NCBI GenBank assembly: GCA_902551755.1
Contig: CACDEB010000002.1
Coordinates: 62,001-126,000, forward strand
Origin: an uncultured Pelagibacteraceae bacterium
Lineage (GTDB): Bacteria > Pseudomonadota > Alphaproteobacteria > Pelagibacterales > Pelagibacteraceae
DNA length: 64,000 nt
Direction of reading: 5' to 3'
The position numbers and the translations under genes are program-made. Shown piece by piece: positions 1-64,000 of the stretch. Each line of letters begins with the position of its first letter. The first letter of the stretch is position 1. Under the pieces are notes generated by a model. That model was not told the DNA's origin and searched no databases. It saw only the letters and a program-made list of their open reading frames with translations.

Positions 1-1
1 T

Positions 2-331
2 AAAACTATAAAATATGTTGATCATGAAAATTTTATCACTGAACTTTTAGAAATAATTGATCAAGAAAATATAAAGGCTATTATTGTAGGAAATCCATTG
101 AATATGGATGGAAGTAAAGGCCCCTCTTCTCAATCAGCTTTAGATAAAGCTAAGATTATTGAGAATAAAACAAATACACCTGTGGCCTTATGGGATGAGA
201 GATTGTCAACTGTCGGTGCCTTTAAGATATCAAGTCAATTAGACATTAATGTATCTAAAAGAGTTCAAAAAATAGATGAAAATGCAGCAACGTTTATATT
301 GCAGGGAGCGATTGAATTCTTAAATAATTAA
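2..331 (+). CDS. ruvX: RuvX/YqgF family Holliday-junction resolvase-like protein, 3' part only
   Basis: The reading frame is open from base 2, so the gene starts outside the window and only about 109 C-terminal residues are seen. The run [12 protein letters not shown] is the family signature of the RNase H-like YqgF/RuvX proteins, followed by the DERLST block and a C-terminal helix containing [10 protein letters not shown], which carries the conserved late Asp. Family members are linked to pre-16S rRNA 5'-end maturation and, by fold, to Holliday-junction cleavage. The next gene begins about 40 bases downstream, so it may share a transcript with pyrB. The ATG at 98 lies inside the conserved core and is not a real start. 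Confidence 0.85.
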
Positions 332-372
332 GCTTGCAATATCAATGCTTTAAAGCTATAGAGTTGGTTTTA

Positions 373-1314
373 ATGGCTATAAACAACAACGCTATTAAAA
401 TTTCACAAAAACACCTACTGGGTATCCAAGACCTTTCTATTTCAGATGTAAAACTTATCTTAGATGAAGCAAAAAAATTTATTTCACTTAACAAGAGTAA
501 AAACAAAAAGTTAGATATTCTTAGAGGAAAAACTCAAATAAATCTTTTTTTTGAACCTTCGACGAGAACCCAAAGTTCTTTTGAACTAGCTGGAAAAAGA
601 CTGGGTGCAGATGTGATGTCGATGAATATAACTAATTCTGCTATTAAAAAAGGTGAAACATTAATCGACACTGCAATGACACTTAATGCAATGCATCCAG
701 ATATAATTGTAGTAAGACATCAAGATAGTGGTGCATCAAATCTTCTTTCACAGAAAGTAAATTGTTCAGTTTTAAATGCTGGTGATGGTAGACGTGAACA
801 TCCAACACAAGCATTACTAGATGCGCTTACAATAATTGAAAAAAAGAAAAAAATTGAAGGTTTGCGAATTGCAATTTGTGGGGACATTTTACACTCAAGA
901 GTAGCTAGATCAAATATTTTTTTGTTAAATATGTTAGGTGCTGAGGTCAATATAGTTGCCCCAACAAATCTCATGCCAAAAGATATTGAAAAATTTGGAG
1001 TAAAAACATTTTCAAATATGAAAGAAGGTGTGAAAGATTGCGATATAGTTATGATGTTAAGGTTACAAAATGAGAGGATGAGTAGTTCATTTTTGTCATC
1101 AAATAGAGAATATTATGAGTATTATGGCTTAACTCCTGACAAACTAGAAAAAGCGAAGAAAGATGCAATAATTATGCATCCTGGACCAATGAATAGAGGT
1201 ATTGAAATTGATACCAAACTTGCTGACGATATAAATAAAAGCGTAATCAAAGAACAGGTCGAATTAGGTGTTGCTGTGAGAATGGCTTGTTTAAAAATCT
1301 TTTGTGAAAAATGA
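373..1314 (+). CDS. pyrB: aspartate carbamoyltransferase catalytic subunit
   Basis: Catalyses carbamoyl phosphate plus aspartate to N-carbamoyl-aspartate, the first committed step of pyrimidine synthesis, in the cytosol. With the ATG at 373 the protein is 313 residues. A TTG at 334 would add 13 residues with no family similarity, so the ATG is preferred. The carbamoyl-phosphate loop [13 protein letters not shown] (residues 59-71) is present, with Gln where Arg is usual in [15 protein letters not shown] and the C-terminal HPGPMNRG motif are also present. The gene ends in a four-base ATGA overlap with the dihydroorotase-like gene, an arrangement typical of pyrB-pyrC' pairs. Confidence 0.95.
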
Positions 1315-2597
1315 AGAAACAATATTTTTTAAATGCAAACATAGTTGATCCAGCTAATTCTGTAGAGGAATTAGGTGGTTTAATTATAAATGAAGATGGA
1401 AAAATTGAAGCAATAGGAAAAAAAGTAAATAAAAATAATATTCCCTCACGTGAAAAATTCATAGATCTCGAAGAAAAATATATATTTCCCGGTTTAATCG
1501 ATATGAGGGTTTTTGTTGGGGAGCCAGGCTTTGAGTATAAAGAGAATTTTAAAACATTAAGTAATGCCGCCTTGGCAGGTGGGGTTACATCTGTTGTGAC
1601 AATGCCAAATACTTCACCTGTTATTGATAACGTTTCCATGGTTGATTTTTTAAAAAGGAGAGGACGAGATAAATCAAAAATAAATATATATCCAACTGCT
1701 ACCTTAACTAAAAATCTTGAAGGTAATAATATGAATGAGTTCGGCCTTTTACAAAAAAAAGGAATAATTGGTTTCACAGATGGAATAAAAACAATTCAAA
1801 ACACAAGAGTAATGTCTAGAATAATGAAATCAGCTTACGATTTGAACTCATTAATCATACAACATGCTGAAGATTTCGAATTAGCAAAAAACGGCCAGGT
1901 TAATGATGGGATTATTGCAACTAAATTAGGTCTACACGGAATACCAGATTATGCAGAGAAAATAATTGTTGAAAGAGACTTAAGTTTACTTCAGGATTAT
2001 AATTGCAGATACCATATTTCACAAATATCTTCAGCAAAATCTTTGGAAGTAATCAAACGTAGTAAAGATAATGTAAACTTTACAACTGGAGTTTCTATTA
2101 ACAACTTATCACTTAACGAAAATGATATTGGAGATTTTAGAACTTTTTTAAAACTTTCTCCACCACTTCGAACAGAAGATGATAGACTTTCATTAATAAA
2201 AGGTATTAATCAAGATTTAATTGAAGTCATAGTTTCAGATCATAAACCTGAAGACGAAGAATCAAAAAGATTAACGTTCTCACAAGCTGCAACTGGAGCA
2301 TCAGGTATAGAAACTTTATTATCCCTCGCGTTAGAGTTATTTCACAATGAGTCTTTAAAACTATCTAAAATAATTCAGTGTTTAACAAGTAATCCTGCAA
2401 AAATATTAAAGATAGATAAGGGAAGTTTATCTATAGGAAATGATGCTGACTTTTGTATAGTCGATTTATTTAAACCTTGGATAGTAAAAAAAGAAAATAT
2501 GATCAGTAAATCTAAAAATACATGCATAGAGGATAAAAAACTTCAAGGTAAAGTACTTAAAACATATATTAAAGGTGTAGAACTATATAAATGCTAA
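1311..2597 (+). CDS. pyrC: dihydroorotase-like protein (PyrC' type), metal site degraded
   Basis: A 428-residue amidohydrolase-superfamily protein, translationally coupled to pyrB. The usual DHOase motif with HVHxREPG is here [10 protein letters not shown], so the two zinc-binding histidines are R66 and F68 and the following Arg is G70. The later QHAED, YHISQ and SDHKP blocks survive. This pattern matches the non-catalytic PyrC' subunits known to hold together the PyrB dodecamer in pseudomonads and relatives. I therefore infer a structural partner of PyrB rather than an active enzyme, with a second true dihydroorotase expected elsewhere in the genome. It overlaps plsY by seven bases. Confidence 0.85.
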
Positions 2598-3178
2598 ATT
2601 TTGAATTATTTTTAATTATATTAGTAAGTTATTTATTTGGATCCATACCATTTGGATTACTTTTAACTAAATTTTTTTTAAAAAAGGATATCCGTGAAAT
2701 AGGATCTGGTAATATTGGTGCAACAAATGTACTAAGGGCTGGTAACAAAATTTTAGGTTACTCAACCTTGGTTCTCGATATATTAAAAGCTGTTCTTCCA
2801 ATTTTATATATAAAATTTTTCATGAACGATTATTTATATATATCTGCATTGTCAATTTTTATAGGACATGTCTTCCCTATTTGGTTAAAATTTAAAGGTG
2901 GTAAAGGTGTTGCATCTTATCTTGGAATTCTTTGTTGTTTGGATATTTATAGTGCTTTAATTTTTGGAGTCGTCTGGATTTCTATTTTTATATTCTTTAA
3001 ATTTTCATCATTAAGTTCTCTACTTGCAAGTTTAACAATTCCAATTTTTCACTTTTTTTATAATTCTAATTCTGACTACTATTTTTACTTTATGATGTTC
3101 ATTTTGATTTTTTTTACACATAGAGAAAATATAAAACGCTTGAGAAATAATACAGAATCTAAATCAAAAATTTATTAA
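2591..3178 (+). CDS. plsY: glycerol-3-phosphate acyltransferase PlsY
   Basis: An inner-membrane enzyme of 195 residues that transfers the acyl group of acyl-phosphate to glycerol-3-phosphate, the first step of phospholipid synthesis. The three PlsY signature loops are visible: GSIPFGLLLTK near residue 17, GSGNIGATNVLR near residue 38 and FKGGKGVASYLG near residue 102. About five hydrophobic segments separate them. The start overlaps the end of the dihydroorotase-like gene, so the two are probably co-translated. The length is normal for the family. Confidence 0.95.
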   Translation: MLNFELFLIILVSYLFGSIPFGLLLTKFFLKKDIREIGSGNIGATNVLRAGNKILGYSTLVLDILKAVLPILYIKFFMNDYLYISALSIFIGHVFPIWLKFKGGKGVASYLGILCCLDIYSALIFGVVWISIFIFFKFSSLSSLLASLTIPIFHFFYNSNSDYYFYFMMFILIFFTHRENIKRLRNNTESKSKIY

Positions 3179-3214
3179 TTTGACTATCAATCTTATTTAT
3201 GATTTTTTGTTTAC

Positions 3215-5776
3215 ATGAATTTAGTAATTGTTGAAAGTCCCGCTAAAGCAAAAACAATAAATAAATATTTAGGAAATGATTATACAGTCCTTGCTAGTTA
3301 TGGACATATCAGAGATCTTCCATCTAAGAATGGCTCTGTAGATCCTGAAAATGAATTTAAGATGATTTGGGAAATTGATAGTTTTTCTAAAAAATATTTA
3401 AAAGAAATTTCTGACGTAGCAAAAGATTCAAAAAAAATAATACTTGCTACAGACCCTGACAGAGAAGGTGAAGCAATTGCATGGCATGTTAAAGAATTTT
3501 TAAATGAAAAAAAATTACTTAAGGACAAAAAAATTGAAAGAGTTGTTTTTAATGAAATAACAAAAAAGGCAGTAACAAATGGAATAGAAAATCCAAGAGA
3601 AATAGAATCTGATCTTGTAAATGCTTATATGGCAAGACGTGCCTTAGATTATTTAGTAGGTTTTAATATTTCTCCCATACTTTGGACTAAACTCCCAGGG
3701 TCTAAATCAGCGGGTAGAGTGCAATCTGTTGCTCTAAGACTCTTAACCGAAAGAGAACATGAAATTGAAATTTTTAAACCTGAAGAATTTTGGTCTTTAA
3801 AAGTAAATTTTAAAACAAATGATGGAAATTTAATAACATCAAATATTTTTCAAATTGATAATAAAAAAATTGAAAAATTTAGTTTCAAAAATAAAAACGA
3901 TATTAATCAAGCAATAGAAAAAATAAAAAACGATAAATATAAAATTACAGATATTACATCCAAAATATATTCTAGAAATCCTTCTGGACCTTTTACAACA
4001 TCAACATTACAACAGTCAGCATCAAGTAAGCTTGGTTTTGGTGCTTCAAGAACAATGCAAATTGCTCAAAGACTTTATCAGGGTATTGAAATTGAAGGTG
4101 AAACTAAAGGATTAATCACCTACATGCGAACAGATGGTACCAATATTTCTAAAGAAGCTTTGCCAGTTTTTAGAAACTTTATAACTGATAACTTTGGTAA
4201 TGATTACTTACCTGATGAACCAATTAATTACTCGGGTAAAAAAGCAAAAAATGCACAAGAGGCTCACGAAGCTATAAGACCAACAGAAATAAGCAATACA
4301 CCTGAAAAAATGAAAAAATATTTAAGCTCAGATCAAAATAAATTATATAATTTGATTTGGTCAAGAGCTCTATCTTCACAAATGACGCCAGCAAAATTTG
4401 ATAGAAAAACTATTATTATTGAATCAAATAATAATGAACATATCTTTAAATCATCGGGTTCAACGGTAGTGTTTGATGGTTTCATGAAGGTAATTAATTT
4501 AGATGATGATAACAATGATGAAAATATTTTACCCAAAGTAGAAAAAGGAGAAGTAAGTATATCTGATTTTATAGATGAGCAACATTTTACTCAACCACCC
4601 CCAAGATATTCTGAGGCTAGTTTAGTTAAAAAATTAGAGGAATTAGGTATCGGTCGTCCTTCTACATACGCAAGTATTATTTCAGTAATATCTAATAGAG
4701 GTTATGCAGACGTTATTAATAAAAGATTTTTCCCAACTGATAGAGGAAAACTTTTATCTGCCTTTCTTGAAAAACTTTTTGCAAAATATGTTGATTATGA
4801 CTTTACTGCAAAATTAGAGGATCAATTAGATGACATAACTTCAGGAAAAGAAAATTGGCTACGTGTGCTAGATCAATTCTGGCAGGATTTTAATAAAAAT
4901 GTCTCATCTGTGAAAGAGATAAGAACTAGAGAAGTTCTGGATATGCTTAACGAAAGCTTGGGTAATTTAATATTTTATACAAATGATGATGGTAAAATCG
5001 ACAGATCTTGCAAATTATGCGCTAATGGCACACTAAGTTTGAAAAATAGCTTTAGAGGAGGTGCGTTTATTGGGTGTTCTAATTATCCAGAATGTAAGTT
5101 TACAAGACCGCTTTCAAAAATTAAAGCGTCTCAACAAATAAATTTAGCAGAACCTAAATTAATTGGTAAAAATGATAATGATAAAGAAATTTATTTAAAA
5201 AATGGAAGATTTGGTCCTTATTTACAATACGAATTATTAGAAGATGAAATAGTAAAAACCAAAAAAAGAAAAACAAAAAAAAAGGAAAATAATTTAAAAA
5301 ATGTATCGATTCCTAAAGGCTTAGATATAGAAAATATAGATTTAGAAAAAGCAAAATATCTATGCTCTCTACCTAAAATTTTAGGAAATCACCCAGATAT
5401 TGGCAAAGAAATTACAGTCAACGTTGGTAGATTTGGACCGTACTTAAAGTGTGAAAATAAATCCGCAAGAATTGAAAGTGTAGATGAATTATTTTCAATT
5501 GGTTTAAACAGAGCTATAACTTTAATATCTGAGGCAAAACCTGGAAGAATGTCTTCATCAATGATTAAAGATTTAGGTGAACATCCTGAAGATAAAAAAC
5601 CTGTAAGAGTTATGAAGGGTCAATATGGGCCTTACATAAAGTATAAATCTCTCAATGCAACTATCCCTGAAGAAAAGGATCCAACGGAATTGACAATGGA
5701 AGAAGCTTTGATATTGATTGAGAAGCGTAAAGAATACGATAAGACTAAAAAATCAAAAAAAAGGAAATCAAAATGA
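3215..5776 (+). CDS. topA: DNA topoisomerase I
   Basis: A type IA topoisomerase of 853 residues that relaxes negative supercoils. The N-terminal TOPRIM domain begins LVIVESPAKAKTI and carries TDPDREGEAIAWH. The catalytic tyrosine is Y303 in TYMRTDGTNIS. A four-cysteine zinc-finger repeat (CKLC ... GCSNYPEC) follows the core, then two further zinc-less topo-C repeats with FGPYL and YGPYIK motifs and a Lys-rich tail. The gene is preceded by a 36-base gap after plsY and runs by a four-base ATGA overlap into the RidA-family gene. Confidence 0.96.
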   Translation: MNLVIVESPAKAKTINKYLGNDYTVLASYGHIRDLPSKNGSVDPENEFKMIWEIDSFSKKYLKEISDVAKDSKKIILATDPDREGEAIAWHVKEFLNEKKLLKDKKIERVVFNEITKKAVTNGIENPREIESDLVNAYMARRALDYLVGFNISPILWTKLPGSKSAGRVQSVALRLLTEREHEIEIFKPEEFWSLKVNFKTNDGNLITSNIFQIDNKKIEKFSFKNKNDINQAIEKIKNDKYKITDITSKIYSRNPSGPFTTSTLQQSASSKLGFGASRTMQIAQRLYQGIEIEGETKGLITYMRTDGTNISKEALPVFRNFITDNFGNDYLPDEPINYSGKKAKNAQEAHEAIRPTEISNTPEKMKKYLSSDQNKLYNLIWSRALSSQMTPAKFDRKTIIIESNNNEHIFKSSGSTVVFDGFMKVINLDDDNNDENILPKVEKGEVSISDFIDEQHFTQPPPRYSEASLVKKLEELGIGRPSTYASIISVISNRGYADVINKRFFPTDRGKLLSAFLEKLFAKYVDYDFTAKLEDQLDDITSGKENWLRVLDQFWQDFNKNVSSVKEIRTREVLDMLNESLGNLIFYTNDDGKIDRSCKLCANGTLSLKNSFRGGAFIGCSNYPECKFTRPLSKIKASQQINLAEPKLIGKNDNDKEIYLKNGRFGPYLQYELLEDEIVKTKKRKTKKKENNLKNVSIPKGLDIENIDLEKAKYLCSLPKILGNHPDIGKEITVNVGRFGPYLKCENKSARIESVDELFSIGLNRAITLISEAKPGRMSSSMIKDLGEHPEDKKPVRVMKGQYGPYIKYKSLNATIPEEKDPTELTMEEALILIEKRKEYDKTKKSKKRKSK

Positions 5777-6234
5777 GTTATGAAGAAAAAATAAAGAAAC
5801 TAAAAATAAATCTTCCTGAGGCAAAAGCACCGGTTGGAAATTATGTTGCAACAAAAATTTCAGGAAAAATGTTATTTGTTTCTGGACAAATTTCTATTGA
5901 TGAAACTGGTCAATTAATAAAAGGGAAAGTTGGGAAAGATTTAGATACAGAAGCTGGTTATAAGGCTGCCAAAAGATGTGCGTTAAGTATTATTGCGCAA
6001 GTTAAAAAAGCTTGTGATAATGATTTATCAAAAGTTAAATCGTGCGTAAAATTAACAGGGTTTGTAAATTCAACAGATGAATTTATAGATCAACCTAAAG
6101 TATTAAATGGTGCATCAGATCTAATAGCTTCAGTATTTGGGGACGCTGGGATGCATACTAGGGCCGCTGTAAGCACAAATAGTTTACCATTAGGTGTCTC
6201 GGTAGAAGTAGATGCAATATTTGAGTTGAAATAA
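5773..6234 (+). CDS. RidA/YjgF family protein
   Basis: A 153-residue protein of the RidA/YjgF/UK114 family, which includes enamine/imine deaminases that detoxify reactive intermediates of PLP enzymes. The C-terminal block HTRAAVSTNSLPLGVSVEVDA carries the conserved Arg and the VEVD strand, and FVSGQISIDETGQ is the N-terminal strand. The long form and the HTRAAV motif suggest one of the RidA sister subfamilies rather than archetypal RidA, so the substrate is uncertain. Its start overlaps the topA stop codon. Confidence 0.85.
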   Translation: MSYEEKIKKLKINLPEAKAPVGNYVATKISGKMLFVSGQISIDETGQLIKGKVGKDLDTEAGYKAAKRCALSIIAQVKKACDNDLSKVKSCVKLTGFVNSTDEFIDQPKVLNGASDLIASVFGDAGMHTRAAVSTNSLPLGVSVEVDAIFELK

Positions 6235-6237
6235 ATT

Positions 6238-7536
6238 TTACTTTCCAACGCTATAATACTTAAAACCTTGTTGCTTAATTTTTGAAGAAGAATACAAATT
6301 TCGCATATCAAAAATTGTGAACTTTTTACCTTTTGCTAAGTTTTTAAAATTTATTGATTTAAAGTCGTTCCATTCTGTGTGTAGAATAACAAGATCTGAA
6401 TTTTGGACAGCATCTTTAATTGTTGTTTTGTTAATAACATTTTTTAGTTTTGAAAATTCTTTTTTGTAACCTGTTGGATCAAAATATTTTATTATTGCCC
6501 CTTTTTTTGATAACCACGGTATCATTTTAAGACTTGAGGAGTCTCTCATGTCATCAGTGTTTGCTTTAAATGTTACACCTAAAAAAGTTATCCTTTTATT
6601 CTTTACTTTTTTATTTAACATTTGATAAATTCGGTCTAATAAAATTTTAGATCTATTTTCATTCGATTTAATTACAGATTTTACCACTGATAGGTTTGTT
6701 TTAAAATTGTCAGCAGTTGAAATAATTGCTTTTGTATCTTTTGGAAAACAAGACCCACCGTACGCAGGGCCTGCTCTCAGAAATCGGCTACCTATTCTTT
6801 TGTCTAAACCCATTCCTATAGATATATCTTCCACATTAATCCCAGTTTTTTCGCATAAATTTGCTATTTCATTAATGAAAGTTATTTTGGTAGCTAAGAA
6901 AGCGTTAGAAGCGTATTTGATTAATTCTGCTGCTCTTCTAGATGTTTGTAAATATGAAGCCCCTTTAGAAATAAGTGGGCTATAAAGATTTTTCATAATT
7001 TTACCAGCTTTTTTATCATTCGTCCCAATTACCACTCTATCAGGATAAGAAAAATCTCTTATCGCCTCACCTTCTCTTAAAAATTCTGGATTAGAGACTA
7101 CTGAAAATTTTTTTTTACTATTTTTTCTAGATAAAATTTTTTCAATCTCATCACCTGTAGTTACAGGTACTGTTGATTTTGTTATGATAATTTTGAAACT
7201 ATTAATTGAGGAACTTATCTCCTTGGTTACATTATAGATTTGACTTAAATCTGCTGAACCTCCTCCTTTTTTTGTAGGTGTTCCAACACAAATAAAAATT
7301 ACGTCCGATTCTTTTACAGATTTTTTTAAATCTGTTGAAAAATTTAATCTCTTATTTCTAAAATTTTTAATTACTAACTCTGAAAGTCCGGGTTCGTAAA
7401 TTGGAACTTTTCCTTTTTTAAGGGAATTAATCTTATTTAAATCTTTATCTACACAAATTACTTCATTACCTAAATCTGCAAAACATACACCACTAACTAA
7501 TCCTACATAGCCAGTTCCTATCATACATAACTTCAT
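6238..7536 (-). CDS. ugd: UDP-glucose 6-dehydrogenase
   Basis: Oxidises UDP-glucose to UDP-glucuronate with two NAD+, feeding surface polysaccharide synthesis. The ATG at 7536 gives 432 residues beginning MKLCMIGTGYVGLVSG, the N-terminal Rossmann motif. An upstream in-frame start at 7587 adds 17 unrelated residues and lies inside galU, so it is rejected. CVGTPTKKGG, the catalytic cysteine in GGSCFPKDTKA and the C-terminal FLGVTFKANTDDMRDSSS are all present. The ATG overlaps the galU stop by four bases, so galU-ugd form a pathway operon supplying and using UDP-glucose. Confidence 0.95.
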   Translation of the reverse strand: MKLCMIGTGYVGLVSGVCFADLGNEVICVDKDLNKINSLKKGKVPIYEPGLSELVIKNFRNKRLNFSTDLKKSVKESDVIFICVGTPTKKGGGSADLSQIYNVTKEISSSINSFKIIITKSTVPVTTGDEIEKILSRKNSKKKFSVVSNPEFLREGEAIRDFSYPDRVVIGTNDKKAGKIMKNLYSPLISKGASYLQTSRRAAELIKYASNAFLATKITFINEIANLCEKTGINVEDISIGMGLDKRIGSRFLRAGPAYGGSCFPKDTKAIISTADNFKTNLSVVKSVIKSNENRSKILLDRIYQMLNKKVKNKRITFLGVTFKANTDDMRDSSSLKMIPWLSKKGAIIKYFDPTGYKKEFSKLKNVINKTTIKDAVQNSDLVILHTEWNDFKSINFKNLAKGKKFTIFDMRNLYSSSKIKQQGFKYYSVGK

Positions 7537-8348
7537 GATTTGGCTATCTCCAAAGTAGATTTTATATAACCATTCATACTTCCACAATCTAGGTATTTGC
7601 CTGAAAAATTATGAGCAATAAACTTATTGTTATCATAAATCAAAGATTGAATTGCATCCGTAATATGAATTTCTCCACCTTTGCCTGGTTTTTGTTTTGA
7701 TAATTTAGAAAATATTTTGTTAGGTAAAATATACCTTCCAATTACAGCTTTGTTTGATGGAGCGCTTGCAATAGATGGTTTTTCAACAACGTCTTTAATC
7801 AAATAATTATTCCTATCTATCTTTTTGTTTAATTTATATATTCCCCATCTTGAGACTGTTTTTTTATTCACATTCATACTCGCCATAACAGAAGATTTAT
7901 ATCGTTTGTGAATTTTTATCATAGATTTAGAGCAATTCTTCTTTATTATTAAATCGTCAGGTAAAAGCATTAAAAAAAATTTATCTTTAATATATTTTTT
8001 TGTCTTTAAAACTGCATCGCCAGTACCGAGAGGTTTATTTTGATATACAAATTTAATCATTTTCTTATATTTTAAGATTTGCTTATATTCTTTTATAATT
8101 CTTGGATCCTTTTTTTTGTTTATAATTTTCTTATAAAAACTGTCATTGTAAAAATATTTTTTTATCATTTGTTTTTTTTTTGAAATAATAAACACAACTT
8201 CTTTAATCCCTGCTTCAATACATTCGTCCAAAATATATTGTATTCCAGGTTTGCCATTGATAGGTAATAATTCTTTTGCAAAAACGCTAGTTAAAGGTAA
8301 AAGTCTTGTACCTAAACCAGCCAAAGGTATTATTGCTTGTTTAATCAT
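7533..8348 (-). CDS. galU: UTP-glucose-1-phosphate uridylyltransferase
   Basis: Makes UDP-glucose from UTP and glucose-1-phosphate. The 271-residue protein starts IKQAIIPLAGLGTRLLPLTS, the nucleotidyltransferase loop (usually AGxGTRLLP), followed by KELLPINGKPGIQYI. The later QNKPLGTGDAV and LLPDDLI motifs are the UTP/metal site. It is the first gene of the galU-ugd pair. Only 29 bases separate its start from the divergent panC start, so both promoters must overlap in a very small space or lie within the genes. Confidence 0.95.
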   Translation of the reverse strand: MIKQAIIPLAGLGTRLLPLTSVFAKELLPINGKPGIQYILDECIEAGIKEVVFIISKKKQMIKKYFYNDSFYKKIINKKKDPRIIKEYKQILKYKKMIKFVYQNKPLGTGDAVLKTKKYIKDKFFLMLLPDDLIIKKNCSKSMIKIHKRYKSSVMASMNVNKKTVSRWGIYKLNKKIDRNNYLIKDVVEKPSIASAPSNKAVIGRYILPNKIFSKLSKQKPGKGGEIHITDAIQSLIYDNNKFIAHNFSGKYLDCGSMNGYIKSTLEIAKS

Positions 8349-8377
8349 AAAATCTTATACTAACTCAATTACCATAA

Positions 8378-9178
8378 ATGATTATTTTTAAAAGTATTAA
8401 TAAACTTAATAAAGAAGTTAATTTTAAGGCAAGCATAGGATTTGTCCCAACAATGGGCAGTTTACATAAAGGACATATTAGTTTAGTGAAAAATTGCCAA
8501 AAAACATGTGACAAAACCCTAGTAAGTATATTCATTAATCCGTCGCAATTTAACCGAAAGACTGATTATAAAAATTATCCAAGAACATTAGATAAAGATA
8601 TTAAGATATTAAAGAAGCTTAAAGTAGACTATGTTCTGGTACCAAACATAAAAGAGATCTACTCAAGAAATACTCCTAGAAAAATTAATATTAATAAAAA
8701 ATACAAGGTATTATGCGGTAAATATCGACCAGGACATTTTGAAGGAGTTTTGGCTGTTATAAATAAATTTTTAAAAGATCTTAAAGTTAAAAAAATTTTT
8801 TTAGGAGAAAAAGATTTTCAACAATATTTCTTGATCAAAAATTTCGTAAAAAAAAGATTTAAAACAAAGGTTGTGTTATGTAAAACTATTAGAATGAGTA
8901 GTTCACTACCCTACTCATCCAGAAACAAATTACTTGATGACAAAAGTATTAGAATAGCCCAAAAGTTTACAAAAAAGATAATTGATGTTTTCAAAAATAT
9001 AAAAAAAAACACAAATAAAACTTACTTACTTCAAAGTATTAGAAGCAACAGTAATATTAAAATTGAATATTTAGAATTGAGAAACAAAAATAATCTTAGT
9101 CCAATTTATAACAAAAAAAATTTGAAACTCTTTGTATGTTTTTATATAAAGAAAGTTAGATTAATTGATAATTTTTAG
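8378..9178 (+). CDS. panC: pantoate-beta-alanine ligase, divergent
   Basis: Condenses pantoate with beta-alanine using ATP to give pantothenate. The 266-residue protein has the HxGH-type nucleotide site FVPTMGSLHKGHISLV, the PGHFEGVLAVINKFL block and GEKDFQQYFLI. The usual REEDGLAMSSRN segment is here IRMSSSLPYSSRN, so the SSRN end is kept but the acidic/Gly part is lost. The sequence is very Lys-rich. The family call is firm, but this substitution makes the exact activity slightly less certain. The 3' end overlaps the convergent mgtE by four bases. Confidence 0.88.
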   Translation: MIIFKSINKLNKEVNFKASIGFVPTMGSLHKGHISLVKNCQKTCDKTLVSIFINPSQFNRKTDYKNYPRTLDKDIKILKKLKVDYVLVPNIKEIYSRNTPRKININKKYKVLCGKYRPGHFEGVLAVINKFLKDLKVKKIFLGEKDFQQYFLIKNFVKKRFKTKVVLCKTIRMSSSLPYSSRNKLLDDKSIRIAQKFTKKIIDVFKNIKKNTNKTYLLQSIRSNSNIKIEYLELRNKNNLSPIYNKKNLKLFVCFYIKKVRLIDNF

Positions 9179-10554
9179 CCGTAAAAGAAATAAGCGCCAA
9201 TACCTAAAAAGGACAAAAAACCAATTACATCTGTGACAGTTGTTACAAAAACGCTTGATGCTATCGCTGGATCAATATTAAGTTTTTTTAAAGTCACCGG
9301 AATTAAAATGCCAAACAAGCCAGCAACAATCATATTTAATATCATCGATATAGAAATGATTATGGATAGAACATAATCTTTAAACCAAAATTGAACTATT
9401 AAAGCACTTATTATTGCAAAAATAATTCCGTTTAGAACTCCAATATTAAATTCTTTTAAAACAATTTTTAAAAAGTTACTATTTGTTAAATCATTTGTAG
9501 CTATACCACGAATAGTTACAGCTAGTGTTTGCATTCCAGCATTACCACCCATTGAAGCTACTATTGGCATTAAAAAAGCTAAAGCAACCATCTGTTCAAT
9601 AGTTGCACCAAATTTACTAATAACCCAAGTTGCTAAAAAGGCTGTAAAAAGATTTAGTAAAAGCCAATTAAATCGTCTTTGTGTTTTTTTAATTACCCCA
9701 TCAGTAATTTCTTCATCACCAACACCAGCTAGTCTTAGAGTGTCTTCCTCTGCCTCTTCTTTAAGAACAGTCAAAATGTCGTCACTAGTAATCATACCAA
9801 CTAACTTTTTTGTTTTATCAATTACAGCTGCTGAATTAAGATTGTAATTTTCGAAAAGTCTTCCAACTTCCTCTCTATCCATATCAACAGGAATAGTAAC
9901 TTGAGACTCCAGCATAATTTCAACCATTTTAGTTTCACGAGGTGTTCTTAAAACTTTTGAAGAAGGGACAGTTCCAAGAGGTTTAAATTCATTATCGATA
10001 ATATAAATTTCTAAAAATTGTTCAGGAAGATCTTTATTTTCTCTTAAATAATCAATTGTTTGTCCAACAGACCAATTGCTTGGAATAGCTGTAAATTCTC
10101 TCTGCATAATACGTGCAGCAGAGTCTTCGGGATAACTTAAACTTTCTAATAATGCAAATCTATCTTTAGGCGGTAAAGAACTTAAAACTTCATTTTTACT
10201 TTTTTCTTCAATATTTTCTAATATCTTTATAGCATTATCAGATTCTAAGTTTTTTAGAATAAATATTATAGAAGCGGTAGATAGTAATTTTATAATTTCA
10301 GATTGAATGTTTTCATTTAACTCAACAAATAATTCTGGATCTAATTTGAAATTATTCAATTTAATTAGATTTTCTCTATCGTCTTGACTTAGGTGTTCAA
10401 TGATATCTGCTGCATCAGCAGGGTGCATCTCTCTAAAAGAATTAGTAATAAAATTTACATCGTTTTTTTGAATTTTTTCTTCAATTACTTTGATATATTC
10501 TTTATTAAATTCAAAGTTTACTTTTTTATCGATTTTTTTTTTCAAATTGCTCAT
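9175..10554 (-). CDS. mgtE: magnesium transporter MgtE
   Basis: An inner-membrane Mg2+ channel of 459 residues. An N-terminal superhelical domain (roughly 20-140, with EMHPADAADIIEHL) is followed by a pair of CBS domains (about 140-265). The connecting helix then leads to five membrane helices, including the pore motif PIVASMGGNAGMQTLAVTIRGIA. The cytosolic domains normally sense Mg2+ and close the channel when it is plentiful. It is divergent from lipB, with 67 bases between the two starts. Confidence 0.95.
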   Translation of the reverse strand: MSNLKKKIDKKVNFEFNKEYIKVIEEKIQKNDVNFITNSFREMHPADAADIIEHLSQDDRENLIKLNNFKLDPELFVELNENIQSEIIKLLSTASIIFILKNLESDNAIKILENIEEKSKNEVLSSLPPKDRFALLESLSYPEDSAARIMQREFTAIPSNWSVGQTIDYLRENKDLPEQFLEIYIIDNEFKPLGTVPSSKVLRTPRETKMVEIMLESQVTIPVDMDREEVGRLFENYNLNSAAVIDKTKKLVGMITSDDILTVLKEEAEEDTLRLAGVGDEEITDGVIKKTQRRFNWLLLNLFTAFLATWVISKFGATIEQMVALAFLMPIVASMGGNAGMQTLAVTIRGIATNDLTNSNFLKIVLKEFNIGVLNGIIFAIISALIVQFWFKDYVLSIIISISMILNMIVAGLFGILIPVTLKKLNIDPAIASSVFVTTVTDVIGFLSFLGIGAYFFYG

Positions 10555-10621
10555 TTTAAATCCTATAAAAATTATTAGAACTATTAATACAAATTAAATA
10601 TAATACAATTTTTAAATTCTT

Positions 10622-11236
10622 ATGGAGATCAAAATATCAAAAAAACCAGTAAAATATGAAGAAGCTATTGAATATCTCGATGAAAGGGTTCATCAAGTTT
10701 CTCAGAAAAGAAATGAAGAATTAATTTGGTTTTTAGAACACAAATCTGTTTATACATGTGGTGTAAACTTTAACCAAAAAGATGTTTTAGATAAAAATGT
10801 AAAAATAGTTAAAACTAATAGAGGCGGCAAAATAACATGGCACGGTCCGGGACAATTGATTTGCTACTTTGTTATAGACATCTCTAAGAGAAAAAAAGAT
10901 ATAAGAAAATTTATAACAGTAATTGAAAATTCTATTATTGAAACTTTAAAAGATTTTAAGATTAGCTCTTTCAGTGATAGAAAAAATATAGGTATTTGGG
11001 TTTTGGATAAGAAAAAAGAAAAAAAAATTGCAGCAATAGGTTTTCGTGTAAAAAAATGGATTGCGTTTCATGGATTTTCGTTAAATCTTTCTAACAATCT
11101 GGATAATTATAAAAAGATAGTTCCATGTGGCATTTCTGATAAGGGTATTTCTAAGATTTATGATTTTAAAAAAATCCCAAAAGACAAAATGATTGATAGA
11201 CTCAAAATAAATCTTATTAACAATTTAAAATATTAA
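10622..11236 (+). CDS. lipB: octanoyl-[acyl-carrier-protein]:protein octanoyltransferase
   Basis: Transfers octanoyl groups from ACP to lipoate-dependent protein domains, the first step of lipoic acid synthesis. The 204-residue protein contains RGGKITWHGPGQLICYFVID, the conserved lysine in KKIAAIGFRV and the acyl-cysteine motif VPCGISDKGIS. The length is close to the family norm. Its last 20 bases overlap the convergent pseudouridine synthase gene. Confidence 0.95.
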   Translation: MEIKISKKPVKYEEAIEYLDERVHQVSQKRNEELIWFLEHKSVYTCGVNFNQKDVLDKNVKIVKTNRGGKITWHGPGQLICYFVIDISKRKKDIRKFITVIENSIIETLKDFKISSFSDRKNIGIWVLDKKKEKKIAAIGFRVKKWIAFHGFSLNLSNNLDNYKKIVPCGISDKGISKIYDFKKIPKDKMIDRLKINLINNLKY

Positions 11237-12134
11237 GTTTTTTTTTATTTAAATACTTGTTAAATGCAGCAGGTGGATTTGCTTTATAAAAGAATTTTTT
11301 ATTATTAATATAAAATTTCAAAGAGTAAGCATGTAACATAAGGACTTTGTCACTTTTAATTTTTTTATTTGATAGAATATATTTTTTATCTCCTACAATT
11401 GGATTATTAATTAAGGCTAATTGTTTTCTTAGCTGATGCTTCCTACCTGTTACTGGTTTAAGCTCAAGAAATGAAGTTGAATCTGTCTCGGAGAGAACTT
11501 TATAATAAGTAATTGCTTTCTCAATTTTCTTTTTATCATTTTCAAATGTAATAAGTTCATTTTTTAATTCACCCTTTTTTTTACTTATGTGACCATGACA
11601 TACAGCTAAATAAGTTTTATGAATTTTTCTTAGTCTAAATAAGGTTGTTAATAATCTTGCTGAGTTATGATTTTTAGAAATAATCATTATGCCAGATGTT
11701 TCTTTATCTAGTCTATGAACTGGAAAAGGTTTTGTTTCTTTAAAAAACTCACTAGACGCAAGTATATCTATTAAGTTCTTTTTTGATTTTGTTCCGCCTT
11801 GAACTGGAATACCGGGACTTTTATCTATTACGATAAAGTCATCATTATTTTCCAAGATCCTGTTCTCATGAACTTTTAAAAGTTTAGAAGAGGGTGAAAA
11901 TTTTTTACTTATTTCCTTATCTTTATAAACTTCAAATGAGAAATTAAAAAACTTTATTTTATCACCTGTTTTTAATTTATAAGAACTATTTACTTTTTTA
12001 ATATTAACTTTAATTTTACCTTTTCTTAAAGATTTTTCGATTAATGATTGTGGTAGAGAAGCTACGTTATTTCTTATCCACCTATCTATACGCATTCCTG
12101 AATAAATTTCCTTAATAATGTAGGACTTATCCAT
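11217..12134 (-). CDS. rluC: RluC/RluD-type 23S rRNA pseudouridine synthase
   Basis: A 305-residue protein with an N-terminal S4 RNA-binding domain (about residues 12-75) and an RluA-family catalytic domain. The catalytic Asp lies in HRLDKETSGIMIISKN, followed by TGRKHQLRKQLA. It isomerises specific uridines of 23S rRNA. RluC is the best guess from the S4 domain and size; RluD-like specificity cannot be excluded. It lies seven bases downstream of rplQ on the same strand and may be the last gene of the ribosomal superoperon. Confidence 0.82.
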   Translation of the reverse strand: MDKSYIIKEIYSGMRIDRWIRNNVASLPQSLIEKSLRKGKIKVNIKKVNSSYKLKTGDKIKFFNFSFEVYKDKEISKKFSPSSKLLKVHENRILENNDDFIVIDKSPGIPVQGGTKSKKNLIDILASSEFFKETKPFPVHRLDKETSGIMIISKNHNSARLLTTLFRLRKIHKTYLAVCHGHISKKKGELKNELITFENDKKKIEKAITYYKVLSETDSTSFLELKPVTGRKHQLRKQLALINNPIVGDKKYILSNKKIKSDKVLMLHAYSLKFYINNKKFFYKANPPAAFNKYLNKKKLNILNC

Positions 12135-12141
12135 TATTTAG

Positions 12142-12582
12142 TTATGCTGTGGCTGATTTTTTTTCCTCTGTCTTCGCAGTTTTATCTTGTGATTTCTTTT
12201 TCTTAAATTTTCTTTTTGCTTCGACATCTCTATCTACAAATTCTATTACAGCTAATGGCGCATTATCACCGTATCTAAATCCAGCTTTTACAATTCTAGT
12301 GTATCCTCCAGATCTTTTTTCATATCTTTTAGATAAAGTTTTTATAACTTTGTTTGCATTAGTTTTATCTTGAAGTTTAGATACTAATCTCTTAGTATTT
12401 TGAAGATTTTTTTTCTTGCCTAAGCTTATAATTTTATCAGCTTGTGGCTTTAGTACTTTTGCTTTAGGTAAGGTAGTAATTATTTGCTCGTATTTAATCA
12501 AATTATTCAGCATATTTTTAATTAAAGCTTTTCTATGCTCAGATGTTCTATTAAGTTTTTTATAACCAAACCTATGTCTCAT
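12142..12582 (-). CDS. rplQ: 50S ribosomal protein L17
   Basis: A large-subunit protein of 146 residues beginning MRHRFGYKKLNRTSEHRKAL, the invariant L17 N-terminus. The final 25 or so residues are a Lys/Glu-rich tail beyond the usual bacterial length. It follows rpoA by two bases, the usual end of the alpha operon. Confidence 0.97.
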   Translation of the reverse strand: MRHRFGYKKLNRTSEHRKALIKNMLNNLIKYEQIITTLPKAKVLKPQADKIISLGKKKNLQNTKRLVSKLQDKTNANKVIKTLSKRYEKRSGGYTRIVKAGFRYGDNAPLAVIEFVDRDVEAKRKFKKKKSQDKTAKTEEKKSATA

Positions 12583-12584
12583 TA

Positions 12585-13613
12585 TTAAATACTTTCCTCT
12601 AACTTTTTAGATAATTCAGCTATATTGTCTGGTGGCCAATTAGGTATTTCCATACCTAGATATAATGACATGCCATTTAAAACTTCTTTTATTTCATTGA
12701 GAGATTTTCTTCCAAAATTTGGTGTTCTTAACATTTCACCTTCCGACTTTTGAACTAAATCACCAATATAAATAATATTATCATTTTTAAGGCAGTTCAT
12801 AGACCTTACAGAAAGCTCTAATTCATCAACTTTTCTTAATAAGTTTTTGTTAAATTCTGGTTCACTTGGTTTTTCAGTAATAGTAACTTCTTGAGGTTCA
12901 TCAAAATTAACAAACATTCCTAATTGATCTTGAAATATTCTAGCCGAATAAGCTAATGCATCTTCTGCTGAGATAGAGCCATTAGTTTCTATTTCCATAG
13001 TTAATTTGTCATAATCTAAAGCTTTACCTTCTCTAGCAGTGCTAACAGAATAAGATACTTTTTTAACTGGACTAAAAAGTGAGTCTATAGGTATAAGACC
13101 TAAAGGTGGTTCATCTGGTTTGTTAAGTTCAGCAGGTACATAACCTTTTCCATTCCCTATTGTCATCTCCATGTGGAAATTTGTATTTTCATCTAAGTTA
13201 CAAATTACCAAGTCCGGATTTAAAATTTCTATTTCATTAATCTTTGTTATATCAGATGCTTTAATTACTCCTGGGCCTTTTACATCTAACACTAATTTTT
13301 TTGAACCCTCAGAGGTACTCTTTAATGCTAAAGATTTAACATTAAGAACGATATCAGTTACATCTTCTCTTACTCCTTTAATAGAAGTAAACTCATGAAG
13401 CACTCCGTCAATTTGAATTGCTGTTACAGCGGTACCTCTTATTGAAGATAATAAGATCCTCCTTAACGAGTTACCTAAAGTTAAACCATAACCTTTTTCA
13501 AGTGGTTCAGCTACAATTTTTGCGTATGATTTATCATCATTTAAATTAATATCCAACTTTCCAGGTTTAATTAATGATTTCCAATTTTTTAAATTTACAT
13601 TAGCTGTTTCCAT
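12585..13613 (-). CDS. rpoA: RNA polymerase alpha subunit
   Basis: A 342-residue subunit. The N-terminal dimerisation and assembly domain contains [22 protein letters not shown] linker leads to the C-terminal UP-element and activator-binding domain, with [15 protein letters not shown] and [16 protein letters not shown]. The C-terminal helix-hairpin-helix domain is intact, so promoter UP elements should be usable in this organism. Its start abuts the rpsK stop. Confidence 0.98.
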
Positions 13614-14059
13614 TAAACTCTCCTTTTTTTTGGTGGTCTTGTTCCATTATGAGGCATTGGTGTAGTATCTTTGATTGACAAAATTTTAAAACCTCTTGCT
13701 TGTAATGCCCGCAAAGCAGTTTCTCTTCCTGAACCCGGTCCTTTAATTTCAACCGTTAAAGTTTTCATACCATACTCTAAAGCCTTCGATGCAGCTGAGT
13801 CAGCTGCTATTTGTGCTGCGTATGGTGTTGATTTTCTAGAACCTTTAAAACCCTTTTGTCCAGCAGACGCCCAGGATACGACATTACCTTGAGTATCAGC
13901 TATTGATACAATTGTATTATTAAACGTTGACTGAACATAAGCTATTCCATTTACGATATTTTTTTTTACTTTTTTCTTTTTAGAGTAAGAACTTTTTTTA
14001 ACTGATTTTACCTCAGTTTTCTCGTCAACTTTTTTTTCTACTTTTTTCTTGTCAGCCAT
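13613..14059 (-). CDS. rpsK: 30S ribosomal protein S11
   Basis: A platform protein of the small subunit, 148 residues. The conserved core [17 protein letters not shown] to [12 protein letters not shown] is standard. It is preceded by an unusually long Lys-rich N-terminal extension of about 25 residues that other bacterial S11 proteins mostly lack. Five bases separate it from rpsM. Confidence 0.97.
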
Positions 14060-14064
14060 TTAAA

Positions 14065-14448
14065 CTATTTCTTTAATGGTGTTAATTTTTTACCTGCAAT
14101 AGCAATTGCTTTACCTTTTCTCGTTCTAGCATTACATCTGGTTCTTTGTCCTCTTACAGGTAATTTTTTTTTATGTCGAAAACCTCTATAGCAAGCAAGA
14201 TCAATTAATCTTTTTATGCTCATTGAATTTTCTCTTCTCAAATCTCCTTCAACTGTAAAATGCTGATCGATATACTCCCTAATTTTTAGAATTTGGTCGT
14301 CAGTTAGTTCATTCACTCTCTTTGATTTTGGTATTTCTAGTTCTTTACAGATTTGTTTAGAAAACTTGTTCCCTATACCATAAATATATGTTAGTCCAAT
14401 TTGGACGATTTTATTCTGTGGGATATTAACACCTGCAATTCGAGCCAT
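14065..14448 (-). CDS. rpsM: 30S ribosomal protein S13
   Basis: A head protein of the small subunit that contacts the P-site tRNA and forms intersubunit bridges. It has 127 residues, starts [13 protein letters not shown] and ends in the [16 protein letters not shown] basic tail. No rpmJ (L36) lies between secY and rpsM; adk is there instead, as in other alphaproteobacteria. Confidence 0.97.
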
Positions 14449-14502
14449 AATTTGAGATAAAATTTAGCCTTTTATATAAGATGAAAATTTAAAGTCAACT
14501 TT

Positions 14503-15066
14503 TTATAACTTTAAAAAGCCCTTAATTTGCTCACTTATTTGATCAATTTCCAGGTTTCCATCAAGCTTATAAAAGTTTTGTTTAGATGAATAATAATCTA
14601 ATACTGGAGAGGTTGTTTTTAAATAAGTGTCATATCTTTTTAGAATTATATCTAAGTCATCATCTTCCCTTTTTTCTTCAACTTTCCTCTTCTCAATTCT
14701 TTGAATTATGGTTTCTTTGTTTACTTCAAGAAAAAAAATAAAGTCAATTTGTTGTTTAGACTCTGTCAACAATAAATCTAAATTTTTTGCTTGTTCAATA
14801 GTTCTTGGATAACCATCAAATATTAACTTTCCTTTTTTTGAGCTATCAAAAACTACTTTTTTCATAAGGCTATTAACAATTTCATCGTCAACAAATTTAC
14901 CTTCATTCATATAACTTATAATTTTCTTACCAATTTCTGTTTCTTTTTTGATTTCATCCCTTAACATATCACCTGTTGAGATTTGAAAATTGTTTAATAT
15001 TTTAACGAGAAATTTTGCTTGAGTACCTTTACCTGCGCCTGGAGGACCAAATAAAATTACGTTCAC
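14503..15066 (-). CDS. adk: adenylate kinase, short form
   Basis: Interconverts ATP plus AMP and two ADP. At 187 residues it is the short form with a truncated LID, compared with about 214 residues for the long bacterial form. The P-loop is FGPPGAGKGTQAKF at the N-terminus. FDGYPRTIEQAKNL is the AMP-binding segment, with Tyr where Phe is usual in GFPRT. It sits between secY and rpsM, with a 54-base gap to rpsM. Confidence 0.96.
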   Translation of the reverse strand: MNVILFGPPGAGKGTQAKFLVKILNNFQISTGDMLRDEIKKETEIGKKIISYMNEGKFVDDEIVNSLMKKVVFDSSKKGKLIFDGYPRTIEQAKNLDLLLTESKQQIDFIFFLEVNKETIIQRIEKRKVEEKREDDDLDIILKRYDTYLKTTSPVLDYYSSKQNFYKLDGNLEIDQISEQIKGFLKL

Positions 15067-15068
15067 TA

Positions 15069-16349
15069 CTATCTTCCAAATTTAGTTTTTTTAATAAGTT
15101 GTTCGTACTGTGCACTCATTAATCTAGTCTGGATTTGGGTTACAGTATCAATTGCTACAACTACGACAATTAAAACTGAAGCACCGCCTAAATAAAAAGG
15201 TATAGGATAGTTTGCTATTAGAAATTCTGGCATTAAACAAACTAACGTTAAATATAATGCTCCAATAGTTGTAAGTCTTGTTAAAATTTCCTCTATGTAT
15301 CTTGCGGTACTTTCTCCTGGTCTAATCCCTGGCACAAATCCACCATATTTTCTTAAATTCTCAGCAGTTTCATCTGGATTGAATACAAGTGAAGTGTAAA
15401 AAAAAGTGAAAAAGATTATTCCAGAAGCATATAAAATCATATATAGAGGCTGTCCTTGTGAAAAGAAAGATAAAAAAGTTGATACGCTGTCACTCTCAGT
15501 AACATTAAAATTTGTAAGTGTGGCAGGTAACAGTAATATAGCGGAAGCGAAAATTGCTGGTATCACGCCTGCTGTGTTTATTTTTAAAGGAAGATGAGAA
15601 GAGTCTCCTCCATACATCTTATTACCCATTTGTCTCTTAGGATAGTTTATTAATATTTTTCTTAAAGCTCTCTCCATAAAAACAATGAACATTATTGTAG
15701 CTATTAAAAGGATAAAAATAAAAATTATCATTGTCGATGATATGGCCCCTGTTCTACCTAACTCGAATGTAGTAACTAATGCTCTGGGAATTTCTGCAAC
15801 AATACCAGAAAAGATGATTAACGAAATTCCATTACCTATTCCTCTTTGAGTAATTTGTTCACCTAACCACATTAAAAAAATTGTACCAGCTACGATTGTT
15901 GTTACAGTAGTGATCTTGAAAAATATACCTGGATTAATAACTAAATTTTCTGATGCTTCTAAACCAACAGATAATCCATAACCTTGGATAGTTGCTAGAA
16001 GAACTGTTCCATATCTTGTAATTTGTGTAATTTTTTGTCTTCCGATTGTACCCTGACTTTTTAAATTTTTAAAATAATCTGAAACTCCTGTAAGCAATTG
16101 AACTATAATTGAAGATGAGATGTAAGGCATTATTCCTAATGCAAATATCGCCATACGACTTACCGCACCACCTGCAAAAACATTAAACATGCCAAGTAGG
16201 CCTTTTTGATTTCCTTCCATCATAATTTTCAGTTGATCAGGGTCTATACCAGGTAAAGGAACAAATGTTCCAAATCTGTAAACTGCTAGAATTAATATAG
16301 TAAAAATTATACGATTTCTTAAATCGTTATTTTGTGTCATTGTACTCAT
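15069..16349 (-). CDS. secY: preprotein translocase subunit SecY
   Basis: The pore subunit of the SecYEG translocon in the inner membrane, with 426 residues and about ten membrane segments. FGTFVPLPGIDP near the N-terminus, GIGNGISLIIF and GFVPGIRPGESTARYIE are family hallmarks. It follows rplO by ten bases. Its partner secE lies 23 kb upstream in the same block. Confidence 0.97.
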   Translation of the reverse strand: MSTMTQNNDLRNRIIFTILILAVYRFGTFVPLPGIDPDQLKIMMEGNQKGLLGMFNVFAGGAVSRMAIFALGIMPYISSSIIVQLLTGVSDYFKNLKSQGTIGRQKITQITRYGTVLLATIQGYGLSVGLEASENLVINPGIFFKITTVTTIVAGTIFLMWLGEQITQRGIGNGISLIIFSGIVAEIPRALVTTFELGRTGAISSTMIIFIFILLIATIMFIVFMERALRKILINYPKRQMGNKMYGGDSSHLPLKINTAGVIPAIFASAILLLPATLTNFNVTESDSVSTFLSFFSQGQPLYMILYASGIIFFTFFYTSLVFNPDETAENLRKYGGFVPGIRPGESTARYIEEILTRLTTIGALYLTLVCLMPEFLIANYPIPFYLGGASVLIVVVVAIDTVTQIQTRLMSAQYEQLIKKTKFGR

Positions 16350-16359
16350 ATTATTTTAT

Positions 16360-16812
16360 TTATTTGCTCTCTAAGATTTTAATTGTTGAGCCATTCTTTG
16401 AAAGTTTTTCTTTTGCTGAATTAGATAAATAATGTACTTCTAAATTTAACTTGTCTTTGATTTCACCTTGGCCAAGTATTTTTATTTTTTCGTATTTTTT
16501 TTTTAAGATTTTAGAACTATGTAAATATTTTATATCTATCTTTTCAGATGATTTTATTCTTTTTGACTCTATAAACAGTTGCAAATCACCTAAGTTTAAT
16601 TTTCCTATTTTATTTTTATTGATTGAATTAAAACCTCTTTTGGGTAATCTTCTATATAAAGGCATTTGTCCGCCTTCAAAACTTTTAATTGCAACACCAG
16701 ATCTTGATTTTTGTCCTTTAACACCTCTTCCAGAAGTTTTACCTTTTCCAGATCCAATACCTCTCCCAACCCTGATTTTTTTAGTTTTCAATTTAGTTAA
16801 TCCATTAAGCAT
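16360..16812 (-). CDS. rplO: 50S ribosomal protein L15
   Basis: A large-subunit protein of 150 residues. The Gly/Arg-rich N-terminal arm [20 protein letters not shown] is diagnostic. It lies two bases after rpsE with no rpmD (L30) in between, although L30 usually sits there. Confidence 0.97.
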
Positions 16813-16814
16813 CG

Positions 16815-17315
16815 TTAACCTCTTTTTTCTATTATTTCTGAAATTTTCTTATTTCTGATAATTGATATTTGTTTTGGAGAATTTTGTTTTTTTAAAGCTT
16901 TAAGACATGCTCTAATAACATTGTGGGGATTTGCAGTTCCTAATGATTTGGCAACGATGTCTTTTATGCCTAGCACTTCACATACAGCTCTTACAGGTCC
17001 ACCAGCAATAATACCAGTTCCTTTTGGTGCTGCTCTCATTTTGATTTTTCCAGCGCCGTCTTTACCAGAAACATCATGATGAATAGTTCTCCCCTCTCTT
17101 AAAGGTATTTGAATTAGATTTCTTCTAGCCATTTCATTTGCTTTTTTTATGGCATCAGGAACTTGTTTTGATTTTGCATGCGCAATACCAATTTTTCCAC
17201 TTTGATTTCCAACAACTACTAATGCAGAAAAACCAAATCTTCTACCACCCTTAACAACTTTTGTAATTCTGTTTACGTGAACAAGTTTTTCTATAAATTC
17301 ATTTTCTTTAGACAT
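16815..17315 (-). CDS. rpsE: 30S ribosomal protein S5
   Basis: A 166-residue decoding-centre protein important for accuracy. The double-stranded RNA-binding N-terminal part has [19 protein letters not shown], and the C-terminal domain has [13 protein letters not shown]. It is directly followed by rplO, a sign that rpmD has been lost from this position. Confidence 0.97.
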
Positions 17316-17316
17316 A

Positions 17317-17673
17317 TTAAAATTCCATTCCGTTTTTTCTTAATGTTTCAGCAAAAATCTTTACTCTTCCGTGGTACTTAAATTGCCCTCTATCAAAATA
17401 AATTTTCTTGATGTTTTTTTCTACTGCCTTTTTAGCCAATTTCTCAGCAACTTGTTTTGAAAGTTCAGTTTTATTTACTTTGTTTGCAGATTTCATACCT
17501 TTTTCATTAGATGAAGCAGACAGAATAGTCTTGCTATTTGCATCATCAATTATTTGCGCAGATATATTTTTTAAACTTCTAGATACACTTAATCTATAAC
17601 GATCATTTTTAGAATTTCTCTTAAGTTTATTTCTCACTCTAAATCTTTTTCTTTGTAACGTGCTTAATTTCAT
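17317..17673 (-). CDS. rplR: 50S ribosomal protein L18
   Basis: A 5S-rRNA-binding protein of 118 residues. The central block [17 protein letters not shown] and the [17 protein letters not shown] end match the family. It abuts rplF and is separated from rpsE by one base. Confidence 0.97.
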
Positions 17674-18212
17674 TATTTCTTTTTACCTTCTTTTCTTAAA
17701 ATATATTGGCCTTTTTCTTTAATTCCTTTTCCTTTATAGGGTTCAGGAGGTCTAAATGATTTAATTTTTGATGCAATCATGCCAACTTTTTGCTTATCAA
17801 CACCTGATATTTTAATAGTTGTTTGTTTTTCAACTAAAATTTTTACATCTTCGGGAATATCAAAATTAATATCATGACTAAAGCCTAGTTGAAGATTCAA
17901 TTGTTTTCCTTTTAATGCTGCTCTGTAACCTACGCCACTTAGCTCAAGTACTTTTTCAAAACCTACACTAGTTCCTATTATTGCATTATTAATTAGACTT
18001 CTATTCATTCCCCATAATCTTTTTGTATCATCGTCTAGTTTCTTTGGTTTTATTGAAACATTTTTACCATCATCGATTTTAAAATCGAACATCTCTAAAT
18101 TAATTTTTAACTTTTGTTTACCCAGAGGACCTTCAATATTGATATCCGATCCTGCTAAAGCAACTTTGACCTTCTCTGGGATATTAATACTTATTTTACC
18201 TATTTTAGACAT
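17673..18212 (-). CDS. rplF: 50S ribosomal protein L6
   Basis: A 179-residue protein with two copies of the L6 fold, near the factor-binding site of the large subunit. The C-terminal motif [24 protein letters not shown] is diagnostic. Start and stop codons overlap the neighbouring rpsH and rplR by one base. Confidence 0.97.
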
Positions 18213-18607
18213 TAAAATACCTTACAAATTATTTCTCCACCAACTTTTTGTTTTCTTGCATCTATATCTGTCATAACACCTTTTGGCGTAGATATAATCG
18301 CAATCCCTAAACCATTATTAATTTTTGGTAGGCTTTGTGCGCTAGAAAAAACTCTTCTACCTGGTTTTGATACTCTTTCGATTACACTTATTACCGGAGA
18401 TCCGGAATTATACTTTAGATCAATAATCAAAACTTGTTTGTTTTCATTTTTATCGACGTTAAACCCATTAATATAACCTTCGTTTTTTAAAACATCTGCA
18501 ATCTTCATCTTAAAATTTGATGAAGGCATTTCTACTTTTTTATGATTTCTTAGTTGCGAGTTTTTTATTCTCGCTAGCATATCTCCTATCGGATCTGTTA
18601 AACTCAT
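18212..18607 (-). CDS. rpsH: 30S ribosomal protein S8
   Basis: A 131-residue primary 16S-rRNA-binding protein that begins SLTDPIGDMLARIKN and carries the C-terminal GVMTDIDARKQKVGGEIIC motif. In enterobacteria S8 represses the spc operon at the rplX/rplE region; whether that control exists here is not visible. Confidence 0.97.
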   Translation of the reverse strand: MSLTDPIGDMLARIKNSQLRNHKKVEMPSSNFKMKIADVLKNEGYINGFNVDKNENKQVLIIDLKYNSGSPVISVIERVSKPGRRVFSSAQSLPKINNGLGIAIISTPKGVMTDIDARKQKVGGEIICKVF

Positions 18608-18620
18608 ATAATTTTCCTTT

Positions 18621-18926
18621 CTACCAACTTGATTTTATCATACCAGGAATTTTACCCTGCAAACCTAGTTGTCTAAGAGCTATTCTTGATATTCTTAATT
18701 TTCTGTAAACACCATGTGGTCTACCTGTAATTTCACATCTATTTCTTACTCTAGTCTTTGCCGAATTTCTTGGTAATTTTGATAATTTTTGTTGAGCTTT
18801 AAACCTTTCCTCTAAAGGCAATTTTTTATTCATTATAATTAGTTTTAGTTTTTTTCTTTTTGCATAAAATCTATCTGACAACTTTCTTCTTCTATTATTC
18901 TTATTTATTGAACTGAGTTTAGCCAT
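18621..18926 (-). CDS. rpsN: 30S ribosomal protein S14, zinc-free form
   Basis: A 101-residue S14 of the long form without zinc-binding CxxC pairs. The C-terminal [20 protein letters not shown] and [14 protein letters not shown] are diagnostic. It abuts rplE. Confidence 0.97.
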
Positions 18927-19480
18927 TAGTTGCTCCTTTCTTCTTTAAATGGAAAATTAAATTTCTTTAATAATTCTAAGCTATGTTCTTTAGAGTTTGA
19001 TTTTATTACAATTGTAATATCTAAACCTCTTATTTTGTCTACCTTATCAAAATTTACTTCAGGAAATATTATATGCTCCTTAACACCAAAGGTGAAATTA
19101 CCAAACTTGTCAATACCTTTTGATGAAAGACCTCTAAAATCTTTTATTCTTGGAAGCGCAATATTTACAAGTCTATCTATAAATTCATACATTTTATTTT
19201 TTCGTAAAGTGACCTTAAGTCCAGCTTTCGTATCTTTACGAGTTTTAAAATTTGAAATCGACTTTTTAAACTTCGTTGAGACTGGTTTTTGTCCAGCAAT
19301 TTTAGCTAAATCCTCTTCGCAAGATTTAAATATTTTTGAATCGTTTCCATCTATCCCTAGACCCATGTTTAAAACAACTTTTTCAAATTTAGGTGCCATA
19401 TTAAGATTTTTAAAACCATATTTCTCCTTAAGATTGGTTTTAATTTCTTTGTGATATAGTGTTTTTAGTCTTGGTATCAT
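18926..19480 (-). CDS. rplE: 50S ribosomal protein L5
   Basis: A 184-residue 5S-rRNA-binding protein of the central protuberance. [25 protein letters not shown] and the C-terminal GLDITIVI strand match the family. It overlaps rplX by four bases. Confidence 0.97.
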
Positions 19481-19719
19481 TTTTTAACTGCCTTTTTTTT
19501 TTCTTTTTTTTCATCTAATTTAAGATTTGATAAATGAACAAAATTTTCTTTATCAACAATTCCACCTTTTCTTTCTTTCGTAGTTTTTAGATGTTTTTTT
19601 ATCATGTTTATTCCTTTAATCTTTGCTCTATTCCTCTTTCTATCTAATTCTATAATCTCACCAGTTTTATTTTTATCCTTTCCAACAAGCACTTTGACAT
19701 TTGAGCCTTTCTTAATCAT
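19477..19719 (-). CDS. rplX: 50S ribosomal protein L24, short
   Basis: An assembly-initiator protein with an N-terminal KOW motif ([20 protein letters not shown]). Only 80 residues are present, against about 104 in typical bacteria. The normal C-terminal globular segment after HLSNLKLD is replaced by a short Lys-rich tail. The stop overlaps the rplE start, so this is a true short form rather than a frameshift. Confidence 0.94.
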
Positions 19720-20088
19720 TTATATTACCTCCGGAGCTAAAGATATTATTTTCATTTGCCCCCTACTTCTTAATTCTCTTGTGACTGGTCCAAAAATTCT
19801 AGTTCCAATAGGTTCACCTTTGTCATCTGTTAAGACAGCTGCATTATTATCAAATCTGACTTTTGATCCATCGTCTCTGTGAATTCCTTTTTTTACTCTC
19901 ACGACTACAGCCTTATGAACTGAACCTTTTTTTACCTTACCCTTTGGCATAGCTTCTTTTACTGCAACAACAATTGTATCACCAATGCTAGCATATCTTC
20001 TTTTTGAGCCTCCAAGTACTTTTATACACTCAATTTTTTTTGCACCTGTATTATCTGCTACAAATAGTTCAGTTTGTACCTGTATCAT
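19720..20088 (-). CDS. rplN: 50S ribosomal protein L14
   Basis: A 122-residue intersubunit-face protein beginning [20 protein letters not shown], with [13 protein letters not shown] near the end. It overlaps rpsQ by four bases and abuts rplX. Confidence 0.98.
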
Positions 20089-20336
20089 TTATTGTCTCCT
20101 AGTACTTCAAATTTTTTTGTTTTTGAGTAAGGTCTACATTCAATTATCTTCACCTTATCTCCATTTTTAAATTTATTATTTTCATCATGTGCGCTAAATT
20201 TTTTTCTTACTTTTACTACTTTTTTTAAAGTAGGGTGTTGATATTTTCTTTCAACCATGACTGTTATTGTTTTATTTGGTTTATCACTCACTACAATTCC
20301 ATTTAATATTTTTTTAGGCACTTTTTTTCCTTCCAA
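20085..20336 (-). CDS. rpsQ: 30S ribosomal protein S17
   Basis: An 83-residue OB-fold 16S-rRNA-binding protein. [20 protein letters not shown] and the [16 protein letters not shown] motif are diagnostic. Its start overlaps the end of rpmC by 23 bases. Confidence 0.97.
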
Positions 20337-20505
20337 TTAGAGTTTTCATTCTTGAAATGTCTTTTTTAGTTTGAGATATTTTAGACGGATTTACAAGTTG
20401 TCCGTTTGTTTTTTGGAATCGCAAATTAAACAAATCTTTTTTAAGCTTATCTAAATTTTTCAACGCTTGATCCTTAGTAAATTTTTTTATTTCATTTTTC
20501 TTCAT
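20314..20505 (-). CDS. rpmC: 50S ribosomal protein L29
   Basis: A 63-residue two-helix protein at the exit tunnel. LKKDLFNLRFQKTNGQLVN is the conserved helix-turn. The 3' end overlaps rpsQ by 23 bases, the longest overlap within the ribosomal block. Confidence 0.96.
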   Translation of the reverse strand: MKKNEIKKFTKDQALKNLDKLKKDLFNLRFQKTNGQLVNPSKISQTKKDISRMKTLIGRKKSA

Positions 20506-20915
20506 TATGAAATCCTTCTTATGAACTTAGTTTTGATTGGTAGTTTTGCAGAAGCTTTATAAAGGGCTTCTTTTGCAATTTGTTCGGAAACTCCGTCTAC
20601 CTCAAATAAAATTCTTCCTGGTTTTACTCTACATGCCCAAAATTCTGGTGAACCTTTACCTTTTCCCATTCTGACTTCGGTTGGTTTTTTTGATACAGGT
20701 ATATTCGGAAAAACCCTAGTCCAAACTCTACCTTGTCTTTTCATATGTCTTGTTAGTGCAACTCTTGCAGCCTCTATTTGTTTAGAAATTACTCTATCTG
20801 GCTGCAATGCTTTTAATCCAAAAGAACCGTAATTCATTTTATTGCATCTAGACGCATTTCCGTGGATACGACCTTTATGGGCTTTTCTAAATTTTGTTCT
20901 AGTTGGTTGTAGCAT
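20505..20915 (-). CDS. rplP: 50S ribosomal protein L16
   Basis: A 136-residue protein near the A-site. [19 protein letters not shown] and [20 protein letters not shown] are diagnostic. It abuts rpmC by one base and follows rpsC. Confidence 0.98.
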
Positions 20916-20917
20916 AT

Positions 20918-21577
20918 TTATCTCTTGTTTGTTTCCTGACTAAATTCTTTTGTAAAAATTTCACCTTTATATATCCAAACTTTAATACCAATAATTCCAT
21001 ACGTAGTTAAAGCCTCCGCTTCTGCATAATCTATGTCCGCTCTTAGAGTGTGGGAAGGTATACTTCCTTCTCTTAACCATTCTGTCCTTGCAATTTCGTT
21101 TCCACCTAATCTCCCACTTACAGATACTTTTATACCTTTTGCTCCTAATCTTAATGCTGACTGCATAGCTCTCTTCATAGCTCTTCTATATGAAATTCTT
21201 TTAACTAACTGTTGGGATATATTTTCAGCAACTAAATAACTGTTCGTCTCTGGTTTTTTTACTTCTTTAATATTAAGATTTACTTCATTTGTAGTTAGTC
21301 TAGATAATTTTTCTTTGATCTTTTCAATATCACTTCCCTTTTTACCGATTACAAAACCAGGTCTTGAAGTATAAATTGTAACAAAACATTTTTTTGAAGT
21401 TCTTTCTATCATCACTTTTGAAACCCCAGAATTAATGACATTTTTTTTGATATATTCTCTTATTTTAAAATCTTCGATTAAAAAACTGCCAAAATCCTTT
21501 TTTTTAGCATACCAAACGGAGTCCCATCCTCTATTAACTCCGAGTCTTAAACCTACTGGATTAACCTTTTGTCCCAT
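20918..21577 (-). CDS. rpsC: 30S ribosomal protein S3
   Basis: A 219-residue mRNA-entry-channel protein with an N-terminal KH domain ([15 protein letters not shown]) and the C-terminal [20 protein letters not shown] block. It overlaps rplV by 17 bases. Confidence 0.98.
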
Positions 21578-21956
21578 CTTTAACCTCTTTTGTTTGTAAT
21601 TTTTCTGACAATATAATTGTCAAATTTGAATACGGTTTTAAGATTGGAGCAGCTCTTCCTTTTGCTCTTGGTCTAAACCTCTTCATAGTAATTTGTTTAC
21701 CGCAGTAAGCTTCTTTAACAAAAAGTTTATCAATATCATATTGAAAATTGTTCTCTGCGTTTGCGATAGCTGAAGACAAAGTTTTTTTGATATCCTTGCA
21801 AATTCTTTTATTTGAAAAATCGAGATCTCTGATCGCTAAATCAACTTTTTTTCCAACAATACCTTTTAAAATTGGATTAAGCTTTCTAGTACTAGATCTA
21901 ACATTTTTATTTACTGATCTTACTAAATTTGTTTCTTTTTTATCTTTTTTACTCAT
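21561..21956 (-). CDS. rplV: 50S ribosomal protein L22
   Basis: A 131-residue tunnel-wall protein with the C-terminal hairpin [16 protein letters not shown]. About 20 residues of Lys-rich N-terminal extension precede the usual start of the family. Confidence 0.96.
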
Positions 21957-21958
21957 TT

Positions 21959-22264
21959 TTATTTCTTCTCTTCAGGTTTAGTTTCTTCTGCCTTGGCTTT
22001 TTTATCTGCTGGTGTATGGCCAAAAAATTGTCTTGTTGGTGCAAATTCTCCAAATTTATGGCCAACCATATCTTCAGATACAGTAAGTGGAATAAACTTT
22101 TTACCATTATAAATTAAAAAACTTAAACCAACAAAATCTGGAATTATCGTTGATTTTCTTGACCAAGTTTTAATAGGCTTTTTTCCAGACTCATTTTTTT
22201 GTTTTTCAGCTTTTTTAATTAAGCTTTCCTCGACAAATGGACCTTTCCAAACTGATCTAGTCAT
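21959..22264 (-). CDS. rpsS: 30S ribosomal protein S19
   Basis: A 101-residue head protein beginning [35 protein letters not shown] ends the conserved part. A Lys/Glu tail of about 15 residues makes it longer than the usual 92 or so. It is followed by rplV after two bases. Confidence 0.97.
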
Positions 22265-22265
22265 T

Positions 22266-23099
22266 TTAACCTTTCTTTTTCTTTCTTCTTCGAATTATAA
22301 ATTTATCTGTTCTTTTATTATCTCTTGTTTTCAGACCTTTTGCAGATTGGCCTTTTCTAGAAACGGGATGTCTACCACCTGCAGATTTACCTTCACCACC
22401 ACCATGAGGGTGATCAACTGGATTCATCACGACACCTCTTGTGTGGGGTCTTCTACCAAGCCATCTTGATCTACCAGCTTTACCAATCTTAATATTTTTT
22501 TGATCAGGGTTTGAAAGAACTCCAATAGTGGCCATAGCTCTAGAGTCAATTCTTCTAACCTCTCCTGATGCCATCTTAACAATTGAATAACTCCCATCAT
22601 TACCTGAAATAGAAACAGATGTTCCTGCAGATCTTGCGATTTTTCCGCCACCACCAGGATTAATTTCTACATTATGTATATCAATACCAACGGGTATTTC
22701 AGATAATGGTAAGCAATTTCCTACTTTAATTTCAGAATTTGGTCCATTTGAGATTTTATCACCAACCTTAATTTCTTGGGGCGCTAAATAGTAATATCTC
22801 TCACCATCAGGAAACTTAACTAACATTATGTGACATGATCTGTTAGGATCGTATTCAATTCTTTCAACCTCAGCTTTTTCACCAAATTTTTTTCTATAAA
22901 AATCAACATTTCTATATTTTTGCTTATGTCCACCACCAACATTTCTAGCTGTTATTCTTCCAAGGTTGTTTCTTCCACTTGATGAATTTTTTACTGATGT
23001 AAGAGGTTTAAATGGTTTACCTTTCCAAAGATTTTTTCTATCAACAAGAATAGTTCCTCTTACAGATTTAGTATACGGTTTAAATGTTTTTAATGCCAT
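22266..23099 (-). CDS. rplB: 50S ribosomal protein L2
   Basis: A 277-residue protein of the peptidyl-transferase region. [19 protein letters not shown] at the N-terminus and [17 protein letters not shown], containing the essential histidine, are present. It overlaps nothing and sits one base from both neighbours. Confidence 0.98.
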
Positions 23100-23100
23100 T

Positions 23101-23394
23101 TTATATTCCTGTTGTTAGATCAATAGATTGACCTTTTTTTAATGTAATCACTGCTTTTTTGTAACCTTTTACTCTACTGTTTCTGCCTCTGGTAAATTTC
23201 AAAATTGATTTTTTGTTAATAATATTCACTTTTACTACGTTTACTTTAAATAATTTTTCAATATTTTTCTTTAAAGTTTTTTTGTTAGCGTCATCCCTTA
23301 CTTTAAAAACAACTTTATTTTGAGAAGACATATTTGATGACTTTTCTGTTATAACAGGTGATATTATTGTGTCGTATAAATTTACTTTGCTCAT
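23101..23394 (-). CDS. rplW: 50S ribosomal protein L23
   Basis: A 97-residue exit-tunnel protein that docks trigger factor and SRP. It starts with ISPVITEKSSNMSSQNKVVF, the family signature. It abuts rplD. Confidence 0.97.
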   Translation of the reverse strand: MSKVNLYDTIISPVITEKSSNMSSQNKVVFKVRDDANKKTLKKNIEKLFKVNVVKVNIINKKSILKFTRGRNSRVKGYKKAVITLKKGQSIDLTTGI

Positions 23395-24017
23395 TAATTG
23401 TACCTTTTTTCTAATTCTTTTACTGATGTTTCTGTAAAAATAATTTTTTTGAATTTTAAAATATCGTATGCACTAAAATGACCTATATCTGTACACTTAA
23501 CGTTAGGTATATTTTTTGTAGCTCTAAATATTTTATCTTTGGAATTTTTATCTAAAATCAAAATTGAGTTTTTAGCATCAAATTTTTTCAAAATTTTATT
23601 CATTTCTTTTGTTTTTTTAATTTCCTTAGAAAAGTCATCAAAAACAATTACTTCTTTAAGTTTCAATTTTTTTGATAAAATAGAGCTAATACTTTGTCTT
23701 TTTTCATTTTTATTTAATTTTCTAGTTTTGTAGCTATTTCTCCCTTTTGGACCATGAGCTATACCACCGCCAACAAAAATTGGAGCTTTTCTACTTGCGT
23801 GTCTTGCATTACCTGTTCCTTTTTGTGCATAGATTTTTGAAGTAGATCCAATAATTTCATTCTTTTGTTTTGTTTTGGAGCTTCTTCCTTTGTAATTAGC
23901 GTTAGTCTTATAAATAACAGAACTAATTAATTTCTCGTTTATTTTTGAAGAAAAGATTGAATCTTTAACTTCAACTGAGCTTTTTTTTCCTTCAAGATTT
24001 AATTTTTCGATTTTCAT
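23394..24017 (-). CDS. rplD: 50S ribosomal protein L4
   Basis: A 207-residue protein with the loop GSTSKIYAQKGTGNARHASR that lines the exit tunnel. In enterobacteria it represses the S10 operon. No matching leader is visible here because rpsJ starts inside the fusA stop region. Confidence 0.97.
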   Translation of the reverse strand: MKIEKLNLEGKKSSVEVKDSIFSSKINEKLISSVIYKTNANYKGRSSKTKQKNEIIGSTSKIYAQKGTGNARHASRKAPIFVGGGIAHGPKGRNSYKTRKLNKNEKRQSISSILSKKLKLKEVIVFDDFSKEIKKTKEMNKILKKFDAKNSILILDKNSKDKIFRATKNIPNVKCTDIGHFSAYDILKFKKIIFTETSVKELEKRYN

Positions 24018-24731
24018 TTATTTTTTCTTTTTCTCAGGAATTTTTTTCAATTTTTCAATTTTCTCAATTTTTTCTGACATTGTGAGTTTTCTTATATTCT
24101 TAACTGATTGTTTAACTAGAACTTCAGTATTTTTTGAGCCAGGAATTGATCCTTTTAAATACATGATATCGTTTTCCAAATCAGTTTTGATAATTTCAAT
24201 ATTTTGTTTAGTTCTCATTTTACTTCCCATATGGCCTGCCATTTTCTTCCCTTTAAAAACTTTCCCCGGATCTTGGTTTTGACCAGTTGAACCATGTGCT
24301 CTATGAGAAATTGAAACACCATGTGATGCTCTAAGACCTCCAAAATTATGTCTTTTCATTGCTCCAGCAAATCCTTTACCAATTGTTTTTGAACGAACAT
24401 CAACAAATTTTGCATCCTTAAAGATCTCAAGACCAAGTTCATTACCTTCTTTATAATTATCCAACTTGGACACCCTAAATTCTTTTAAAACTTTTTTAGG
24501 TTCAGTATTTTTTTTAGAGAAGAAGCCCTTCATTTGTTTTGAAAGTTTTGAACTTTTAATTTTTCCAAAACCAACTTGAATAGCATTATAACCTCTTTGA
24601 TCTTTTGAAATCAGTTGAATTATTCTTCCTTTGTCGATTTTGACAGCTGTAACAGGCACCGATTGACCTGATTTATAAAATTCCCTCGTCATACCAATTT
24701 TCTTTCCAATAAGTCCAATTTCCTGAATCAT
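24018..24731 (-). CDS. rplC: 50S ribosomal protein L3
   Basis: A 237-residue protein starting with [13 protein letters not shown] and carrying the glutamine-methylation-type segment [20 protein letters not shown]. The C-terminal 30 residues are a Lys/Glu-rich extension beyond the usual 209 or so. It overlaps rpsJ by four bases. Confidence 0.97.
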
Positions 24732-25036
24732 ATTTTAATCTCCACGTCTACGCCTGATGCTAGATCTAGTTTCATCAAAGCCTCAACAGTTTGTGGTGTT
24801 GGCTCTATAATATCTATTAATCTTTTGTGAGTTCTTGTTTCGAATTGCTCTCGACTTTTTTTATCAATATGAGGTGATCTTAAAACAGTATATCTTTCTA
24901 TTTTTGTTGGTAAAGGTATCGGTCCTTTGATGTTTGCGCCAGTTCTTTTAACTGTATTAACTATTTCTTCAGTAGATTGATCTAACACTTTATTATCATA
25001 GGCTCTTAATTTTATTCTAATATTTTGTTTATCCAT
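24728..25036 (-). CDS. rpsJ: 30S ribosomal protein S10
   Basis: A 102-residue protein starting [20 protein letters not shown]. The ATG at 25036 gives the normal family N-terminus; an upstream start at 25072 would lie deep in fusA and is rejected. Its ATG overlaps the fusA stop by eight bases, so there is no room for a separate S10-operon leader as found in enterobacteria. S10 also acts with NusB in antitermination. Confidence 0.96.
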
Positions 25037-27113
25037 TTGAACCTGTCTTTTTTGTAACTTCATCTTGAACATTTTGTGGAACTTTATCGTAGTGATCGAA
25101 GAACATTGAATATTGAGCTCTTCCTTGAGACATAGATCTTAGTGCATTTATATAGCCAAACATATTTGCTAATGGAACCATAGCCGTGATCACTGTAGCG
25201 TTACCTCTCTGCTCCTGAGTGTTTATCTGTCCCCGTCTACTATTAAGATCACCTATCACATCACCCATATAATCTTCGGGTGTTACGACTTCTACTCTCA
25301 TAATTGGTTCAAGTAATTTTAAAGTTGCTCTATTACAAGCTTCTTTGAAACATTGTCTCGAAGCCAGTTCAAAAGCTAGAACACTAGAGTCGACATCGTG
25401 GTGTAATCCATCTAGGATTGTTACTTTGTAATCAATAATTGGAAATCCAGCTAATATTCCACTGTCGGAGACACTTTCAATACCTTTTTCAACACCTGGT
25501 ATAAATTCTTTTGGAATAGCACCACCTTTTATTTTACTCTCTACTTCTCTTCCTTTCCCAGGTTCTAAAGGCTCAATTGACAGTTTTACTCTTGCAAATT
25601 GACCTGCGCCACCGCTTTGTTTTTTGTGTGTGTAATCAAATTCCGATTGTTTAAGTATTGTTTCTCTATATGCTACTTGTGGAGCACCTACATTTGCCTC
25701 TACTTTAAACTCTCTCTTCATTCTATCGACAATTATATCTAAATGGAGCTCTCCCATTCCTTTAATAATTGTCTGACCAGACTCTTCATCAGAAGTAACT
25801 CTAAAAGATGGATCTTCCTTGGCCAATCTACCTAAAGCCTCTCCCATTTTTTCTTGATCCCCTTTAGTTTTAGGCTCAACAGCAATTTCAATAACTGGAT
25901 CTGGAAATTCCATAGGCTCCAGTAAAACTGGACTTTCCTCATTAGCTAAAGTATGTCCAGTAATTGTATATTTTAAGCCAGCTAAAGCAACAATATCACC
26001 GGCATTAGCTTCTTTTATGTCTTCTCTTGAGTTTGCATGCATTAAAAGCATTCGCCCAACTCTTTCTTCTTTGTCTTTTGATGTATTATAAATTCCAGTA
26101 CCTGATTTAACTGTTCCTGAGTAAATTCTAATAAATGTCAAAGATCCAACAAACGGATCATTTGCTACTTTAAAGGCAAGTGCTGAAAAAGGAGCGCTAT
26201 CTTCAAATTTCATTTCAACAACATCTTCTGATCCAGGTTTTGTACCTTTGATAGAGCCTATGTCTTCTGGGCTTGGTAAATAGTCAACTACTGCATCCAA
26301 TAGTGGTTGAACACCTTTATTTTTAAAAGCAGATCCAGTTAATACTGGAACAAAATCAAAATTTAAACAGCCTTTTCTTACACATCTAATTAAATCTTCA
26401 TTTTTAATTTGATCACCGTTTAAATAACTTTCCATTAGTTTTTCATCTTGCTCAACAGCTGACTCTACGAGTTCTTGTCTATATTTTTCACAAATTTCTT
26501 TAAGATCTTCTGGAATTTCTTTTTCTTCCCAAGCGGCTCCTAAATCTTCATTTTTCCATACAATAGCTTTCATTTTTACTAGATCAACAACACCTTGCAG
26601 TGATGACTCGATACCAATTGGAATTTGCATGACCATAGGTTTGGCGCCTAGTCTGTCTTTAATCATATCTACACATCTAAAGAAATCAGCACCAGTTCTA
26701 TCTAATTTATTTACAAAACAAATTCTAGGAACTTTATATTTATCAGCTTGTCTCCATACTGTTTCAGACTGTGGCTCTACTCCAGCTACGCCGTCGAACA
26801 CCGCTACAGCTCCGTCTAATACTTTTAAAGATCTTTCTACTTCAATTGTAAAATCAACGTGGCCTGGCGTATCGATAATATTAATTCTATGATCTCTCCA
26901 AAAACATGTTGTAGCAGCTGATGTAATTGTTATACCTCTTTCTTGCTCTTGTTCCATCCAGTCCATAGTAGCCGCACCATCATGGACCTCACCAATCTTA
27001 TGACTCTTTCCAGTATAATAAAGAATTCTTTCAGTTGTAGTTGTCTTACCAGCATCAATGTGTGCCATGATACCGATGTTTCTGTACATGTTTAGTTTAT
27101 GAGTTCTAGGCAT
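25029..27113 (-). CDS. fusA: elongation factor G
   Basis: A 694-residue translocation GTPase. G1 is [16 protein letters not shown]3 is [15 protein letters not shown] and G4 is [10 protein letters not shown], with the usual domains II to V after it. It follows rpsG by six bases and is followed by rpsJ instead of tuf, so the str operon here lacks a tuf copy. Confidence 0.98.
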
Positions 27114-27119
27114 ATTTTA

Positions 27120-27590
27120 TTACCATCTAAAATGAGCAAAGGCTTTATTTGACTCTGCCATTTTATGTGTATCCTCTTTCTTTTTAATTGCTGAACCTCT
27201 GTTTTGATAAGCATCAAAAATTTCATTAAAAATTTTATCAGACATTTTTTTATCTTTTCTCTTTCTTGAGGCGTCTATTAACCATCTAATTGCAAGTGCT
27301 TGTGATCTTTTTGCTTTTACCTCTACTGGAACTTGGTAAGTAGCTCCACCAACTCTTCTAGATCTAACTTCTACAGTTGGTTTAATATTGCTAATTGCTT
27401 GGTTAAAAACTGTAATTGGCTCATCTTTTGATTTAGATTTAATCTTGTCTATCGCATCGTAAACGATTTTTTCAGCAATAGTTTTTTTTCCGTCATACAT
27501 TAGTGAATTTATTAGTTTTGGAATAATTACTGACTTATATTTTGGATCAACAACATTAAGTTTTTTAGGAGCGCTTTTTTTTCTAGACAT
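27120..27590 (-). CDS. rpsG: 30S ribosomal protein S7
   Basis: A 156-residue head-assembly initiator protein. [19 protein letters not shown] and the motif [19 protein letters not shown] are diagnostic. One base separates it from rpsL. Confidence 0.98.
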
Positions 27591-27591
27591 T

Positions 27592-27963
27592 TTACTTACC
27601 TTTTTTTGCTCCGTATTTAGATCTTTGTTGTTTTCTTCCTGTCACACCTTGAGTGTCTAGATTACCTCTTAAGATATGATATCGAACTCCTGGTAAGTCT
27701 TTTACTCTACCGCCTCTAATTAAAACGACTGAGTGTTCTTGAAGATTGTGACCTTCACCAGGAATATAAGAAGTTACTTCGTGACCGTTTGAAAGTCGTA
27801 CTCTTGCAACTTTTCTCAAAGCAGAGTTAGGTTTTTTTGGTGTGGTTGTGTAAACTTTTACACAGACACCTCTCTTTTGTGGAGATTTCTCTAACGCAGG
27901 GACTCTGTCCCTTGCCTTAGGTTTAATTCTTTTTTTTCTTAACAATTGGTTAATTGTTGGCAT
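27592..27963 (-). CDS. rpsL: 30S ribosomal protein S12
   Basis: A 123-residue decoding-site protein beginning [12 protein letters not shown]. The ATG at 27963 is chosen over a longer in-frame start at 28041 that adds 26 unrelated residues. [11 protein letters not shown] carries the first streptomycin-site lysine (K42 in E. coli numbering) and [14 protein letters not shown] the second (K87); both look wild type. It is the first gene after the 150-base gap below rpoC. Confidence 0.98.
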
Positions 27964-28014
27964 AATAATTATATTTTGGAAGAAATACTCTAGTGACCTA
28001 TGTATGGTAGCGTT

Positions 28015-28033
28015 TAGTGCTTCAAGGGCACTA
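28015..28033 (-). other. stem-loop in the rpsL leader
   Basis: A perfect six-base-pair hairpin (TAGTGC / GCACTA, seven-base loop) lies in the predicted 5' leader of the rpsL transcript, between the promoter and the rpsL ATG. It could be a pausing or control structure. It has no U-tract, so it is not a typical terminator. Confidence 0.35.
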
Positions 28034-28056
28034 CATTCCAACCAAAATTCTTGGTG

Positions 28057-28084
28057 AAAATACTACAGATTTGTGATTTGTCAA
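28057..28084 (-). promoter_or_regulatory. predicted promoter for rpsL-rpsG-fusA and downstream genes
   Basis: On the minus strand a perfect TTGACA (28084-28079) is followed after 16 bases by TATTTT (28062-28057), about 95 bases upstream of the rpsL ATG. It occupies the only sizeable gap within the 28-kb block, between rpoC and rpsL, which is the classical start of the str operon. Assigned from consensus match only. Confidence 0.5.
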
Positions 28085-28113
28085 ATTAAAATGATAGATT
28101 TAAAGCTAAATTA

Positions 28114-31100
28114 CTATTGATTTACAGGGCTTTCTGGCTGTTCAATCTTTTCTTGTTCGGCAAGGAATTTTTGATCGTCGTCGAGAGCTTTTTTATTCCA
28201 CTTGTTCTTAATCGATCCCGTTCCAGCAGGTACTAGCCTTCCAACTATCACATTCTCTTTTAATCCGACTAATGTATCAACCTTACCTCTGATAGCTGCG
28301 TCGGTAAGAACTCGTGTTGTCTCTTGAAACGATGCTGCAGAAATAAACGAGTCGGTTTGTAAAGATGCCTTAGTAATGCCCATCAGAACTCTGTCGCCGA
28401 CAGCTGTTTTTTTTCCGTCTTTTTTAAGTTGTTCATTCATGCTATCAAATTTAAATCTATCAATAATTTCACCAGGTAATAAATCTGAGTCACCAGATGT
28501 TTTGATCTCAACCTTTTTTAACATCTGTCTTAAAATAGTCTCTATGTGTTTATCGTTTATTATCACACCCTGTAGTCTATAGACTTCTTGCACTTGGTTT
28601 ACAAAATATTCAGTCAGTTCTTCAATACCTAGTATTCTTAAAATATCATGCGGCAAAGGTTGTCCATCTAATAAATATTCCCCTTTTTTAATTTCTTCTC
28701 CTTGGTTAAAATTAATATGTTTACCTTTTGGAATTAAATAGTTTGAACTTTCTCCGCTTGATGAGACAATTGAAACTCTTTGTTTACCACGAACTTCTTT
28801 TCCAAAAATTACTTTCCCATTATTTTCTGCAATTATTGCACTATCTTTTGCTTTACGTGCTTCGAAAAGTTCAGCTACTCTAGGTAAACCACCAGTGATG
28901 TCTTTTGTCTTGGACGTTTCTTTAGGTAGACGCGCTATCACATCACCTGCAAATATTTTTTGTCCATCTTTAACTGAAAGTATTGAATCTGGTACAAGAT
29001 AATATCTTGCTTCATTATCATCAGCCTTTTTAATAACATTTCCTTTTTCATCTCTTAGAGTAATTCTTGGTTTTAAATCTGTATTTTTTGATTGAGATCT
29101 CCAGTCGATTACTGATTTAGATGAAATGCCAGTAGTGTCATCAAGTGTTTCAGATAGTGAAACACCGTCGATTAAATCAACAAAGTTTGCTATTCCACTT
29201 TTTTCAGCAATAACTGGTGTGGTATATGGATCCCACTCACAAATTTTAGAATTTTTCTTTACTTTATCATCATTTTTAAAAAATAGTTTCGATCCATACG
29301 GAACTTTGTAAATTGCAATTTGCACACCTTTATCGTCCTCTAAACTAATTTGTGTATTTCTTCCCATAACAATTAAATTTTTCTTAGAGTCTTCTAGAAG
29401 ATTAGTATTAATTATCTTTAAAATTCCATCGCTTTTACTTACAATTTGAGAGTCTTGTTTAATTGATGCTGTTCCCCCAACGTGAAAAGTTCTCATTGTT
29501 AACTGAGTTCCAGGTTCGCCAATAGACTGTGCTGAAATCATACCGATTGCTTCTCCTACATTTACCATTTTACCCCTTGAAAGATCCCGACCATAACATG
29601 TTGCGCAAACACCTTCTTTAGAGCCACATGTAATTACTGAATAAACTTTTATAGACTTTACTCCTGCTGCATCTATTTTTTCACAATCTGACTCATCAAT
29701 CATATGACCTTTTTTTATAACTACTTCACCAGATATTGGATTTTTTACATCTGCGGCTACAACTCTTCCTAAGGCTCTCTCTGATAAACTTACAATTATA
29801 TTGCCACCTTCAATAATTTCAGATAAAGTAATATTTCCACGGCTCTTAATATCACATTCTTTTTTAGTTACAGTTAAATCTTGCGCTACATCACATAATC
29901 GTCTAGTTAGATAGCCTGAGTTAGCAGTTTTTAATGCGGTATCAGCTAATCCTTTTCTGGCGCCGTGAGTAGAATTAAAATATTCAAGGGCTGTTAGACC
30001 TTCTTTAAAATTAGATGTAATCGGTGACTCGATAATTTCACCTGATGGTTTTGCAATTAAACCTCTCATACCAGCAAGCTGTTTCATTTGAGCAGCCGAT
30101 CCTCTTGCACCAGAGTCTGCCATCATGAAGACGGAATTGATATCTAATCCCTTCTCAGATTTGTTAGTTGCTGATATTCCTTTCATCATTTCAGATGCAA
30201 CTTTGTCAGTACATTTAGACCAAGCATCAACAACTTTATTGTATTTTTCACCTCTAGTAATTAATCCTTCTGAATATTGATTTTCATAATCTTTAATTAG
30301 TTGTTTAGTTTCATCAATCAACTGCTCTTTACTGTCAGGTATAATTAGATCATCTTTACCAAAAGAAATACCTGCTTTAAACGCATGCTTAAATCCAAGG
30401 TCTTTCAATTTATCACAGAAAATTACAGTACTTTTTTGACCTGTATATCTAAAAACAAAATCAATTATTTCTGAAACAACTTTTTTAGGTAAAACTCTAT
30501 CAATTAGAGAAAATTTGATATCTTTATTTTTTGGTAAAAGATTTGCCAGTAAAAATCTACCAGCTGTACTAGTATGTTTTTCAAATACTTGATTACCTTT
30601 TTCATCAACTGTCTCAAATCTAGATATAATTCTAGAATGTATTTTTATTTTTCCAGACTCTAAACCTTGCTCAATTTCAGAATCATTTACAAAGTAACCC
30701 TCAATTTTTTTCTCCTGATATGGTGGGAGTGACAAATAATAGATCCCAAGTATCATATCTTGACTAGGAACTATAATTGGCTTTCCATTTGATGGACTTA
30801 AAATATTGTTCGTGGACATCATTAAGACTCTTGCCTCTAACTGAGCTTCTAAACTTAATGGAATGTGCACTGCCATTTGGTCTCCATCAAAATCAGCATT
30901 AAATGCAGCACAAGTTAAAGGATGTAATTCAATTGCATCTCCTTCTATCAATTTAGGTTCAAAAGCCTGAACACCTAGTCTATGAAGTGTCGGCGCTCTA
31001 TTAAGGATAATTGGATGTTCTCTTACAATAACTTCTAAAGCGTCCCAAACAGCATTAGTTTCTTTTTCAACTAGTTTTTTGGCTTGTTTAATTGTTGAAG

Positions 31101-32283
31101 CTAAACCAAGTTTATTTAATCTCGCGTATAAGAAAGGTTTGAATAATTCTAGAGCCATTTTTTTAGGCAAACCACATTCATGAAGTTTTAGATCTGGACC
31201 GACTACTATTACTGATCTTCCTGAGTAATCTACTCTTTTACCTAAAAGATTTTGTCTAAATCTTCCTTGTTTACCTTTCAGCATCTCTGCTAAAGATTTT
31301 AGTGGACGTTTTCCAGTTCCAGTGATTACTCTCCCTCTTCTTCCATTGTCAAAGAGTGCATCAACAGACTCTTGCAACATTCTTTTTTCATTTCTAACAA
31401 TTATATCTGGAGCTTTTAAATCCATTAATCTTTTGAGACGATTATTTCTATTTATTACCCTTCTATATAAATCGTTTAAATCTGAAGTGGCAAATCTACC
31501 TCCATCTAATGGTACTAAAGGTCTTAATTCTGGTGGTATCACAGGTATAACTGTTAAAATCATCCATTCAGGTTTGTTTCCTGTTTTAATAAATGAATCA
31601 ATTAATTTTAATCTTTTTATTGATCTTTCTTCTGAGACCTTAGACTTTGTTTCATTAATATTTTTTACTAGAATTTCTCTTTCTTGCTCTAAATTTATAT
31701 TTTTTAATATTTCTAATATAGCTTCCGCCCCAATACCTGCAGTAAAAGACTCGTCACCATACTCATTTTGATATTTTATTAATTCGTCTTCTGACAATAA
31801 TTGATTCTTCTTTAAACCCGTAAGACCTGGTTCAATGACTATAAAGTTTTCAAAATAAAGTACTCTTTCAACCTCTTTTAGTTTCATGTCGATTGCCAAA
31901 GATATTCTACTTGGTAAAGATTTTAGAAACCAAATATGTGCTACTGGTGTTGCAAGATTAATATGACCCATTCTTTCACGTCTGACATTTGATTTAGTGA
32001 CTTCAACACCACATTTTTCACATATAATACCTCTAAACTTCATTCTCTTATATTTTCCACACAAACATTCGTAATCTTTGATTGGTCCAAAAATTCTTGC
32101 ACAAAATAGACCGTCTTTTTCTGGTCTAAATGTTCTATAATTAATTGTTTCAGGTTTTTTAATTTCACCATATGTCCAGGACTTTATTTTTTCAGGACTT
32201 GCTAATGAAATTTTAATACTATTAAAATTCTGAGATTCTGATATTTCGTTGTTTTTAAATAAATCTTTAAGTTCTTTTTTCAT
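28114..32283 (-). CDS. rpoC: RNA polymerase beta' subunit
   Basis: A 1389-residue largest subunit. The N-terminal zinc site is [20 protein letters not shown], the catalytic Mg loop is [13 protein letters not shown] and the second zinc cluster is [16 protein letters not shown]. The ATG at 32283 is preferred over an in-frame TTG at 32289, two codons earlier. The rpoB stop is four bases into the upstream side, so the two subunits are nearly coupled. The length is normal for an alphaproteobacterium. Confidence 0.98.
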
Positions 32284-32285
32284 AA

Positions 32286-35200
32286 TCAATTAAGCTCAAC
32301 ATTTAATGCTAAAGATTTAATTTCTTTAACTAATACATTAAACGACTCAGGAATTCCTGACTCAAAATTTTCCTCGCCTTTAACAATTGTTTCGTATACT
32401 TTTACTCTACCAGCAACGTCATCAGATTTTACTGTAAGAATTTCTTGAAGAGTATAAGAAGCTCCGTATGCCTCTAAAGCCCATACCTCCATTTCACCAA
32501 ATCTTTGACCACCTAATTGAGCTTTTCCTCCAAGCGGTTGCTGAGTTACTAAACTGTAAGGCCCTGTAGATCTAGCATGAATTTTGTCCTCTACGAGATG
32601 ATGTAATTTCAACATATAAATGGTACCGACCGTTACATCTCTATCAAATTTTTCCCCAGTTCTTCCGTCCCATAAAGGAGTTTGACCAGTCTTAGGTAAT
32701 TTAGCTAAATCTAGCATCTCAGTTACATCTTTTTCTTTAGCACCATCAAAAACAGGTGTAGATATCGGAACCCCGCTCATCAAATTTTCACATAAATCTG
32801 AAAATTCGTTTTTAGTTAATTTTTCAATTGAATCCTCTAAAATTTCCTTTCCATAAACAGATTTAAGAAACTCTTTAATTTTTTGAGACATCTCTAATTT
32901 TTTTTGATTTTCGTTAATTAAATTTTTTAATTTATCTCCTAACTCTGTACAAGCCCAACCTAAGTGTGTTTCTAAAATTTGACCAACATTCATCCTACTT
33001 GGAACACCCAAAGGGTTTAGAACAATATCAACCGGCTTTCCATTCTCTCTGTAAGGCATATCTTCTACAGGAACAATTTTACTCACTACTCCTTTGTTGC
33101 CATGTCTTCCTGACATCTTATCTCCCGGTCTTAATCTTCTCTTAATTGCCACAAAAACTTTAACCATTTTCATTACACTTGGCAATAAATCATCACCTTG
33201 TCTTATTTTAAGAACTTTATCCTCAAACCTTTCTTTGATATCTTGACTTGCATTTTGATATTGTTCTTTTAATTTTTCTAATATTTCATTTTTACTTGCA
33301 TCTTTCACATTCATTTTAAAAATTTCAGATATTGGAACTTCATTAATATTACTCTGATTTAAAATATCACCTTGATTTAAATTCTTAATCTTTTTAGAAA
33401 TTTGAGTACCTGTTAAGATTTGGGCTGCCCTTTGTTTAATGCTTCTTTCCAGAATTTCTTCTTCAACAAGCTTATCTTGTTGAACTAAATCTATTTCAGC
33501 TCTTTCAATTGTAATTGATCTTTCATCTTTTTCTATTCCATGACGATTAAAAACTCTTACATCAACAACTATACCACCACTACCACTTGGCATTTTTAAC
33601 GAAGTATCTGTAACATCTATTGCTTTCTCGCCAAATATTGATCTGAGTAATTTTTCCTCCGGTCCGGATGCTGTGTCACCTTTTGGAGTTACCTTGCCGA
33701 CAAGTATATCGCCAGGTTTTACTTCTGCACCAATGTAGACAATTCCTGACTCGTCTAAGTTTTTTAAAGCTTCTTCGTTAACATTTGGTATATCCCTAGT
33801 TATATCCTCTTCTCCTAGTTTGGTATCCCTAGCCATAACCTCATACTCTTCTATGTGAACTGAGGTGAATACATCATCTGTAACGCATCTTTCTGAAATT
33901 AAAATTGAGTCTTCAAAATTGTATCCTTGCCAGGGCATGAAAGCCACTGTCACATTTTTTCCAAGAGCAAGTTCTCCGATTTTTGTTGAAGGACCATCTG
34001 CAATTATATCTCCACGCTTTACTTTGTCACCTACTCTAACTAAAGGTTTCTGGTTTATACAAGTATTTTGGTTTGATCTTTTAAATTTTTGTAAATTATA
34101 AATATCAACTCCTGATTTTGAAAAATCAGTCTCACTTGTTGCTTTAATTACAATTCTTTTTCCATCAATTTTATCAACTATACCATCTCTTTTAGCAACA
34201 ATTGTTACACCCGAGTCTAAAGCAACATCACTTTCTATACCTGTGCCGACTAAAGGGGACTCTGGTTTTAAAAGTGGTACAGCTTGTCTCATCATATTAG
34301 ATCCCATAAGAGCTCTGTTGGCATCATCATTTTCTAAGAATGGTATTAAAGAAGCAGCAACAGATACAAGTTGTTTAGGAGAGACGTCAATATAATCAAT
34401 ATTTTCAGGTTTAGATAAAATAAAATTTAAATTTTGTCTACTTGAAACTAAATCCTCAGTAAATTTACCATTTTTATCAACTTTAGAATTAGCTTGTGCA
34501 ATAGTAAACTTTGTTTCCTCCATTGCCGATAAATACTCAATTTTTTCTTGAACAACTCCATTTAATACTTTTCTGTATGGTGACTCTATGAAACCATATT
34601 TATTAATTTTGGAATATGTAGACAAACTATTAATTAATCCAATGTTAGGTCCCTCGGGTGTTTCAATCGGACAAATTCTACCGTAATGAGTTGGATGAAC
34701 ATCTCTTACTTCAAAACCTGCTCTCTCTCTAGTTAGACCACCTGGTCCTAAAGCTGAAACTCTTCTCTTATGAGTAATTTCAGATAGAGGATTTGTTTGA
34801 TCCATAAATTGAGATAATTGTGATGTTGCAAAAAAGTCTTTTAAAGAGATTGTTAATGGTTTAGCATTAATTAAATCTTGTGGCATTGCAGACTCAATAT
34901 CTAGTGTAGTCATTTTTTCCTTAATTGCTCTTTCCATTCTGTAAACACCTATTCTGGCCTGATTTTCAACAAGTTCACCAACAGATCTAACTCGTCTGTT
35001 TCCTAAATGATCAATATCATCAACTTCATCTTTGCCGTCTCTTAAATCCAGCATTTTTTTAATAATAGCAATTATATCATCGGTTCTTAAGATCGTGATC
35101 TTGTCAGAGCAGTCTAGACTTAACCTTGAATTTAATTTAACTCTTCCAACATCAGAGAGGTCGTATCTATCAGAACTGAAAAATAGATTGTTAAATATTT

Positions 35201-36368
35201 GTGTAGCAATTTCAATTGTTGGTGGCTCACCAGGTCTCAAAACTTTATAAATTTCGTTTATTGCATCATTCTTAGAATTGTTTTTGTCATTAAATAAAGT
35301 TTGTAGTAGATAAGGTCCTTTATTAATAGAGTTTGTGTATGCAAGTTCTAAAGAAAATATTTTTGCTTCTAAAAATTTATCAATTATTGTTTCATTAATT
35401 TCTGAACCAATTTTAAATTCATCTTCACCAATTTTCACATCTTTAATTAAATATTTGCCTAGTAAGTATTGATTAGAAACGTAAATTTCTTTAAGGCCGT
35501 CAGATGCTAATTTTTTTGCTTTTAAAAAGTTAACTTTTTCACCTTTCTTAATTATAGTTTTTTTACTTTTTGCATCGATGATTTCTTCTGTGAAATTTTT
35601 GGATTTGTAATTTTCAGGATTAAATTTTGTTTTCCATTTTTTCTCTTTTTCATCGTAGGAATAAACCTCTTTCTCATAAAATTCTTTTACTATATCAGTT
35701 TTGTTATACCCTAACGCTAATAACAATGTTGAAACTAGAATTTTTTTCTTACGATCAACTCTAAAATATAATAAATCTTTTACATCAAACTCGAAATCAA
35801 GCCACGAACCTCTGTTAGGTATAACTCTACAATTAAATAATAATTTTCCACTAGCATGTGATTTCCCTTTATCATGATCAAAAAATACACCTGGACTTCT
35901 GTGCATTTGATTAACCACAACACGCTGCACACCATTTGTAATAAATGTACCACTATTTGTCATCATTGGAACCTCACCCATGTAAACTTCTTGTTCTTTT
36001 GCTGACAAAATATCTTTAGTGTTGTTTTCTTGATTTATTTCATAAACAACAAGACGTAAATTACATTTAAGTGCTGATGAATATGTTAAGCCTCTTTGTA
36101 TACATTCCTCTACATCAAACTTTGGTTTCTCTAATCTGTAGCTAATATATTCTAAAGTAGCTTTATCGTTAAGATCCTCTATTGGAAAAATACTTTTGAA
36201 TACACGATCAAAACCCTTGATGAATTGAGGAGCAACATCTTCTTTAAATTCTGTTAACTCTTTATATGAATTTTTTTGAACTTCAATTAAGTTAGGTATT
36301 GATAAACTTTCTTTTAATTTACCGAAATTTTTTCTAATATTTTTTTTTTTAGTAAAAGATAATTGCAT
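32286..36368 (-). CDS. rpoB: RNA polymerase beta subunit
   Basis: A 1360-residue subunit. The rifampicin pocket shows [27 protein letters not shown] in two adjoining blocks, all of wild-type character. [20 protein letters not shown] and the C-terminal [12 protein letters not shown] are diagnostic. A 50-base gap separates it from rplL, the site of an attenuator in other bacteria; only a weak hairpin can be seen here. Confidence 0.98.
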
Positions 36369-36418
36369 TTATTCCAACTGCTTTAAAAAACTAAAACAGC
36401 CTATAATTTTTTAATTCT

Positions 36419-36793
36419 TTATTTAAGCTCTACTTTAGCGCCAGCTGCCTCAAGTTTTTTCTTCATCTCTTCGGCATCTTTTTTGCTTACACCAGATTTT
36501 ATTTCTTTTGGTGCACCCTCAACTAAGTCTTTAGCTTCTTTTAAACCAAGTGCTGTAACTGCTCTAACTTCTTTGATAACGTTAATTTTTTTATCCCCTG
36601 CTGAAGCTAGTACAACCGTAAATTCATTTTTCTCTTCTGCAGGTGCTCCTCCAGCTGCTGCTCCTGCTGCTGGTGCTGCTACTGCTGCTGCTGCTGTAAC
36701 ACCCCATTTTTCCTCAAGTTGCTTTGATAGTTCTGCTGCCTCTACAACAGTCAACTTCGATAGCTCGTCTATGATTTTATTTAAGTCCGCCAT
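36419..36793 (-). CDS. rplL: 50S ribosomal protein L7/L12
   Basis: A 124-residue stalk protein. The N-terminal dimerisation helices are followed by an Ala/Gly-rich hinge near residues 35-52 and the C-terminal factor-binding domain with [20 protein letters not shown]. It follows rplJ by 17 bases. Confidence 0.98.
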
Positions 36794-36810
36794 AACAAAT
36801 ATGTCCTAAG

Positions 36811-37320
36811 TTATTTTTTTGATTTTTCGAGCGCTAAAATAGCGATTTTTGAGCCGGGTGCAAGCAAAATACTTGCGATTTTTTGTGCTGGAGAGCTTAA
36901 AATACCAACGATTTTTGCTCTAGCCTCATCCAAGGTCGGCAAAGTTGCAATATTTTTAACACCCGCAACATCTAATAGGTCTTTACCCATTATACCGCCA
37001 AGAATTTTTAGATTTTGATTCTCTTTTGAAAAATTAGTTAGAATTTTTGCTGAAGTTATTGCATCATCTGACATTGCAACAGCTGTAGGACCAGAGAATA
37101 AATTTGATAAATCTTTTCTGCTCGTCTTCTCCAGTGCTAATTTTGTAATTCTATTTTTTGTAATTTTAAACTGTATTCCATGTTCACGCATTTTTTTTCT
37201 TAATTCATCAAGTTGTTTAACTGTTAAACCTTGATAATGAGCGACAATAACAGCTTCAGCTTTGTCTAGCTGCGAAGACATTTCGCTAATATAAACCTGT
37301 TTTTTTTCTTTGCTCATCAT
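36811..37320 (-). CDS. rplJ: 50S ribosomal protein L10
   Basis: A 169-residue stalk-base protein that anchors the L7/L12 dimers. AEAVIVAHYQGLTVKQLDELR and FKITKNRITKLALE are family segments. Two adjacent ATG codons (37320 and 37317) could both serve as start. The gap to rplA is two bases, so the long autoregulatory leader known upstream of rplJ in enterobacteria is absent. Confidence 0.97.
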   Translation of the reverse strand: MMSKEKKQVYISEMSSQLDKAEAVIVAHYQGLTVKQLDELRKKMREHGIQFKITKNRITKLALEKTSRKDLSNLFSGPTAVAMSDDAITSAKILTNFSKENQNLKILGGIMGKDLLDVAGVKNIATLPTLDEARAKIVGILSSPAQKIASILLAPGSKIAILALEKSKK

Positions 37321-37322
37321 AA

Positions 37323-38012
37323 TTAAAAACTCTTTTCTAATTTTATCTTGTATGAAACACCCATTGTAGATGTAATATAAGTAGATTTGATTAAATCTCC
37401 TTTTATTGTAAGATTTGACTTTTCTTTCTCAAGTGAACTGATTACTGCATTGAAATTTTTGATAAGTTTATCATCAGAAAAAGATTTTTTTCCTATGCTT
37501 AAACCAATATTGCCGTCTTTATCATTTTTTAATTCAACTTGACCTGCTTTTGCGTTCTTAACTGCTTCACCAATTTTGTCAGTAACAGTTCCTAGTTTTG
37601 GATTTGGCATTAATCCTTTAGGTCCTAGAACTTTTCCTAATTTAGATAATTTTATCATCATAGATGATGAGCAAATTAATTTTTCGAAATTCATCTCTCC
37701 ATTTTTAATTTTTTCAATTAAATCATCACCTCCAACTTGATCTGCTCCTGAGTCTTTAGCTTCTTTTAACTTACTTTCTTCACAAACCACAGCAACTTTT
37801 ACTTTTTTACCTGTTCCACTTGGAAGATTAACCATAGATCTTAAATTTATTTCATTTTTCTTTTGTTTATTGTTAATTAAAATATTTATATCTAGAGACT
37901 CATCAAACTTTGTAGTGCAATTTTCCTTAACTTTAGATAGCAAATTATTTATAGGCTCAGCCTTTAAAGTATTCGTATTTTTTGGAAGCTTTTTAAATCT
38001 TTTTGAACTCAT
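37323..38012 (-). CDS. rplA: 50S ribosomal protein L1
   Basis: A 229-residue L1-stalk protein. LGPKGLMPNPKLGTVT is the diagnostic block and GTGKKVKVAVVCEE precedes it. The N-terminal segment is Lys-rich and somewhat divergent. It abuts rplK by one base. Confidence 0.97.
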   Translation of the reverse strand: MSSKRFKKLPKNTNTLKAEPINNLLSKVKENCTTKFDESLDINILINNKQKKNEINLRSMVNLPSGTGKKVKVAVVCEESKLKEAKDSGADQVGGDDLIEKIKNGEMNFEKLICSSSMMIKLSKLGKVLGPKGLMPNPKLGTVTDKIGEAVKNAKAGQVELKNDKDGNIGLSIGKKSFSDDKLIKNFNAVISSLEKEKSNLTIKGDLIKSTYITSTMGVSYKIKLEKSF

Positions 38013-38440
38013 TAATCTTTTACCTCAATGCCCATAGATCTAGCAGAGCCTGCTATTATTTTAACGGCCTCTTCTAAATCATGAGCGTTTAGATCAACCA
38101 TCTTCTTTTTAGCTATTTCTTCAGCCTGTTTTTTTGTAATTGATGCAACGATATTTCTTCCAGGTTCTTGTGAACCACTTTTTAATTTTGCTGCTTCTTT
38201 AATGAAGTGTGATGCTGGAGGTGACTTTATTATAAAATCGAATTTTTTGTCTTTATAAACAGTAATTACAACAGGGACTGGTTTGCCCATAAAGTTTTTT
38301 GTTTTTTCATTAAATGCTTTACAAAATTCCATTATGTTAATACCCCTTTGACCTAAAGCTGGCCCAACAGGTGGAGCAGGATTAGCTTGGCCCCCATTTA
38401 TTTGTAATTTTACATATCCACTTATTTCTTTTTTTGCCAT
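38012..38440 (-). CDS. rplK: 50S ribosomal protein L11
   Basis: A 142-residue GTPase-centre protein. [20 protein letters not shown] is the flexible N-terminal motif and [11 protein letters not shown] the C-terminal one. It abuts nusG by one base. Confidence 0.98.
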
Positions 38441-38970
38441 TAGCTTACCTTTTCAATCTGATTAAATTCTAAATCTACCGGTGTTGGTCTTCCAAAAATA
38501 GATACTGAAACTTTTACTCTTGATTTCTCTTCATCAATATCTTCAATCATTCCAGAAAAAGATGCGAAAGGACCGTCTACTACTTGAACTTTTTCTCCCA
38601 CAGAATAATCTATTGTTGATTTCGATTGCGCAACACCATCTTTTATTTGACCTAAAATTTTTTCTATTTCCTTGTCAGATACTGGAACAGGTATGCCCTT
38701 GCTCCCTAGAAATCCACTTACTTTTTTTATTCCTTTAATCATATGATAAATACTATTATCCATTTCGCTTTTAATTAACACATATCCAGGAAAATACTTC
38801 TTTTTTCTTTGAACTCTTTTTCCTCTTTTTACTTCAGTTACGTCATGAGTTGGAACTACAATTTCCTCAAATTTATCGGCTATTTTAGCCTTATCAGCTT
38901 CCTCTTTAATTAATTGAGCTACCTTATTTTCGAAGCTTGAATGAGATTGAATAATGTACCAGTTTTTCAT
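38440..38970 (-). CDS. nusG: transcription termination/antitermination factor NusG
   Basis: A 176-residue NusG. The NGN domain begins [18 protein letters not shown] and contains [14 protein letters not shown]. The C-terminal KOW domain holds [19 protein letters not shown]. It binds RNA polymerase and couples it to ribosomes or Rho. It directly follows secE, overlapping by one base. Confidence 0.98.
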
Positions 38971-39161
38971 TAAATCCCTATGTTTAATATAATGTCTAAA
39001 AAAAATTTATAAAATTGATCAATTAACAAAAAAAATAATGAAGCGATTATTGCCATTATCGCAACCATTATAGTCCCTTGGATAGTTTCTTTTCCAGTTG
39101 GCCATGTAACTTTGAAAGCCTCTTGTTTTACTTCTTGAAAAAACTTTAATGGGTTTTTCAT
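38970..39161 (-). CDS. secE: preprotein translocase subunit SecE, short form
   Basis: A 63-residue single-span SecE. KFFQEVKQEAFKVTWPTGKE is the conserved amphipathic helix and hinge, followed by one hydrophobic membrane helix (about 30-55). This is the short form found in most bacteria outside enterobacteria. A clear Shine-Dalgarno AGGAG lies about nine bases upstream of the ATG. It follows tRNA-Trp. Confidence 0.96.
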   Translation of the reverse strand: MKNPLKFFQEVKQEAFKVTWPTGKETIQGTIMVAIMAIIASLFFLLIDQFYKFFLDIILNIGI

Positions 39162-39180
39162 TTTATCATTCTCCTAATTT

Positions 39181-39256
39181 TGGCAGGAGCGGAGGGAATC
39201 GAACCCCCAACCTCCGGTTTTGGAGACCGGCGCTCTACCAATTGAGCTACACTCCT
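39181..39256 (-). tRNA. tRNA-Trp (CCA anticodon)
   Basis: A 76-base cloverleaf on the minus strand including an encoded CCA end. It starts AGGAGTG, pairs with the CGCTCCT acceptor strand, and the anticodon loop reads CTCCAAA. It lies between tuf and secE, eight bases after the tuf stop, and is almost certainly processed from the same transcript. Confidence 0.96.
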
Positions 39257-39264
39257 AAGGGAGT

Positions 39265-40455
39265 TTACTCTATAATTTTCGTAACTACTCCTGCACCTAC
39301 AGTTCTTCCACCTTCTCTAATTGCAAAATTTAGTTTTTCACTCATAGCAATTGGTGTAATTAATTTAACTGTAAACTTGGCATCATCACCTGGCATCACC
39401 ATTTCAGTTCCTGACGGTAATTCTACCTCTCCGGTAACGTCTGTAGTTCTAAAATAAAACTGCGGTCTATATTTTGTAAAGAAAGGAGTATGTCTTCCAC
39501 CCTCTTCTTTTTTCAAAACATACGCTTGAGCTTCAAATTTTGTGTGTGGAGTTACTGATCCTGGTTTACATAATACTTGACCTCTTTCTACATCAGTTCT
39601 TTCAACACCTCTTAATAGTGCACCAATATTATCTCCAGCTTCTCCAGTATCAAGAATTTTTCTAAACATTTCTACTCCAGTGCAAACAGATTTTTTTGTA
39701 TCCCTGATACCTACTATTTCTATTTCTTCACCAGTTTTAACAACACCTTGTTCGACTCTTCCTGTTACAACCGTACCTCTACCAGAAATTGAGAACACGT
39801 CTTCAACCGGCATTAAGAAAGGTTTATCTTTTGGTCTATCAGGCTGAGGAATGAAATCATCTACAGCTTTCATAAGTTCCATGATTGCATTTTTTCCTAT
39901 TGCATCATCCTTACCCTCTACAGCTGCTAATGCAGATCCTTTGATAATTGGAGTTTTATCTCCTGGAAATTTGTATGATGTTAATAATTCTTTGATTTCT
40001 TCTTCAACTAAGTCGATCATTTCTTTATCATCAACTTGATCAACCTTATTCAAGAAAACTACAATTGCTGGAACACCAACTTGTCTAGCCAAAAGAATGT
40101 GTTCTTTTGTTTGTGGCATTGGACCATCAGCAGCGTTAACCACCAGAATTGCTCCGTCCATTTGTGCTGCACCAGTAATCATGTTTTTTACATAGTCAGC
40201 GTGACCTGGGCAATCAACGTGTGCGTAGTGTCTTTTCTCAGTCTCGTACTCAACATGAGCTGTTGAAATTGTTATTCCCCGCTCTTTTTCTTCAGGGGCT
40301 TTGTCAATCTGATCATAAGCAGTGAACTGAGCTCCACCTTTTTCTGATAATACTTTTGTAATAGCCGCAGTTAAAGTTGTTTTACCGTGGTCTACGTGTC
40401 CAATTGTACCTATGTTACAATGTGGTTTACTTCTATTAAATTTTTCTTTCGACAT
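39265..40455 (-). CDS. tuf: elongation factor Tu
   Basis: A 396-residue GTPase that delivers aminoacyl-tRNA. G1 [11 protein letters not shown]3 [12 protein letters not shown] and G4 NKVDQVDD are present. It is the only tuf in this window and lies behind tRNA-Tyr and tRNA-Gly and ahead of tRNA-Trp, secE and nusG. That is the position of tufB in E. coli. A Shine-Dalgarno AAGGA is placed well upstream of its ATG. Confidence 0.98.
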
Positions 40456-40491
40456 TCTTTTATCCTTACATTTTCTTTTATTTAATTAATT

Positions 40492-40565
40492 TGGAGCGGG
40501 TAAAGGGAATCGAACCCTTACATCCAGCTTGGAAGGCTAGCGTTCTACCATTGAACTACACCCGC
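40492..40565 (-). tRNA. tRNA-Gly (UCC anticodon)
   Basis: A 74-base cloverleaf on the minus strand with encoded CCA. It starts GCGGGTG and the anticodon loop reads CTTCCAA. It lies 36 bases upstream of tuf and downstream of tRNA-Tyr in the same direction, as in the enterobacterial tyrU-glyT-tufB cluster. Confidence 0.96.
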
Positions 40566-40608
40566 AAAACCAAGTTAGTTACACTCCAATTGTCAAAGAT
40601 TTTTTAAA

Positions 40609-40694
<86 letters not shown>

Positions 40695-40746
40695 TAAAAT
40701 AGGGGAAAGCGTCCCCTTGTTCAAAAAACCTTTAAACAACAGGGGT

Positions 40747-40774
40747 TTTATATATTTTTATTAAACAATTGCAA
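40747..40774 (-). promoter_or_regulatory. predicted promoter for tRNA-Tyr/tRNA-Gly/tuf block
   Basis: On the minus strand TTGCAA (40774-40769), a 16-base spacer and TATAAA (40752-40747) lie about 55 bases upstream of tRNA-Tyr. A GGGG/CCCC hairpin (40702-40716) lies in the predicted leader. This is the only non-coding space large enough to start the block; the divergent methyltransferase gene starts at 40826. Consensus match only. Confidence 0.4.
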
Positions 40775-40825
40775 TATGTGAAATAATAAGAAAATACTAA
40801 AAAATTAAGTAAAAATGCAGAAAAT

Positions 40826-41572
40826 ATGGCAAATACAAACTTTTTTATTGTTGGTAAGCATCCTGTAATAGAGGCTCTGAAAAATCCAAAGAGAAAAGTA
40901 TTAAGATTGTTTTTGACTGAAGAAAGTAAAAAGAATATTCACAGGTTAAGTCCAAAAAGAAACTTACTAAAGGACGTGAAAGTTTTTTTTAAAACAAAAA
41001 AAGAATTAGATAAATATTGTAAAAATGAGCAAATTTTACATCAAGGATATGTGGCAGAAGTTGAAAAATTAGAAGAAAAAAATTTAAAAGAATTTATCAA
41101 AACTAAAAATAATCTAACCTTAGCTTGCTTAGATGGTGTAACAGACCCAAGAAATATTGGATCAGTAATTAGAAGTGCTGCATCATTTAATATTGACGGC
41201 ATTATTGTTAAAGAAAGATTATTCCCTGAAAGCAGTAAATCAATGTATAAAGCTAGTTCAGGCTCTATTGAATACACCAATATTTTTAAAGTTGCTAATA
41301 TAAATAGTACTTTAAAGTTTTTAAGAGAAAAAAATTTTTGGGTTTATGGTTTTTCATCAGATGGAAATCAAGATTTCACAAATTATGACTGGAAAGGCAA
41401 TAATATTCTTTTGTTTGGATCAGAGGGTCATGGATTGAAAGAAAAAACATCCAAATATATTGATTATCCTGTTAAAATAAAAATAAATGATAAAATTGAA
41501 AGTTTAAATATAGCAAATAGCGCATCAGTAGTTTTTTTTCATATAAACAAGGCAAAAAAAAATCTTGATTAG
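40826..41572 (+). CDS. rlmB: TrmH/SpoU family rRNA 2'-O-methyltransferase (RlmB-like)
   Basis: A 248-residue SPOUT-class methyltransferase. An N-terminal L30e-like substrate-binding region (VGKHPVIEALKNPKRKV) is followed by motif 1 LDGVTDPRNIGSVIRSA, motif 2 LLFGSEGHGLKE and motif 3 SLNIANSASVVFFH, which together form the SAM knot. RlmB methylates G2251 of 23S rRNA. That specificity is the most likely one, but other TrmH-family targets are possible. Confidence 0.85.
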   Translation: MANTNFFIVGKHPVIEALKNPKRKVLRLFLTEESKKNIHRLSPKRNLLKDVKVFFKTKKELDKYCKNEQILHQGYVAEVEKLEEKNLKEFIKTKNNLTLACLDGVTDPRNIGSVIRSAASFNIDGIIVKERLFPESSKSMYKASSGSIEYTNIFKVANINSTLKFLREKNFWVYGFSSDGNQDFTNYDWKGNNILLFGSEGHGLKEKTSKYIDYPVKIKINDKIESLNIANSASVVFFHINKAKKNLD

Positions 41573-41600
41573 TAACAAAATTCTTATAAAAAAAGTCTAT

Positions 41601-41676
41601 GCCCTTGTAGCTCAGCTGGTAGAGCAATTGATTTGTAATCAATAGGTCCGCGGTTCGAGTCCGTGCGGGGGCACCA
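41601..41676 (+). tRNA. tRNA-Thr (UGU anticodon)
   Basis: A 76-base cloverleaf on the plus strand with encoded CCA. It starts GCCCTTG and the anticodon loop reads TTTGTAA. Its last base is directly adjacent to the stop codon of the convergent NAD kinase gene. It lies 28 bases behind the methyltransferase gene. Confidence 0.96.
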
Positions 41677-42447
41677 TTAAAACGTTTCTTTTCTTAACTG
41701 TTCTAACTTAATTTTCTTTTGAAGACTTCTATTCTGATCATACAAAAGATTAAATTTTATTTTTTGATTAGTTTTAATAAAAATTTTGTTAGCATTTCTT
41801 ACCTCAATGTTATCAGCAACTGCACTTATTGGTCTTTTTTTTGGATTTAAATTTCTTATAAGTATTTTTGACCTATCGCTAACTATTTTACCTTTCCACC
41901 GTCTTGGTCTAAATGGACTAATTGGAGAGATTGATAATTTTTTGGAATTCAAACTCAGAATTGGACCATGAACGGATAAATTATATGCGGTACTACCTGC
42001 TGGGGTAGAAACTAGAACACCATCTGAAACCAATTCTTTAATGATTTGTTTTGACCCGTGATTGATTGATAAAGAGGCAGCCTGTCTACTTTGTCTTAAA
42101 ATAGATACTTCGTTTATTGCCAAATATTTTTTTGTTAAATTTTTTTTATTTCTAACAGACATTTCTAATGGTGAAATCGATACTATTTTTGATTTAGCTA
42201 AATTTTTTAAAAAATTCTTTGATGAAAATTTATTCATTAAAAAACCATAGTTACCTGAATTTACACCATAAAATAATTTTTTTGATTCTTTATTTTTTTT
42301 TAATGTTTGAAGCATAAAACCATCTCCTCCAATCACTATTGTTACGTTTGATTTATTTACCTTAGTCTTTTTTATTATGCTTGATAAAGATTTCTTTATT
42401 TTTAATGATCTTAAATTTTTATCTGAAATAATTTGTATGTTTCTCAT
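41677..42447 (-). CDS. nadK: NAD kinase
   Basis: Phosphorylates NAD+ to NADP+. The 256-residue protein has the catalytic GGDG motif at residues 40-43, GVNSGNYGFL, and SDGVLVSTPAGSTAYNLSVHGP, all landmarks of the family. It begins five bases after the 3' end of tRNA-Leu on the same strand, so the two are likely co-transcribed. The element insertion into that tRNA therefore also changes the region upstream of nadK. Confidence 0.95.
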   Translation of the reverse strand: MRNIQIISDKNLRSLKIKKSLSSIIKKTKVNKSNVTIVIGGDGFMLQTLKKNKESKKLFYGVNSGNYGFLMNKFSSKNFLKNLAKSKIVSISPLEMSVRNKKNLTKKYLAINEVSILRQSRQAASLSINHGSKQIIKELVSDGVLVSTPAGSTAYNLSVHGPILSLNSKKLSISPISPFRPRRWKGKIVSDRSKILIRNLNPKKRPISAVADNIEVRNANKIFIKTNQKIKFNLLYDQNRSLQKKIKLEQLRKETF

Positions 42448-42452
42448 TTTAA

Positions 42453-42538
42453 TGGTGCCCTCGGCCAGACTCGAACTGGCACTCCCAAAAGGGCAAGGAT
42501 TTTAAGTCCTTTGTGTCTACCAATTTCACCACGAGGGC
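42453..42538 (-). tRNA. tRNA-Leu (UAA anticodon), integration target
   Basis: An 86-base class II tRNA on the minus strand with encoded CCA. It starts GCCCTCG, pairs with CGAGGGC, has a variable arm, and the anticodon loop reads CTTAAAA. Bases 42500-42538, from the 5' end to the 3' edge of the anticodon loop, are part of the 41-base repeat also found at 50276. This copy is complete and should be functional, but its 5' half and everything upstream of it came from the integrated element. Confidence 0.95.
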
Positions 42539-42540
42539 AT
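42500..42540. repeat. attachment-site repeat, left copy (attL core)
   Basis: A 41-base sequence identical to 50276-50316 in direct orientation. It starts exactly at the anticodon loop (TTTTAAG on the plus strand), covers the 5' half of tRNA-Leu and extends two bases past the tRNA 5' end. The anticodon stem arms AAGGA/TCCTT on both sides of the loop give the symmetric site typical of tyrosine integrases that cross over in the anticodon loop. Confidence 0.92.
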
Positions 42541-42613
42541 TGTTAAAAAAGTCTTGAAATTTCATTGTTTTTTATATTCTTGTCTTAACATAGTCTATTA
42601 AAAAAATAAATTT

Positions 42614-42644
42614 ATCTCTCTAGTTTCTAGTTTGTTTCTAGTTT
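42614..42644. repeat. candidate integrase arm sites, left pair
   Basis: Two exact tandem copies of GTTTCTAGTTT (42623-42633 and 42634-42644), 85-104 bases from the att core. The 20-base stretch 42614-42633 is repeated without mismatch and in the same orientation at 50119-50138, near the other end. Placement on both sides of the core in the excised circle resembles the arm sites of lambda-type integrases. Confidence 0.55.
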
Positions 42645-42683
42645 GGAGTCTTTTCGGTTTGTATTTATCTATGTTTTTAGAGT

Positions 42684-42694
42684 CTTGGACCAAG
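42684..42694. repeat. short palindrome CTTGGaCCAAG
   Basis: A perfect 5+1+5 palindrome within the non-coding region. The same CTTGG/CCAAG arms reappear with a four-base loop at 42810-42823, so the motif may be a binding site for an element regulator. Confidence 0.35.
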
Positions 42695-42786
42695 GAAAAA
42701 TTAAACTCAAAAAGATAGTGTTTACTTATAAAACTAGAGTCAAAATTGAAATCCAGGGTTACCTAAATGTTCTCACTATAAAGCTC

Positions 42787-42823
42787 GTCCGTGCTGTTGC
42801 ACGGACTCGCTTGGATCACCAAG
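42787..42823. other. two adjacent perfect hairpins
   Basis: The first is an eight-base-pair perfect stem GTCCGTGC/GCACGGAC with a four-base loop (42787-42806). Three bases later comes a five-base-pair stem CTTGG/CCAAG with a four-base loop (42810-42823), immediately followed by the first GGGATCCTAA. The first is GC-rich against an AT-rich background and has no T-run on either side, so it is unlikely to be a simple terminator. A replication or processing structure is possible. Confidence 0.6.
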
Positions 42824-42824
42824 A

Positions 42825-43064
42825 GGGATCCTAACGAAACGTCAATCCTGGAGTCTTTTAGACCCCCTTACACCCCTTTTTTAGAAAGGGATCCTAATAG
42901 TTAGACCTATATAGCAAGTTAGACAAAGTCATAGACGTTGAAATCATTTTGAGTCTCAAAAAATATTATAAAAAAATTTTTTAAAATTTTATTTGAAAAG
43001 GCTCCCTGCATTGTAAATATTTTAGAAATCGGTAGGCAACCAGATCGCAATACAGGGATCCTAA
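42825..43064. repeat. GGGATCCTAA repeat, three copies
   Basis: Exact ten-base copies at 42825-42834, 42888-42897 and 43055-43064, all in the same orientation. They lie within 240 bases of the non-coding region; one follows the double hairpin directly. A candidate initiator or regulator binding repeat. Confidence 0.6.
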
Positions 43065-43132
43065 AGGTATTATTAACGATCCTTGTTGTATCATACTAGG
43101 CTCACGGATCAAGGAACAAGGTTAGTATTTGG

Positions 43133-43150
43133 AGTCCAACAAAGTCCAAC
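43133..43150. repeat. helically phased AGTCCAAC motifs
   Basis: AGTCCAAC occurs at 43133 and again exactly 10 bases later at 43143. Two weaker relatives (AGTCCTGC near 43152 and TGTCCAGC near 43162) continue the roughly 10-base spacing. Such phasing on one helix face is typical of iteron-like protein-binding arrays. Confidence 0.45.
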
Positions 43151-43184
43151 TAGTCCTGCTATGTCCAGCCTCTCACTCTCGTAC

Positions 43185-43476
43185 AAAACGTAACTTAATT
43201 CTCGTACAGGATAGTCTAATTCAAAGTAAGAAAACGTAACTTTTGATTTACGTTGATAGTCTCATTCACCAGGATTAAACGTTACAAAAGGTTACCATTG
43301 GTTAGTATGAATTCAAGCTAACATTAGTTAAGTTTTAGGGATCTCTAGGGTACATTAGGTAACATCAGCCTAGGAAAAGTATACATTTGTATACCCTGTT
43401 AAGCCTTTTAAAGTCCACATAAGTCCACATTAAATACTTTTTCAAAAGGTTTTTTGTAAGATTTTAGTTACGTTTT
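43185..43476. repeat. AAAACGTAAC iteron-like repeats
   Basis: Exact 12-base copies of AAAACGTAACTT at 43185-43196 and 43231-43242, plus an inverted ten-base copy GTTACGTTTT at 43467-43476. A related AAACGTTAC lies near 43278. CTCGTACA precedes the first copy (43178) and recurs at 43201. Confidence 0.55.
43411..43430. repeat. tandem ten-base repeat AAGTCCACAT
   Basis: Two exact adjacent copies (43411-43420, 43421-43430). The AGTCC core is shared with the phased motifs at 43133-43162, suggesting one binding protein for both clusters. Confidence 0.5.
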
Positions 43477-43655
43477 TGTGTTTTAGGTGTACTAGGTTTA
43501 CACTTTTATAGACTAGTCTGGGCTCCCTTAATTCATATCAAGGAATGCTAGAGAAACTATACTAACTAGGCTACTAGGCTCAACAGAAAAACTAATCTCT
43601 TATCTTTTAACAATTAGACAGAAGTTAGACGGAAGTTTTATTCAAGGTTAGTAGG

Positions 43656-43997
43656 TTAGTTATCTTCTAGTAAATTAAAAAAGTGTTCCATATCAATAAT
43701 AACTAAAGGTTTTTTCCTATTCATTTTAACAACTAGTAACGGCTCTAGTGGTCCGTGGTTTTTGGTTTGTTTAAAATGTTTATATATGGTCCTGTATTCT
43801 TCTCTGTTCTTACATTCAACATTATAGGGAAACAACTTTCTAGCAATCAAAGTTAAGAGCTTAATATCAGCTCCATTCTCATTAGCTCCAGGGCACTTAA
43901 TATCTTCCTTGGTCAATGTAGGAAACATCTTGATTATCCGATCACGGACCAGGTTCTGTAAGTATCTTGCTTTTTGTAGTCTAGATTTATTGTTCAT
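43656..43997 (-). CDS. small PD-(D/E)XK-like nuclease, putative
   Basis: A 113-residue protein ending the element's gene array. The segment GADIKLLTLIARKLFPYNVE followed by CK gives D44, E61 and K63, the spacing of a PD-(D/E)XK active site. The following strand EPLLVVKMNRKKPLVIID fits the nuclease core. Small proteins of this kind serve as phage resolvases or DNA-processing nucleases. It overlaps the primase-helicase stop by four bases, which supports a role in replication or resolution of replicated DNA. The family call rests on motif reading only. Confidence 0.6.
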   Translation of the reverse strand: MNNKSRLQKARYLQNLVRDRIIKMFPTLTKEDIKCPGANENGADIKLLTLIARKLFPYNVECKNREEYRTIYKHFKQTKNHGPLEPLLVVKMNRKKPLVIIDMEHFFNLLEDN

Positions 43998-46273
43998 TTT
44001 TGATCTGGGTATAATGGAACATAAAACTCATTAGCCAGGTCTTGTGCTGATCTATTGTGATATTGTTCCTGTTTTCTGATTAAATACAACGTAGGTCTAA
44101 TTAATTGTTGTTCCTTGTTGTTAGATACGTGGATCTTAACTTGTCCTAATCCACGTCCACCTATGCTGATTAATGCGTCTTTAACCTCATTTAATCTTCC
44201 TGGTGTTTTAGGTTTATTTTTCTCTAACCATTCGTGTAACTCTCTTGATCCAATAACAATACGATCTTCTGTAAATGGAAACTCACATTCCTCGTATAAT
44301 GTTCTGATCTGTGCTGTAAGTGGGTGTTCCCCTGCCTCTGACATTGATTGTAGAAATGGAGTCTTTGGAGCTATACCTTTTGGATTAAAACTTTCAGAGA
44401 TCTCTCTATTTTCTAATTCATAAAGTATTTCATTTGCTCCCTGGTTATCTAACCATTGGTGGTACTCATCATAAAAACTCTGCTCCATTCTAGGACGTTC
44501 AGATATGTAAACCCAATATCTCACATCATTAGCAGGAAGAGATAATGCGTCTTTGTTATTTGAGAAAATAATATAGTTCGTGCAGGTCTCAACTTCTCTG
44601 TATTCTTTGTAAAGCTCTCTAACGTTAATTACATCTTCGGTTATTATTCTTTTCAAATCATTTAATAATTTTTTCTTTTCATCAAAGTTTCCTTTTGATT
44701 GTGTTTCATCAATTAAACAAAGCTGACTATCTATTAAGAAAGTTTTAGATCTATCAACAGCCTGGTTAATATCTATCTCTCTGGTGTTGTTCTTACCAAT
44801 AGTTAACTTCATAGCTCTAAAGATTGATCCTTTTCCTACTTGGTAATGTGGAGTAACTAATATCAATCCATATCTAATTTTAATTCCTGGGTGTTGAACC
44901 ATATAAGCCCAGTAATCTAGAAAGTGGTCTATGTATTCTTTTTGTTTGTTAAAGATATGATCTAATAATTTATGTAATAAACTTGTATCACCTTTCGTTG
45001 CCTCAATGTTATTTGGTTTCCAACTATTAAGATATTTTAAGTTACCTCTGTAAAATATTGGATCACCTGGATTATATTCTGTTGGTTTACATACCCAGGT
45101 CTCAACTATCTTTCTATTTGGAATAGTCTTTAGCCAATTAGTACAGGCAACTCTTTGATTGAAATGTATTGCGTTCTCATAATTGATAGCCTCTTTTGAA
45201 TATTCTTTTCCTTTTTCAATATCATAAAACTTATCTACGTCTTTGATATAGACCAGGTTCTCAACTATCTTTTTTCTAGCATAACGAGGCTCTTCAATAT
45301 CAAATTTAGATCTAGCTCTTTGGACCTTTTTAAGAAAGTAATCATCTTCGTAAGCCTCACCTAAATACTCTCTAATCTTTTCAAGTATTACGTCATTGTC
45401 TAACTTTCCAACAACCATTTTACCAACTGATAACGTAACTAAATCATCATAGTAACTATCATCATCAAGACTCATTTTCTCATCTCTAATCTTTTTGAGT
45501 ATAGCCGTGTATGTCATATCTTGGATTTCAGGATCATTCATAGATCCCTCATCAAATTCTGGTGTATGTCCGAGTGGTTTAGTGGGATCTTCTTTTACAT
45601 CTTCATAGTCGTATTCGTTTAATTCTTCTTTGGTTAGTAAGTTATTTTCAACATTCCTAATAAATTGTTCTACATCTAACTCAAAGATTTCTGTTTTCTT
45701 GTGTGGGTTAACTACAATTCCTATTCCTGTTTGTCCCTTTTGTGAATGTAAGTTCCAGGCTCTATAAGGTATCTTTATTCCATTCCCTATCTCATCACCC
45801 TCAACTCTGTCTTGTTTAGGAAATATTTCTGTCTTTGGACTTAAACCTAAATACTTACAAATCTTTCGTAAGAAATTTCTCATTGTGTTACAGGACACAT
45901 AAGAATTCTCACCTATAAATGCGTAGATATGCAATCCTCTACTCTCTGAATAACAAGGGTGTAATTTATATTGTCTACACTTATCAATTATCGTGAGCTT
46001 TGTTTCTCGGTCCATATCGTAAGTGTCAACGTCTATTGCACCAAAACAACATTGATCCTCGTCTACAATAGGACTAGGGACTAATCCGTGTTCAGTTCTA
46101 TAATGGTTTGAGTAATGTTGTTCTTGTAATGGCTCTCTTATTCTTTGGTAATCAAAAAGTTTCTTTCCGTCTTTTCTAGTTCTTTTTAGATCAACTGCTT
46201 TGTAGCCGTTCTTTGCAAAAAATATGTTATGAAGTTTTTCTATTATCTCTTGCGAGTTCAATATTTCTGTCAT
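43994..46273 (-). CDS. primase-polymerase / SF3 helicase fusion, element replication protein
   Basis: A 759-residue protein, the largest of the element. The N-terminal archaeo-eukaryotic-type primase domain shows D81-x-D83 (GAIDVDTYD), SRGLHIYAF (residues 111-119) and EIFPKQ with GNGIKIPY (residues 149-170), the three catalytic blocks. A D5_N-like linker follows. The C-terminal SF3/D5 helicase has a Walker A QVGKGS (G480, K481, G482, S483), a Walker B LIDE (D522, E523) and motif C FSNN (N572, N573). It should open the element's origin, unwind DNA and prime replication, like P4 alpha or D5-type proteins. Its start lies 47 bases inside the preceding RHH-like gene. Confidence 0.88.
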   Translation of the reverse strand: MTEILNSQEIIEKLHNIFFAKNGYKAVDLKRTRKDGKKLFDYQRIREPLQEQHYSNHYRTEHGLVPSPIVDEDQCCFGAIDVDTYDMDRETKLTIIDKCRQYKLHPCYSESRGLHIYAFIGENSYVSCNTMRNFLRKICKYLGLSPKTEIFPKQDRVEGDEIGNGIKIPYRAWNLHSQKGQTGIGIVVNPHKKTEIFELDVEQFIRNVENNLLTKEELNEYDYEDVKEDPTKPLGHTPEFDEGSMNDPEIQDMTYTAILKKIRDEKMSLDDDSYYDDLVTLSVGKMVVGKLDNDVILEKIREYLGEAYEDDYFLKKVQRARSKFDIEEPRYARKKIVENLVYIKDVDKFYDIEKGKEYSKEAINYENAIHFNQRVACTNWLKTIPNRKIVETWVCKPTEYNPGDPIFYRGNLKYLNSWKPNNIEATKGDTSLLHKLLDHIFNKQKEYIDHFLDYWAYMVQHPGIKIRYGLILVTPHYQVGKGSIFRAMKLTIGKNNTREIDINQAVDRSKTFLIDSQLCLIDETQSKGNFDEKKKLLNDLKRIITEDVINVRELYKEYREVETCTNYIIFSNNKDALSLPANDVRYWVYISERPRMEQSFYDEYHQWLDNQGANEILYELENREISESFNPKGIAPKTPFLQSMSEAGEHPLTAQIRTLYEECEFPFTEDRIVIGSRELHEWLEKNKPKTPGRLNEVKDALISIGGRGLGQVKIHVSNNKEQQLIRPTLYLIRKQEQYHNRSAQDLANEFYVPLYPDQK

Positions 46274-46424
46274 TGTTAATAATTCCTTTTTGTGCTGACG
46301 TGGTTAATATCTCTATTGTTTTAGGTATTGAGATTTTGATACCTGGAATGATCTTGCCTGACAGATCATCTAATCTTGCTAATACAGATTTCTTTAATGC
46401 AACTGATGTAAATTTACTTCTCAT
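46227..46424 (-). CDS. ribbon-helix-helix-like small protein
   Basis: A 65-residue protein. The order strand-helix-helix in KFTSVALKKSVLARLDDLSG and IKISIPKTIEILTTSA resembles the RHH/CopG DNA-binding fold, in which a short N-terminal strand contacts DNA in a dimer. It precedes the replication gene and overlaps it by 47 bases, so it may regulate copy number or replication. The assignment is by pattern only; the unusual long overlap leaves some doubt about the precise ends. Confidence 0.5.
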   Translation of the reverse strand: MRSKFTSVALKKSVLARLDDLSGKIIPGIKISIPKTIEILTTSAQKGIINNDRNIELARDNRKTS

Positions 46425-46429
46425 AGTGT

Positions 46430-46666
46430 TTAATTATCTACTCTTTCTGGGTTCCAAAACTCTGCGAAATCCTTTGTCCTTTGTGATTTAATTACGTCCT
46501 GGAGCTCATAAATCTTATTAGTTAGTTTTGTTATTCTCTCGTTTTTGAGTCCTATCTCGGTCCATAGTTCCTGGATATGTGTTGATTGTTTTCCTAGTGT
46601 ATCTGTAAGTCTATCTGTAATAGATCCTTGTTGTTCAATCATATATTTTAATTCGTACTTATTCAT
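46430..46666 (-). CDS. small coiled-coil protein of unknown function
   Basis: I do not recognise this gene. The 78-residue product is predicted helical, with a heptad-like pattern through LWTEIGLKNERITKLTNKIY. It has charged ends and no cysteine or signal peptide. It overlaps the upstream 247-residue gene by eight bases and ends five bases before the RHH-like gene, so it is part of the same transcript. Confidence 0.6.
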   Translation of the reverse strand: MNKYELKYMIEQQGSITDRLTDTLGKQSTHIQELWTEIGLKNERITKLTNKIYELQDVIKSQRTKDFAEFWNPERVDN

Positions 46667-47402
46667 CTATACCCAACAGATAAGCTAATCCCCCTTGCCT
46701 CTCTGCCTTTGCTCTTCGTTGATCTTCCAACATCTCTTGAAATTGTTGTTCTCTAATTTTATCTTCTATTGTTTGTTCAATAGGTTTAAAGTTTTGTGTG
46801 AGTATTGTTGTGTCTACTTTTGGAATTGTAACTTCTGGTGGTTTATAAGCTGAAATAAATCTTTTTTCTTTTTCAGTAAAATATTTTCTTTGGTTTGGAT
46901 CTTTGTATTTATCTCGTAAGTATTTCCTCATTTCTTTTTTTTCCCTCGCTGTGCCAGATTTGATTGTTGTATCTAATATTAAATCCCAACTAGATATTCT
47001 TTGTCTTTGGTCCCTGTCGCTAGGATAACTAGAGGGATCATTATTATTGAACGGCTTTGGTCTCTTTCCGTAATTCTCTTCGTCTATAATATTTGGATTG
47101 TTGTAGTGTAGTGGTGGTTTGTCGTTTGGCTTTCCGTCATATTGGTAAACCATTCTTTGTATTCTCTCATCTAGGTTTTCTTTTCTAACTATTGGTTTAG
47201 ATCCGTCTTTAAACTTTTTAATTGTTTGTGTCTTTGGTGGTACGGCTCCAGGCTTACGTACAGGGACATCTTTTTTCTTTTCAGAAAAATCAAACTCTAA
47301 TTGTTTGTATTCTTTTTTCTTACCCAGGTTATCTGCAATCTTTGTGAAAGGTTTCTCATCATCAATTAAAGTGTTATTTATGGGATCTACAATATAAGCC
47401 AT
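46659..47402 (-). CDS. hydrophilic, largely disordered protein of unknown function
   Basis: I do not recognise this 247-residue protein. It is rich in Lys, Asp, Pro, Gln and Asn, with long stretches of low complexity and no membrane segment. A moderately ordered centre (SSWDLILDTTIKSGTAREKK) and a helical C-terminus ending QGGLAYLLGIDE are visible. Gly-rich C-terminal endings of this kind occur, as far as I recall, in small proteins of marine phages, but that is weak evidence. In a satellite this would be a candidate for interaction with helper-phage packaging or virion proteins; nothing in the sequence proves it. Confidence 0.6.
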   Translation of the reverse strand: MAYIVDPINNTLIDDEKPFTKIADNLGKKKEYKQLEFDFSEKKKDVPVRKPGAVPPKTQTIKKFKDGSKPIVRKENLDERIQRMVYQYDGKPNDKPPLHYNNPNIIDEENYGKRPKPFNNNDPSSYPSDRDQRQRISSWDLILDTTIKSGTAREKKEMRKYLRDKYKDPNQRKYFTEKEKRFISAYKPPEVTIPKVDTTILTQNFKPIEQTIEDKIREQQFQEMLEDQRRAKAERQGGLAYLLGIDE

Positions 47403-47404
47403 TA

Positions 47405-47758
47405 TTATTTGTCCTTTAGCTTTTCTAGTAGTTCGGCTTTTCTAACTCGTTCTATGTATTTAGTTAGATCTTCACCAGGCATTACATCTATTCCCTTTTC
47501 AAATGCGTCTAGTAACTCTTCGTATTTCTCACCAACAGATCCACCATTATTCAATTCAATTCTTTTGAGTTCGTCTAGTGGTTTACTCTTTAGCCAATCA
47601 GAGAAACTTTGTCCTTTGGACTTCTCTTTCTCATACATTTCTTTCAGAGAATTAAGTAGGTCCTGTTGAACATCAAATTCAATCTTTTCTAGATCTGCCA
47701 TTAATCCTTTTCCGTCTTTGCTCTCTAGTGGTTTGTCTATGTTGTTAAGTGGTTTCAT
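47405..47758 (-). CDS. helical protein of unknown function
   Basis: I do not recognise this 117-residue protein. It is mostly helical and charged, with the segments YEKEKSKGQSFSDWLKSKP and RIELNNGGSVGEKYEELLDA. It overlaps the AlpA-type gene by four bases (ATGA) and is followed after two bases by the disordered protein, so all three are translationally linked. Confidence 0.6.
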   Translation of the reverse strand: MKPLNNIDKPLESKDGKGLMADLEKIEFDVQQDLLNSLKEMYEKEKSKGQSFSDWLKSKPLDELKRIELNNGGSVGEKYEELLDAFEKGIDVMPGEDLTKYIERVRKAELLEKLKDK

Positions 47759-48033
47759 TGTTTTATTTTCTTTAGTGTTTGGATTGCTATTACTTTGTCC
47801 TGGAGTTCGTAATCGTATTTAACTTTTTTATTTGCTTTGTGTTCCTGTAACCAATTCACAAAGATAACAGGATCCCACACTACTAATCGTGGACCGAGGA
47901 TCACCTTACCCATTAAAGCAGGATCATTCCCTTGGCTTATCCATTCATTTTGAAATCTATAAAATGTTGCTTTTGATATGCTAAACAACTTTAAGATCTG
48001 CCAGGACTTGCAATATTTTTGTTTAAATTCCAT
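47755..48033 (-). CDS. AlpA/MerR-like helix-turn-helix regulator or excisionase
   Basis: A 92-residue protein. SWQILKLFSISKATFYRFQN (about residues 10-29) forms a winged-helix-type HTH, and GKVILGPRLVVWDPVIFVNW resembles the wing and trailing strand of AlpA-type proteins. AlpA of P4-like satellites switches on int and excision; excisionases share this fold. It is the first gene of a tightly coupled run after a 42-base gap and is a candidate control switch of the element. Confidence 0.65.
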   Translation of the reverse strand: MEFKQKYCKSWQILKLFSISKATFYRFQNEWISQGNDPALMGKVILGPRLVVWDPVIFVNWLQEHKANKKVKYDYELQDKVIAIQTLKKIKQ

Positions 48034-48075
48034 ATCACCTGGATATGAAAAAATATTATAAAATAATACGTAGAG

Positions 48076-48417
48076 TTATTTAGTTTTATTAAGTCTACTT
48101 TTTTTCAAATAGGTCTTAATTGTAGGGTACTTTTTAAGATAACTTCTAGATTTAAAATCCTTTAGCCAACGTTCAACGTGCTTATAGTAGAATGCTTTGA
48201 GTCTATCTTGACTAGATTTAAAATGTTTTATTTGTTGTGGTGTCTTTCTGTGAAACAACATTAGATCATCAAAAGCCTCGTGCTTTGATAATTGATACCA
48301 GGCTTTCAAGGGTGATATATTTTCTTTTGTAACTATTTCTATGATCTTTAGAGTAACTAAAACTCTAACATTAATATTGATCCGAGGTTGACCTCGTTTC
48401 TTCTTCCTGGTTGCCAT
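48076..48417 (-). CDS. basic protein of unknown function
   Basis: I do not recognise this 113-residue protein. It is strongly basic, with a Lys/Arg-rich N-terminus and C-terminal tail and a helical middle (VTLKIIEIVTKENISPLKAW) that could include a DNA-binding helix. It overlaps the zinc-ribbon gene by 47 bases, in a different frame. Confidence 0.55.
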   Translation of the reverse strand: MATRKKKRGQPRININVRVLVTLKIIEIVTKENISPLKAWYQLSKHEAFDDLMLFHRKTPQQIKHFKSSQDRLKAFYYKHVERWLKDFKSRSYLKKYPTIKTYLKKSRLNKTK

Positions 48418-48574
48418 TCAAGGTTATAGCATTAGCCTTGAAACATTTCACACAAATATTTCCTTTCTGTTTCCCATATTGAACAACACCTATGATCTTT
48501 CCCATTCTGTTACAATTAAAACAAAGATCTTTTTCGTTACTTAAATTTAAGCACTTTGCTAACTTGTTCTGCAT
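48371..48574 (-). CDS. small zinc-ribbon-like protein
   Basis: A 67-residue protein with two CxxC pairs (C18, C21 and C41, C44) separated by 19 residues, the layout of a zinc ribbon. Function unknown; zinc ribbons in mobile elements often act as DNA-binding regulators. Its start lies 38 bases inside the end of the integrase gene and its end overlaps the basic protein by 47 bases. Confidence 0.6.
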   Translation of the reverse strand: MQNKLAKCLNLSNEKDLCFNCNRMGKIIGVVQYGKQKGNICVKCFKANAITLNGNQEEETRSTSDQY

Positions 48575-50174
48575 ATTCCCTCACTTGTTCTGGTGTATGT
48601 TTATCATAATAAGTCTCTAGTGTGCTTTCCTGGTTATGTCCTGTTAACTGAATAGCTTTACTACTTGTACCAAGAGTAAGTTTAGCAATAGAGCTATAAG
48701 TCTTTCTCAACATCTTCGGAGCACCATTAATATTAGTTAGATCTTTTAATGCTTTCCAACACCCTCGTAATTCTCTGGTCCTGCATTGATCTGAACGGAC
48801 ATATTTATCTGAATGTAACTTCTTTGAATTAATTCTTGTTGTAGGAAATAACCAATCAACAAATCTATATTTCTGATAAGTGGTTTCTAGTTTCTTGTCT
48901 AACATATCAAGGACCACGGATATAGGATCAGTAATATAAATAATCTCTTCTTTTCTAGCTTTAGTTATTCCTGCAGGAAGTATTATTCTAGTTTTATCTT
49001 TTGTTATATGGGATCTTCTTATCTTCAAAGTCTCTTCGGCTCTTCGTCCTGTTACCAACATAAAGAGTAGAGCCTCGCTTTGAAATGGATATTTGTCAGC
49101 TAGATTAATTAATGTTGTGTAAATTGTTTTTAATTCGTCATCAGTAAATCTCTGATTATTATATCTAGTTCCAGGTGATTGTTTTAATGTAGGTTTAATT
49201 AGTCTTAATTTGTTTACAGGGTTATCAGGAATATCTTTAGAAAATAAATCTCTAGTATTAGCAAAAGCCCAGAGAGTTCTAAAAGCCTCTTTTAGTTTGT
49301 CCTGTTGTCCCCAACTCTTTTCTGTTGAGTTAAAAAATATCTTTAATTTTCTTGTAGTTAAGTCATCAATCTTTGTTTGTCCTATTGCACTATCATAAAC
49401 AGATCTCTCATCATTCTTATTCAAATAGTGTGGAGCTTTAATTATTCCGTGTCCTGCAGGAAACTTTTTAAATAAATCGTCCCAATCTTCTGGTCTCTTT
49501 GTTCTTTTCTTTTCGTGGTGTGTGAATGCTATTACCCCTGATCCTGTATGATCTTCTGAATAAACCAGGTGTTGTGATCGCCAATTATAACCAATTAAAA
49601 ATTTAATATGATCTCTGATTGATGTTGCTGATAATCTTCTGTCAGATCTAGCACTAGGGAAATTAGCCTTACACAATCTTTCTATAACTTGATTAATGGT
49701 TAATGTTTCCTGGTCCCTAATATTATCTTCTTTGATCTTGCTCTCTTCTTGTTGGATCGTGGAACGAGGATCTTTGATCCATAATCCTTTGTCGTTAGTG
49801 TGAGCTTTATAGATCTCAAATACTTTATCCTCACATTGTCTTACACCAAATTTATCAGGAACGAATTGACCAATAGTTATATAATCAGCTTTGCTCTGAT
49901 ACCAAAACTGCAACACAAAAAACTTATTATTTGATTTTCTTGCCTGTCTTAACTTAATCCCTTTGAGATAAGAATTCTTTGTTACATCAAAAGGGGTAAT
50001 TGTATGATTTCTAATTCCTATGATGTTTCCGTCTTTGTCTAGCTTATGATAACTGCTTTGATAATTGTTTATCGCAAAGTCTGTAAATTTTAATTTAAAC
50101 TTGTTTCTAGTTTTCAGGATCTCTCTAGTTTCTAGTTTAAGATCTAGTTTGCTATCGGTTTCTTTCTGGCTCAT
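48537..50174 (-). CDS. int: tyrosine integrase, long form
   Basis: A 545-residue phage-type tyrosine recombinase. About 150 N-terminal residues form an arm-binding-like region, then a core-binding helical region, then the catalytic domain: R378 with E381 in TGRRAEETL, lysine near K405, MLR490 in place of HxLR, H513 in TGHNQESTLE and the nucleophile Y522 or Y523 in ETYYDK. The position usually His in HxxR is K487. It should catalyse integration and excision at tRNA-Leu. The gene starts 101 bases inside the right att site and reads away from it. Its 5' end carries two of the candidate arm sites. Confidence 0.93.
   Translation of the reverse strand: MSQKETDSKLDLKLETREILKTRNKFKLKFTDFAINNYQSSYHKLDKDGNIIGIRNHTITPFDVTKNSYLKGIKLRQARKSNNKFFVLQFWYQSKADYITIGQFVPDKFGVRQCEDKVFEIYKAHTNDKGLWIKDPRSTIQQEESKIKEDNIRDQETLTINQVIERLCKANFPSARSDRRLSATSIRDHIKFLIGYNWRSQHLVYSEDHTGSGVIAFTHHEKKRTKRPEDWDDLFKKFPAGHGIIKAPHYLNKNDERSVYDSAIGQTKIDDLTTRKLKIFFNSTEKSWGQQDKLKEAFRTLWAFANTRDLFSKDIPDNPVNKLRLIKPTLKQSPGTRYNNQRFTDDELKTIYTTLINLADKYPFQSEALLFMLVTGRRAEETLKIRRSHITKDKTRIILPAGITKARKEEIIYITDPISVVLDMLDKKLETTYQKYRFVDWLFPTTRINSKKLHSDKYVRSDQCRTRELRGCWKALKDLTNINGAPKMLRKTYSSIAKLTLGTSSKAIQLTGHNQESTLETYYDKHTPEQVREYAEQVSKVLKFK
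50103..50138. repeat. candidate integrase arm sites, right pair
   Basis: Two copies of GTTTCTAGTTT at 50103-50113 and 50128-50138, inside the first codons of the integrase gene. The 20 bases 50119-50138 equal 42614-42633 at the other end. One further copy of the 11-mer lies at 48883-48893 in the same gene, so the motif is not unique to the ends. Confidence 0.5.
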
Positions 50175-50236
50175 AGTCTACTTTCTAATCGTTCAAATAA
50201 TCTTATCAATTCTTTTCAAGATCTTTGAAACTCTAT

Positions 50237-50253
50237 GAGACTACCAGAGACTA
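50237..50253. repeat. phased GAGACTA motifs next to the right att core
   Basis: GAGACTA at 50237-50243 and 50247-50253, spaced ten bases, 23 to 39 bases from the att core and upstream of int. Placement and phasing suit an excisionase or regulator binding site. Confidence 0.4.
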
Positions 50254-50275
50254 ACTAAATTGTGAATCCTCTGCC

Positions 50276-50316
50276 TTTTAAGTCCTTTGTGTCTACCAAT
50301 TTCACCACGAGGGCAT
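50276..50316. repeat. attachment-site repeat, right copy (attR) with tRNA-Leu 5' fragment
   Basis: Identical to 42500-42540. On the minus strand it reads as the first 39 bases of tRNA-Leu, ending at the 3' edge of the anticodon loop, and then runs into element DNA. It cannot fold into a full tRNA. It marks the chromosomal 5' half that stayed behind at integration. The native upstream DNA of the tRNA continues beyond 50317. Confidence 0.9.
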
Positions 50317-50389
50317 GAGTTATTTTCATTAATGTTTATGCTAATATTTATAATTGAACAAGATGAATATGTAAATTTTTTTTATTTTT

Positions 50390-50701
50390 TTAAAATACAA
50401 ATATTAAAAACCAATACGATGCAAGACCTGATGCAATAGTAAGAATTACGTTTCTTGAAAAAAATCCAACAATTATTGCAGTAAGAGCACCATAAATTTT
50501 GGGATCTGTAATAGCTACTAATGTTCCATAATCATCTAAAAGTACACCTGGGAAGATTATTGATGGAAAAACAACTGAGGGCACATAATTTAAAATTTTT
50601 CTAAAATTTTCATCAAAAATATCTTTATCTATTAATACAATCATTCCCATTCTTGTGAGATAAGTAATAAATCCAGCAAAGAGTATAGAAGTCCAGGTCA
50701 T
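50390..50701 (-). CDS. azlD: AzlD family branched-chain amino-acid exporter subunit
   Basis: A 103-residue membrane protein with three to four hydrophobic helices, of the small AzlD family. It partners AzlC in exporting branched-chain amino acids or analogues. SVVFPSIIFPGVLLDDYGTL is typical of the family. It overlaps azlC by four bases. Before the element inserted, its end would have lain about 75 bases upstream of tRNA-Leu. Confidence 0.82.
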   Translation of the reverse strand: MTWTSILFAGFITYLTRMGMIVLIDKDIFDENFRKILNYVPSVVFPSIIFPGVLLDDYGTLVAITDPKIYGALTAIIVGFFSRNVILTIASGLASYWFLIFVF

Positions 50702-51384
50702 TTTTTAAATTTTGAAATTAAATAAGCTGCAGACAAGCCAATTAGTGGTGAGATCAAAATATATGATTTAAATGGTGCGTTATAAAAAAATGTTGCAGCT
50801 AAACCTGAAACAATCATTACAATTAAATGGTCTAGTTTTCTTAGTTCATTAATAATAATTGCTATAAATGTTAAAGGGATTGCAAATTTTAATCCTAATG
50901 CCTCTGGAACAATTGATCCTAAATAAATTCCTAATATTGTAGATATTTGCCAACAAAGCCAAAGGGTAATTCCAGAGCCAAGCAAATGGTAGTAATTAAA
51001 GTTTTGCTTTTTATTTTTTTTAAAATACATATTTGAAACTGCAAAGCCTTGATCTACTATAAAATAAGAAATAAATAATTTTTTTATTAATGATAATTTA
51101 TTTAAGTATTCAGATAAAACTGCTCCATAAAGTAAATGCCTTGAGTTTATTATACCAACTGAAGTAATGGCAATAAGGGACGATGCTCCACCTGATAATA
51201 ATTGTAAAAAAACAATTTGTGAAGCACCTCCAAATATTATTAATGATGTGGCATAAGTCATAATTGGATCAAAACCTAATTCAATACCAATTGCTCCAAA
51301 TATTATTCCAAAAGGAATAACCGAGAGCAAATGTGGGGCAAGATCAAAAAAGCCCACCTTAAAGATTTGAAATTTTGATGACAT
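50698..51384 (-). CDS. azlC: AzlC family branched-chain amino-acid exporter subunit
   Basis: A 228-residue inner-membrane protein with about six helices. The N-terminal PFGIIFGAIGIELGFDP and IFGGASQIVFLQLL blocks are characteristic of AzlC permeases. It forms a two-gene unit with azlD and follows the gamma-glutamylcyclotransferase-like gene by one base. Confidence 0.87.
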   Translation of the reverse strand: MSSKFQIFKVGFFDLAPHLLSVIPFGIIFGAIGIELGFDPIMTYATSLIIFGGASQIVFLQLLSGGASSLIAITSVGIINSRHLLYGAVLSEYLNKLSLIKKLFISYFIVDQGFAVSNMYFKKNKKQNFNYYHLLGSGITLWLCWQISTILGIYLGSIVPEALGLKFAIPLTFIAIIINELRKLDHLIVMIVSGLAATFFYNAPFKSYILISPLIGLSAAYLISKFKK

Positions 51385-51385
51385 A

Positions 51386-51787
51386 CTAACCTTTTAAAGC
51401 TTCAATTAAAAAATTAGTGTCTAATCCACAATCTTTATAACCTTGTTTAATAATATTTAAATATCTTGTGCTTGGATATTTGAAAGGAGTTTTTTTTTCC
51501 ATTGAGTATGCCATTACATCCCTTCCCTCATGTTTAAAGAATATTTTTTTATAAAGAATAGGAAAGTCTTCATATTTATCTAGACAAGTTTCATCTTTAT
51601 CTGTGATTTCATATAATGCTCCTTGAACACTTGATCCTTTTTTAAGCTCAATGTCAGCAACACGCAACATGCTTCTAAAGGTTAATCGATAATCTTGAAG
51701 AATATATTTTTTTAAATATTTGCAGCCAGGGCATCTTCTTTTCATCTGTTCATGATGAAGATTACTACCATAGGCAAAATATAACAT
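51386..51787 (-). CDS. gamma-glutamylcyclotransferase-like protein
   Basis: A 133-residue protein with the GGCT/AIG2-like signature YFAYGSNLHHEQMKRRCPGC at the N-terminus and a probable catalytic Glu in LDKYEDFPILYKK. The family includes enzymes releasing 5-oxoproline from gamma-glutamyl amino acids; the exact substrate is not determined. Its start overlaps the CinA-domain gene by one base. Confidence 0.8.
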   Translation of the reverse strand: MLYFAYGSNLHHEQMKRRCPGCKYLKKYILQDYRLTFRSMLRVADIELKKGSSVQGALYEITDKDETCLDKYEDFPILYKKIFFKHEGRDVMAYSMEKKTPFKYPSTRYLNIIKQGYKDCGLDTNFLIEALKG

Positions 51788-52539
51788 TATATCTCTTTTA
51801 CTATTTGAATTTTTTGCTCTTCAACAAATTTTAAAATTTCGTTATTACAAGTATCAATTTTAGCTTTATCAGTAGATCGCACAACTATAGAAACACCTAG
51901 TTTTCCTGCACGAAAAAATGGATAGCTCCCTATTTCAACATCCTGATTATTATTTTGAACTTGGGTTAAAGATTTTGCAATTTCACTCTCTACAGTTCTT
52001 AAATTTATTGTGTGACTTAAAATTGGAGCACCACCTGTAATCAAATGTTCTAAGCCCCCAAGCATTGACTTTAAAATAGAGGGAACTCCTGGAAGAGAAA
52101 AAACATTCTCAACATAAAATCCTGGTGCACCACTGGTAGGATTTAATATAAGTTTTGCAGTCATTGGCATCATTGCCATCTTTTTTCTACCTTCGCTAAA
52201 TTCACTTTGTTTATAATATTTTTCTAGTATTGAAAGAGCTTCTTTGTGATAACCATATTCTATATTAAATGCTTTTGAAACTGACTCTGCAGTTATATCG
52301 TCGTGCGTTGGGCCAATTCCACCTGTCGTAAAAACATATGAGAATTTTTTTTTAAAAGTGTTTATTGTTTCGATAATATCTTTTTCAATATCTGGGATTA
52401 TTCTTACTTCCTTTACTTGTACACCTAAGGAATTCAACCATAATGATAATGTACTTGTGTTGATATCTTTAGTTCTTCCAGAAAGAACTTCATTTCCAAT
52501 TATGATTATGCCTGCATTTATTTCTTTTTTATTTTTCAT
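51787..52539 (-). CDS. CinA N-terminal (MoCF-type) domain protein
   Basis: A 250-residue protein of the competence/damage-inducible CinA family, N-terminal domain only. GNEVLSGRTKDINTSTLS and TTGGIGPTHDDITAESVSKAF are the molybdopterin-binding-like signature. The C-terminal deamidase domain of full-length CinA is absent. Family members act as ADP-ribose or FAD pyrophosphatases. It is divergent from sfsA with only 22 bases between. Confidence 0.85.
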   Translation of the reverse strand: MKNKKEINAGIIIIGNEVLSGRTKDINTSTLSLWLNSLGVQVKEVRIIPDIEKDIIETINTFKKKFSYVFTTGGIGPTHDDITAESVSKAFNIEYGYHKEALSILEKYYKQSEFSEGRKKMAMMPMTAKLILNPTSGAPGFYVENVFSLPGVPSILKSMLGGLEHLITGGAPILSHTINLRTVESEIAKSLTQVQNNNQDVEIGSYPFFRAGKLGVSIVVRSTDKAKIDTCNNEILKFVEEQKIQIVKEI

Positions 52540-52561
52540 TTACAAATATAAATTAATAAAT

Positions 52562-53248
52562 ATGAAATTTACCAATACTTTGATCAAAGGCAAATTAATC
52601 AAGCGGTATAAAAGATTTTTTGCCGATATCAAAGTAAATAATTCAAAGATTACTGCACACTGTCCAAACACTGGCTCAATGATGGGTCTTTTAGAACCAG
52701 GAAATACAGTCTATGTATCTAAAAACAACGATCCAAAAAGGAAACTTAAATTTACATTAGAAATGATCGAGTCCAACAAACGAATGGTCGGTGTTAATAC
52801 TCATAGAGCAAACAAAATTGTGTTTGATGGTTTAAATAAAAATTTAATAAAAGAGTTTAAAAATATTAAAAAAATTAAACCAGAATTTAAATACTCAGAT
52901 GATACTAGATTTGATTTTTTATGTGATAAAAACTTACTCGAAGTAAAAAATGTAACCTTGTTAAGAAATCAAGACATTGCAGAATTTCCAGATGCTGTAA
53001 CCTCCAGAGGTTCAAAACATTTAATTAAATTAGCTGAATCAGTTAAAAAAGGCTATAAACCATTTGTCTTATTTTTAACTCAAATTGAAGGTATAAATAA
53101 ATTCAAAATAGCTAAAGATATCGATATTGAATACTATAAGAATTACTTAAAAGTTAAAAAAGATGGTGTTAGATTTTTAGCTTATAGATGTAAATTAAAC
53201 GATAAAGAAATCAAAATAGAAAAAAAGATAAATATTATTGATGAGTAA
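52562..53248 (+). CDS. sfsA: SfsA family DNA/RNA nuclease-like protein
   Basis: A 228-residue protein of the SfsA family, first described as a sugar fermentation stimulation protein and built on an OB-fold plus nuclease-like domain. HCPNTGSMMGLLEPGN and EVKNVTLLR ... FPDAVTSRGSKHL are diagnostic. The ATG at 52562 is used; an earlier in-frame start at 52358 lies inside the divergent gene and adds 68 unrelated residues. It overlaps map by eight bases. Confidence 0.92.
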   Translation: MKFTNTLIKGKLIKRYKRFFADIKVNNSKITAHCPNTGSMMGLLEPGNTVYVSKNNDPKRKLKFTLEMIESNKRMVGVNTHRANKIVFDGLNKNLIKEFKNIKKIKPEFKYSDDTRFDFLCDKNLLEVKNVTLLRNQDIAEFPDAVTSRGSKHLIKLAESVKKGYKPFVLFLTQIEGINKFKIAKDIDIEYYKNYLKVKKDGVRFLAYRCKLNDKEIKIEKKINIIDE

Positions 53249-54011
53249 CTATTTGGAAAAATTTGAAAAAATGAGAGTTGCCGGTTCTTTGGCATCTAAA
53301 ACTTTAGACATGATTACAGATTATGTAAAAGAAGGAACAGCAACAAATCACATTGATAAACTTTGTTATGAATTTATAAGAGATAACGGTGGATATTCTG
53401 CCCCTCAATTCTATAGGGGATTTGAAAAATCAATTTGCACTTCACTTAACCATGTTGTTTGTCACGGTATACCTGGTGACAGAACACTTCAAGATGGAGA
53501 TATTGTTAATATAGATGTAACCGCTATAATTAATGATCACTACGGGGACACGAGTCGAATGTATACTGTTGGTGATATCTCTGTAAAATCAAAAAAACTT
53601 ATTAACGTTACTTACGAGTCTCTTAACAGAGCAATTAAAATATTAAAGCCTGGAAAAAGAATAGGTGATATTGGTCATGAAATACAATCTTTTGTAGAAA
53701 AAAATGGTTTTTCAGTTGTAAGAGATTTTTGTGGTCACGGAATAGGTACAAACTTTCATCAGGAACCAAACATACTTCATTATGGATCAAAGGATACTGG
53801 GGATGAATTAAAACCAGGTATGACTTTTACTATTGAGCCTATGATAAATTCAGGAAAATATCATACTAAAGTTTTAAATGATGGTTGGACAGCAGTTACA
53901 AAAGATAAAACATTATCTGCGCAATTTGAACATACTGTAGGAATTACTGAAAATGGTTATGAAATTTTTACAGAATCTGCTAAAGGTTATAAGGAGCCTC
54001 CTTACAATTAA
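53241..54011 (+). CDS. map: methionine aminopeptidase, type I
   Basis: Removes N-terminal methionine from new proteins. The 256-residue protein shows the five metal ligands in NIDVTAIINDHYGDTS (two Asp), FCGHGIGTNFHQEP (His), TFTIEPMI (Glu) and AQFEHTVGIT (Glu). The ATG at 53241 is preferred to a TTG one codon earlier. Its stop overlaps the purB start by one base. Confidence 0.95.
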   Translation: MSNYLEKFEKMRVAGSLASKTLDMITDYVKEGTATNHIDKLCYEFIRDNGGYSAPQFYRGFEKSICTSLNHVVCHGIPGDRTLQDGDIVNIDVTAIINDHYGDTSRMYTVGDISVKSKKLINVTYESLNRAIKILKPGKRIGDIGHEIQSFVEKNGFSVVRDFCGHGIGTNFHQEPNILHYGSKDTGDELKPGMTFTIEPMINSGKYHTKVLNDGWTAVTKDKTLSAQFEHTVGITENGYEIFTESAKGYKEPPYN

Positions 54012-55303
54012 TGATATCGAGATATTCAAGGAAAGAACTTACAGAGATTTGGTCAGAGGAAAATAAATATAAAATTTGGCTTGATGTTGAAATTGCTGCA
54101 GCTCAAGCAATGGAAAAATTAAGAATTATTCCTAAGGGCGTGGCATCTGTAGTAAGGCGAAGAGGAAAAATAAACGTCAAAAGAATTCATCAAATTGAAG
54201 GTAAAGTAAAACATGACATTATTGCTTTTCTAACTTCAATAACTGAAAAAACAGGGATTAAAGCAAGATACCTTCATCAAGGAATGACATCATCAGATGT
54301 ACTTGATACTAGCTTCAATATTCAATTAGTCCAGTCAGGTAAAATTTTAATGAAAGATATAGAAAAATTATTATCGGTAATTAAAAAAAAAGCCCTAAAA
54401 TACAAAATGACACCTTGTATTGGAAGAAGTCATGGAATCCATGCTGAGCCAATAACATTTGGTTTAAAGTTAGCAACTTATTATGAAGAATTTAAAAGAA
54501 ATAAAAAAAGATTAGAAAATGCTATTAATGAAGTTTCAACATGTGCTATTTCTGGAGCAGTTGGAACTTTTGCCAATATAGATCCAAGAGTTGAGATTTT
54601 TGTATCAAAAAAATTAAAACTTAAGGCTGAACCAATATCAACACAAATTATTCCAAGAGATAGACATGCTTATTATTTTTCTGTTTTAGGAATTATAGCT
54701 GGATCAATTGAAAGATTTGCAACAGAGATTAGGCATTTACAAAGATCTGAAGTTTATGAGTTACAAGAATTTTTTTCAAAAGGCCAAAAAGGATCTTCTG
54801 CAATGCCTCACAAAAAAAATCCAATACTTAGCGAAAATTTAACAGGCCTTGCGAGACTTGTGAGAAGTAGTGTTATTCCAGCGCTAGAAAATATTGCTCT
54901 TTGGCACGAGAGAGATATATCTCACTCTAGCGTAGAGAGAAATATAGGTCCTGATGCTAATATTACTTTAGATTTTGCTTTATTTAGACTTACAAATCTT
55001 GTGGATAATATGATTATTTATCCAAAAAATATGATGAAAAATCTTAATATAACTAAAGGAGTAATTTTTTCACAAGAGATGATGTTAGAACTTACAAAAG
55101 TTGGTCTTTCAAGAGAAAAGGCTTATAAAAAAATTCAAATGCATGCAATTAATAGCTTTAATAAGAATACAAATTTGATTGAACTGATTAAAAAGGATAA
55201 ATCAATCACATCTCTAATTTCAGAGAAAAAAATTGATAAAGTGTTTACATATTCAAAGCATTTAAAAAATGTAAATTATATTTTTAGAAGAGTTTTCAAG
55301 TAA
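54011..55303 (+). CDS. purB: adenylosuccinate lyase
   Basis: Acts twice in purine synthesis: SAICAR to AICAR and adenylosuccinate to AMP. The 430-residue protein has the fumarase/lyase signature GSSAMPHKKNPILSENLTG and the catalytic-histidine segments HQGMTSSDVLDT and GRSHGIHAEP. It abuts purC, so all of purB-purC-purS-purQ-purL appears to be one operon. Confidence 0.96.
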   Translation: MISRYSRKELTEIWSEENKYKIWLDVEIAAAQAMEKLRIIPKGVASVVRRRGKINVKRIHQIEGKVKHDIIAFLTSITEKTGIKARYLHQGMTSSDVLDTSFNIQLVQSGKILMKDIEKLLSVIKKKALKYKMTPCIGRSHGIHAEPITFGLKLATYYEEFKRNKKRLENAINEVSTCAISGAVGTFANIDPRVEIFVSKKLKLKAEPISTQIIPRDRHAYYFSVLGIIAGSIERFATEIRHLQRSEVYELQEFFSKGQKGSSAMPHKKNPILSENLTGLARLVRSSVIPALENIALWHERDISHSSVERNIGPDANITLDFALFRLTNLVDNMIIYPKNMMKNLNITKGVIFSQEMMLELTKVGLSREKAYKKIQMHAINSFNKNTNLIELIKKDKSITSLISEKKIDKVFTYSKHLKNVNYIFRRVFK

Positions 55304-56085
55304 TGAAAAAAGGGAAAAAATTATACGAGGGTAAAGCAAAAGTTATTTTTGCTACTGACAATAAAGACTTTGTAATTCAACACTTCAAGGATGATGCTAC
55401 TGCTTTTAATAACCAAAAAAAAGCAAAAATTGAGGGTAAAGGTGTTTTAAATAATAGAATTTCAGAACATATTTTAATGAATTTAGATCAAGTTGGAATA
55501 AAAAATCATTTAGTAAAAAGACTAAATATGAGGGAGCAACTTATAAAACATGTGGAAATTATTCCGATTGAATTTATTGTGAGAAATATTGCGACTGGCT
55601 CTCTTACAAAAAGACTTGGCATAGAAGACGGTACTATTTTAGAAGACCCATTAATTGAATACTGTTTAAAAAATGATGAATTAGGAGATCCTCTTATATC
55701 TAAAGAACATATCTATACTTTTAAATGGGCAACTAAAAAAGAAATAGAAAAAATTGACAGACAATTACTTAGGATAAATGATTTTATGGTAGGAATGTTT
55801 AGAGGTGTAAGCATTAAACTGGTAGATTTTAAAGTTGAATTTGGAAGAATAAAAAACAATGGTAAAACAGATGTGTTACTAGCAGATGAGATAAGTCCTG
55901 ATACATGTAGATTATGGGATAACAAAACTGATAAGAAATTAGATAAAGATAGATTTAGAAATAATCTTGGAAATTTAATTGATGCATATCAAGAAGTCGC
56001 AAAGAGATTAGGTATTCTTCATGAGCAATCCAATATACGAGCTGTAAACTTTGAAAAACCAAAAGCAGTTAAAAACAAAAAATAA
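55303..56085 (+). CDS. purC: SAICAR synthetase
   Basis: Ligates aspartate to CAIR in purine synthesis. The 260-residue protein starts KGKKLYEGKAKVIFATDN, the ATP-binding loop, and carries VDFKVEFGR and ADEISPDTCRLWD. Directly followed by purS with no gap. Confidence 0.96.
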   Translation: MKKGKKLYEGKAKVIFATDNKDFVIQHFKDDATAFNNQKKAKIEGKGVLNNRISEHILMNLDQVGIKNHLVKRLNMREQLIKHVEIIPIEFIVRNIATGSLTKRLGIEDGTILEDPLIEYCLKNDELGDPLISKEHIYTFKWATKKEIEKIDRQLLRINDFMVGMFRGVSIKLVDFKVEFGRIKNNGKTDVLLADEISPDTCRLWDNKTDKKLDKDRFRNNLGNLIDAYQEVAKRLGILHEQSNIRAVNFEKPKAVKNKK

Positions 56086-56319
56086 ATGAAAATTAAGGTA
56101 ATTGTTACTCTTAAATCTGGAGTTCTTGATCCTCAAGGTAAAGCAATACAGCAAACTTTAAATGGAATGGGTTTTGCAAACGTTAAAGATGTAAGACAAG
56201 GAAAATATTTTGATTTAGATATCAACGAAAATAATGAACAAAAAGCTAAACACTCTGCAGAGGAAATTTGTAAAAAACTTCTTGCCAATCAAGTCATTGA
56301 GGATTTTAAAATTATTTAA
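56086..56319 (+). CDS. purS: phosphoribosylformylglycinamidine synthase, PurS subunit
   Basis: A 77-residue small subunit that bridges PurL and PurQ in FGAM synthase. VTLKSGVLDPQGKAIQQTL is the family signature. It starts right after purC and overlaps purQ by one base. Confidence 0.96.
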   Translation: MKIKVIVTLKSGVLDPQGKAIQQTLNGMGFANVKDVRQGKYFDLDINENNEQKAKHSAEEICKKLLANQVIEDFKII

Positions 56320-57002
56320 TGAATTCATCGGTAATTATATTCCCAGGATCTAATTGTGATAGGGATATGGATGTTGCATTAAAAAAGTTTGGTTTTAAAA
56401 ATAAAATGGTCTGGCATGACGATGATAAGTTGCCCAAAAGTGACTTAATAGTCTTGCCAGGTGGATTTTCTTATGGGGACTATCTTAGATGCGGAAGTAT
56501 AGCTGGAAAGTCTAAAATTATTCAATCAGTTATAGATTTTGCAAATTCTGGAGGTATGGTTTTAGGAATTTGTAATGGATTTCAAATCTTAACGGAAACT
56601 GGTCTGTTAAAAGGAGTTCTCCAACAAAATAAAAATATTGAATTTATTTGTAAAAATATATTTGTTAAAATTAACAATAGTGAAAACAAATTTTTTGAAA
56701 ATATAGATAAAGATGTTTTAGAACTTCATATAGCTCATAATGAAGGTAACTATTTTTGTAGTGAAGACGAATTAAAGTCATTAGAGGATAACAATCAAAT
56801 TGCAGCTTACTATTGTAGCTCTGATGGAAAAGTAGATGATAAGTCAAATCCAAACGGTGCAATAAAAAATATTGCTGGAATATTCAATGAAAAGAAAAAT
56901 ATTTTAGGAATGATGCCTCATCCTGAGAGAATGATAGATAAATATTTGTCCGGTGAAGATGGTTCAAAATTTTTTGAAAATTTAATTAGAAATTTGAAAT
57001 AA
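56319..57002 (+). CDS. purQ: phosphoribosylformylglycinamidine synthase, glutaminase subunit
   Basis: A 227-residue class I glutamine amidotransferase. The nucleophile Cys lies in [16 protein letters not shown], and MPHPER carries the catalytic His/Glu pair. It supplies ammonia to PurL. It overlaps purL by one base. Confidence 0.96.
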
Positions 57003-59191
57003 TGGAAGTAAATGAAAAAATAGCCGTAGAACATGGTCTTAAACCTGATGAATATCAGAAAATTTGTGATTTATTAAAACGTGTTCCAAATTTAACTGAA
57101 CTTGGAATTTTTTCAGCAATGTGGAATGAACATTGTTCTTATAAATCTTCAAGATTACATTTAAAGAAATTAAATACCAAAGGTAAAAAAGTAATTCAAG
57201 GCCCAGGTGAAAATGCTGGCGTGATTGATATTGGAGATGATGATGCAATAGTTTTTAAAATTGAAAGTCATAACCACCCATCTTTTATAGAACCCTACCA
57301 AGGTGCTGCAACAGGTGTTGGAGGGATAATGAGAGACGTTTTTACAATGGGCGCAAGACCTATTGCAAACTTGAACTCAATTCATTTTGGCTCAACACAA
57401 CATAAAAAAACTAAAAATTTGTTAAGAGGGGTTGTTAAAGGAATTGGAGGCTATGGGAATTGTATTGGAGTTCCAACTATAGCTGGCCAAACTTGCTTTG
57501 ATCAATCCTATAATGGAAATATCTTAGTCAACGCAATGACATTGGGTTTGGTAAATAAAAATAAAATTTTCTACTCAAAAGCTGCAGGGATAAACAAACC
57601 AGTAATATATGTTGGTTCAAAGACTGGAAGAGATGGTATTCATGGAGCAAGTATGGCGTCAGCAATATTTGATGACAAAATAGAGGAAAAAAAACCTACT
57701 GTCCAAGTTGGAGATCCTTTTACTGAAAAACTTCTTTTAGAGGCTTGTTTGGAATTAATGTCCGATAAATCGATTATTGCAATTCAAGATATGGGTGCAG
57801 CAGGATTGACTTCATCAAGTATTGAAATGGCATCAAAAGGAAATTTAGGAATTGAATTACATTTAGATAAAGTTCCTTGCAGAGAAGAGAAAATGACACC
57901 TTATGAAATTATGTTGTCTGAAAGCCAAGAAAGAATGTTGATAGTTTTAGAAAATGGAAAGGAAGATAGTGCAAAAAAAATATTTGATAAATGGAACCTA
58001 GATTTTGCAGTAATAGGAAAAACAACTGACTCCAAAAATATTGAGCTTTATTTTGAAAAAGAAAAAGTAGCAAATGTACCAATTAAATTTTTAGCAAATG
58101 AAGCTCCAATGTATGATAGACCTTGGAAAAAAACCAAACTTCCTCAAAAGATTAAATTTTCAAATAATGAATTAAAAAAATTAAAGTTTGATGATGTTAT
58201 TAAAAAAATGATTTCTCATCCAAATATTTGTTCCAAACAATGGATATGGGAACAATACGATCATACTGTAATGGGTGATACAATCCAAAAACCTGGTGGT
58301 GATGCAGGTGTTGTCAGAGTACATGGCACTAAAAAAGCAGTGGCCTCCTCTGTTGATTCATCCGCTTCCTATTGTAATGCACATCCATTTACAGGAGGAA
58401 AGCAAGTTGTTTGTGAAGCGTGGAGAAATCTAGTTTCAGTTGGTGCAGAACCTATAGCAATAACGAATTGTTTAAATTTTGGAAACCCAGAAAAAAAAGA
58501 AAATATGGGTGAATTCGTTGAATGCATTGATGGAATTAATGAAGCAAGTAAATATTTGAATTTTCCCGTAGTTTCAGGAAACGTATCGTTTTACAATGAG
58601 ACAAAAGATAAAGGAATAAAACCTACACCCACAATTGGAGGTGTTGGTTTAATAAAAGACTATAAAAATTTAATGACCATGAAGTTTAAATCAAAAGAAA
58701 ACTTAGTTTTAGTTATTGGAAAAACAGAAGGAAATTTAGATCAAAGTATCTTTGCAAATGTAATTTTAGATGAAAAAAAAGGACCACCGCCTGAAATAAA
58801 TTTATTTAATGAAAAAAACAATGGGGAAACAGTTCTTAAAATTATTAAAGAAAAATTAGTGTTATCAGTCCACGACGTATCTCTGGGTGGAATAATGATT
58901 GGTGCTTTAAAGATGTGTATAGCAGGAAGTAAGGGAATTAAATTTTATAAATTCAAGAATTTAACAAATGTTTATCAATATTTTTTTTCTGAGGATCAAG
59001 GAAGATACATTATTGAAGTAGAGAAAAATAATCTAAAAAAAGTAGAGAGTATTTTAAAAAAAAACTCAGTGCATTTTGATTTATTAGGAGAAACAACAGA
59101 TAAAGAGATTATCATAAATGATGAGCCAACTTTTACAGTAGACAAGGTGACAGAATTTTATAAAGGTTGGTTATATAAATATATGAGTTAA
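57002..59191 (+). CDS. purL: phosphoribosylformylglycinamidine synthase, PurL subunit
   Basis: A 729-residue small-type PurL with two AIRS-like domains. [11 protein letters not shown] at the start, [33 protein letters not shown] and [12 protein letters not shown] are diagnostic. It completes the PurS-PurQ-PurL complex. It is followed two bases later by bolA. Confidence 0.96.
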
Positions 59192-59193
59192 TT

Positions 59194-59424
59194 ATGGCGA
59201 TGGATTTAAAACAAATTGAAAGAATGATTAAAGAGGCTTTGCCAGATGCTGTTATTGATATTCAAGACTTAGCTGGTGACGGGAATCACTATTCCGCCAC
59301 AGTGACTTCTTCCCAATTTAAAGGTAAAAATAAAGTTCAACAACATAAAATGGTGTATGATGCTTTAAAAGGAAAAATGGGAAACGAGCTTCATGCTCTA
59401 GCACTAAAGACAAAGGAAAATTAA
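59194..59424 (+). CDS. BolA family protein
   Basis: A 76-residue BolA-like protein. DLAGDGNHYSATVTSSQFKG and the following HALALKTK are typical. BolA proteins form [2Fe-2S]-bridged heterodimers with CGFS monothiol glutaredoxins. The next gene encodes exactly such a partner, overlapping by one base, which supports a shared role in iron-sulfur handling. Confidence 0.92.
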   Translation: MAMDLKQIERMIKEALPDAVIDIQDLAGDGNHYSATVTSSQFKGKNKVQQHKMVYDALKGKMGNELHALALKTKEN

Positions 59425-59756
59425 TGGATCAACAAGTTAAAGAACAGATAGAAAATTCAATAAATAATAGCGATGTTTGTTTATTCATGAAAGGAAGTCC
59501 AGAAGCTCCACAGTGTGGTTTCTCAATGGCTGTATCTAACATCTTAAAAATTTTGGAGGTTAAATATCAAAGCGTTGACGTATTAAAAGATCAAAAAATT
59601 CGTGAAGGTATTAAAATATATAGTGAGTGGCCAACGATCCCTCAACTTTATATAAAAAAAGAATTCATCGGTGGATGTGATATCATTAAAGAAATGTTTG
59701 AGAACGGTGAACTTAAAAAAGTTTTTGACGAAAAAGGTATAGGATATAAAAAGTAA
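59424..59756 (+). CDS. grxD: monothiol glutaredoxin, CGFS type
   Basis: A 110-residue Grx4-like protein with the active motif PQCGFSMAVS and the glutathione-binding segments WPTIPQLYI and GGCDIIKEM. It transfers or senses iron-sulfur clusters with BolA. It ends three bases before the convergent rpsD. Confidence 0.95.
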   Translation: MDQQVKEQIENSINNSDVCLFMKGSPEAPQCGFSMAVSNILKILEVKYQSVDVLKDQKIREGIKIYSEWPTIPQLYIKKEFIGGCDIIKEMFENGELKKVFDEKGIGYKK

Positions 59757-59758
59757 TA

Positions 59759-60376
59759 TTATCTAGAGTAATATTCGATTACTAGGTTTGGCTCCATAAC
59801 AACAGGATAAGGAACTTCTTCAAACTTTGGTGTTCTCACAAATTTAATTGTTCTTTTCTTTTCATCTACTTGCAAATATTCAGGAATATCTCTTTCTTTG
59901 TTAGCTAACGCTATATCAATGATAGCTAATTGTTTTGATTTATCTTTAATCTCGATAGTGTCTTCTTCACTTAAAAGGTAACTTGATATATTTACTTTTT
60001 TACCATTCACTTTTACATGTCCATGATTAATAAACTGTCTTGATGAAAAAATCGTACTAGAAAATTTTGCTCTATAAATAACTGAGTCTAATCTTCTTTC
60101 TAATAAACCTATTAAATTTTCCGCAGTATCTCCTTTTTTCATAATGGCTTTTCTGTAAACATTTCTGAATTGTCGTTCATTTATATTTCCATAATATGAT
60201 TTTAACTTTTGTTTAGCTTGAAGTTGAGTTCCGTAGTCTGACAGTTTTGCATTTTTAGATTGTCCGTGTTGTCCTGGAGGATATGCTCTTTTATTAAAAG
60301 GACTTTTTGGTCTTCCCCAAAGGTTTACTTTTAATCTCCTGTCAATTTTATGTTTAGAATTTAATCTTTTTGTCAT
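59759..60376 (-). CDS. rpsD: 30S ribosomal protein S4
   Basis: A 205-residue primary 16S-rRNA-binding protein with the S4 domain ([11 protein letters not shown] and [17 protein letters not shown]). It begins with the Lys-rich [20 protein letters not shown] arm. It stands alone, not in the alpha operon. Downstream it converges on grxD. Confidence 0.97.
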
Positions 60377-60416
60377 TTAGTGAAATGGTTTATAAACTTA
60401 ACATCTTATTTGTCAA

Positions 60417-61130
60417 TCAACGTTTTTTTCCTAAACTTGCAAATACACTTGATAAAATACGTGTTTCTTTATCTGAAAGTTCCATTCTATAAAAAATGTT
60501 TCTTAAATTTTCAAGCATTATAGGTTTTTTTTCTTTGTGTTTAAAAAAATTAATTTCATTTAGGTTGTTTAAGCACAAATTTATCATCGCTTGAATTTCC
60601 TTTTTAGATGCTTTCTTTACTTTTTTTGACTTTTTAAATTGACTAGATTTGGAATTTAATAAACTTGAGATGAATTGTGCAATAATTATAAGGCTATGGG
60701 ATAGATTTAAAGATTTAAAATTTATGTTTGTAGGTATTTGTAAAGTGTAATTTGCATAACTAACTTCTTTATTTGAAAGCCCTGATGCCTCTGAGCCAAA
60801 TAAAAATCCAATTTTTTTTCTAAAATCTATTTTTTTTAGACCCTCAAGATTAATATGTTTCACATTTTTGTTTCTAAATCTTGCAGATGTAGCGATTAAT
60901 ATATCAATATCTCCTAATGAACTTTCTAAATTATTAAATACTTTGCTTTTTTTTATGATGTCTTTTGCTCCGACAGATGTTGCTAATATTTTATCGTTAG
61001 GAAAAATAGGTTTTGGATCGATCAAGTATAACTTTTGAAAATTAAAATTTTTTATTGCTCTTGCACACGCGCCAATATTTTCTGATAGCTGTGGTTTATG
61101 TAAAATAAATGTAACTTTATTCTTGTTCAT
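60417..61130 (-). CDS. trmJ: TrmJ-type tRNA/rRNA 2'-O-methyltransferase
   Basis: A 237-residue SPOUT methyltransferase. The N-terminal HKPQLSENIGACARAIKNF, FGSEASGLSNKEVSYAN and SLNLSHSLIIIAQF motifs form the SAM knot. The C-terminal helical extension fits TrmJ, which methylates position 32 of tRNAs. Target specificity is inferred. It abuts the DUF1989-type gene. Confidence 0.82.
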   Translation of the reverse strand: MNKNKVTFILHKPQLSENIGACARAIKNFNFQKLYLIDPKPIFPNDKILATSVGAKDIIKKSKVFNNLESSLGDIDILIATSARFRNKNVKHINLEGLKKIDFRKKIGFLFGSEASGLSNKEVSYANYTLQIPTNINFKSLNLSHSLIIIAQFISSLLNSKSSQFKKSKKVKKASKKEIQAMINLCLNNLNEINFFKHKEKKPIMLENLRNIFYRMELSDKETRILSSVFASLGKKR

Positions 61131-61991
61131 TTATTTGATGCCATGATTTCTATTGTAGTTAGACAATGTTGAGGGATTAATTCCTTTAAGATATTTTTGA
61201 TCAACATCCCATATAGAAACCTTTAAAGGGTAACACTTTGCAACATCAGATGAATGTTCTGATCCGCAGTCTCCACCTGGGCAGGCAGATAAAACCCCTA
61301 ATAGATCTGTTTCTGCAAAAAATTCTAAATAATCGCCAGGTCTTACAGGACTTGATTTCATAAAGTATTGTTTAGTGTCATTAGTAAAACCAGTAAGCAT
61401 AAATACATTTAATACATCGTGCACAATTTTTTCTGCATCATCTAATTTGACATTTTTTTCTTTAACCAAAGCTCTAGTTAAGTTTGAATGACAACAATAA
61501 TGATAATCGTTGTTTGATGTTAATTTATATGTGTAAGGATCACATCTGGTACCAATAACATCGTGGACCGAGCCCCCATCTTTGTCATAACCATACCAAT
61601 CTAATGTATCCCACGTAATTGTAGCTAATGATCTTAAATAAGGAAAACTACTAAACATTTTATCTCCAACTGAAATATGTGTTCCGTAGAGAGCTCTAGT
61701 TTTTCCAGAATAAAACTTTTCCTCTAAATTATTAGCTTGAAATAAATTTAAATCTCCAACTTGTGGTCCTTCAACACTTTCTATTCTAAAAAAATTACCT
61801 GACTTAACATTAAAAGTTTTAGCATCTCTTGGAGGTACAATGACTTCATCAACTTGTTTGATGTGTTTTCTAGCTTCATGTAATATTTCAAGATTATTAT
61901 TTATTGTATCATTTGGATAACAAACAACAGGATCTGCTCCTACCCTGCTATCTATATCAGTAGGTTTCTTAGAGAATTTTCTGATTTTCAT
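61131..61991 (-). CDS. DUF1989 / urea-carboxylase-associated family protein
   Basis: A 286-residue soluble protein that resembles the DUF1989 family often encoded beside urea carboxylase or aminomethyl-processing genes. Conserved-looking blocks are VDEVIVPPRDAKTFNVKSG, VGDLNLFQANN, CCHSNLTRAL and ACPGGDCGSE. The Cys/His-rich stretches could bind a metal. No urea carboxylase gene is next to it here; neighbours are trmJ and a small membrane protein. Its biochemical role is not established. Confidence 0.7.
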   Translation of the reverse strand: MKIRKFSKKPTDIDSRVGADPVVCYPNDTINNNLEILHEARKHIKQVDEVIVPPRDAKTFNVKSGNFFRIESVEGPQVGDLNLFQANNLEEKFYSGKTRALYGTHISVGDKMFSSFPYLRSLATITWDTLDWYGYDKDGGSVHDVIGTRCDPYTYKLTSNNDYHYCCHSNLTRALVKEKNVKLDDAEKIVHDVLNVFMLTGFTNDTKQYFMKSSPVRPGDYLEFFAETDLLGVLSACPGGDCGSEHSSDVAKCYPLKVSIWDVDQKYLKGINPSTLSNYNRNHGIK

Positions 61992-62057
61992 TTTAATCTT
62001 GTAAAAATTTATACATTAAGTAAGAAATTTCTAATATTATTAGTATTTCAATTATTG

Positions 62058-62372
62058 TCATAAAAAATTAAAAAAATAATTGATTATCAATACTGGAATT
62101 CCATAAGTTAACATGTTGACTAATCCTACAAAAGGTAAAGCAACAAAAGTGTCATTTTTACCCTTAATATATTTAAATTTTTTAGTTGGTTTAATGTTAT
62201 GTGCTGAGTAATGCCCAACTAATAAACAAGCAACATACCAATAGATAAATGTAAATAAATTAAATTGAATACCAATCTTTTTTGAAACAGTGATAAAAAA
62301 TATTGTTAATAATATATGTGATATATGATTTATTAATCCAATTTTTTTTAAATCTTTAATTATTTCATTCAT
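62058..62372 (-). CDS. small membrane protein of unknown function
   Basis: I do not recognise this 104-residue protein. Three hydrophobic segments are visible (roughly residues 16-30, 38-52 and 80-102), joined by a Lys-rich loop. It follows the citramalate synthase gene with a one-base overlap, so it is probably co-transcribed. A link to that pathway is not demonstrated. Confidence 0.55.
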   Translation of the reverse strand: MNEIIKDLKKIGLINHISHILLTIFFITVSKKIGIQFNLFTFIYWYVACLLVGHYSAHNIKPTKKFKYIKGKNDTFVALPFVGLVNMLTYGIPVLIINYFFNFL

Positions 62373-63973
62373 TATTTACTTGCAGGAGCTTTATCTTTAA
62401 ATAATTTGAAATCTAAACTATCGATAAGAGCTTTAAATGATGCATCAATTATGTTTGGTGAAACACCAATAGTAAACCAATTTTTTCCTTGGGAGTCTGT
62501 ACTTTCAATCGACACTCTTGTGGTAGCCTCAGTTCCTGTGTTTAAAATTCTGACCTTATAGTCAACTAGTTTTAAATCTTTCAAATATTCAGAATATTTT
62601 TCTAACTTTGTAACATTTTTTCTTATAGCGTTATCTAAAGCGTGAACTGGTCCATTACCCTCACCTTCACAGACTATTTGTTCACCATCAACTTCTAATT
62701 TTGCTTTTGCTCTAGAAACAATTTTATCTTGATCATTTTTTGAAACTGAAACGTCATATTCTTTAATTGAGATATATCTTGGAATTTCTCCCATTACTCT
62801 TCTAGCAAGTAATTCAAAAGAAGCATCAGCTCCATCGTAACTGTAACCAATAAATTCTCTGTCTTTTACTTCTTCCAAAAGTTTTTTAACTTTTGGATCG
62901 TTTTCTTCAATTTCTATTCCAATTGTTTTAAGTCTGGATAAAATATTTGATTTACCAGACTGATCAGAAACAACTATATTTCTATTATTACCAACATCTT
63001 CTGGATTTATATGCTCATAAGTTTTAGGATCTTTTTGAACAGCAGATACATGTAAACCGCCTTTGTGTGAAAATGCTGCAGCACCTACATATGGCAAATG
63101 TTTATTTGGTTTTCTATTAAGTATTTCGTCAAGTAACCTTGAACATTGTGTAATGTGTTTGATATTTTTTTCTTTAATACTTATTTCAAATTTATCTGAT
63201 AATTCTTTTTTAAGATGAAAAGTTGGGATAATTGACATTAAGTTAGCGTTTCCACATCTCTCACCTAAGCCATTTATTGTTCCTTGTATTTGTCTTGCTC
63301 CTGATAAAACGGCAGCGATTGAATTTGCAACAGCATTACCAGTATCATTATGTGCATGAATACCTAAGTTTTCACCAGGAATATGTTCTGAAACTTCTTT
63401 AACTATTTTTGTAACTTCGTGAGGAAGTGTTCCACCATTAGTATCACAAAGAACTATCCATTTAGCACCGTTATCGAATGCAGCTTTAATGCATGCTAAA
63501 GCATATTTCGGATTTGCTTTGTAACCATCAAAGAAATGTTCTGCATCAAACATGAATTCTTTATTATTTTTTACAAAATGTTTTGTTGTCTCTTTAATAT
63601 TTTCTAAATTTTCTTCTTTGGTTATTCCTAATGCAACATCAACATGGAAATCCCATGACTTTCCAACTAGACAAACAGATTTGGTATTTGAATTTAAAAT
63701 TGCTGACAAACCTGGATCATTTTCAGCACTTCGTCCAGCTTTCTTTGTCATTCCAAAAGCAGTGAAAGTAGAGTTTTTTAAATCTAAACCTTTCTGAAAA
63801 AATTCTGTATCAGATGGATTGGCACCTGGCCAGCCTCCTTCTATATAATCTACACCAAGATTATCTAAGGCATGCGCAATCTTTGTTTTTTCATCAATTG
63901 AAAAATGCACACCTTGAGTTTGAGCCCCATCTCTCAATGTAGTATCAAATATGTATAATCGTTCTTTACTCAT
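62372..63973 (-). CDS. cimA: citramalate synthase
   Basis: A 533-residue HMGL-like enzyme that condenses pyruvate and acetyl-CoA to citramalate, an entry to isoleucine synthesis. The N-terminal FDTTLRDGAQTQGVHFS and HAHNDTGNAVANSIAAV motifs give the metal and catalytic site. The C-terminal part from about residue 400 is the LeuA-type allosteric domain. The ATG at 63973 starts MSKERLYIFDTTLRDG; an earlier in-frame TTG at 63985 is less likely. The length and the DGAQTQGV motif favour CimA over 2-isopropylmalate synthase. Confidence 0.88.
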   Translation of the reverse strand: MSKERLYIFDTTLRDGAQTQGVHFSIDEKTKIAHALDNLGVDYIEGGWPGANPSDTEFFQKGLDLKNSTFTAFGMTKKAGRSAENDPGLSAILNSNTKSVCLVGKSWDFHVDVALGITKEENLENIKETTKHFVKNNKEFMFDAEHFFDGYKANPKYALACIKAAFDNGAKWIVLCDTNGGTLPHEVTKIVKEVSEHIPGENLGIHAHNDTGNAVANSIAAVLSGARQIQGTINGLGERCGNANLMSIIPTFHLKKELSDKFEISIKEKNIKHITQCSRLLDEILNRKPNKHLPYVGAAAFSHKGGLHVSAVQKDPKTYEHINPEDVGNNRNIVVSDQSGKSNILSRLKTIGIEIEENDPKVKKLLEEVKDREFIGYSYDGADASFELLARRVMGEIPRYISIKEYDVSVSKNDQDKIVSRAKAKLEVDGEQIVCEGEGNGPVHALDNAIRKNVTKLEKYSEYLKDLKLVDYKVRILNTGTEATTRVSIESTDSQGKNWFTIGVSPNIIDASFKALIDSLDFKLFKDKAPASK

Positions 63974-64000
63974 TTTATTTTCCAAGTTGTTTTATCATCT

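Follow-up and report, generated by a model that had tools for sequence, protein, structure and literature searches.

The phage-inducible chromosomal minimalist islands (PICMI) of Vibrionaceae have an average size of 6.7 kb and are always located at fis, and int, alpA, and prim are required by, and suffice for, these satellites (PMC10803314). VEIMEs and tycheposons have been named as proposed marine satellite families (PMC11389934). We analysed an element of 7.7 kb that lies in a stretch of 64,000 nt, here termed the window, from an uncultured Pelagibacteraceae bacterium (GCA_902551755.1 CACDEB010000002.1:62001-126000); all coordinates refer to this window. Like PICMI, the element is of marine origin, has a size of about 7 kb, and possesses an integrase, a candidate AlpA-like gene, and a primase but no capsid-remodelling gene. 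In contrast to PICMI, it resides at tRNA-Leu in SAR11 and not at fis in Vibrionaceae, and it has an AEP/SF3 primase-helicase and a SAR11-specific module formed by p117, p247, and p78. Within the PICMI set of int, alpA, and prim, the integrase and the primase were clear while the AlpA match was sub-threshold. With P4-like satellites the element has in common an integrase, an AlpA-like regulator, a primase-helicase, and a tRNA site, and two of its relatives (L015 and L016) possess Arm-DNA-bind_3 integrases as P4-like satellites do; it differs from these in its SAR11 host and in having no P2-like helper, and the P4-like signature genes psu, sid, and delta had no Pfam or PHROG match in the element. 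As in PICI, integrase, regulator, primase, and replication genes form a compact island; however, no Pfam or PHROG match to terS, a capsid-redirecting gene, or PICI regulators was obtained in the element. Pfam searches of the window and the relatives likewise revealed no relaxase or conjugation gene of the ICE/IME type.

A preliminary description of this DNA had proposed a phage satellite of the P4/PICI type. The general logic is P4- and PICMI-like, and the satellite reading was borne out in that the element is compact, intact, and mobile, has no virion genes, forms circles in relatives, and displays phage-like site avoidance; membership among P4-like satellites or PICI, whose signature genes were not recognised, was not. 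Tycheposons use tRNA sites. The element resembles VEIMEs and tycheposons in being marine, integrase-bearing, and satellite-like, a likeness at the level of general description, and VEIMEs as a concept may include the family of the element. As the element does not lie at fis and no signature genes of P4-like satellites or PICI were recognised, we filed it separately and call it a SAR11-specific variant of marine integrative phage satellites, based on a gene comparison confined to PICMI, P4-like satellites, and PICI and with a satellite role that we infer. In the literature that we consulted, we met no earlier description of such elements in SAR11.

The element is bounded by a perfect 41-bp direct repeat at positions 42500-42540 and 50276-50316 (offset 7,776 bp), exactly as noted in the preliminary description, and no further perfect repeats of this length occur in the region. 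The repeat comprises positions 1-39 of tRNA-Leu(UAA) plus 2 bp, i.e. the 5' half of the tRNA; the element is therefore located upstream of the tRNA, a polarity that is unusual. The occupied attachment gene, tRNA-Leu(UAA) on the minus strand (42453-42538), is intact according to ARAGORN and Rfam (tRNA, 58.6 bits), and it stays whole because the repeat copy adjoining its 3' half is kept. This copy (42500-42540, minus strand) constitutes the core on the attL side and is joined to the tRNA 3' half, while the copy on the attR side (50276-50316, minus strand) is an orphan 5' half of tRNA-Leu. This duplication places the native promoter region in front of the orphan half and the integrase gene, and element DNA in front of the intact tRNA-Leu. 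In G340, a SAR11 genome of the same genus, we found the corresponding empty site (loci L022/L159), in which AzlD, 68 bp, tRNA-Leu, and NAD kinase are contiguous. Its AzlD and NAD kinase genes are 83% and 86% identical to those of the window, respectively, and the sequence upstream of its tRNA-Leu matches the window sequence beyond attR. This demonstrates that the window element is a real insertion, and the comparison of occupied and empty sites also speaks against misassembly. The tRNA-Leu site of the complete genome G078 contained no prophage, just a different upstream region. Taken together, the direct repeats, the intact tRNA, the integrase, and the empty site in a relative confirm an integrative element in a tRNA gene.

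Inside the element we found ten intact open reading frames, all on the minus strand, in agreement with the preliminary description. Among the functions it had named, those of the integrase, of the AEP primase with its DUF5906/SF3-type helicase, and of the PDDEXK/RusA-like nuclease were recovered by Pfam and PHROG searches, whereas the other genes had no confident family. The tyrosine integrase (48537-50174, 545 aa) matched PF00589 (E=3e-10) and phrog_1 (E=4e-21), and its catalytic residues R378, R490, H513, and Y523, assigned by the tyrosine-recombinase pattern, are conserved across the family (alignments A4 and A10). The AEP primase-polymerase with SF3-type helicase (43994-46273, 759 aa) matched PF22548 (E=5e-12) and PF19263 (E=4e-11), and the profile of its family matched the solved chains 7nqf/7nqd over the primase part (E=2e-5). 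The nuclease (43656-43997, 113 aa) was identified by phrog_244 (E=2e-11), with PDDEXK_15 (E=1e-4) below the cutoff; its predicted structure was of low confidence, and a homologue of 37% identity occurs in pelagiphage HTVC008M. An AlpA-like helix-turn-helix protein of 92 aa (47755-48033), with sub-threshold matches to HTH_7 (E=0.004) and AlpA (E=0.03), is a candidate regulator of excision or replication; its counterpart in L015 matched HTH_17 (E=0.003). No family of virion, packaging, lysis, or relaxase proteins matched the element in Pfam or PHROGs, consistent with the reported absence of virion, packaging, lysis, and conjugation genes.

The products without a confident family are p117, p247, p78, p113, p65, and a zinc-ribbon protein. 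The core gene of p117 (47405-47758, 117 aa), with an invariant GG (alignment A5), was seen only in SAR11 elements, and its profile matched none of 384 further genomes drawn from across the class. The second core gene encodes p247 (46659-47402, 247 aa), a low-complexity protein with a C-terminal GLxxLxG motif (alignment A7, 10 elements), and the third encodes p78 (46430-46666, 78 aa), a probable coiled-coil protein with homologues in L079, L115, L014, and L015. For p117 and p247 no credible homologue was found among phage proteins, and a search for their motifs in HTVC105P proteins yielded scattered GG[ILV] matches only and no C-terminal GLxxL motif. Profile matches of p117 to MogR (E about 0.01) were judged to be due to chance. 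The basic protein p113 (48076-48417, 113 aa) has homologues in L079, L115, and L014. The small protein p65 (46227-46424, 65 aa) has a homologue in L013 (46% over 43 aa) and weaker matches in L115 and L113, and the zinc-ribbon-like protein (48371-48574, 67 aa, CxxC...CxxC) has one in L115 (56% over 32 aa).

The remainder of the element is a non-coding end (42541-43655), which by comparison with circular relatives comprises an att arm, a putative replacement promoter region for the tRNA, and candidate replication or regulatory DNA. It had been described as 1.1 kb of repeat-rich DNA; we found the region not to be strongly repetitive; it contains GGGATCCTA three times, a hairpin with covarying stem pairs, and the conserved att arm. 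The 107 bp adjoining the core are about 88% identical to circle L115, and a TTGANT-N17-TAAATA-like motif is present in L079, L108, and L115 and, in weaker form, in the window. A sigma-70 promoter scan of the non-coding end gave a score not above that of shuffled sequences; the proposed replacement of the tRNA-Leu promoter region by the element end therefore draws on sequence comparison alone. The hairpin GTCCGTGC-AACA-GCACGGAC lies about 247 bp from the core (42787-42806, minus strand). Its counterpart in L079, L108, and L134 reads GTCAATGC-AACA-GCATTGAC and differs from that of the window in two stem pairs, both of which are compensated. This hairpin may be part of a replication origin.

Syntenic or partly syntenic elements of 6.4-10 kb, all without virion genes, were identified in other SAR11 genomes. 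They include L013 (SAG-MED01), an element of about 10 kb in tRNA-Leu, and L014 (AG-447-P19). Related elements, which the preliminary description had named as possible support, also occupy other tRNA sites and do so with different integrases: L012 in tRNA-Asn (6.4 kb, 55-bp repeat), L015 in tRNA-Thr (7.7 kb, 49-bp repeat), and L016 in tRNA-Pro (7.7 kb, 24-bp repeat). Across elements with different integrases, the orphan proteins p117, p247, and p78 are kept. The primase family occurred in 7 of 397 SAR11 genomes (5 of 140 among the good ones). In SAG-MED01 and AG-457-P16, the representatives of two GTDB species, the common part of the element is 99.0% identical over 5.6 kb, whereas their upstream flanks cannot be aligned.

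Searches of IMG/VR with the window primase alone gave no close match, a six-sequence primase alignment retrieved distant primases only (18-30% identity), and integrase alignment A4 retrieved nothing. With the att core as DNA pattern, 45 contigs were obtained, six of which contained relatives. Three are complete circles with perfect terminal overlaps: L079 (7,700 bp, overlap 99 bp), L108 (7,849 bp, 123 bp), and L115 (8,914 bp, 99 bp). Their genes are syntenic, and each has a single core between both element arms, i.e. attP. A contig from a second metagenome, L133 (99-100% identical), closes L134 (same contig as L119) at about 13.8 kb. Next to its core, L134 has variable cargo, part of which is a 966-aa Mrr_cat_2-ResIII-Helicase_C protein, a predicted restriction-helicase. 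All of these relatives lacked recognisable virion genes and a complete tRNA. Cargo genes are borne by some relatives (L134, L013). The circle and attP junction that had been proposed as a check thus exist in IMG/VR with a single core, in the relatives L079, L108, L115, and L134 and not for the exact window element, to whose integrase those of the circles are 48-62% identical.

IMG/VR holds viral-like contigs from metagenomes of all kinds, so that the circles prove excision or concatemers and not packaging; by themselves they would also fit a non-phage integrative element. An element that spreads without phage particles, by conjugation, vesicles, or transformation or in a tycheposon-like manner, with the circles as transfer intermediates, is the alternative that survives best, and we consider it improbable. 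Circular intermediates are common among integrative elements, SAR11 islands at tRNA-Leu carry cargo in tandem, as in L013, and that the element is encapsidated is what we infer. On the other hand, genes for a relaxase or for secretion were detected by Pfam neither in the window element nor in the scanned relatives, and avoidance of restriction sites is as strong as in phages.

Of the 4-mer and 5-mer palindromes for which this avoidance was determined, CATG, TCGA, CCGG, CGCG, GCGC, GGCC, CTNAG, ACNGT, GCNGC, and CGNCG do not occur in the window element at all. In codon-preserving shuffles (300 runs in which codons were exchanged among synonymous positions), 11.6 CATG, 12.9 TCGA, 16.7 CTNAG, and 6.9 ACNGT sites were expected, and zero sites for these four were reached in none of the 300. 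Counting a palindrome as avoided at an expectation of at least 5 and an observed number below 15% of that expectation, we obtained 10 for the window element, 4-12 for other satellites, and 0 for all seven host pieces. In five of seven pelagiphages the median was 5-10 avoided palindromes per 7.7 kb, with 0 in HTVC200P and 1 in HTVC119P. GATC, CTAG, CCNGG, and GGNCC are overrepresented in the coding DNA of the element. As the avoidance is absent from shuffles and host DNA and present in pelagiphages, it indicates an infectious, restriction-exposed element. We interpret the avoidance as a trace of repeated passage into cells with restriction activity; it speaks against both a resident island and a dead prophage.

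Two further alternatives fared worse. A minimal autonomous virus-like element with unrecognised particle proteins would be in line with the retention of the three orphans p117, p247, and p78 across elements with different integrases, but is very unlikely: p247 is of low complexity and variable length and its profile has no relative among solved structures, the low-confidence structural model of p117 gave no fold match, and no packaging ATPase was found. A decayed prophage remnant, suggested by the small size and a content of integrase and replication genes only, can practically be dismissed, as the reading frames are intact, syntenic relatives are similar in size, complete circles have the same content, and neither virion genes in any relative nor a longer parent prophage came to light.

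Temperate pelagiphages that use tRNA-Leu had been put forward as plausible helpers, and such a phage exists: in the cultured temperate pelagiphage HTVC105P (MH598804), a 41-bp att core identical to that of the element lies between the genes for integrase and RNA polymerase. Element and phage would thus compete for one attB. In contrast to the element, HTVC105P is a 42-kb T7-like phage with virion genes and an unrelated integrase; the att core is all that the two have in common, and no homologous genes were found. HTVC105P fully avoids GATC, CCNGG, and GGNCC while CATG is not avoided, opposite to the pattern of the element. With only the core in common and a different avoidance fingerprint, the role of helper was not established for HTVC105P. 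HTVC010P avoids TCGA, CCGG, GCGC, GGCC, ACGT, and CTNAG but neither GATC nor CATG, and its fingerprint is nearer to that of the element than is that of HTVC105P. No PF03237 terminase was detected in the genome harbouring the element (92% complete).

We regard it as likely that the window element, an intact integrative element of SAR11, is phage-satellite-like and packaged by phages; most likely, it spreads inside SAR11 phage particles despite its lack of virion genes. Infection by a helper pelagiphage would lead the AlpA-like protein to switch on excision, the AEP/SF3 primase-helicase would replicate the excised circle, and helper particles would package the element DNA, probably in multimeric form. 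Helper sensing, hijacking, or interference may be the task of the nuclease and of the p117-p247-p78 module. Once the element is integrated, its end would supply the promoter region of the essential tRNA-Leu, and the native promoter would drive the orphan tRNA 5' half and the integrase. More tentatively, and with considerable doubt, a SAR11-specific satellite class at several tRNA sites might parasitise pelagiphages, with an HTVC010P-like fingerprint being closer than a T7-like one, by means of a new p117-p247-p78 hijack module; the fingerprint might then record the SAR11 restriction systems met and could match a satellite to its helper.

SAR11 bacteria are among the most abundant bacteria, and their genomes are famously small. 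The avoidance suggests that mobile DNA of SAR11 meets many type II-like restriction activities, and its fingerprint makes it possible to test for infectious elements from sequence alone. If SAR11 phages have parasites of their own, these would be a third player in the phage-host dynamics of the ocean and, as the predicted restriction-helicase of L134 illustrates, would act as carriers of defence genes in genomes that are streamlined.

At the tRNA-Leu of SAG-MED01 (L013, an element of about 10 kb), a second segment of 2.9 kb without a recognised integrase (L013:5194-8230) is bounded by two 87-bp copies of the promoter and 5' half of tRNA-Leu and is adjoined by an array of prepilin-like genes. 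This segment is a cargo site arranged in tandem with the element, both being at one tRNA-Leu. A T7-type single-stranded DNA-binding protein, with a relative in temperate pelagiphages, is among the products of the larger satellites (L013:11387-11956, L109, and L113). A related satellite circle (L119; contig identical to L134) encodes a 966-aa restriction-helicase (L119:9405-12305; Mrr_cat_2-ResIII-Helicase_C); no methylase was recognised among its scanned neighbouring genes. In the complete SAR11 genome G078 (L041/L157), the region upstream of tRNA-Leu is non-native, yet the site holds no element. Such an upstream region may be a scar. The match to NAD kinase at this locus contains a stop codon.

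Two palindromes were over-represented in the tRNA-Leu elements (window 42541-50275; IMG/VR circles L079, L108, and L115; AG-447-P19 element L014), GATC by a factor of 1.8–2.7 and CCNGG by a factor of 2.8–5.7 over expectation. In the window element, both counts exceeded those of all 300 codon-preserving shuffles. Short palindromes were missing as whole sets from SAR11 phages and satellites (HTVC105P, L123; L145; L146; window 42541-50275; L013); HTVC105P, for example, lacks GATC throughout 42 kb. HTVC200P and HTVC119P displayed almost no palindrome avoidance. The missing set differs from group to group, a sequence pattern implying that many type II-like restriction activities may surround SAR11, a host group considered defence-poor.

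Follow-up and report, generated by a model that had tools for sequence, protein, structure and literature searches.

A start-codon-matching hairpin in the control region of an integrated PICMI-like satellite of Pelagibacteraceae: a proposed antisense RNA

P4, P1, P7 and N15 are known to control early genes by antisense RNA, and such control has been proposed for PLE (PMC4825925, PMC7567579). In PICMI (phage-inducible chromosomal minimalist islands), satellites of Vibrionaceae that are packaged as concatemers, expression of AlpA alone induces excision (PMC10803314). The 64,000-nucleotide stretch of DNA analysed here (the window) contains an integrated element of 7.8 kb (42541–50316) that resembles PICMI in being small, in having large non-coding regions and no capsid genes (none was found among the element ORFs), and in combining an integrase gene and an overlapping small gene with an AlpA-like gene and a DUF5906 primase-helicase. 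The genes all lie on the minus strand and comprise a tyrosine integrase (48537–50174; PF00589, 3.4e-10, the integrase family of PICMI), p67 (48371–48574), which overlaps the integrase gene like iolg of PICMI, p113, a basic protein of 113 aa (48076–48417) with homologues in L020, L029, L023 and L035, a putative AlpA-like regulator or excisionase (47755–48033), p117, p247, p78, p65, the primase-helicase (43994–46273) and a RusA/PDDEXK-like nuclease (43656–43997; phrog_244, 2.4e-11). AlpA of PICMI is recognised by PF05930 or PF12728; here, syntenic homologues were accompanied by a weak PF05930 match (E 0.03) below the cut-off. The primase of PICMI carries DUF3987 and DUF5906, of which only the latter (PF19263, 4e-11) was matched, as part of an SF3-type helicase, with an AEP-TOTE primase (PF22548, 4.6e-12) in place of DUF3987. 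A PDB sequence search gave nothing informative, and the predicted structure of the primase-helicase aligned with NrS-1 (6k9c; Z 25.1, rmsd 6.5, 373 aligned) and SaPI5 Pri-Rep (7ola; Z 18.0, rmsd 4.6, 281 aligned), its N-terminal part also with CAPP Prim-Pol (7nqf; Z 11.7, rmsd 3.9, 186 aligned).

The element differs from PICMI in residing in a tRNA-Leu(taa) gene rather than beside fis, in having RusA, p113, p117, p247 and p78, and in its Pelagibacteraceae host. The first-pass annotation had interpreted the non-coding region of this DNA as the origin layout of a P4-like element. A mobile element is indeed present, and a conserved non-coding control region lies next to its primase-helicase, but P4-like gene content is lacking: no match to the capsid and regulatory genes Sid, Psu and Delta/Ogr was found among the element ORFs in Pfam or PHROGs, and the combination of integrase, weakly matched AlpA (E 0.03) and primase-helicase is shared with PICMI and thus not diagnostic. 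Judged by its gene content, the element is PICMI-like rather than P4-like, PICMI being the closest layout.

The boundaries of the element are defined by a 41-bp direct repeat, as in tRNA-integrating elements with tyrosine recombinases. One copy (42500–42540, minus strand) reaches from the anticodon loop to slightly beyond the 5' end of an intact tRNA-Leu(taa) gene (42453–42538, minus strand; ARAGORN), which was reconstituted by integration, and the other, identical copy (50276–50316, minus strand) contains only the 5' half of the tRNA. In relatives that lack the element, the sequence found beyond 50316 in the window stands directly ahead of tRNA-Leu. Because of the repeat and these empty sites, 42541–50316 is identified as an insertion that captured the 5' half of the tRNA gene. 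The native tRNA-Leu promoter has thereby been displaced and now lies 7.8 kb from the tRNA. The element DNA ahead of the tRNA, which resembles that of G403 and L031 and differs from the native upstream sequence, presumably serves as a replacement promoter (candidate TAGACT-15-TATAAA, 42563–42597, minus strand). Short repeats at both ends of an element are the usual layout of integrase arm sites, and the GTTTCTAGTTT repeats, found at both ends of this one, look like such sites: tandem AAACTAGAAAC copies occur near the attachment site (42614–42644, minus strand) and again at the integrase end (50101–50150, minus strand), with 20 bp of identity between the former and 50119–50138. Other elements have differing short tandem repeats, by eye, at the place near the attachment site. 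Some attachment sites are more complex. The far copy in G403 is preceded by another element-like promoter and not by the native one (L020:4971, L020:13777), so that a second element is probably present in tandem at the same tRNA, and G182 has three copies (L021:1241, 4188 and 14392), two of them with native-like upstream sequence, probably representing two tandem insertions of which one carries a copy of the native promoter.

Used as queries, the integrase, primase and RusA recovered more than 20 relatives with a common layout in Pelagibacteraceae genomes and viral contigs, several of them circular; the same gene order was found in G403, G182, G191, G438, G437, G585 and others. Primase-only searches of IMG/VR and genome_contigs gave no match, and it was the RusA query that recovered the family. 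Carriers with a name are mostly Pelagibacteraceae, the other matches coming from the genus or family of the window genome, which is Pelagibacter-like. In eight viral contigs, 55–752 bases are repeated exactly at the two termini, as expected of circular or head-to-tail molecules, and in several of these the non-coding region is joined to the integrase via the attachment core, which corresponds to the 5' half of a tRNA, either tRNA-Leu or a different one. The replication gene has been swapped among elements with common flanking genes and control region (L031:4664–7171, L029:4351–6375, L023:5175–7748), with differing primase parts and DUF5906 or AAA_25 helicases. In the G438 element, the integrase is split in pieces with a TGA stop (L029:8927–10275), and this copy may therefore be defective.

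Between the RusA-like ORF, which ends at 43656, and the tRNA, which starts at 42538 on the minus strand, positions 42541–43655 contain only a 63-aa chance ORF. The first-pass annotation had described this region as free of genes, rich in repeats and provided with two perfect hairpins and an A/T-only tract, and this description holds. Direct pairs of 9-, 10- and 11-mers number 36, 19 and 10, against 7.7, 2.3 and 0.6 in dinucleotide shuffles, and none of 300 shuffles was as high. Compared with 157 equally sized segments of the 64 kb, the repeat count ranks sixth, which is high without being unique, and inverted repeats are not enriched over shuffles in the region (p 0.09–0.2). The perfect hairpins are GTCCGTGC-AACA-GCACGGAC, inside 42781–42812, and CTTGG-TGAT-CCAAG, at 42810–42823, and the tract at 42956–42994, read on the minus strand, has 37 bp solely of A/T, forming a possible DNA unwinding element. 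The short repeats are for the most part peculiar to the window element, and little enrichment was seen in the corresponding regions of close relatives. At this place the relatives have related non-coding DNA, and many also have an extra gene between rusA and the control region (e.g. L021:13359–13973, L023:8089–8862, L029:3042–3719), which is absent from the window and from L035 and L037. Derivation of the region from a helper phage was considered and discarded, no convincing match to it or to its L031 equivalent having been found in phage records.

Toward the tRNA, the region consists of a variable segment that contains AACGTAAC repeats and runs from 43655 to about 43090, a conserved motif, a hairpin that we call S0, the A/T tract, a block of about 130 nt ending in a second hairpin (H2), the tandem repeats and the tRNA promoter. 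AAAACGTAACTT repeats (at 43185 and 43231; 43185–43242, plus strand) lie in the repeat-rich segment 43090–43655, which is specific to the window, and a AGGGATCCTAA repeat occurs at 42824–42834 (plus strand), 42887–42897 and 43054–43064. We consider it likely that the region as a whole constitutes the control end of an integrated PICMI-like satellite, made up of an attachment arm, an antisense RNA gene (S0) on the gene-sense strand, and the A/T tract with the block containing H2 and the small hairpin H1.

S0 occupies 43000–43061 on the minus strand, or 43000–43077 with the conserved motif GTTAATAATACC (ATTAGTAATAC in relatives; 43066–43077, minus strand), which lies just upstream, close to where the RNA presumably begins. 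It is found at the same place in 17 elements, namely those in which the motif was located, and folds better than shuffles (z −3.6 in the window, −2.7 to −7.8 in 16 relatives), though the stem sequences are quite different between elements. In G093, L123, L121 and L039, S0 was not clearly located. The promoter scan called no S0 promoter in the window, but did so in L037 (TTGGCC-16-TATTAT), and Rfam gave no relevant match, either for the window region at E up to 10 or for eight relatives at the gathering threshold.

The apical loop of S0 (CTGGTTGCC; 43035–43043, minus strand) is complementary to ATGGCAACCAG at 48417, the start of p113, and the corresponding site, TATAAC-CTTGA-ATGGCAACCAGG (48406–48428, minus strand), forms the best duplex of the whole element (−18.4 kcal/mol). 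Complementarity between the loop and a start codon was observed in 14 of the 15 elements tested, with matches of 13 nt in G438, 12 nt in L034, 10 nt in G403 and 9 nt in the window. The loop matches the element's own p113 start in G403, G438, L031, L034, L035 and L037, a single loop fits the starts of both int and alpA in five elements (L045, L054, L056, L061 and L147), and the match is to int in L060 and to alpA in L032. In most cases the gene start is the best or nearly the best duplex site of the whole element, and primase starts score poorly in nearly all elements. Shuffled loops were seldom as good (0–3 of 1000 in most elements); in L031 the match is of only 7 nt, and 53 of 1000 shuffles equalled it. 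No matching start was found in G182, where the hairpin is present, and no start-codon match in L019, L022, L039, L121 and L123. L238, fetched later, fits the pattern (−22.7 kcal/mol), and in L036, L038 and L040, related members of a distant branch that amount to roughly a single case, two hairpins are separated by an unpaired CTTTTTCATA that fits the start of the gene following int. The conserved motif itself was also considered as a general partner of the primase start and rejected, since good pairing was restricted to the window, L037 and L035; in the window, GTTAATAAT within the motif is complementary to ATTATTAAC (46275–46283), which immediately precedes the primase start, with similar complementarity only in L035 and L037, and in L031 and L244 the motif fits the gene after int instead.

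Moreover, loop and target covary: own pairs beat swapped pairs among 13 elements (permutation p 5e-5), and within the window group of five the p value of 0.007 was the lowest attainable. This covariation makes an antisense RNA the likely identity of S0, and the pairing with start codons favours such an RNA over an origin hairpin. Most likely, on these sequence comparisons, S0 silences the excision genes. The targets have a −10-like box 5–8 nt before the ATG, and their messages are therefore probably leaderless. In the window, the early gene contacted at its start codon by the S0 loop would be p113, which adjoins the integrase gene; in another branch, the contact would be with alpA and int. Such a duplex would cover the 5' end of a leaderless message together with its start codon and so prevent translation from being initiated. 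In this way S0 could silence the excision and induction module while the element is integrated, and would render the cell immune to a second copy. Since AlpA alone triggers excision of PICMI (PMC10803314), silencing of alpA and int would be sensible, and an antisense RNA would be well placed to maintain dormancy.

Complementarity of this kind would also arise if the loop sequence were a DNA operator, bound by a repressor both in the S0 region and at the starts of int, alpA or p113, and a repressor could indeed act at the complementary sequence, which coincides with the transcription start predicted for the targets. We regard this as improbable, as the sequence occupies the apical loop of a hairpin that stays paired although its stem varies freely, an arrangement for which a double-stranded operator has no need. 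Still more improbable is that S0 does no more than terminate transcription of the gene operon: in several relatives a short run of T comes after the stem (TTTTTT in L122), but others (L061, G182) have none, the run in the window is short and no terminator was called there, and the loop of a terminator would not be expected to match start codons.

The second conserved hairpin, H2 (42781–42812, minus strand), has a tandem GA/GA mismatch and an AACA loop, and ends a block of about 130 nt that begins with a CTAAAGG-like motif (42783–42914, minus strand; 123–134 nt in the window and eight relatives). H1 (42810–42823, minus strand) is the small CTTGG hairpin of the same block. As MAFFT misaligned the hairpins of S0 and of this block, each hairpin was compared individually. 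In an equivalent position on the same strand, H2 recurs with its symmetric GA/GA step and an AACA, GAA or GCA loop in the window, G403, G093, G438, L031, L035/L037, L122, L123, L023 and L034, as well as in the later-fetched loci L238, L242 and L244 (GACA loop), and such hairpins with at least nine pairs were exclusive to the element family in 2.0 Mb of fetched sequence. DNA patterns of the block, run against viral contigs and 399 genomes, revealed no further element; the other matches examined, in four viral contigs and at seven genome loci, apparently host genes, had no G.A hairpin. H2 was rejected as a terminator, most relatives lacking a T-run. A DnaA-box-like TTATCCACA was seen about 60–80 nt downstream of H2 in L029 and L122, which have the same primase type, and not in the window.

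H2 is kept with AEP-DUF5906, Prim-Pol-DUF5906, Toprim-like (by eye) and AAA_25 replicases, and also in G093, which has a different integrase and no RusA, so that it is unlikely to be read by the replicase or integrase of the element. A possible explanation, which we advance tentatively, is that H2 and its block form a packaging or replication signal read on single-stranded DNA by a helper-phage or host factor, or else the structured end of a longer RNA. The near-constant spacing despite differing integrases, replicases and nucleases would suit such a signal, and G.A tandems and GNA loops are stable in DNA. On the other hand, H2 was not found in three pelagiphages (one of them examined in part) or in the fetched rusA-bearing phage contigs, and the phage collection contained no convincing similar DNA.

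The first-pass annotation had seen the repeats and hairpins as parts of an iteron-type origin. What survives of this is the A/T-rich tract next to the replication gene; the GTTTCTAGTTT repeats and the last 70 bp or so, resembling integrase arm sites and a tRNA promoter, respectively, suggest other roles. Of the hairpins, S0 pairs with start codons, and the presence of H2 beside unrelated replication helicases argues against its recognition by the element's own replicase. That the region is, or also is, a replication origin, in which the primase-helicase would bind the GGATCC or AACGTAAC repeats, melt the A/T tract and prime synthesis, is nevertheless conceivable, if somewhat short of probable, and compatible with an antisense RNA. 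The tract is flanked by repeats on both sides, the structural model of the primase-helicase is closest to NrS-1 and SaPI5 Pri-Rep, and the existence of circular, complete relatives indicates that the elements probably replicate. In pRN1, moreover, the origin stem-loop lies just downstream of an AEP-SF3-winged-helix replication gene and is kept in structure but variable in sequence (PMC4234260), a precedent which, together with the position of the A/T tract, keeps the origin reading alive. GGATCC copies occur in the window, L035 and L037, and are absent or different in G403 and L123 of the same replicase type. Against the origin reading, the repeats are mostly private to the window element. The A/T tract, which follows S0 in most relatives, and the block with H2 are retained beside unrelated replication helicases (L029, with AAA_25, and L122, of the same primase type), and S0, the best pRN1-like hairpin, which adjoins the tract, is accounted for by its start-codon pairing. 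The A/T tract and its flanking repeats could nonetheless serve as an origin, beside the antisense RNA proposed for S0.

SAR11 bacteria are among the most abundant in the ocean, and we know of no account of how their integrated satellites are silenced. A rule of pairing between loop and start codon would make immunity groups readable from sequence alone and could be tested with reporters; it also corrects a tempting interpretation, in which such regions are plain origins, and draws attention to the conserved hairpin H2. More speculatively, and in our view doubtful as a whole, SAR11 satellites could share a two-part cassette, in which a hypervariable antisense RNA is re-matched in each lineage to the start codons of leaderless excision genes, defining immunity groups, and a hairpin with tandem G.A mismatches, which persists alongside replication modules unrelated to one another, is recognised by a factor of the host or of a helper phage and serves packaging or replication.

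VEIMEs and tycheposons, which are carried in virions (cited in PMC10803314), are likewise marine and integrative; for PICMI, the passages covered describe no antisense RNA. Hairpins beside AEP primase genes are known from pRN1 (PMC4234260), where structure is kept and sequence varies, and from RSF1010 (ssiA and ssiB; PMC4434180), but here the most conserved hairpin matches start codons and H2 is independent of the replicase type. The closest functional parallel is the CI RNA of P4 and its relatives in phiR73, P1, P7 and N15, with the IIR transcript of PLE, which are antisense RNAs of satellites or phages complementary to their own early-gene leaders (PMC4825925, PMC7567579). The CI RNA of P4 acts by premature termination, whereas the complementarity of S0 is to the start codons of genes that adjoin int and seem to be leaderless, and the S0 region gave no relevant match to the Rfam model of the C4-type antisense RNAs of P1 and P4. 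By analogy, we propose that S0 is the same kind of antisense device as those of P4, P1, P7 and N15, with a new anatomy.
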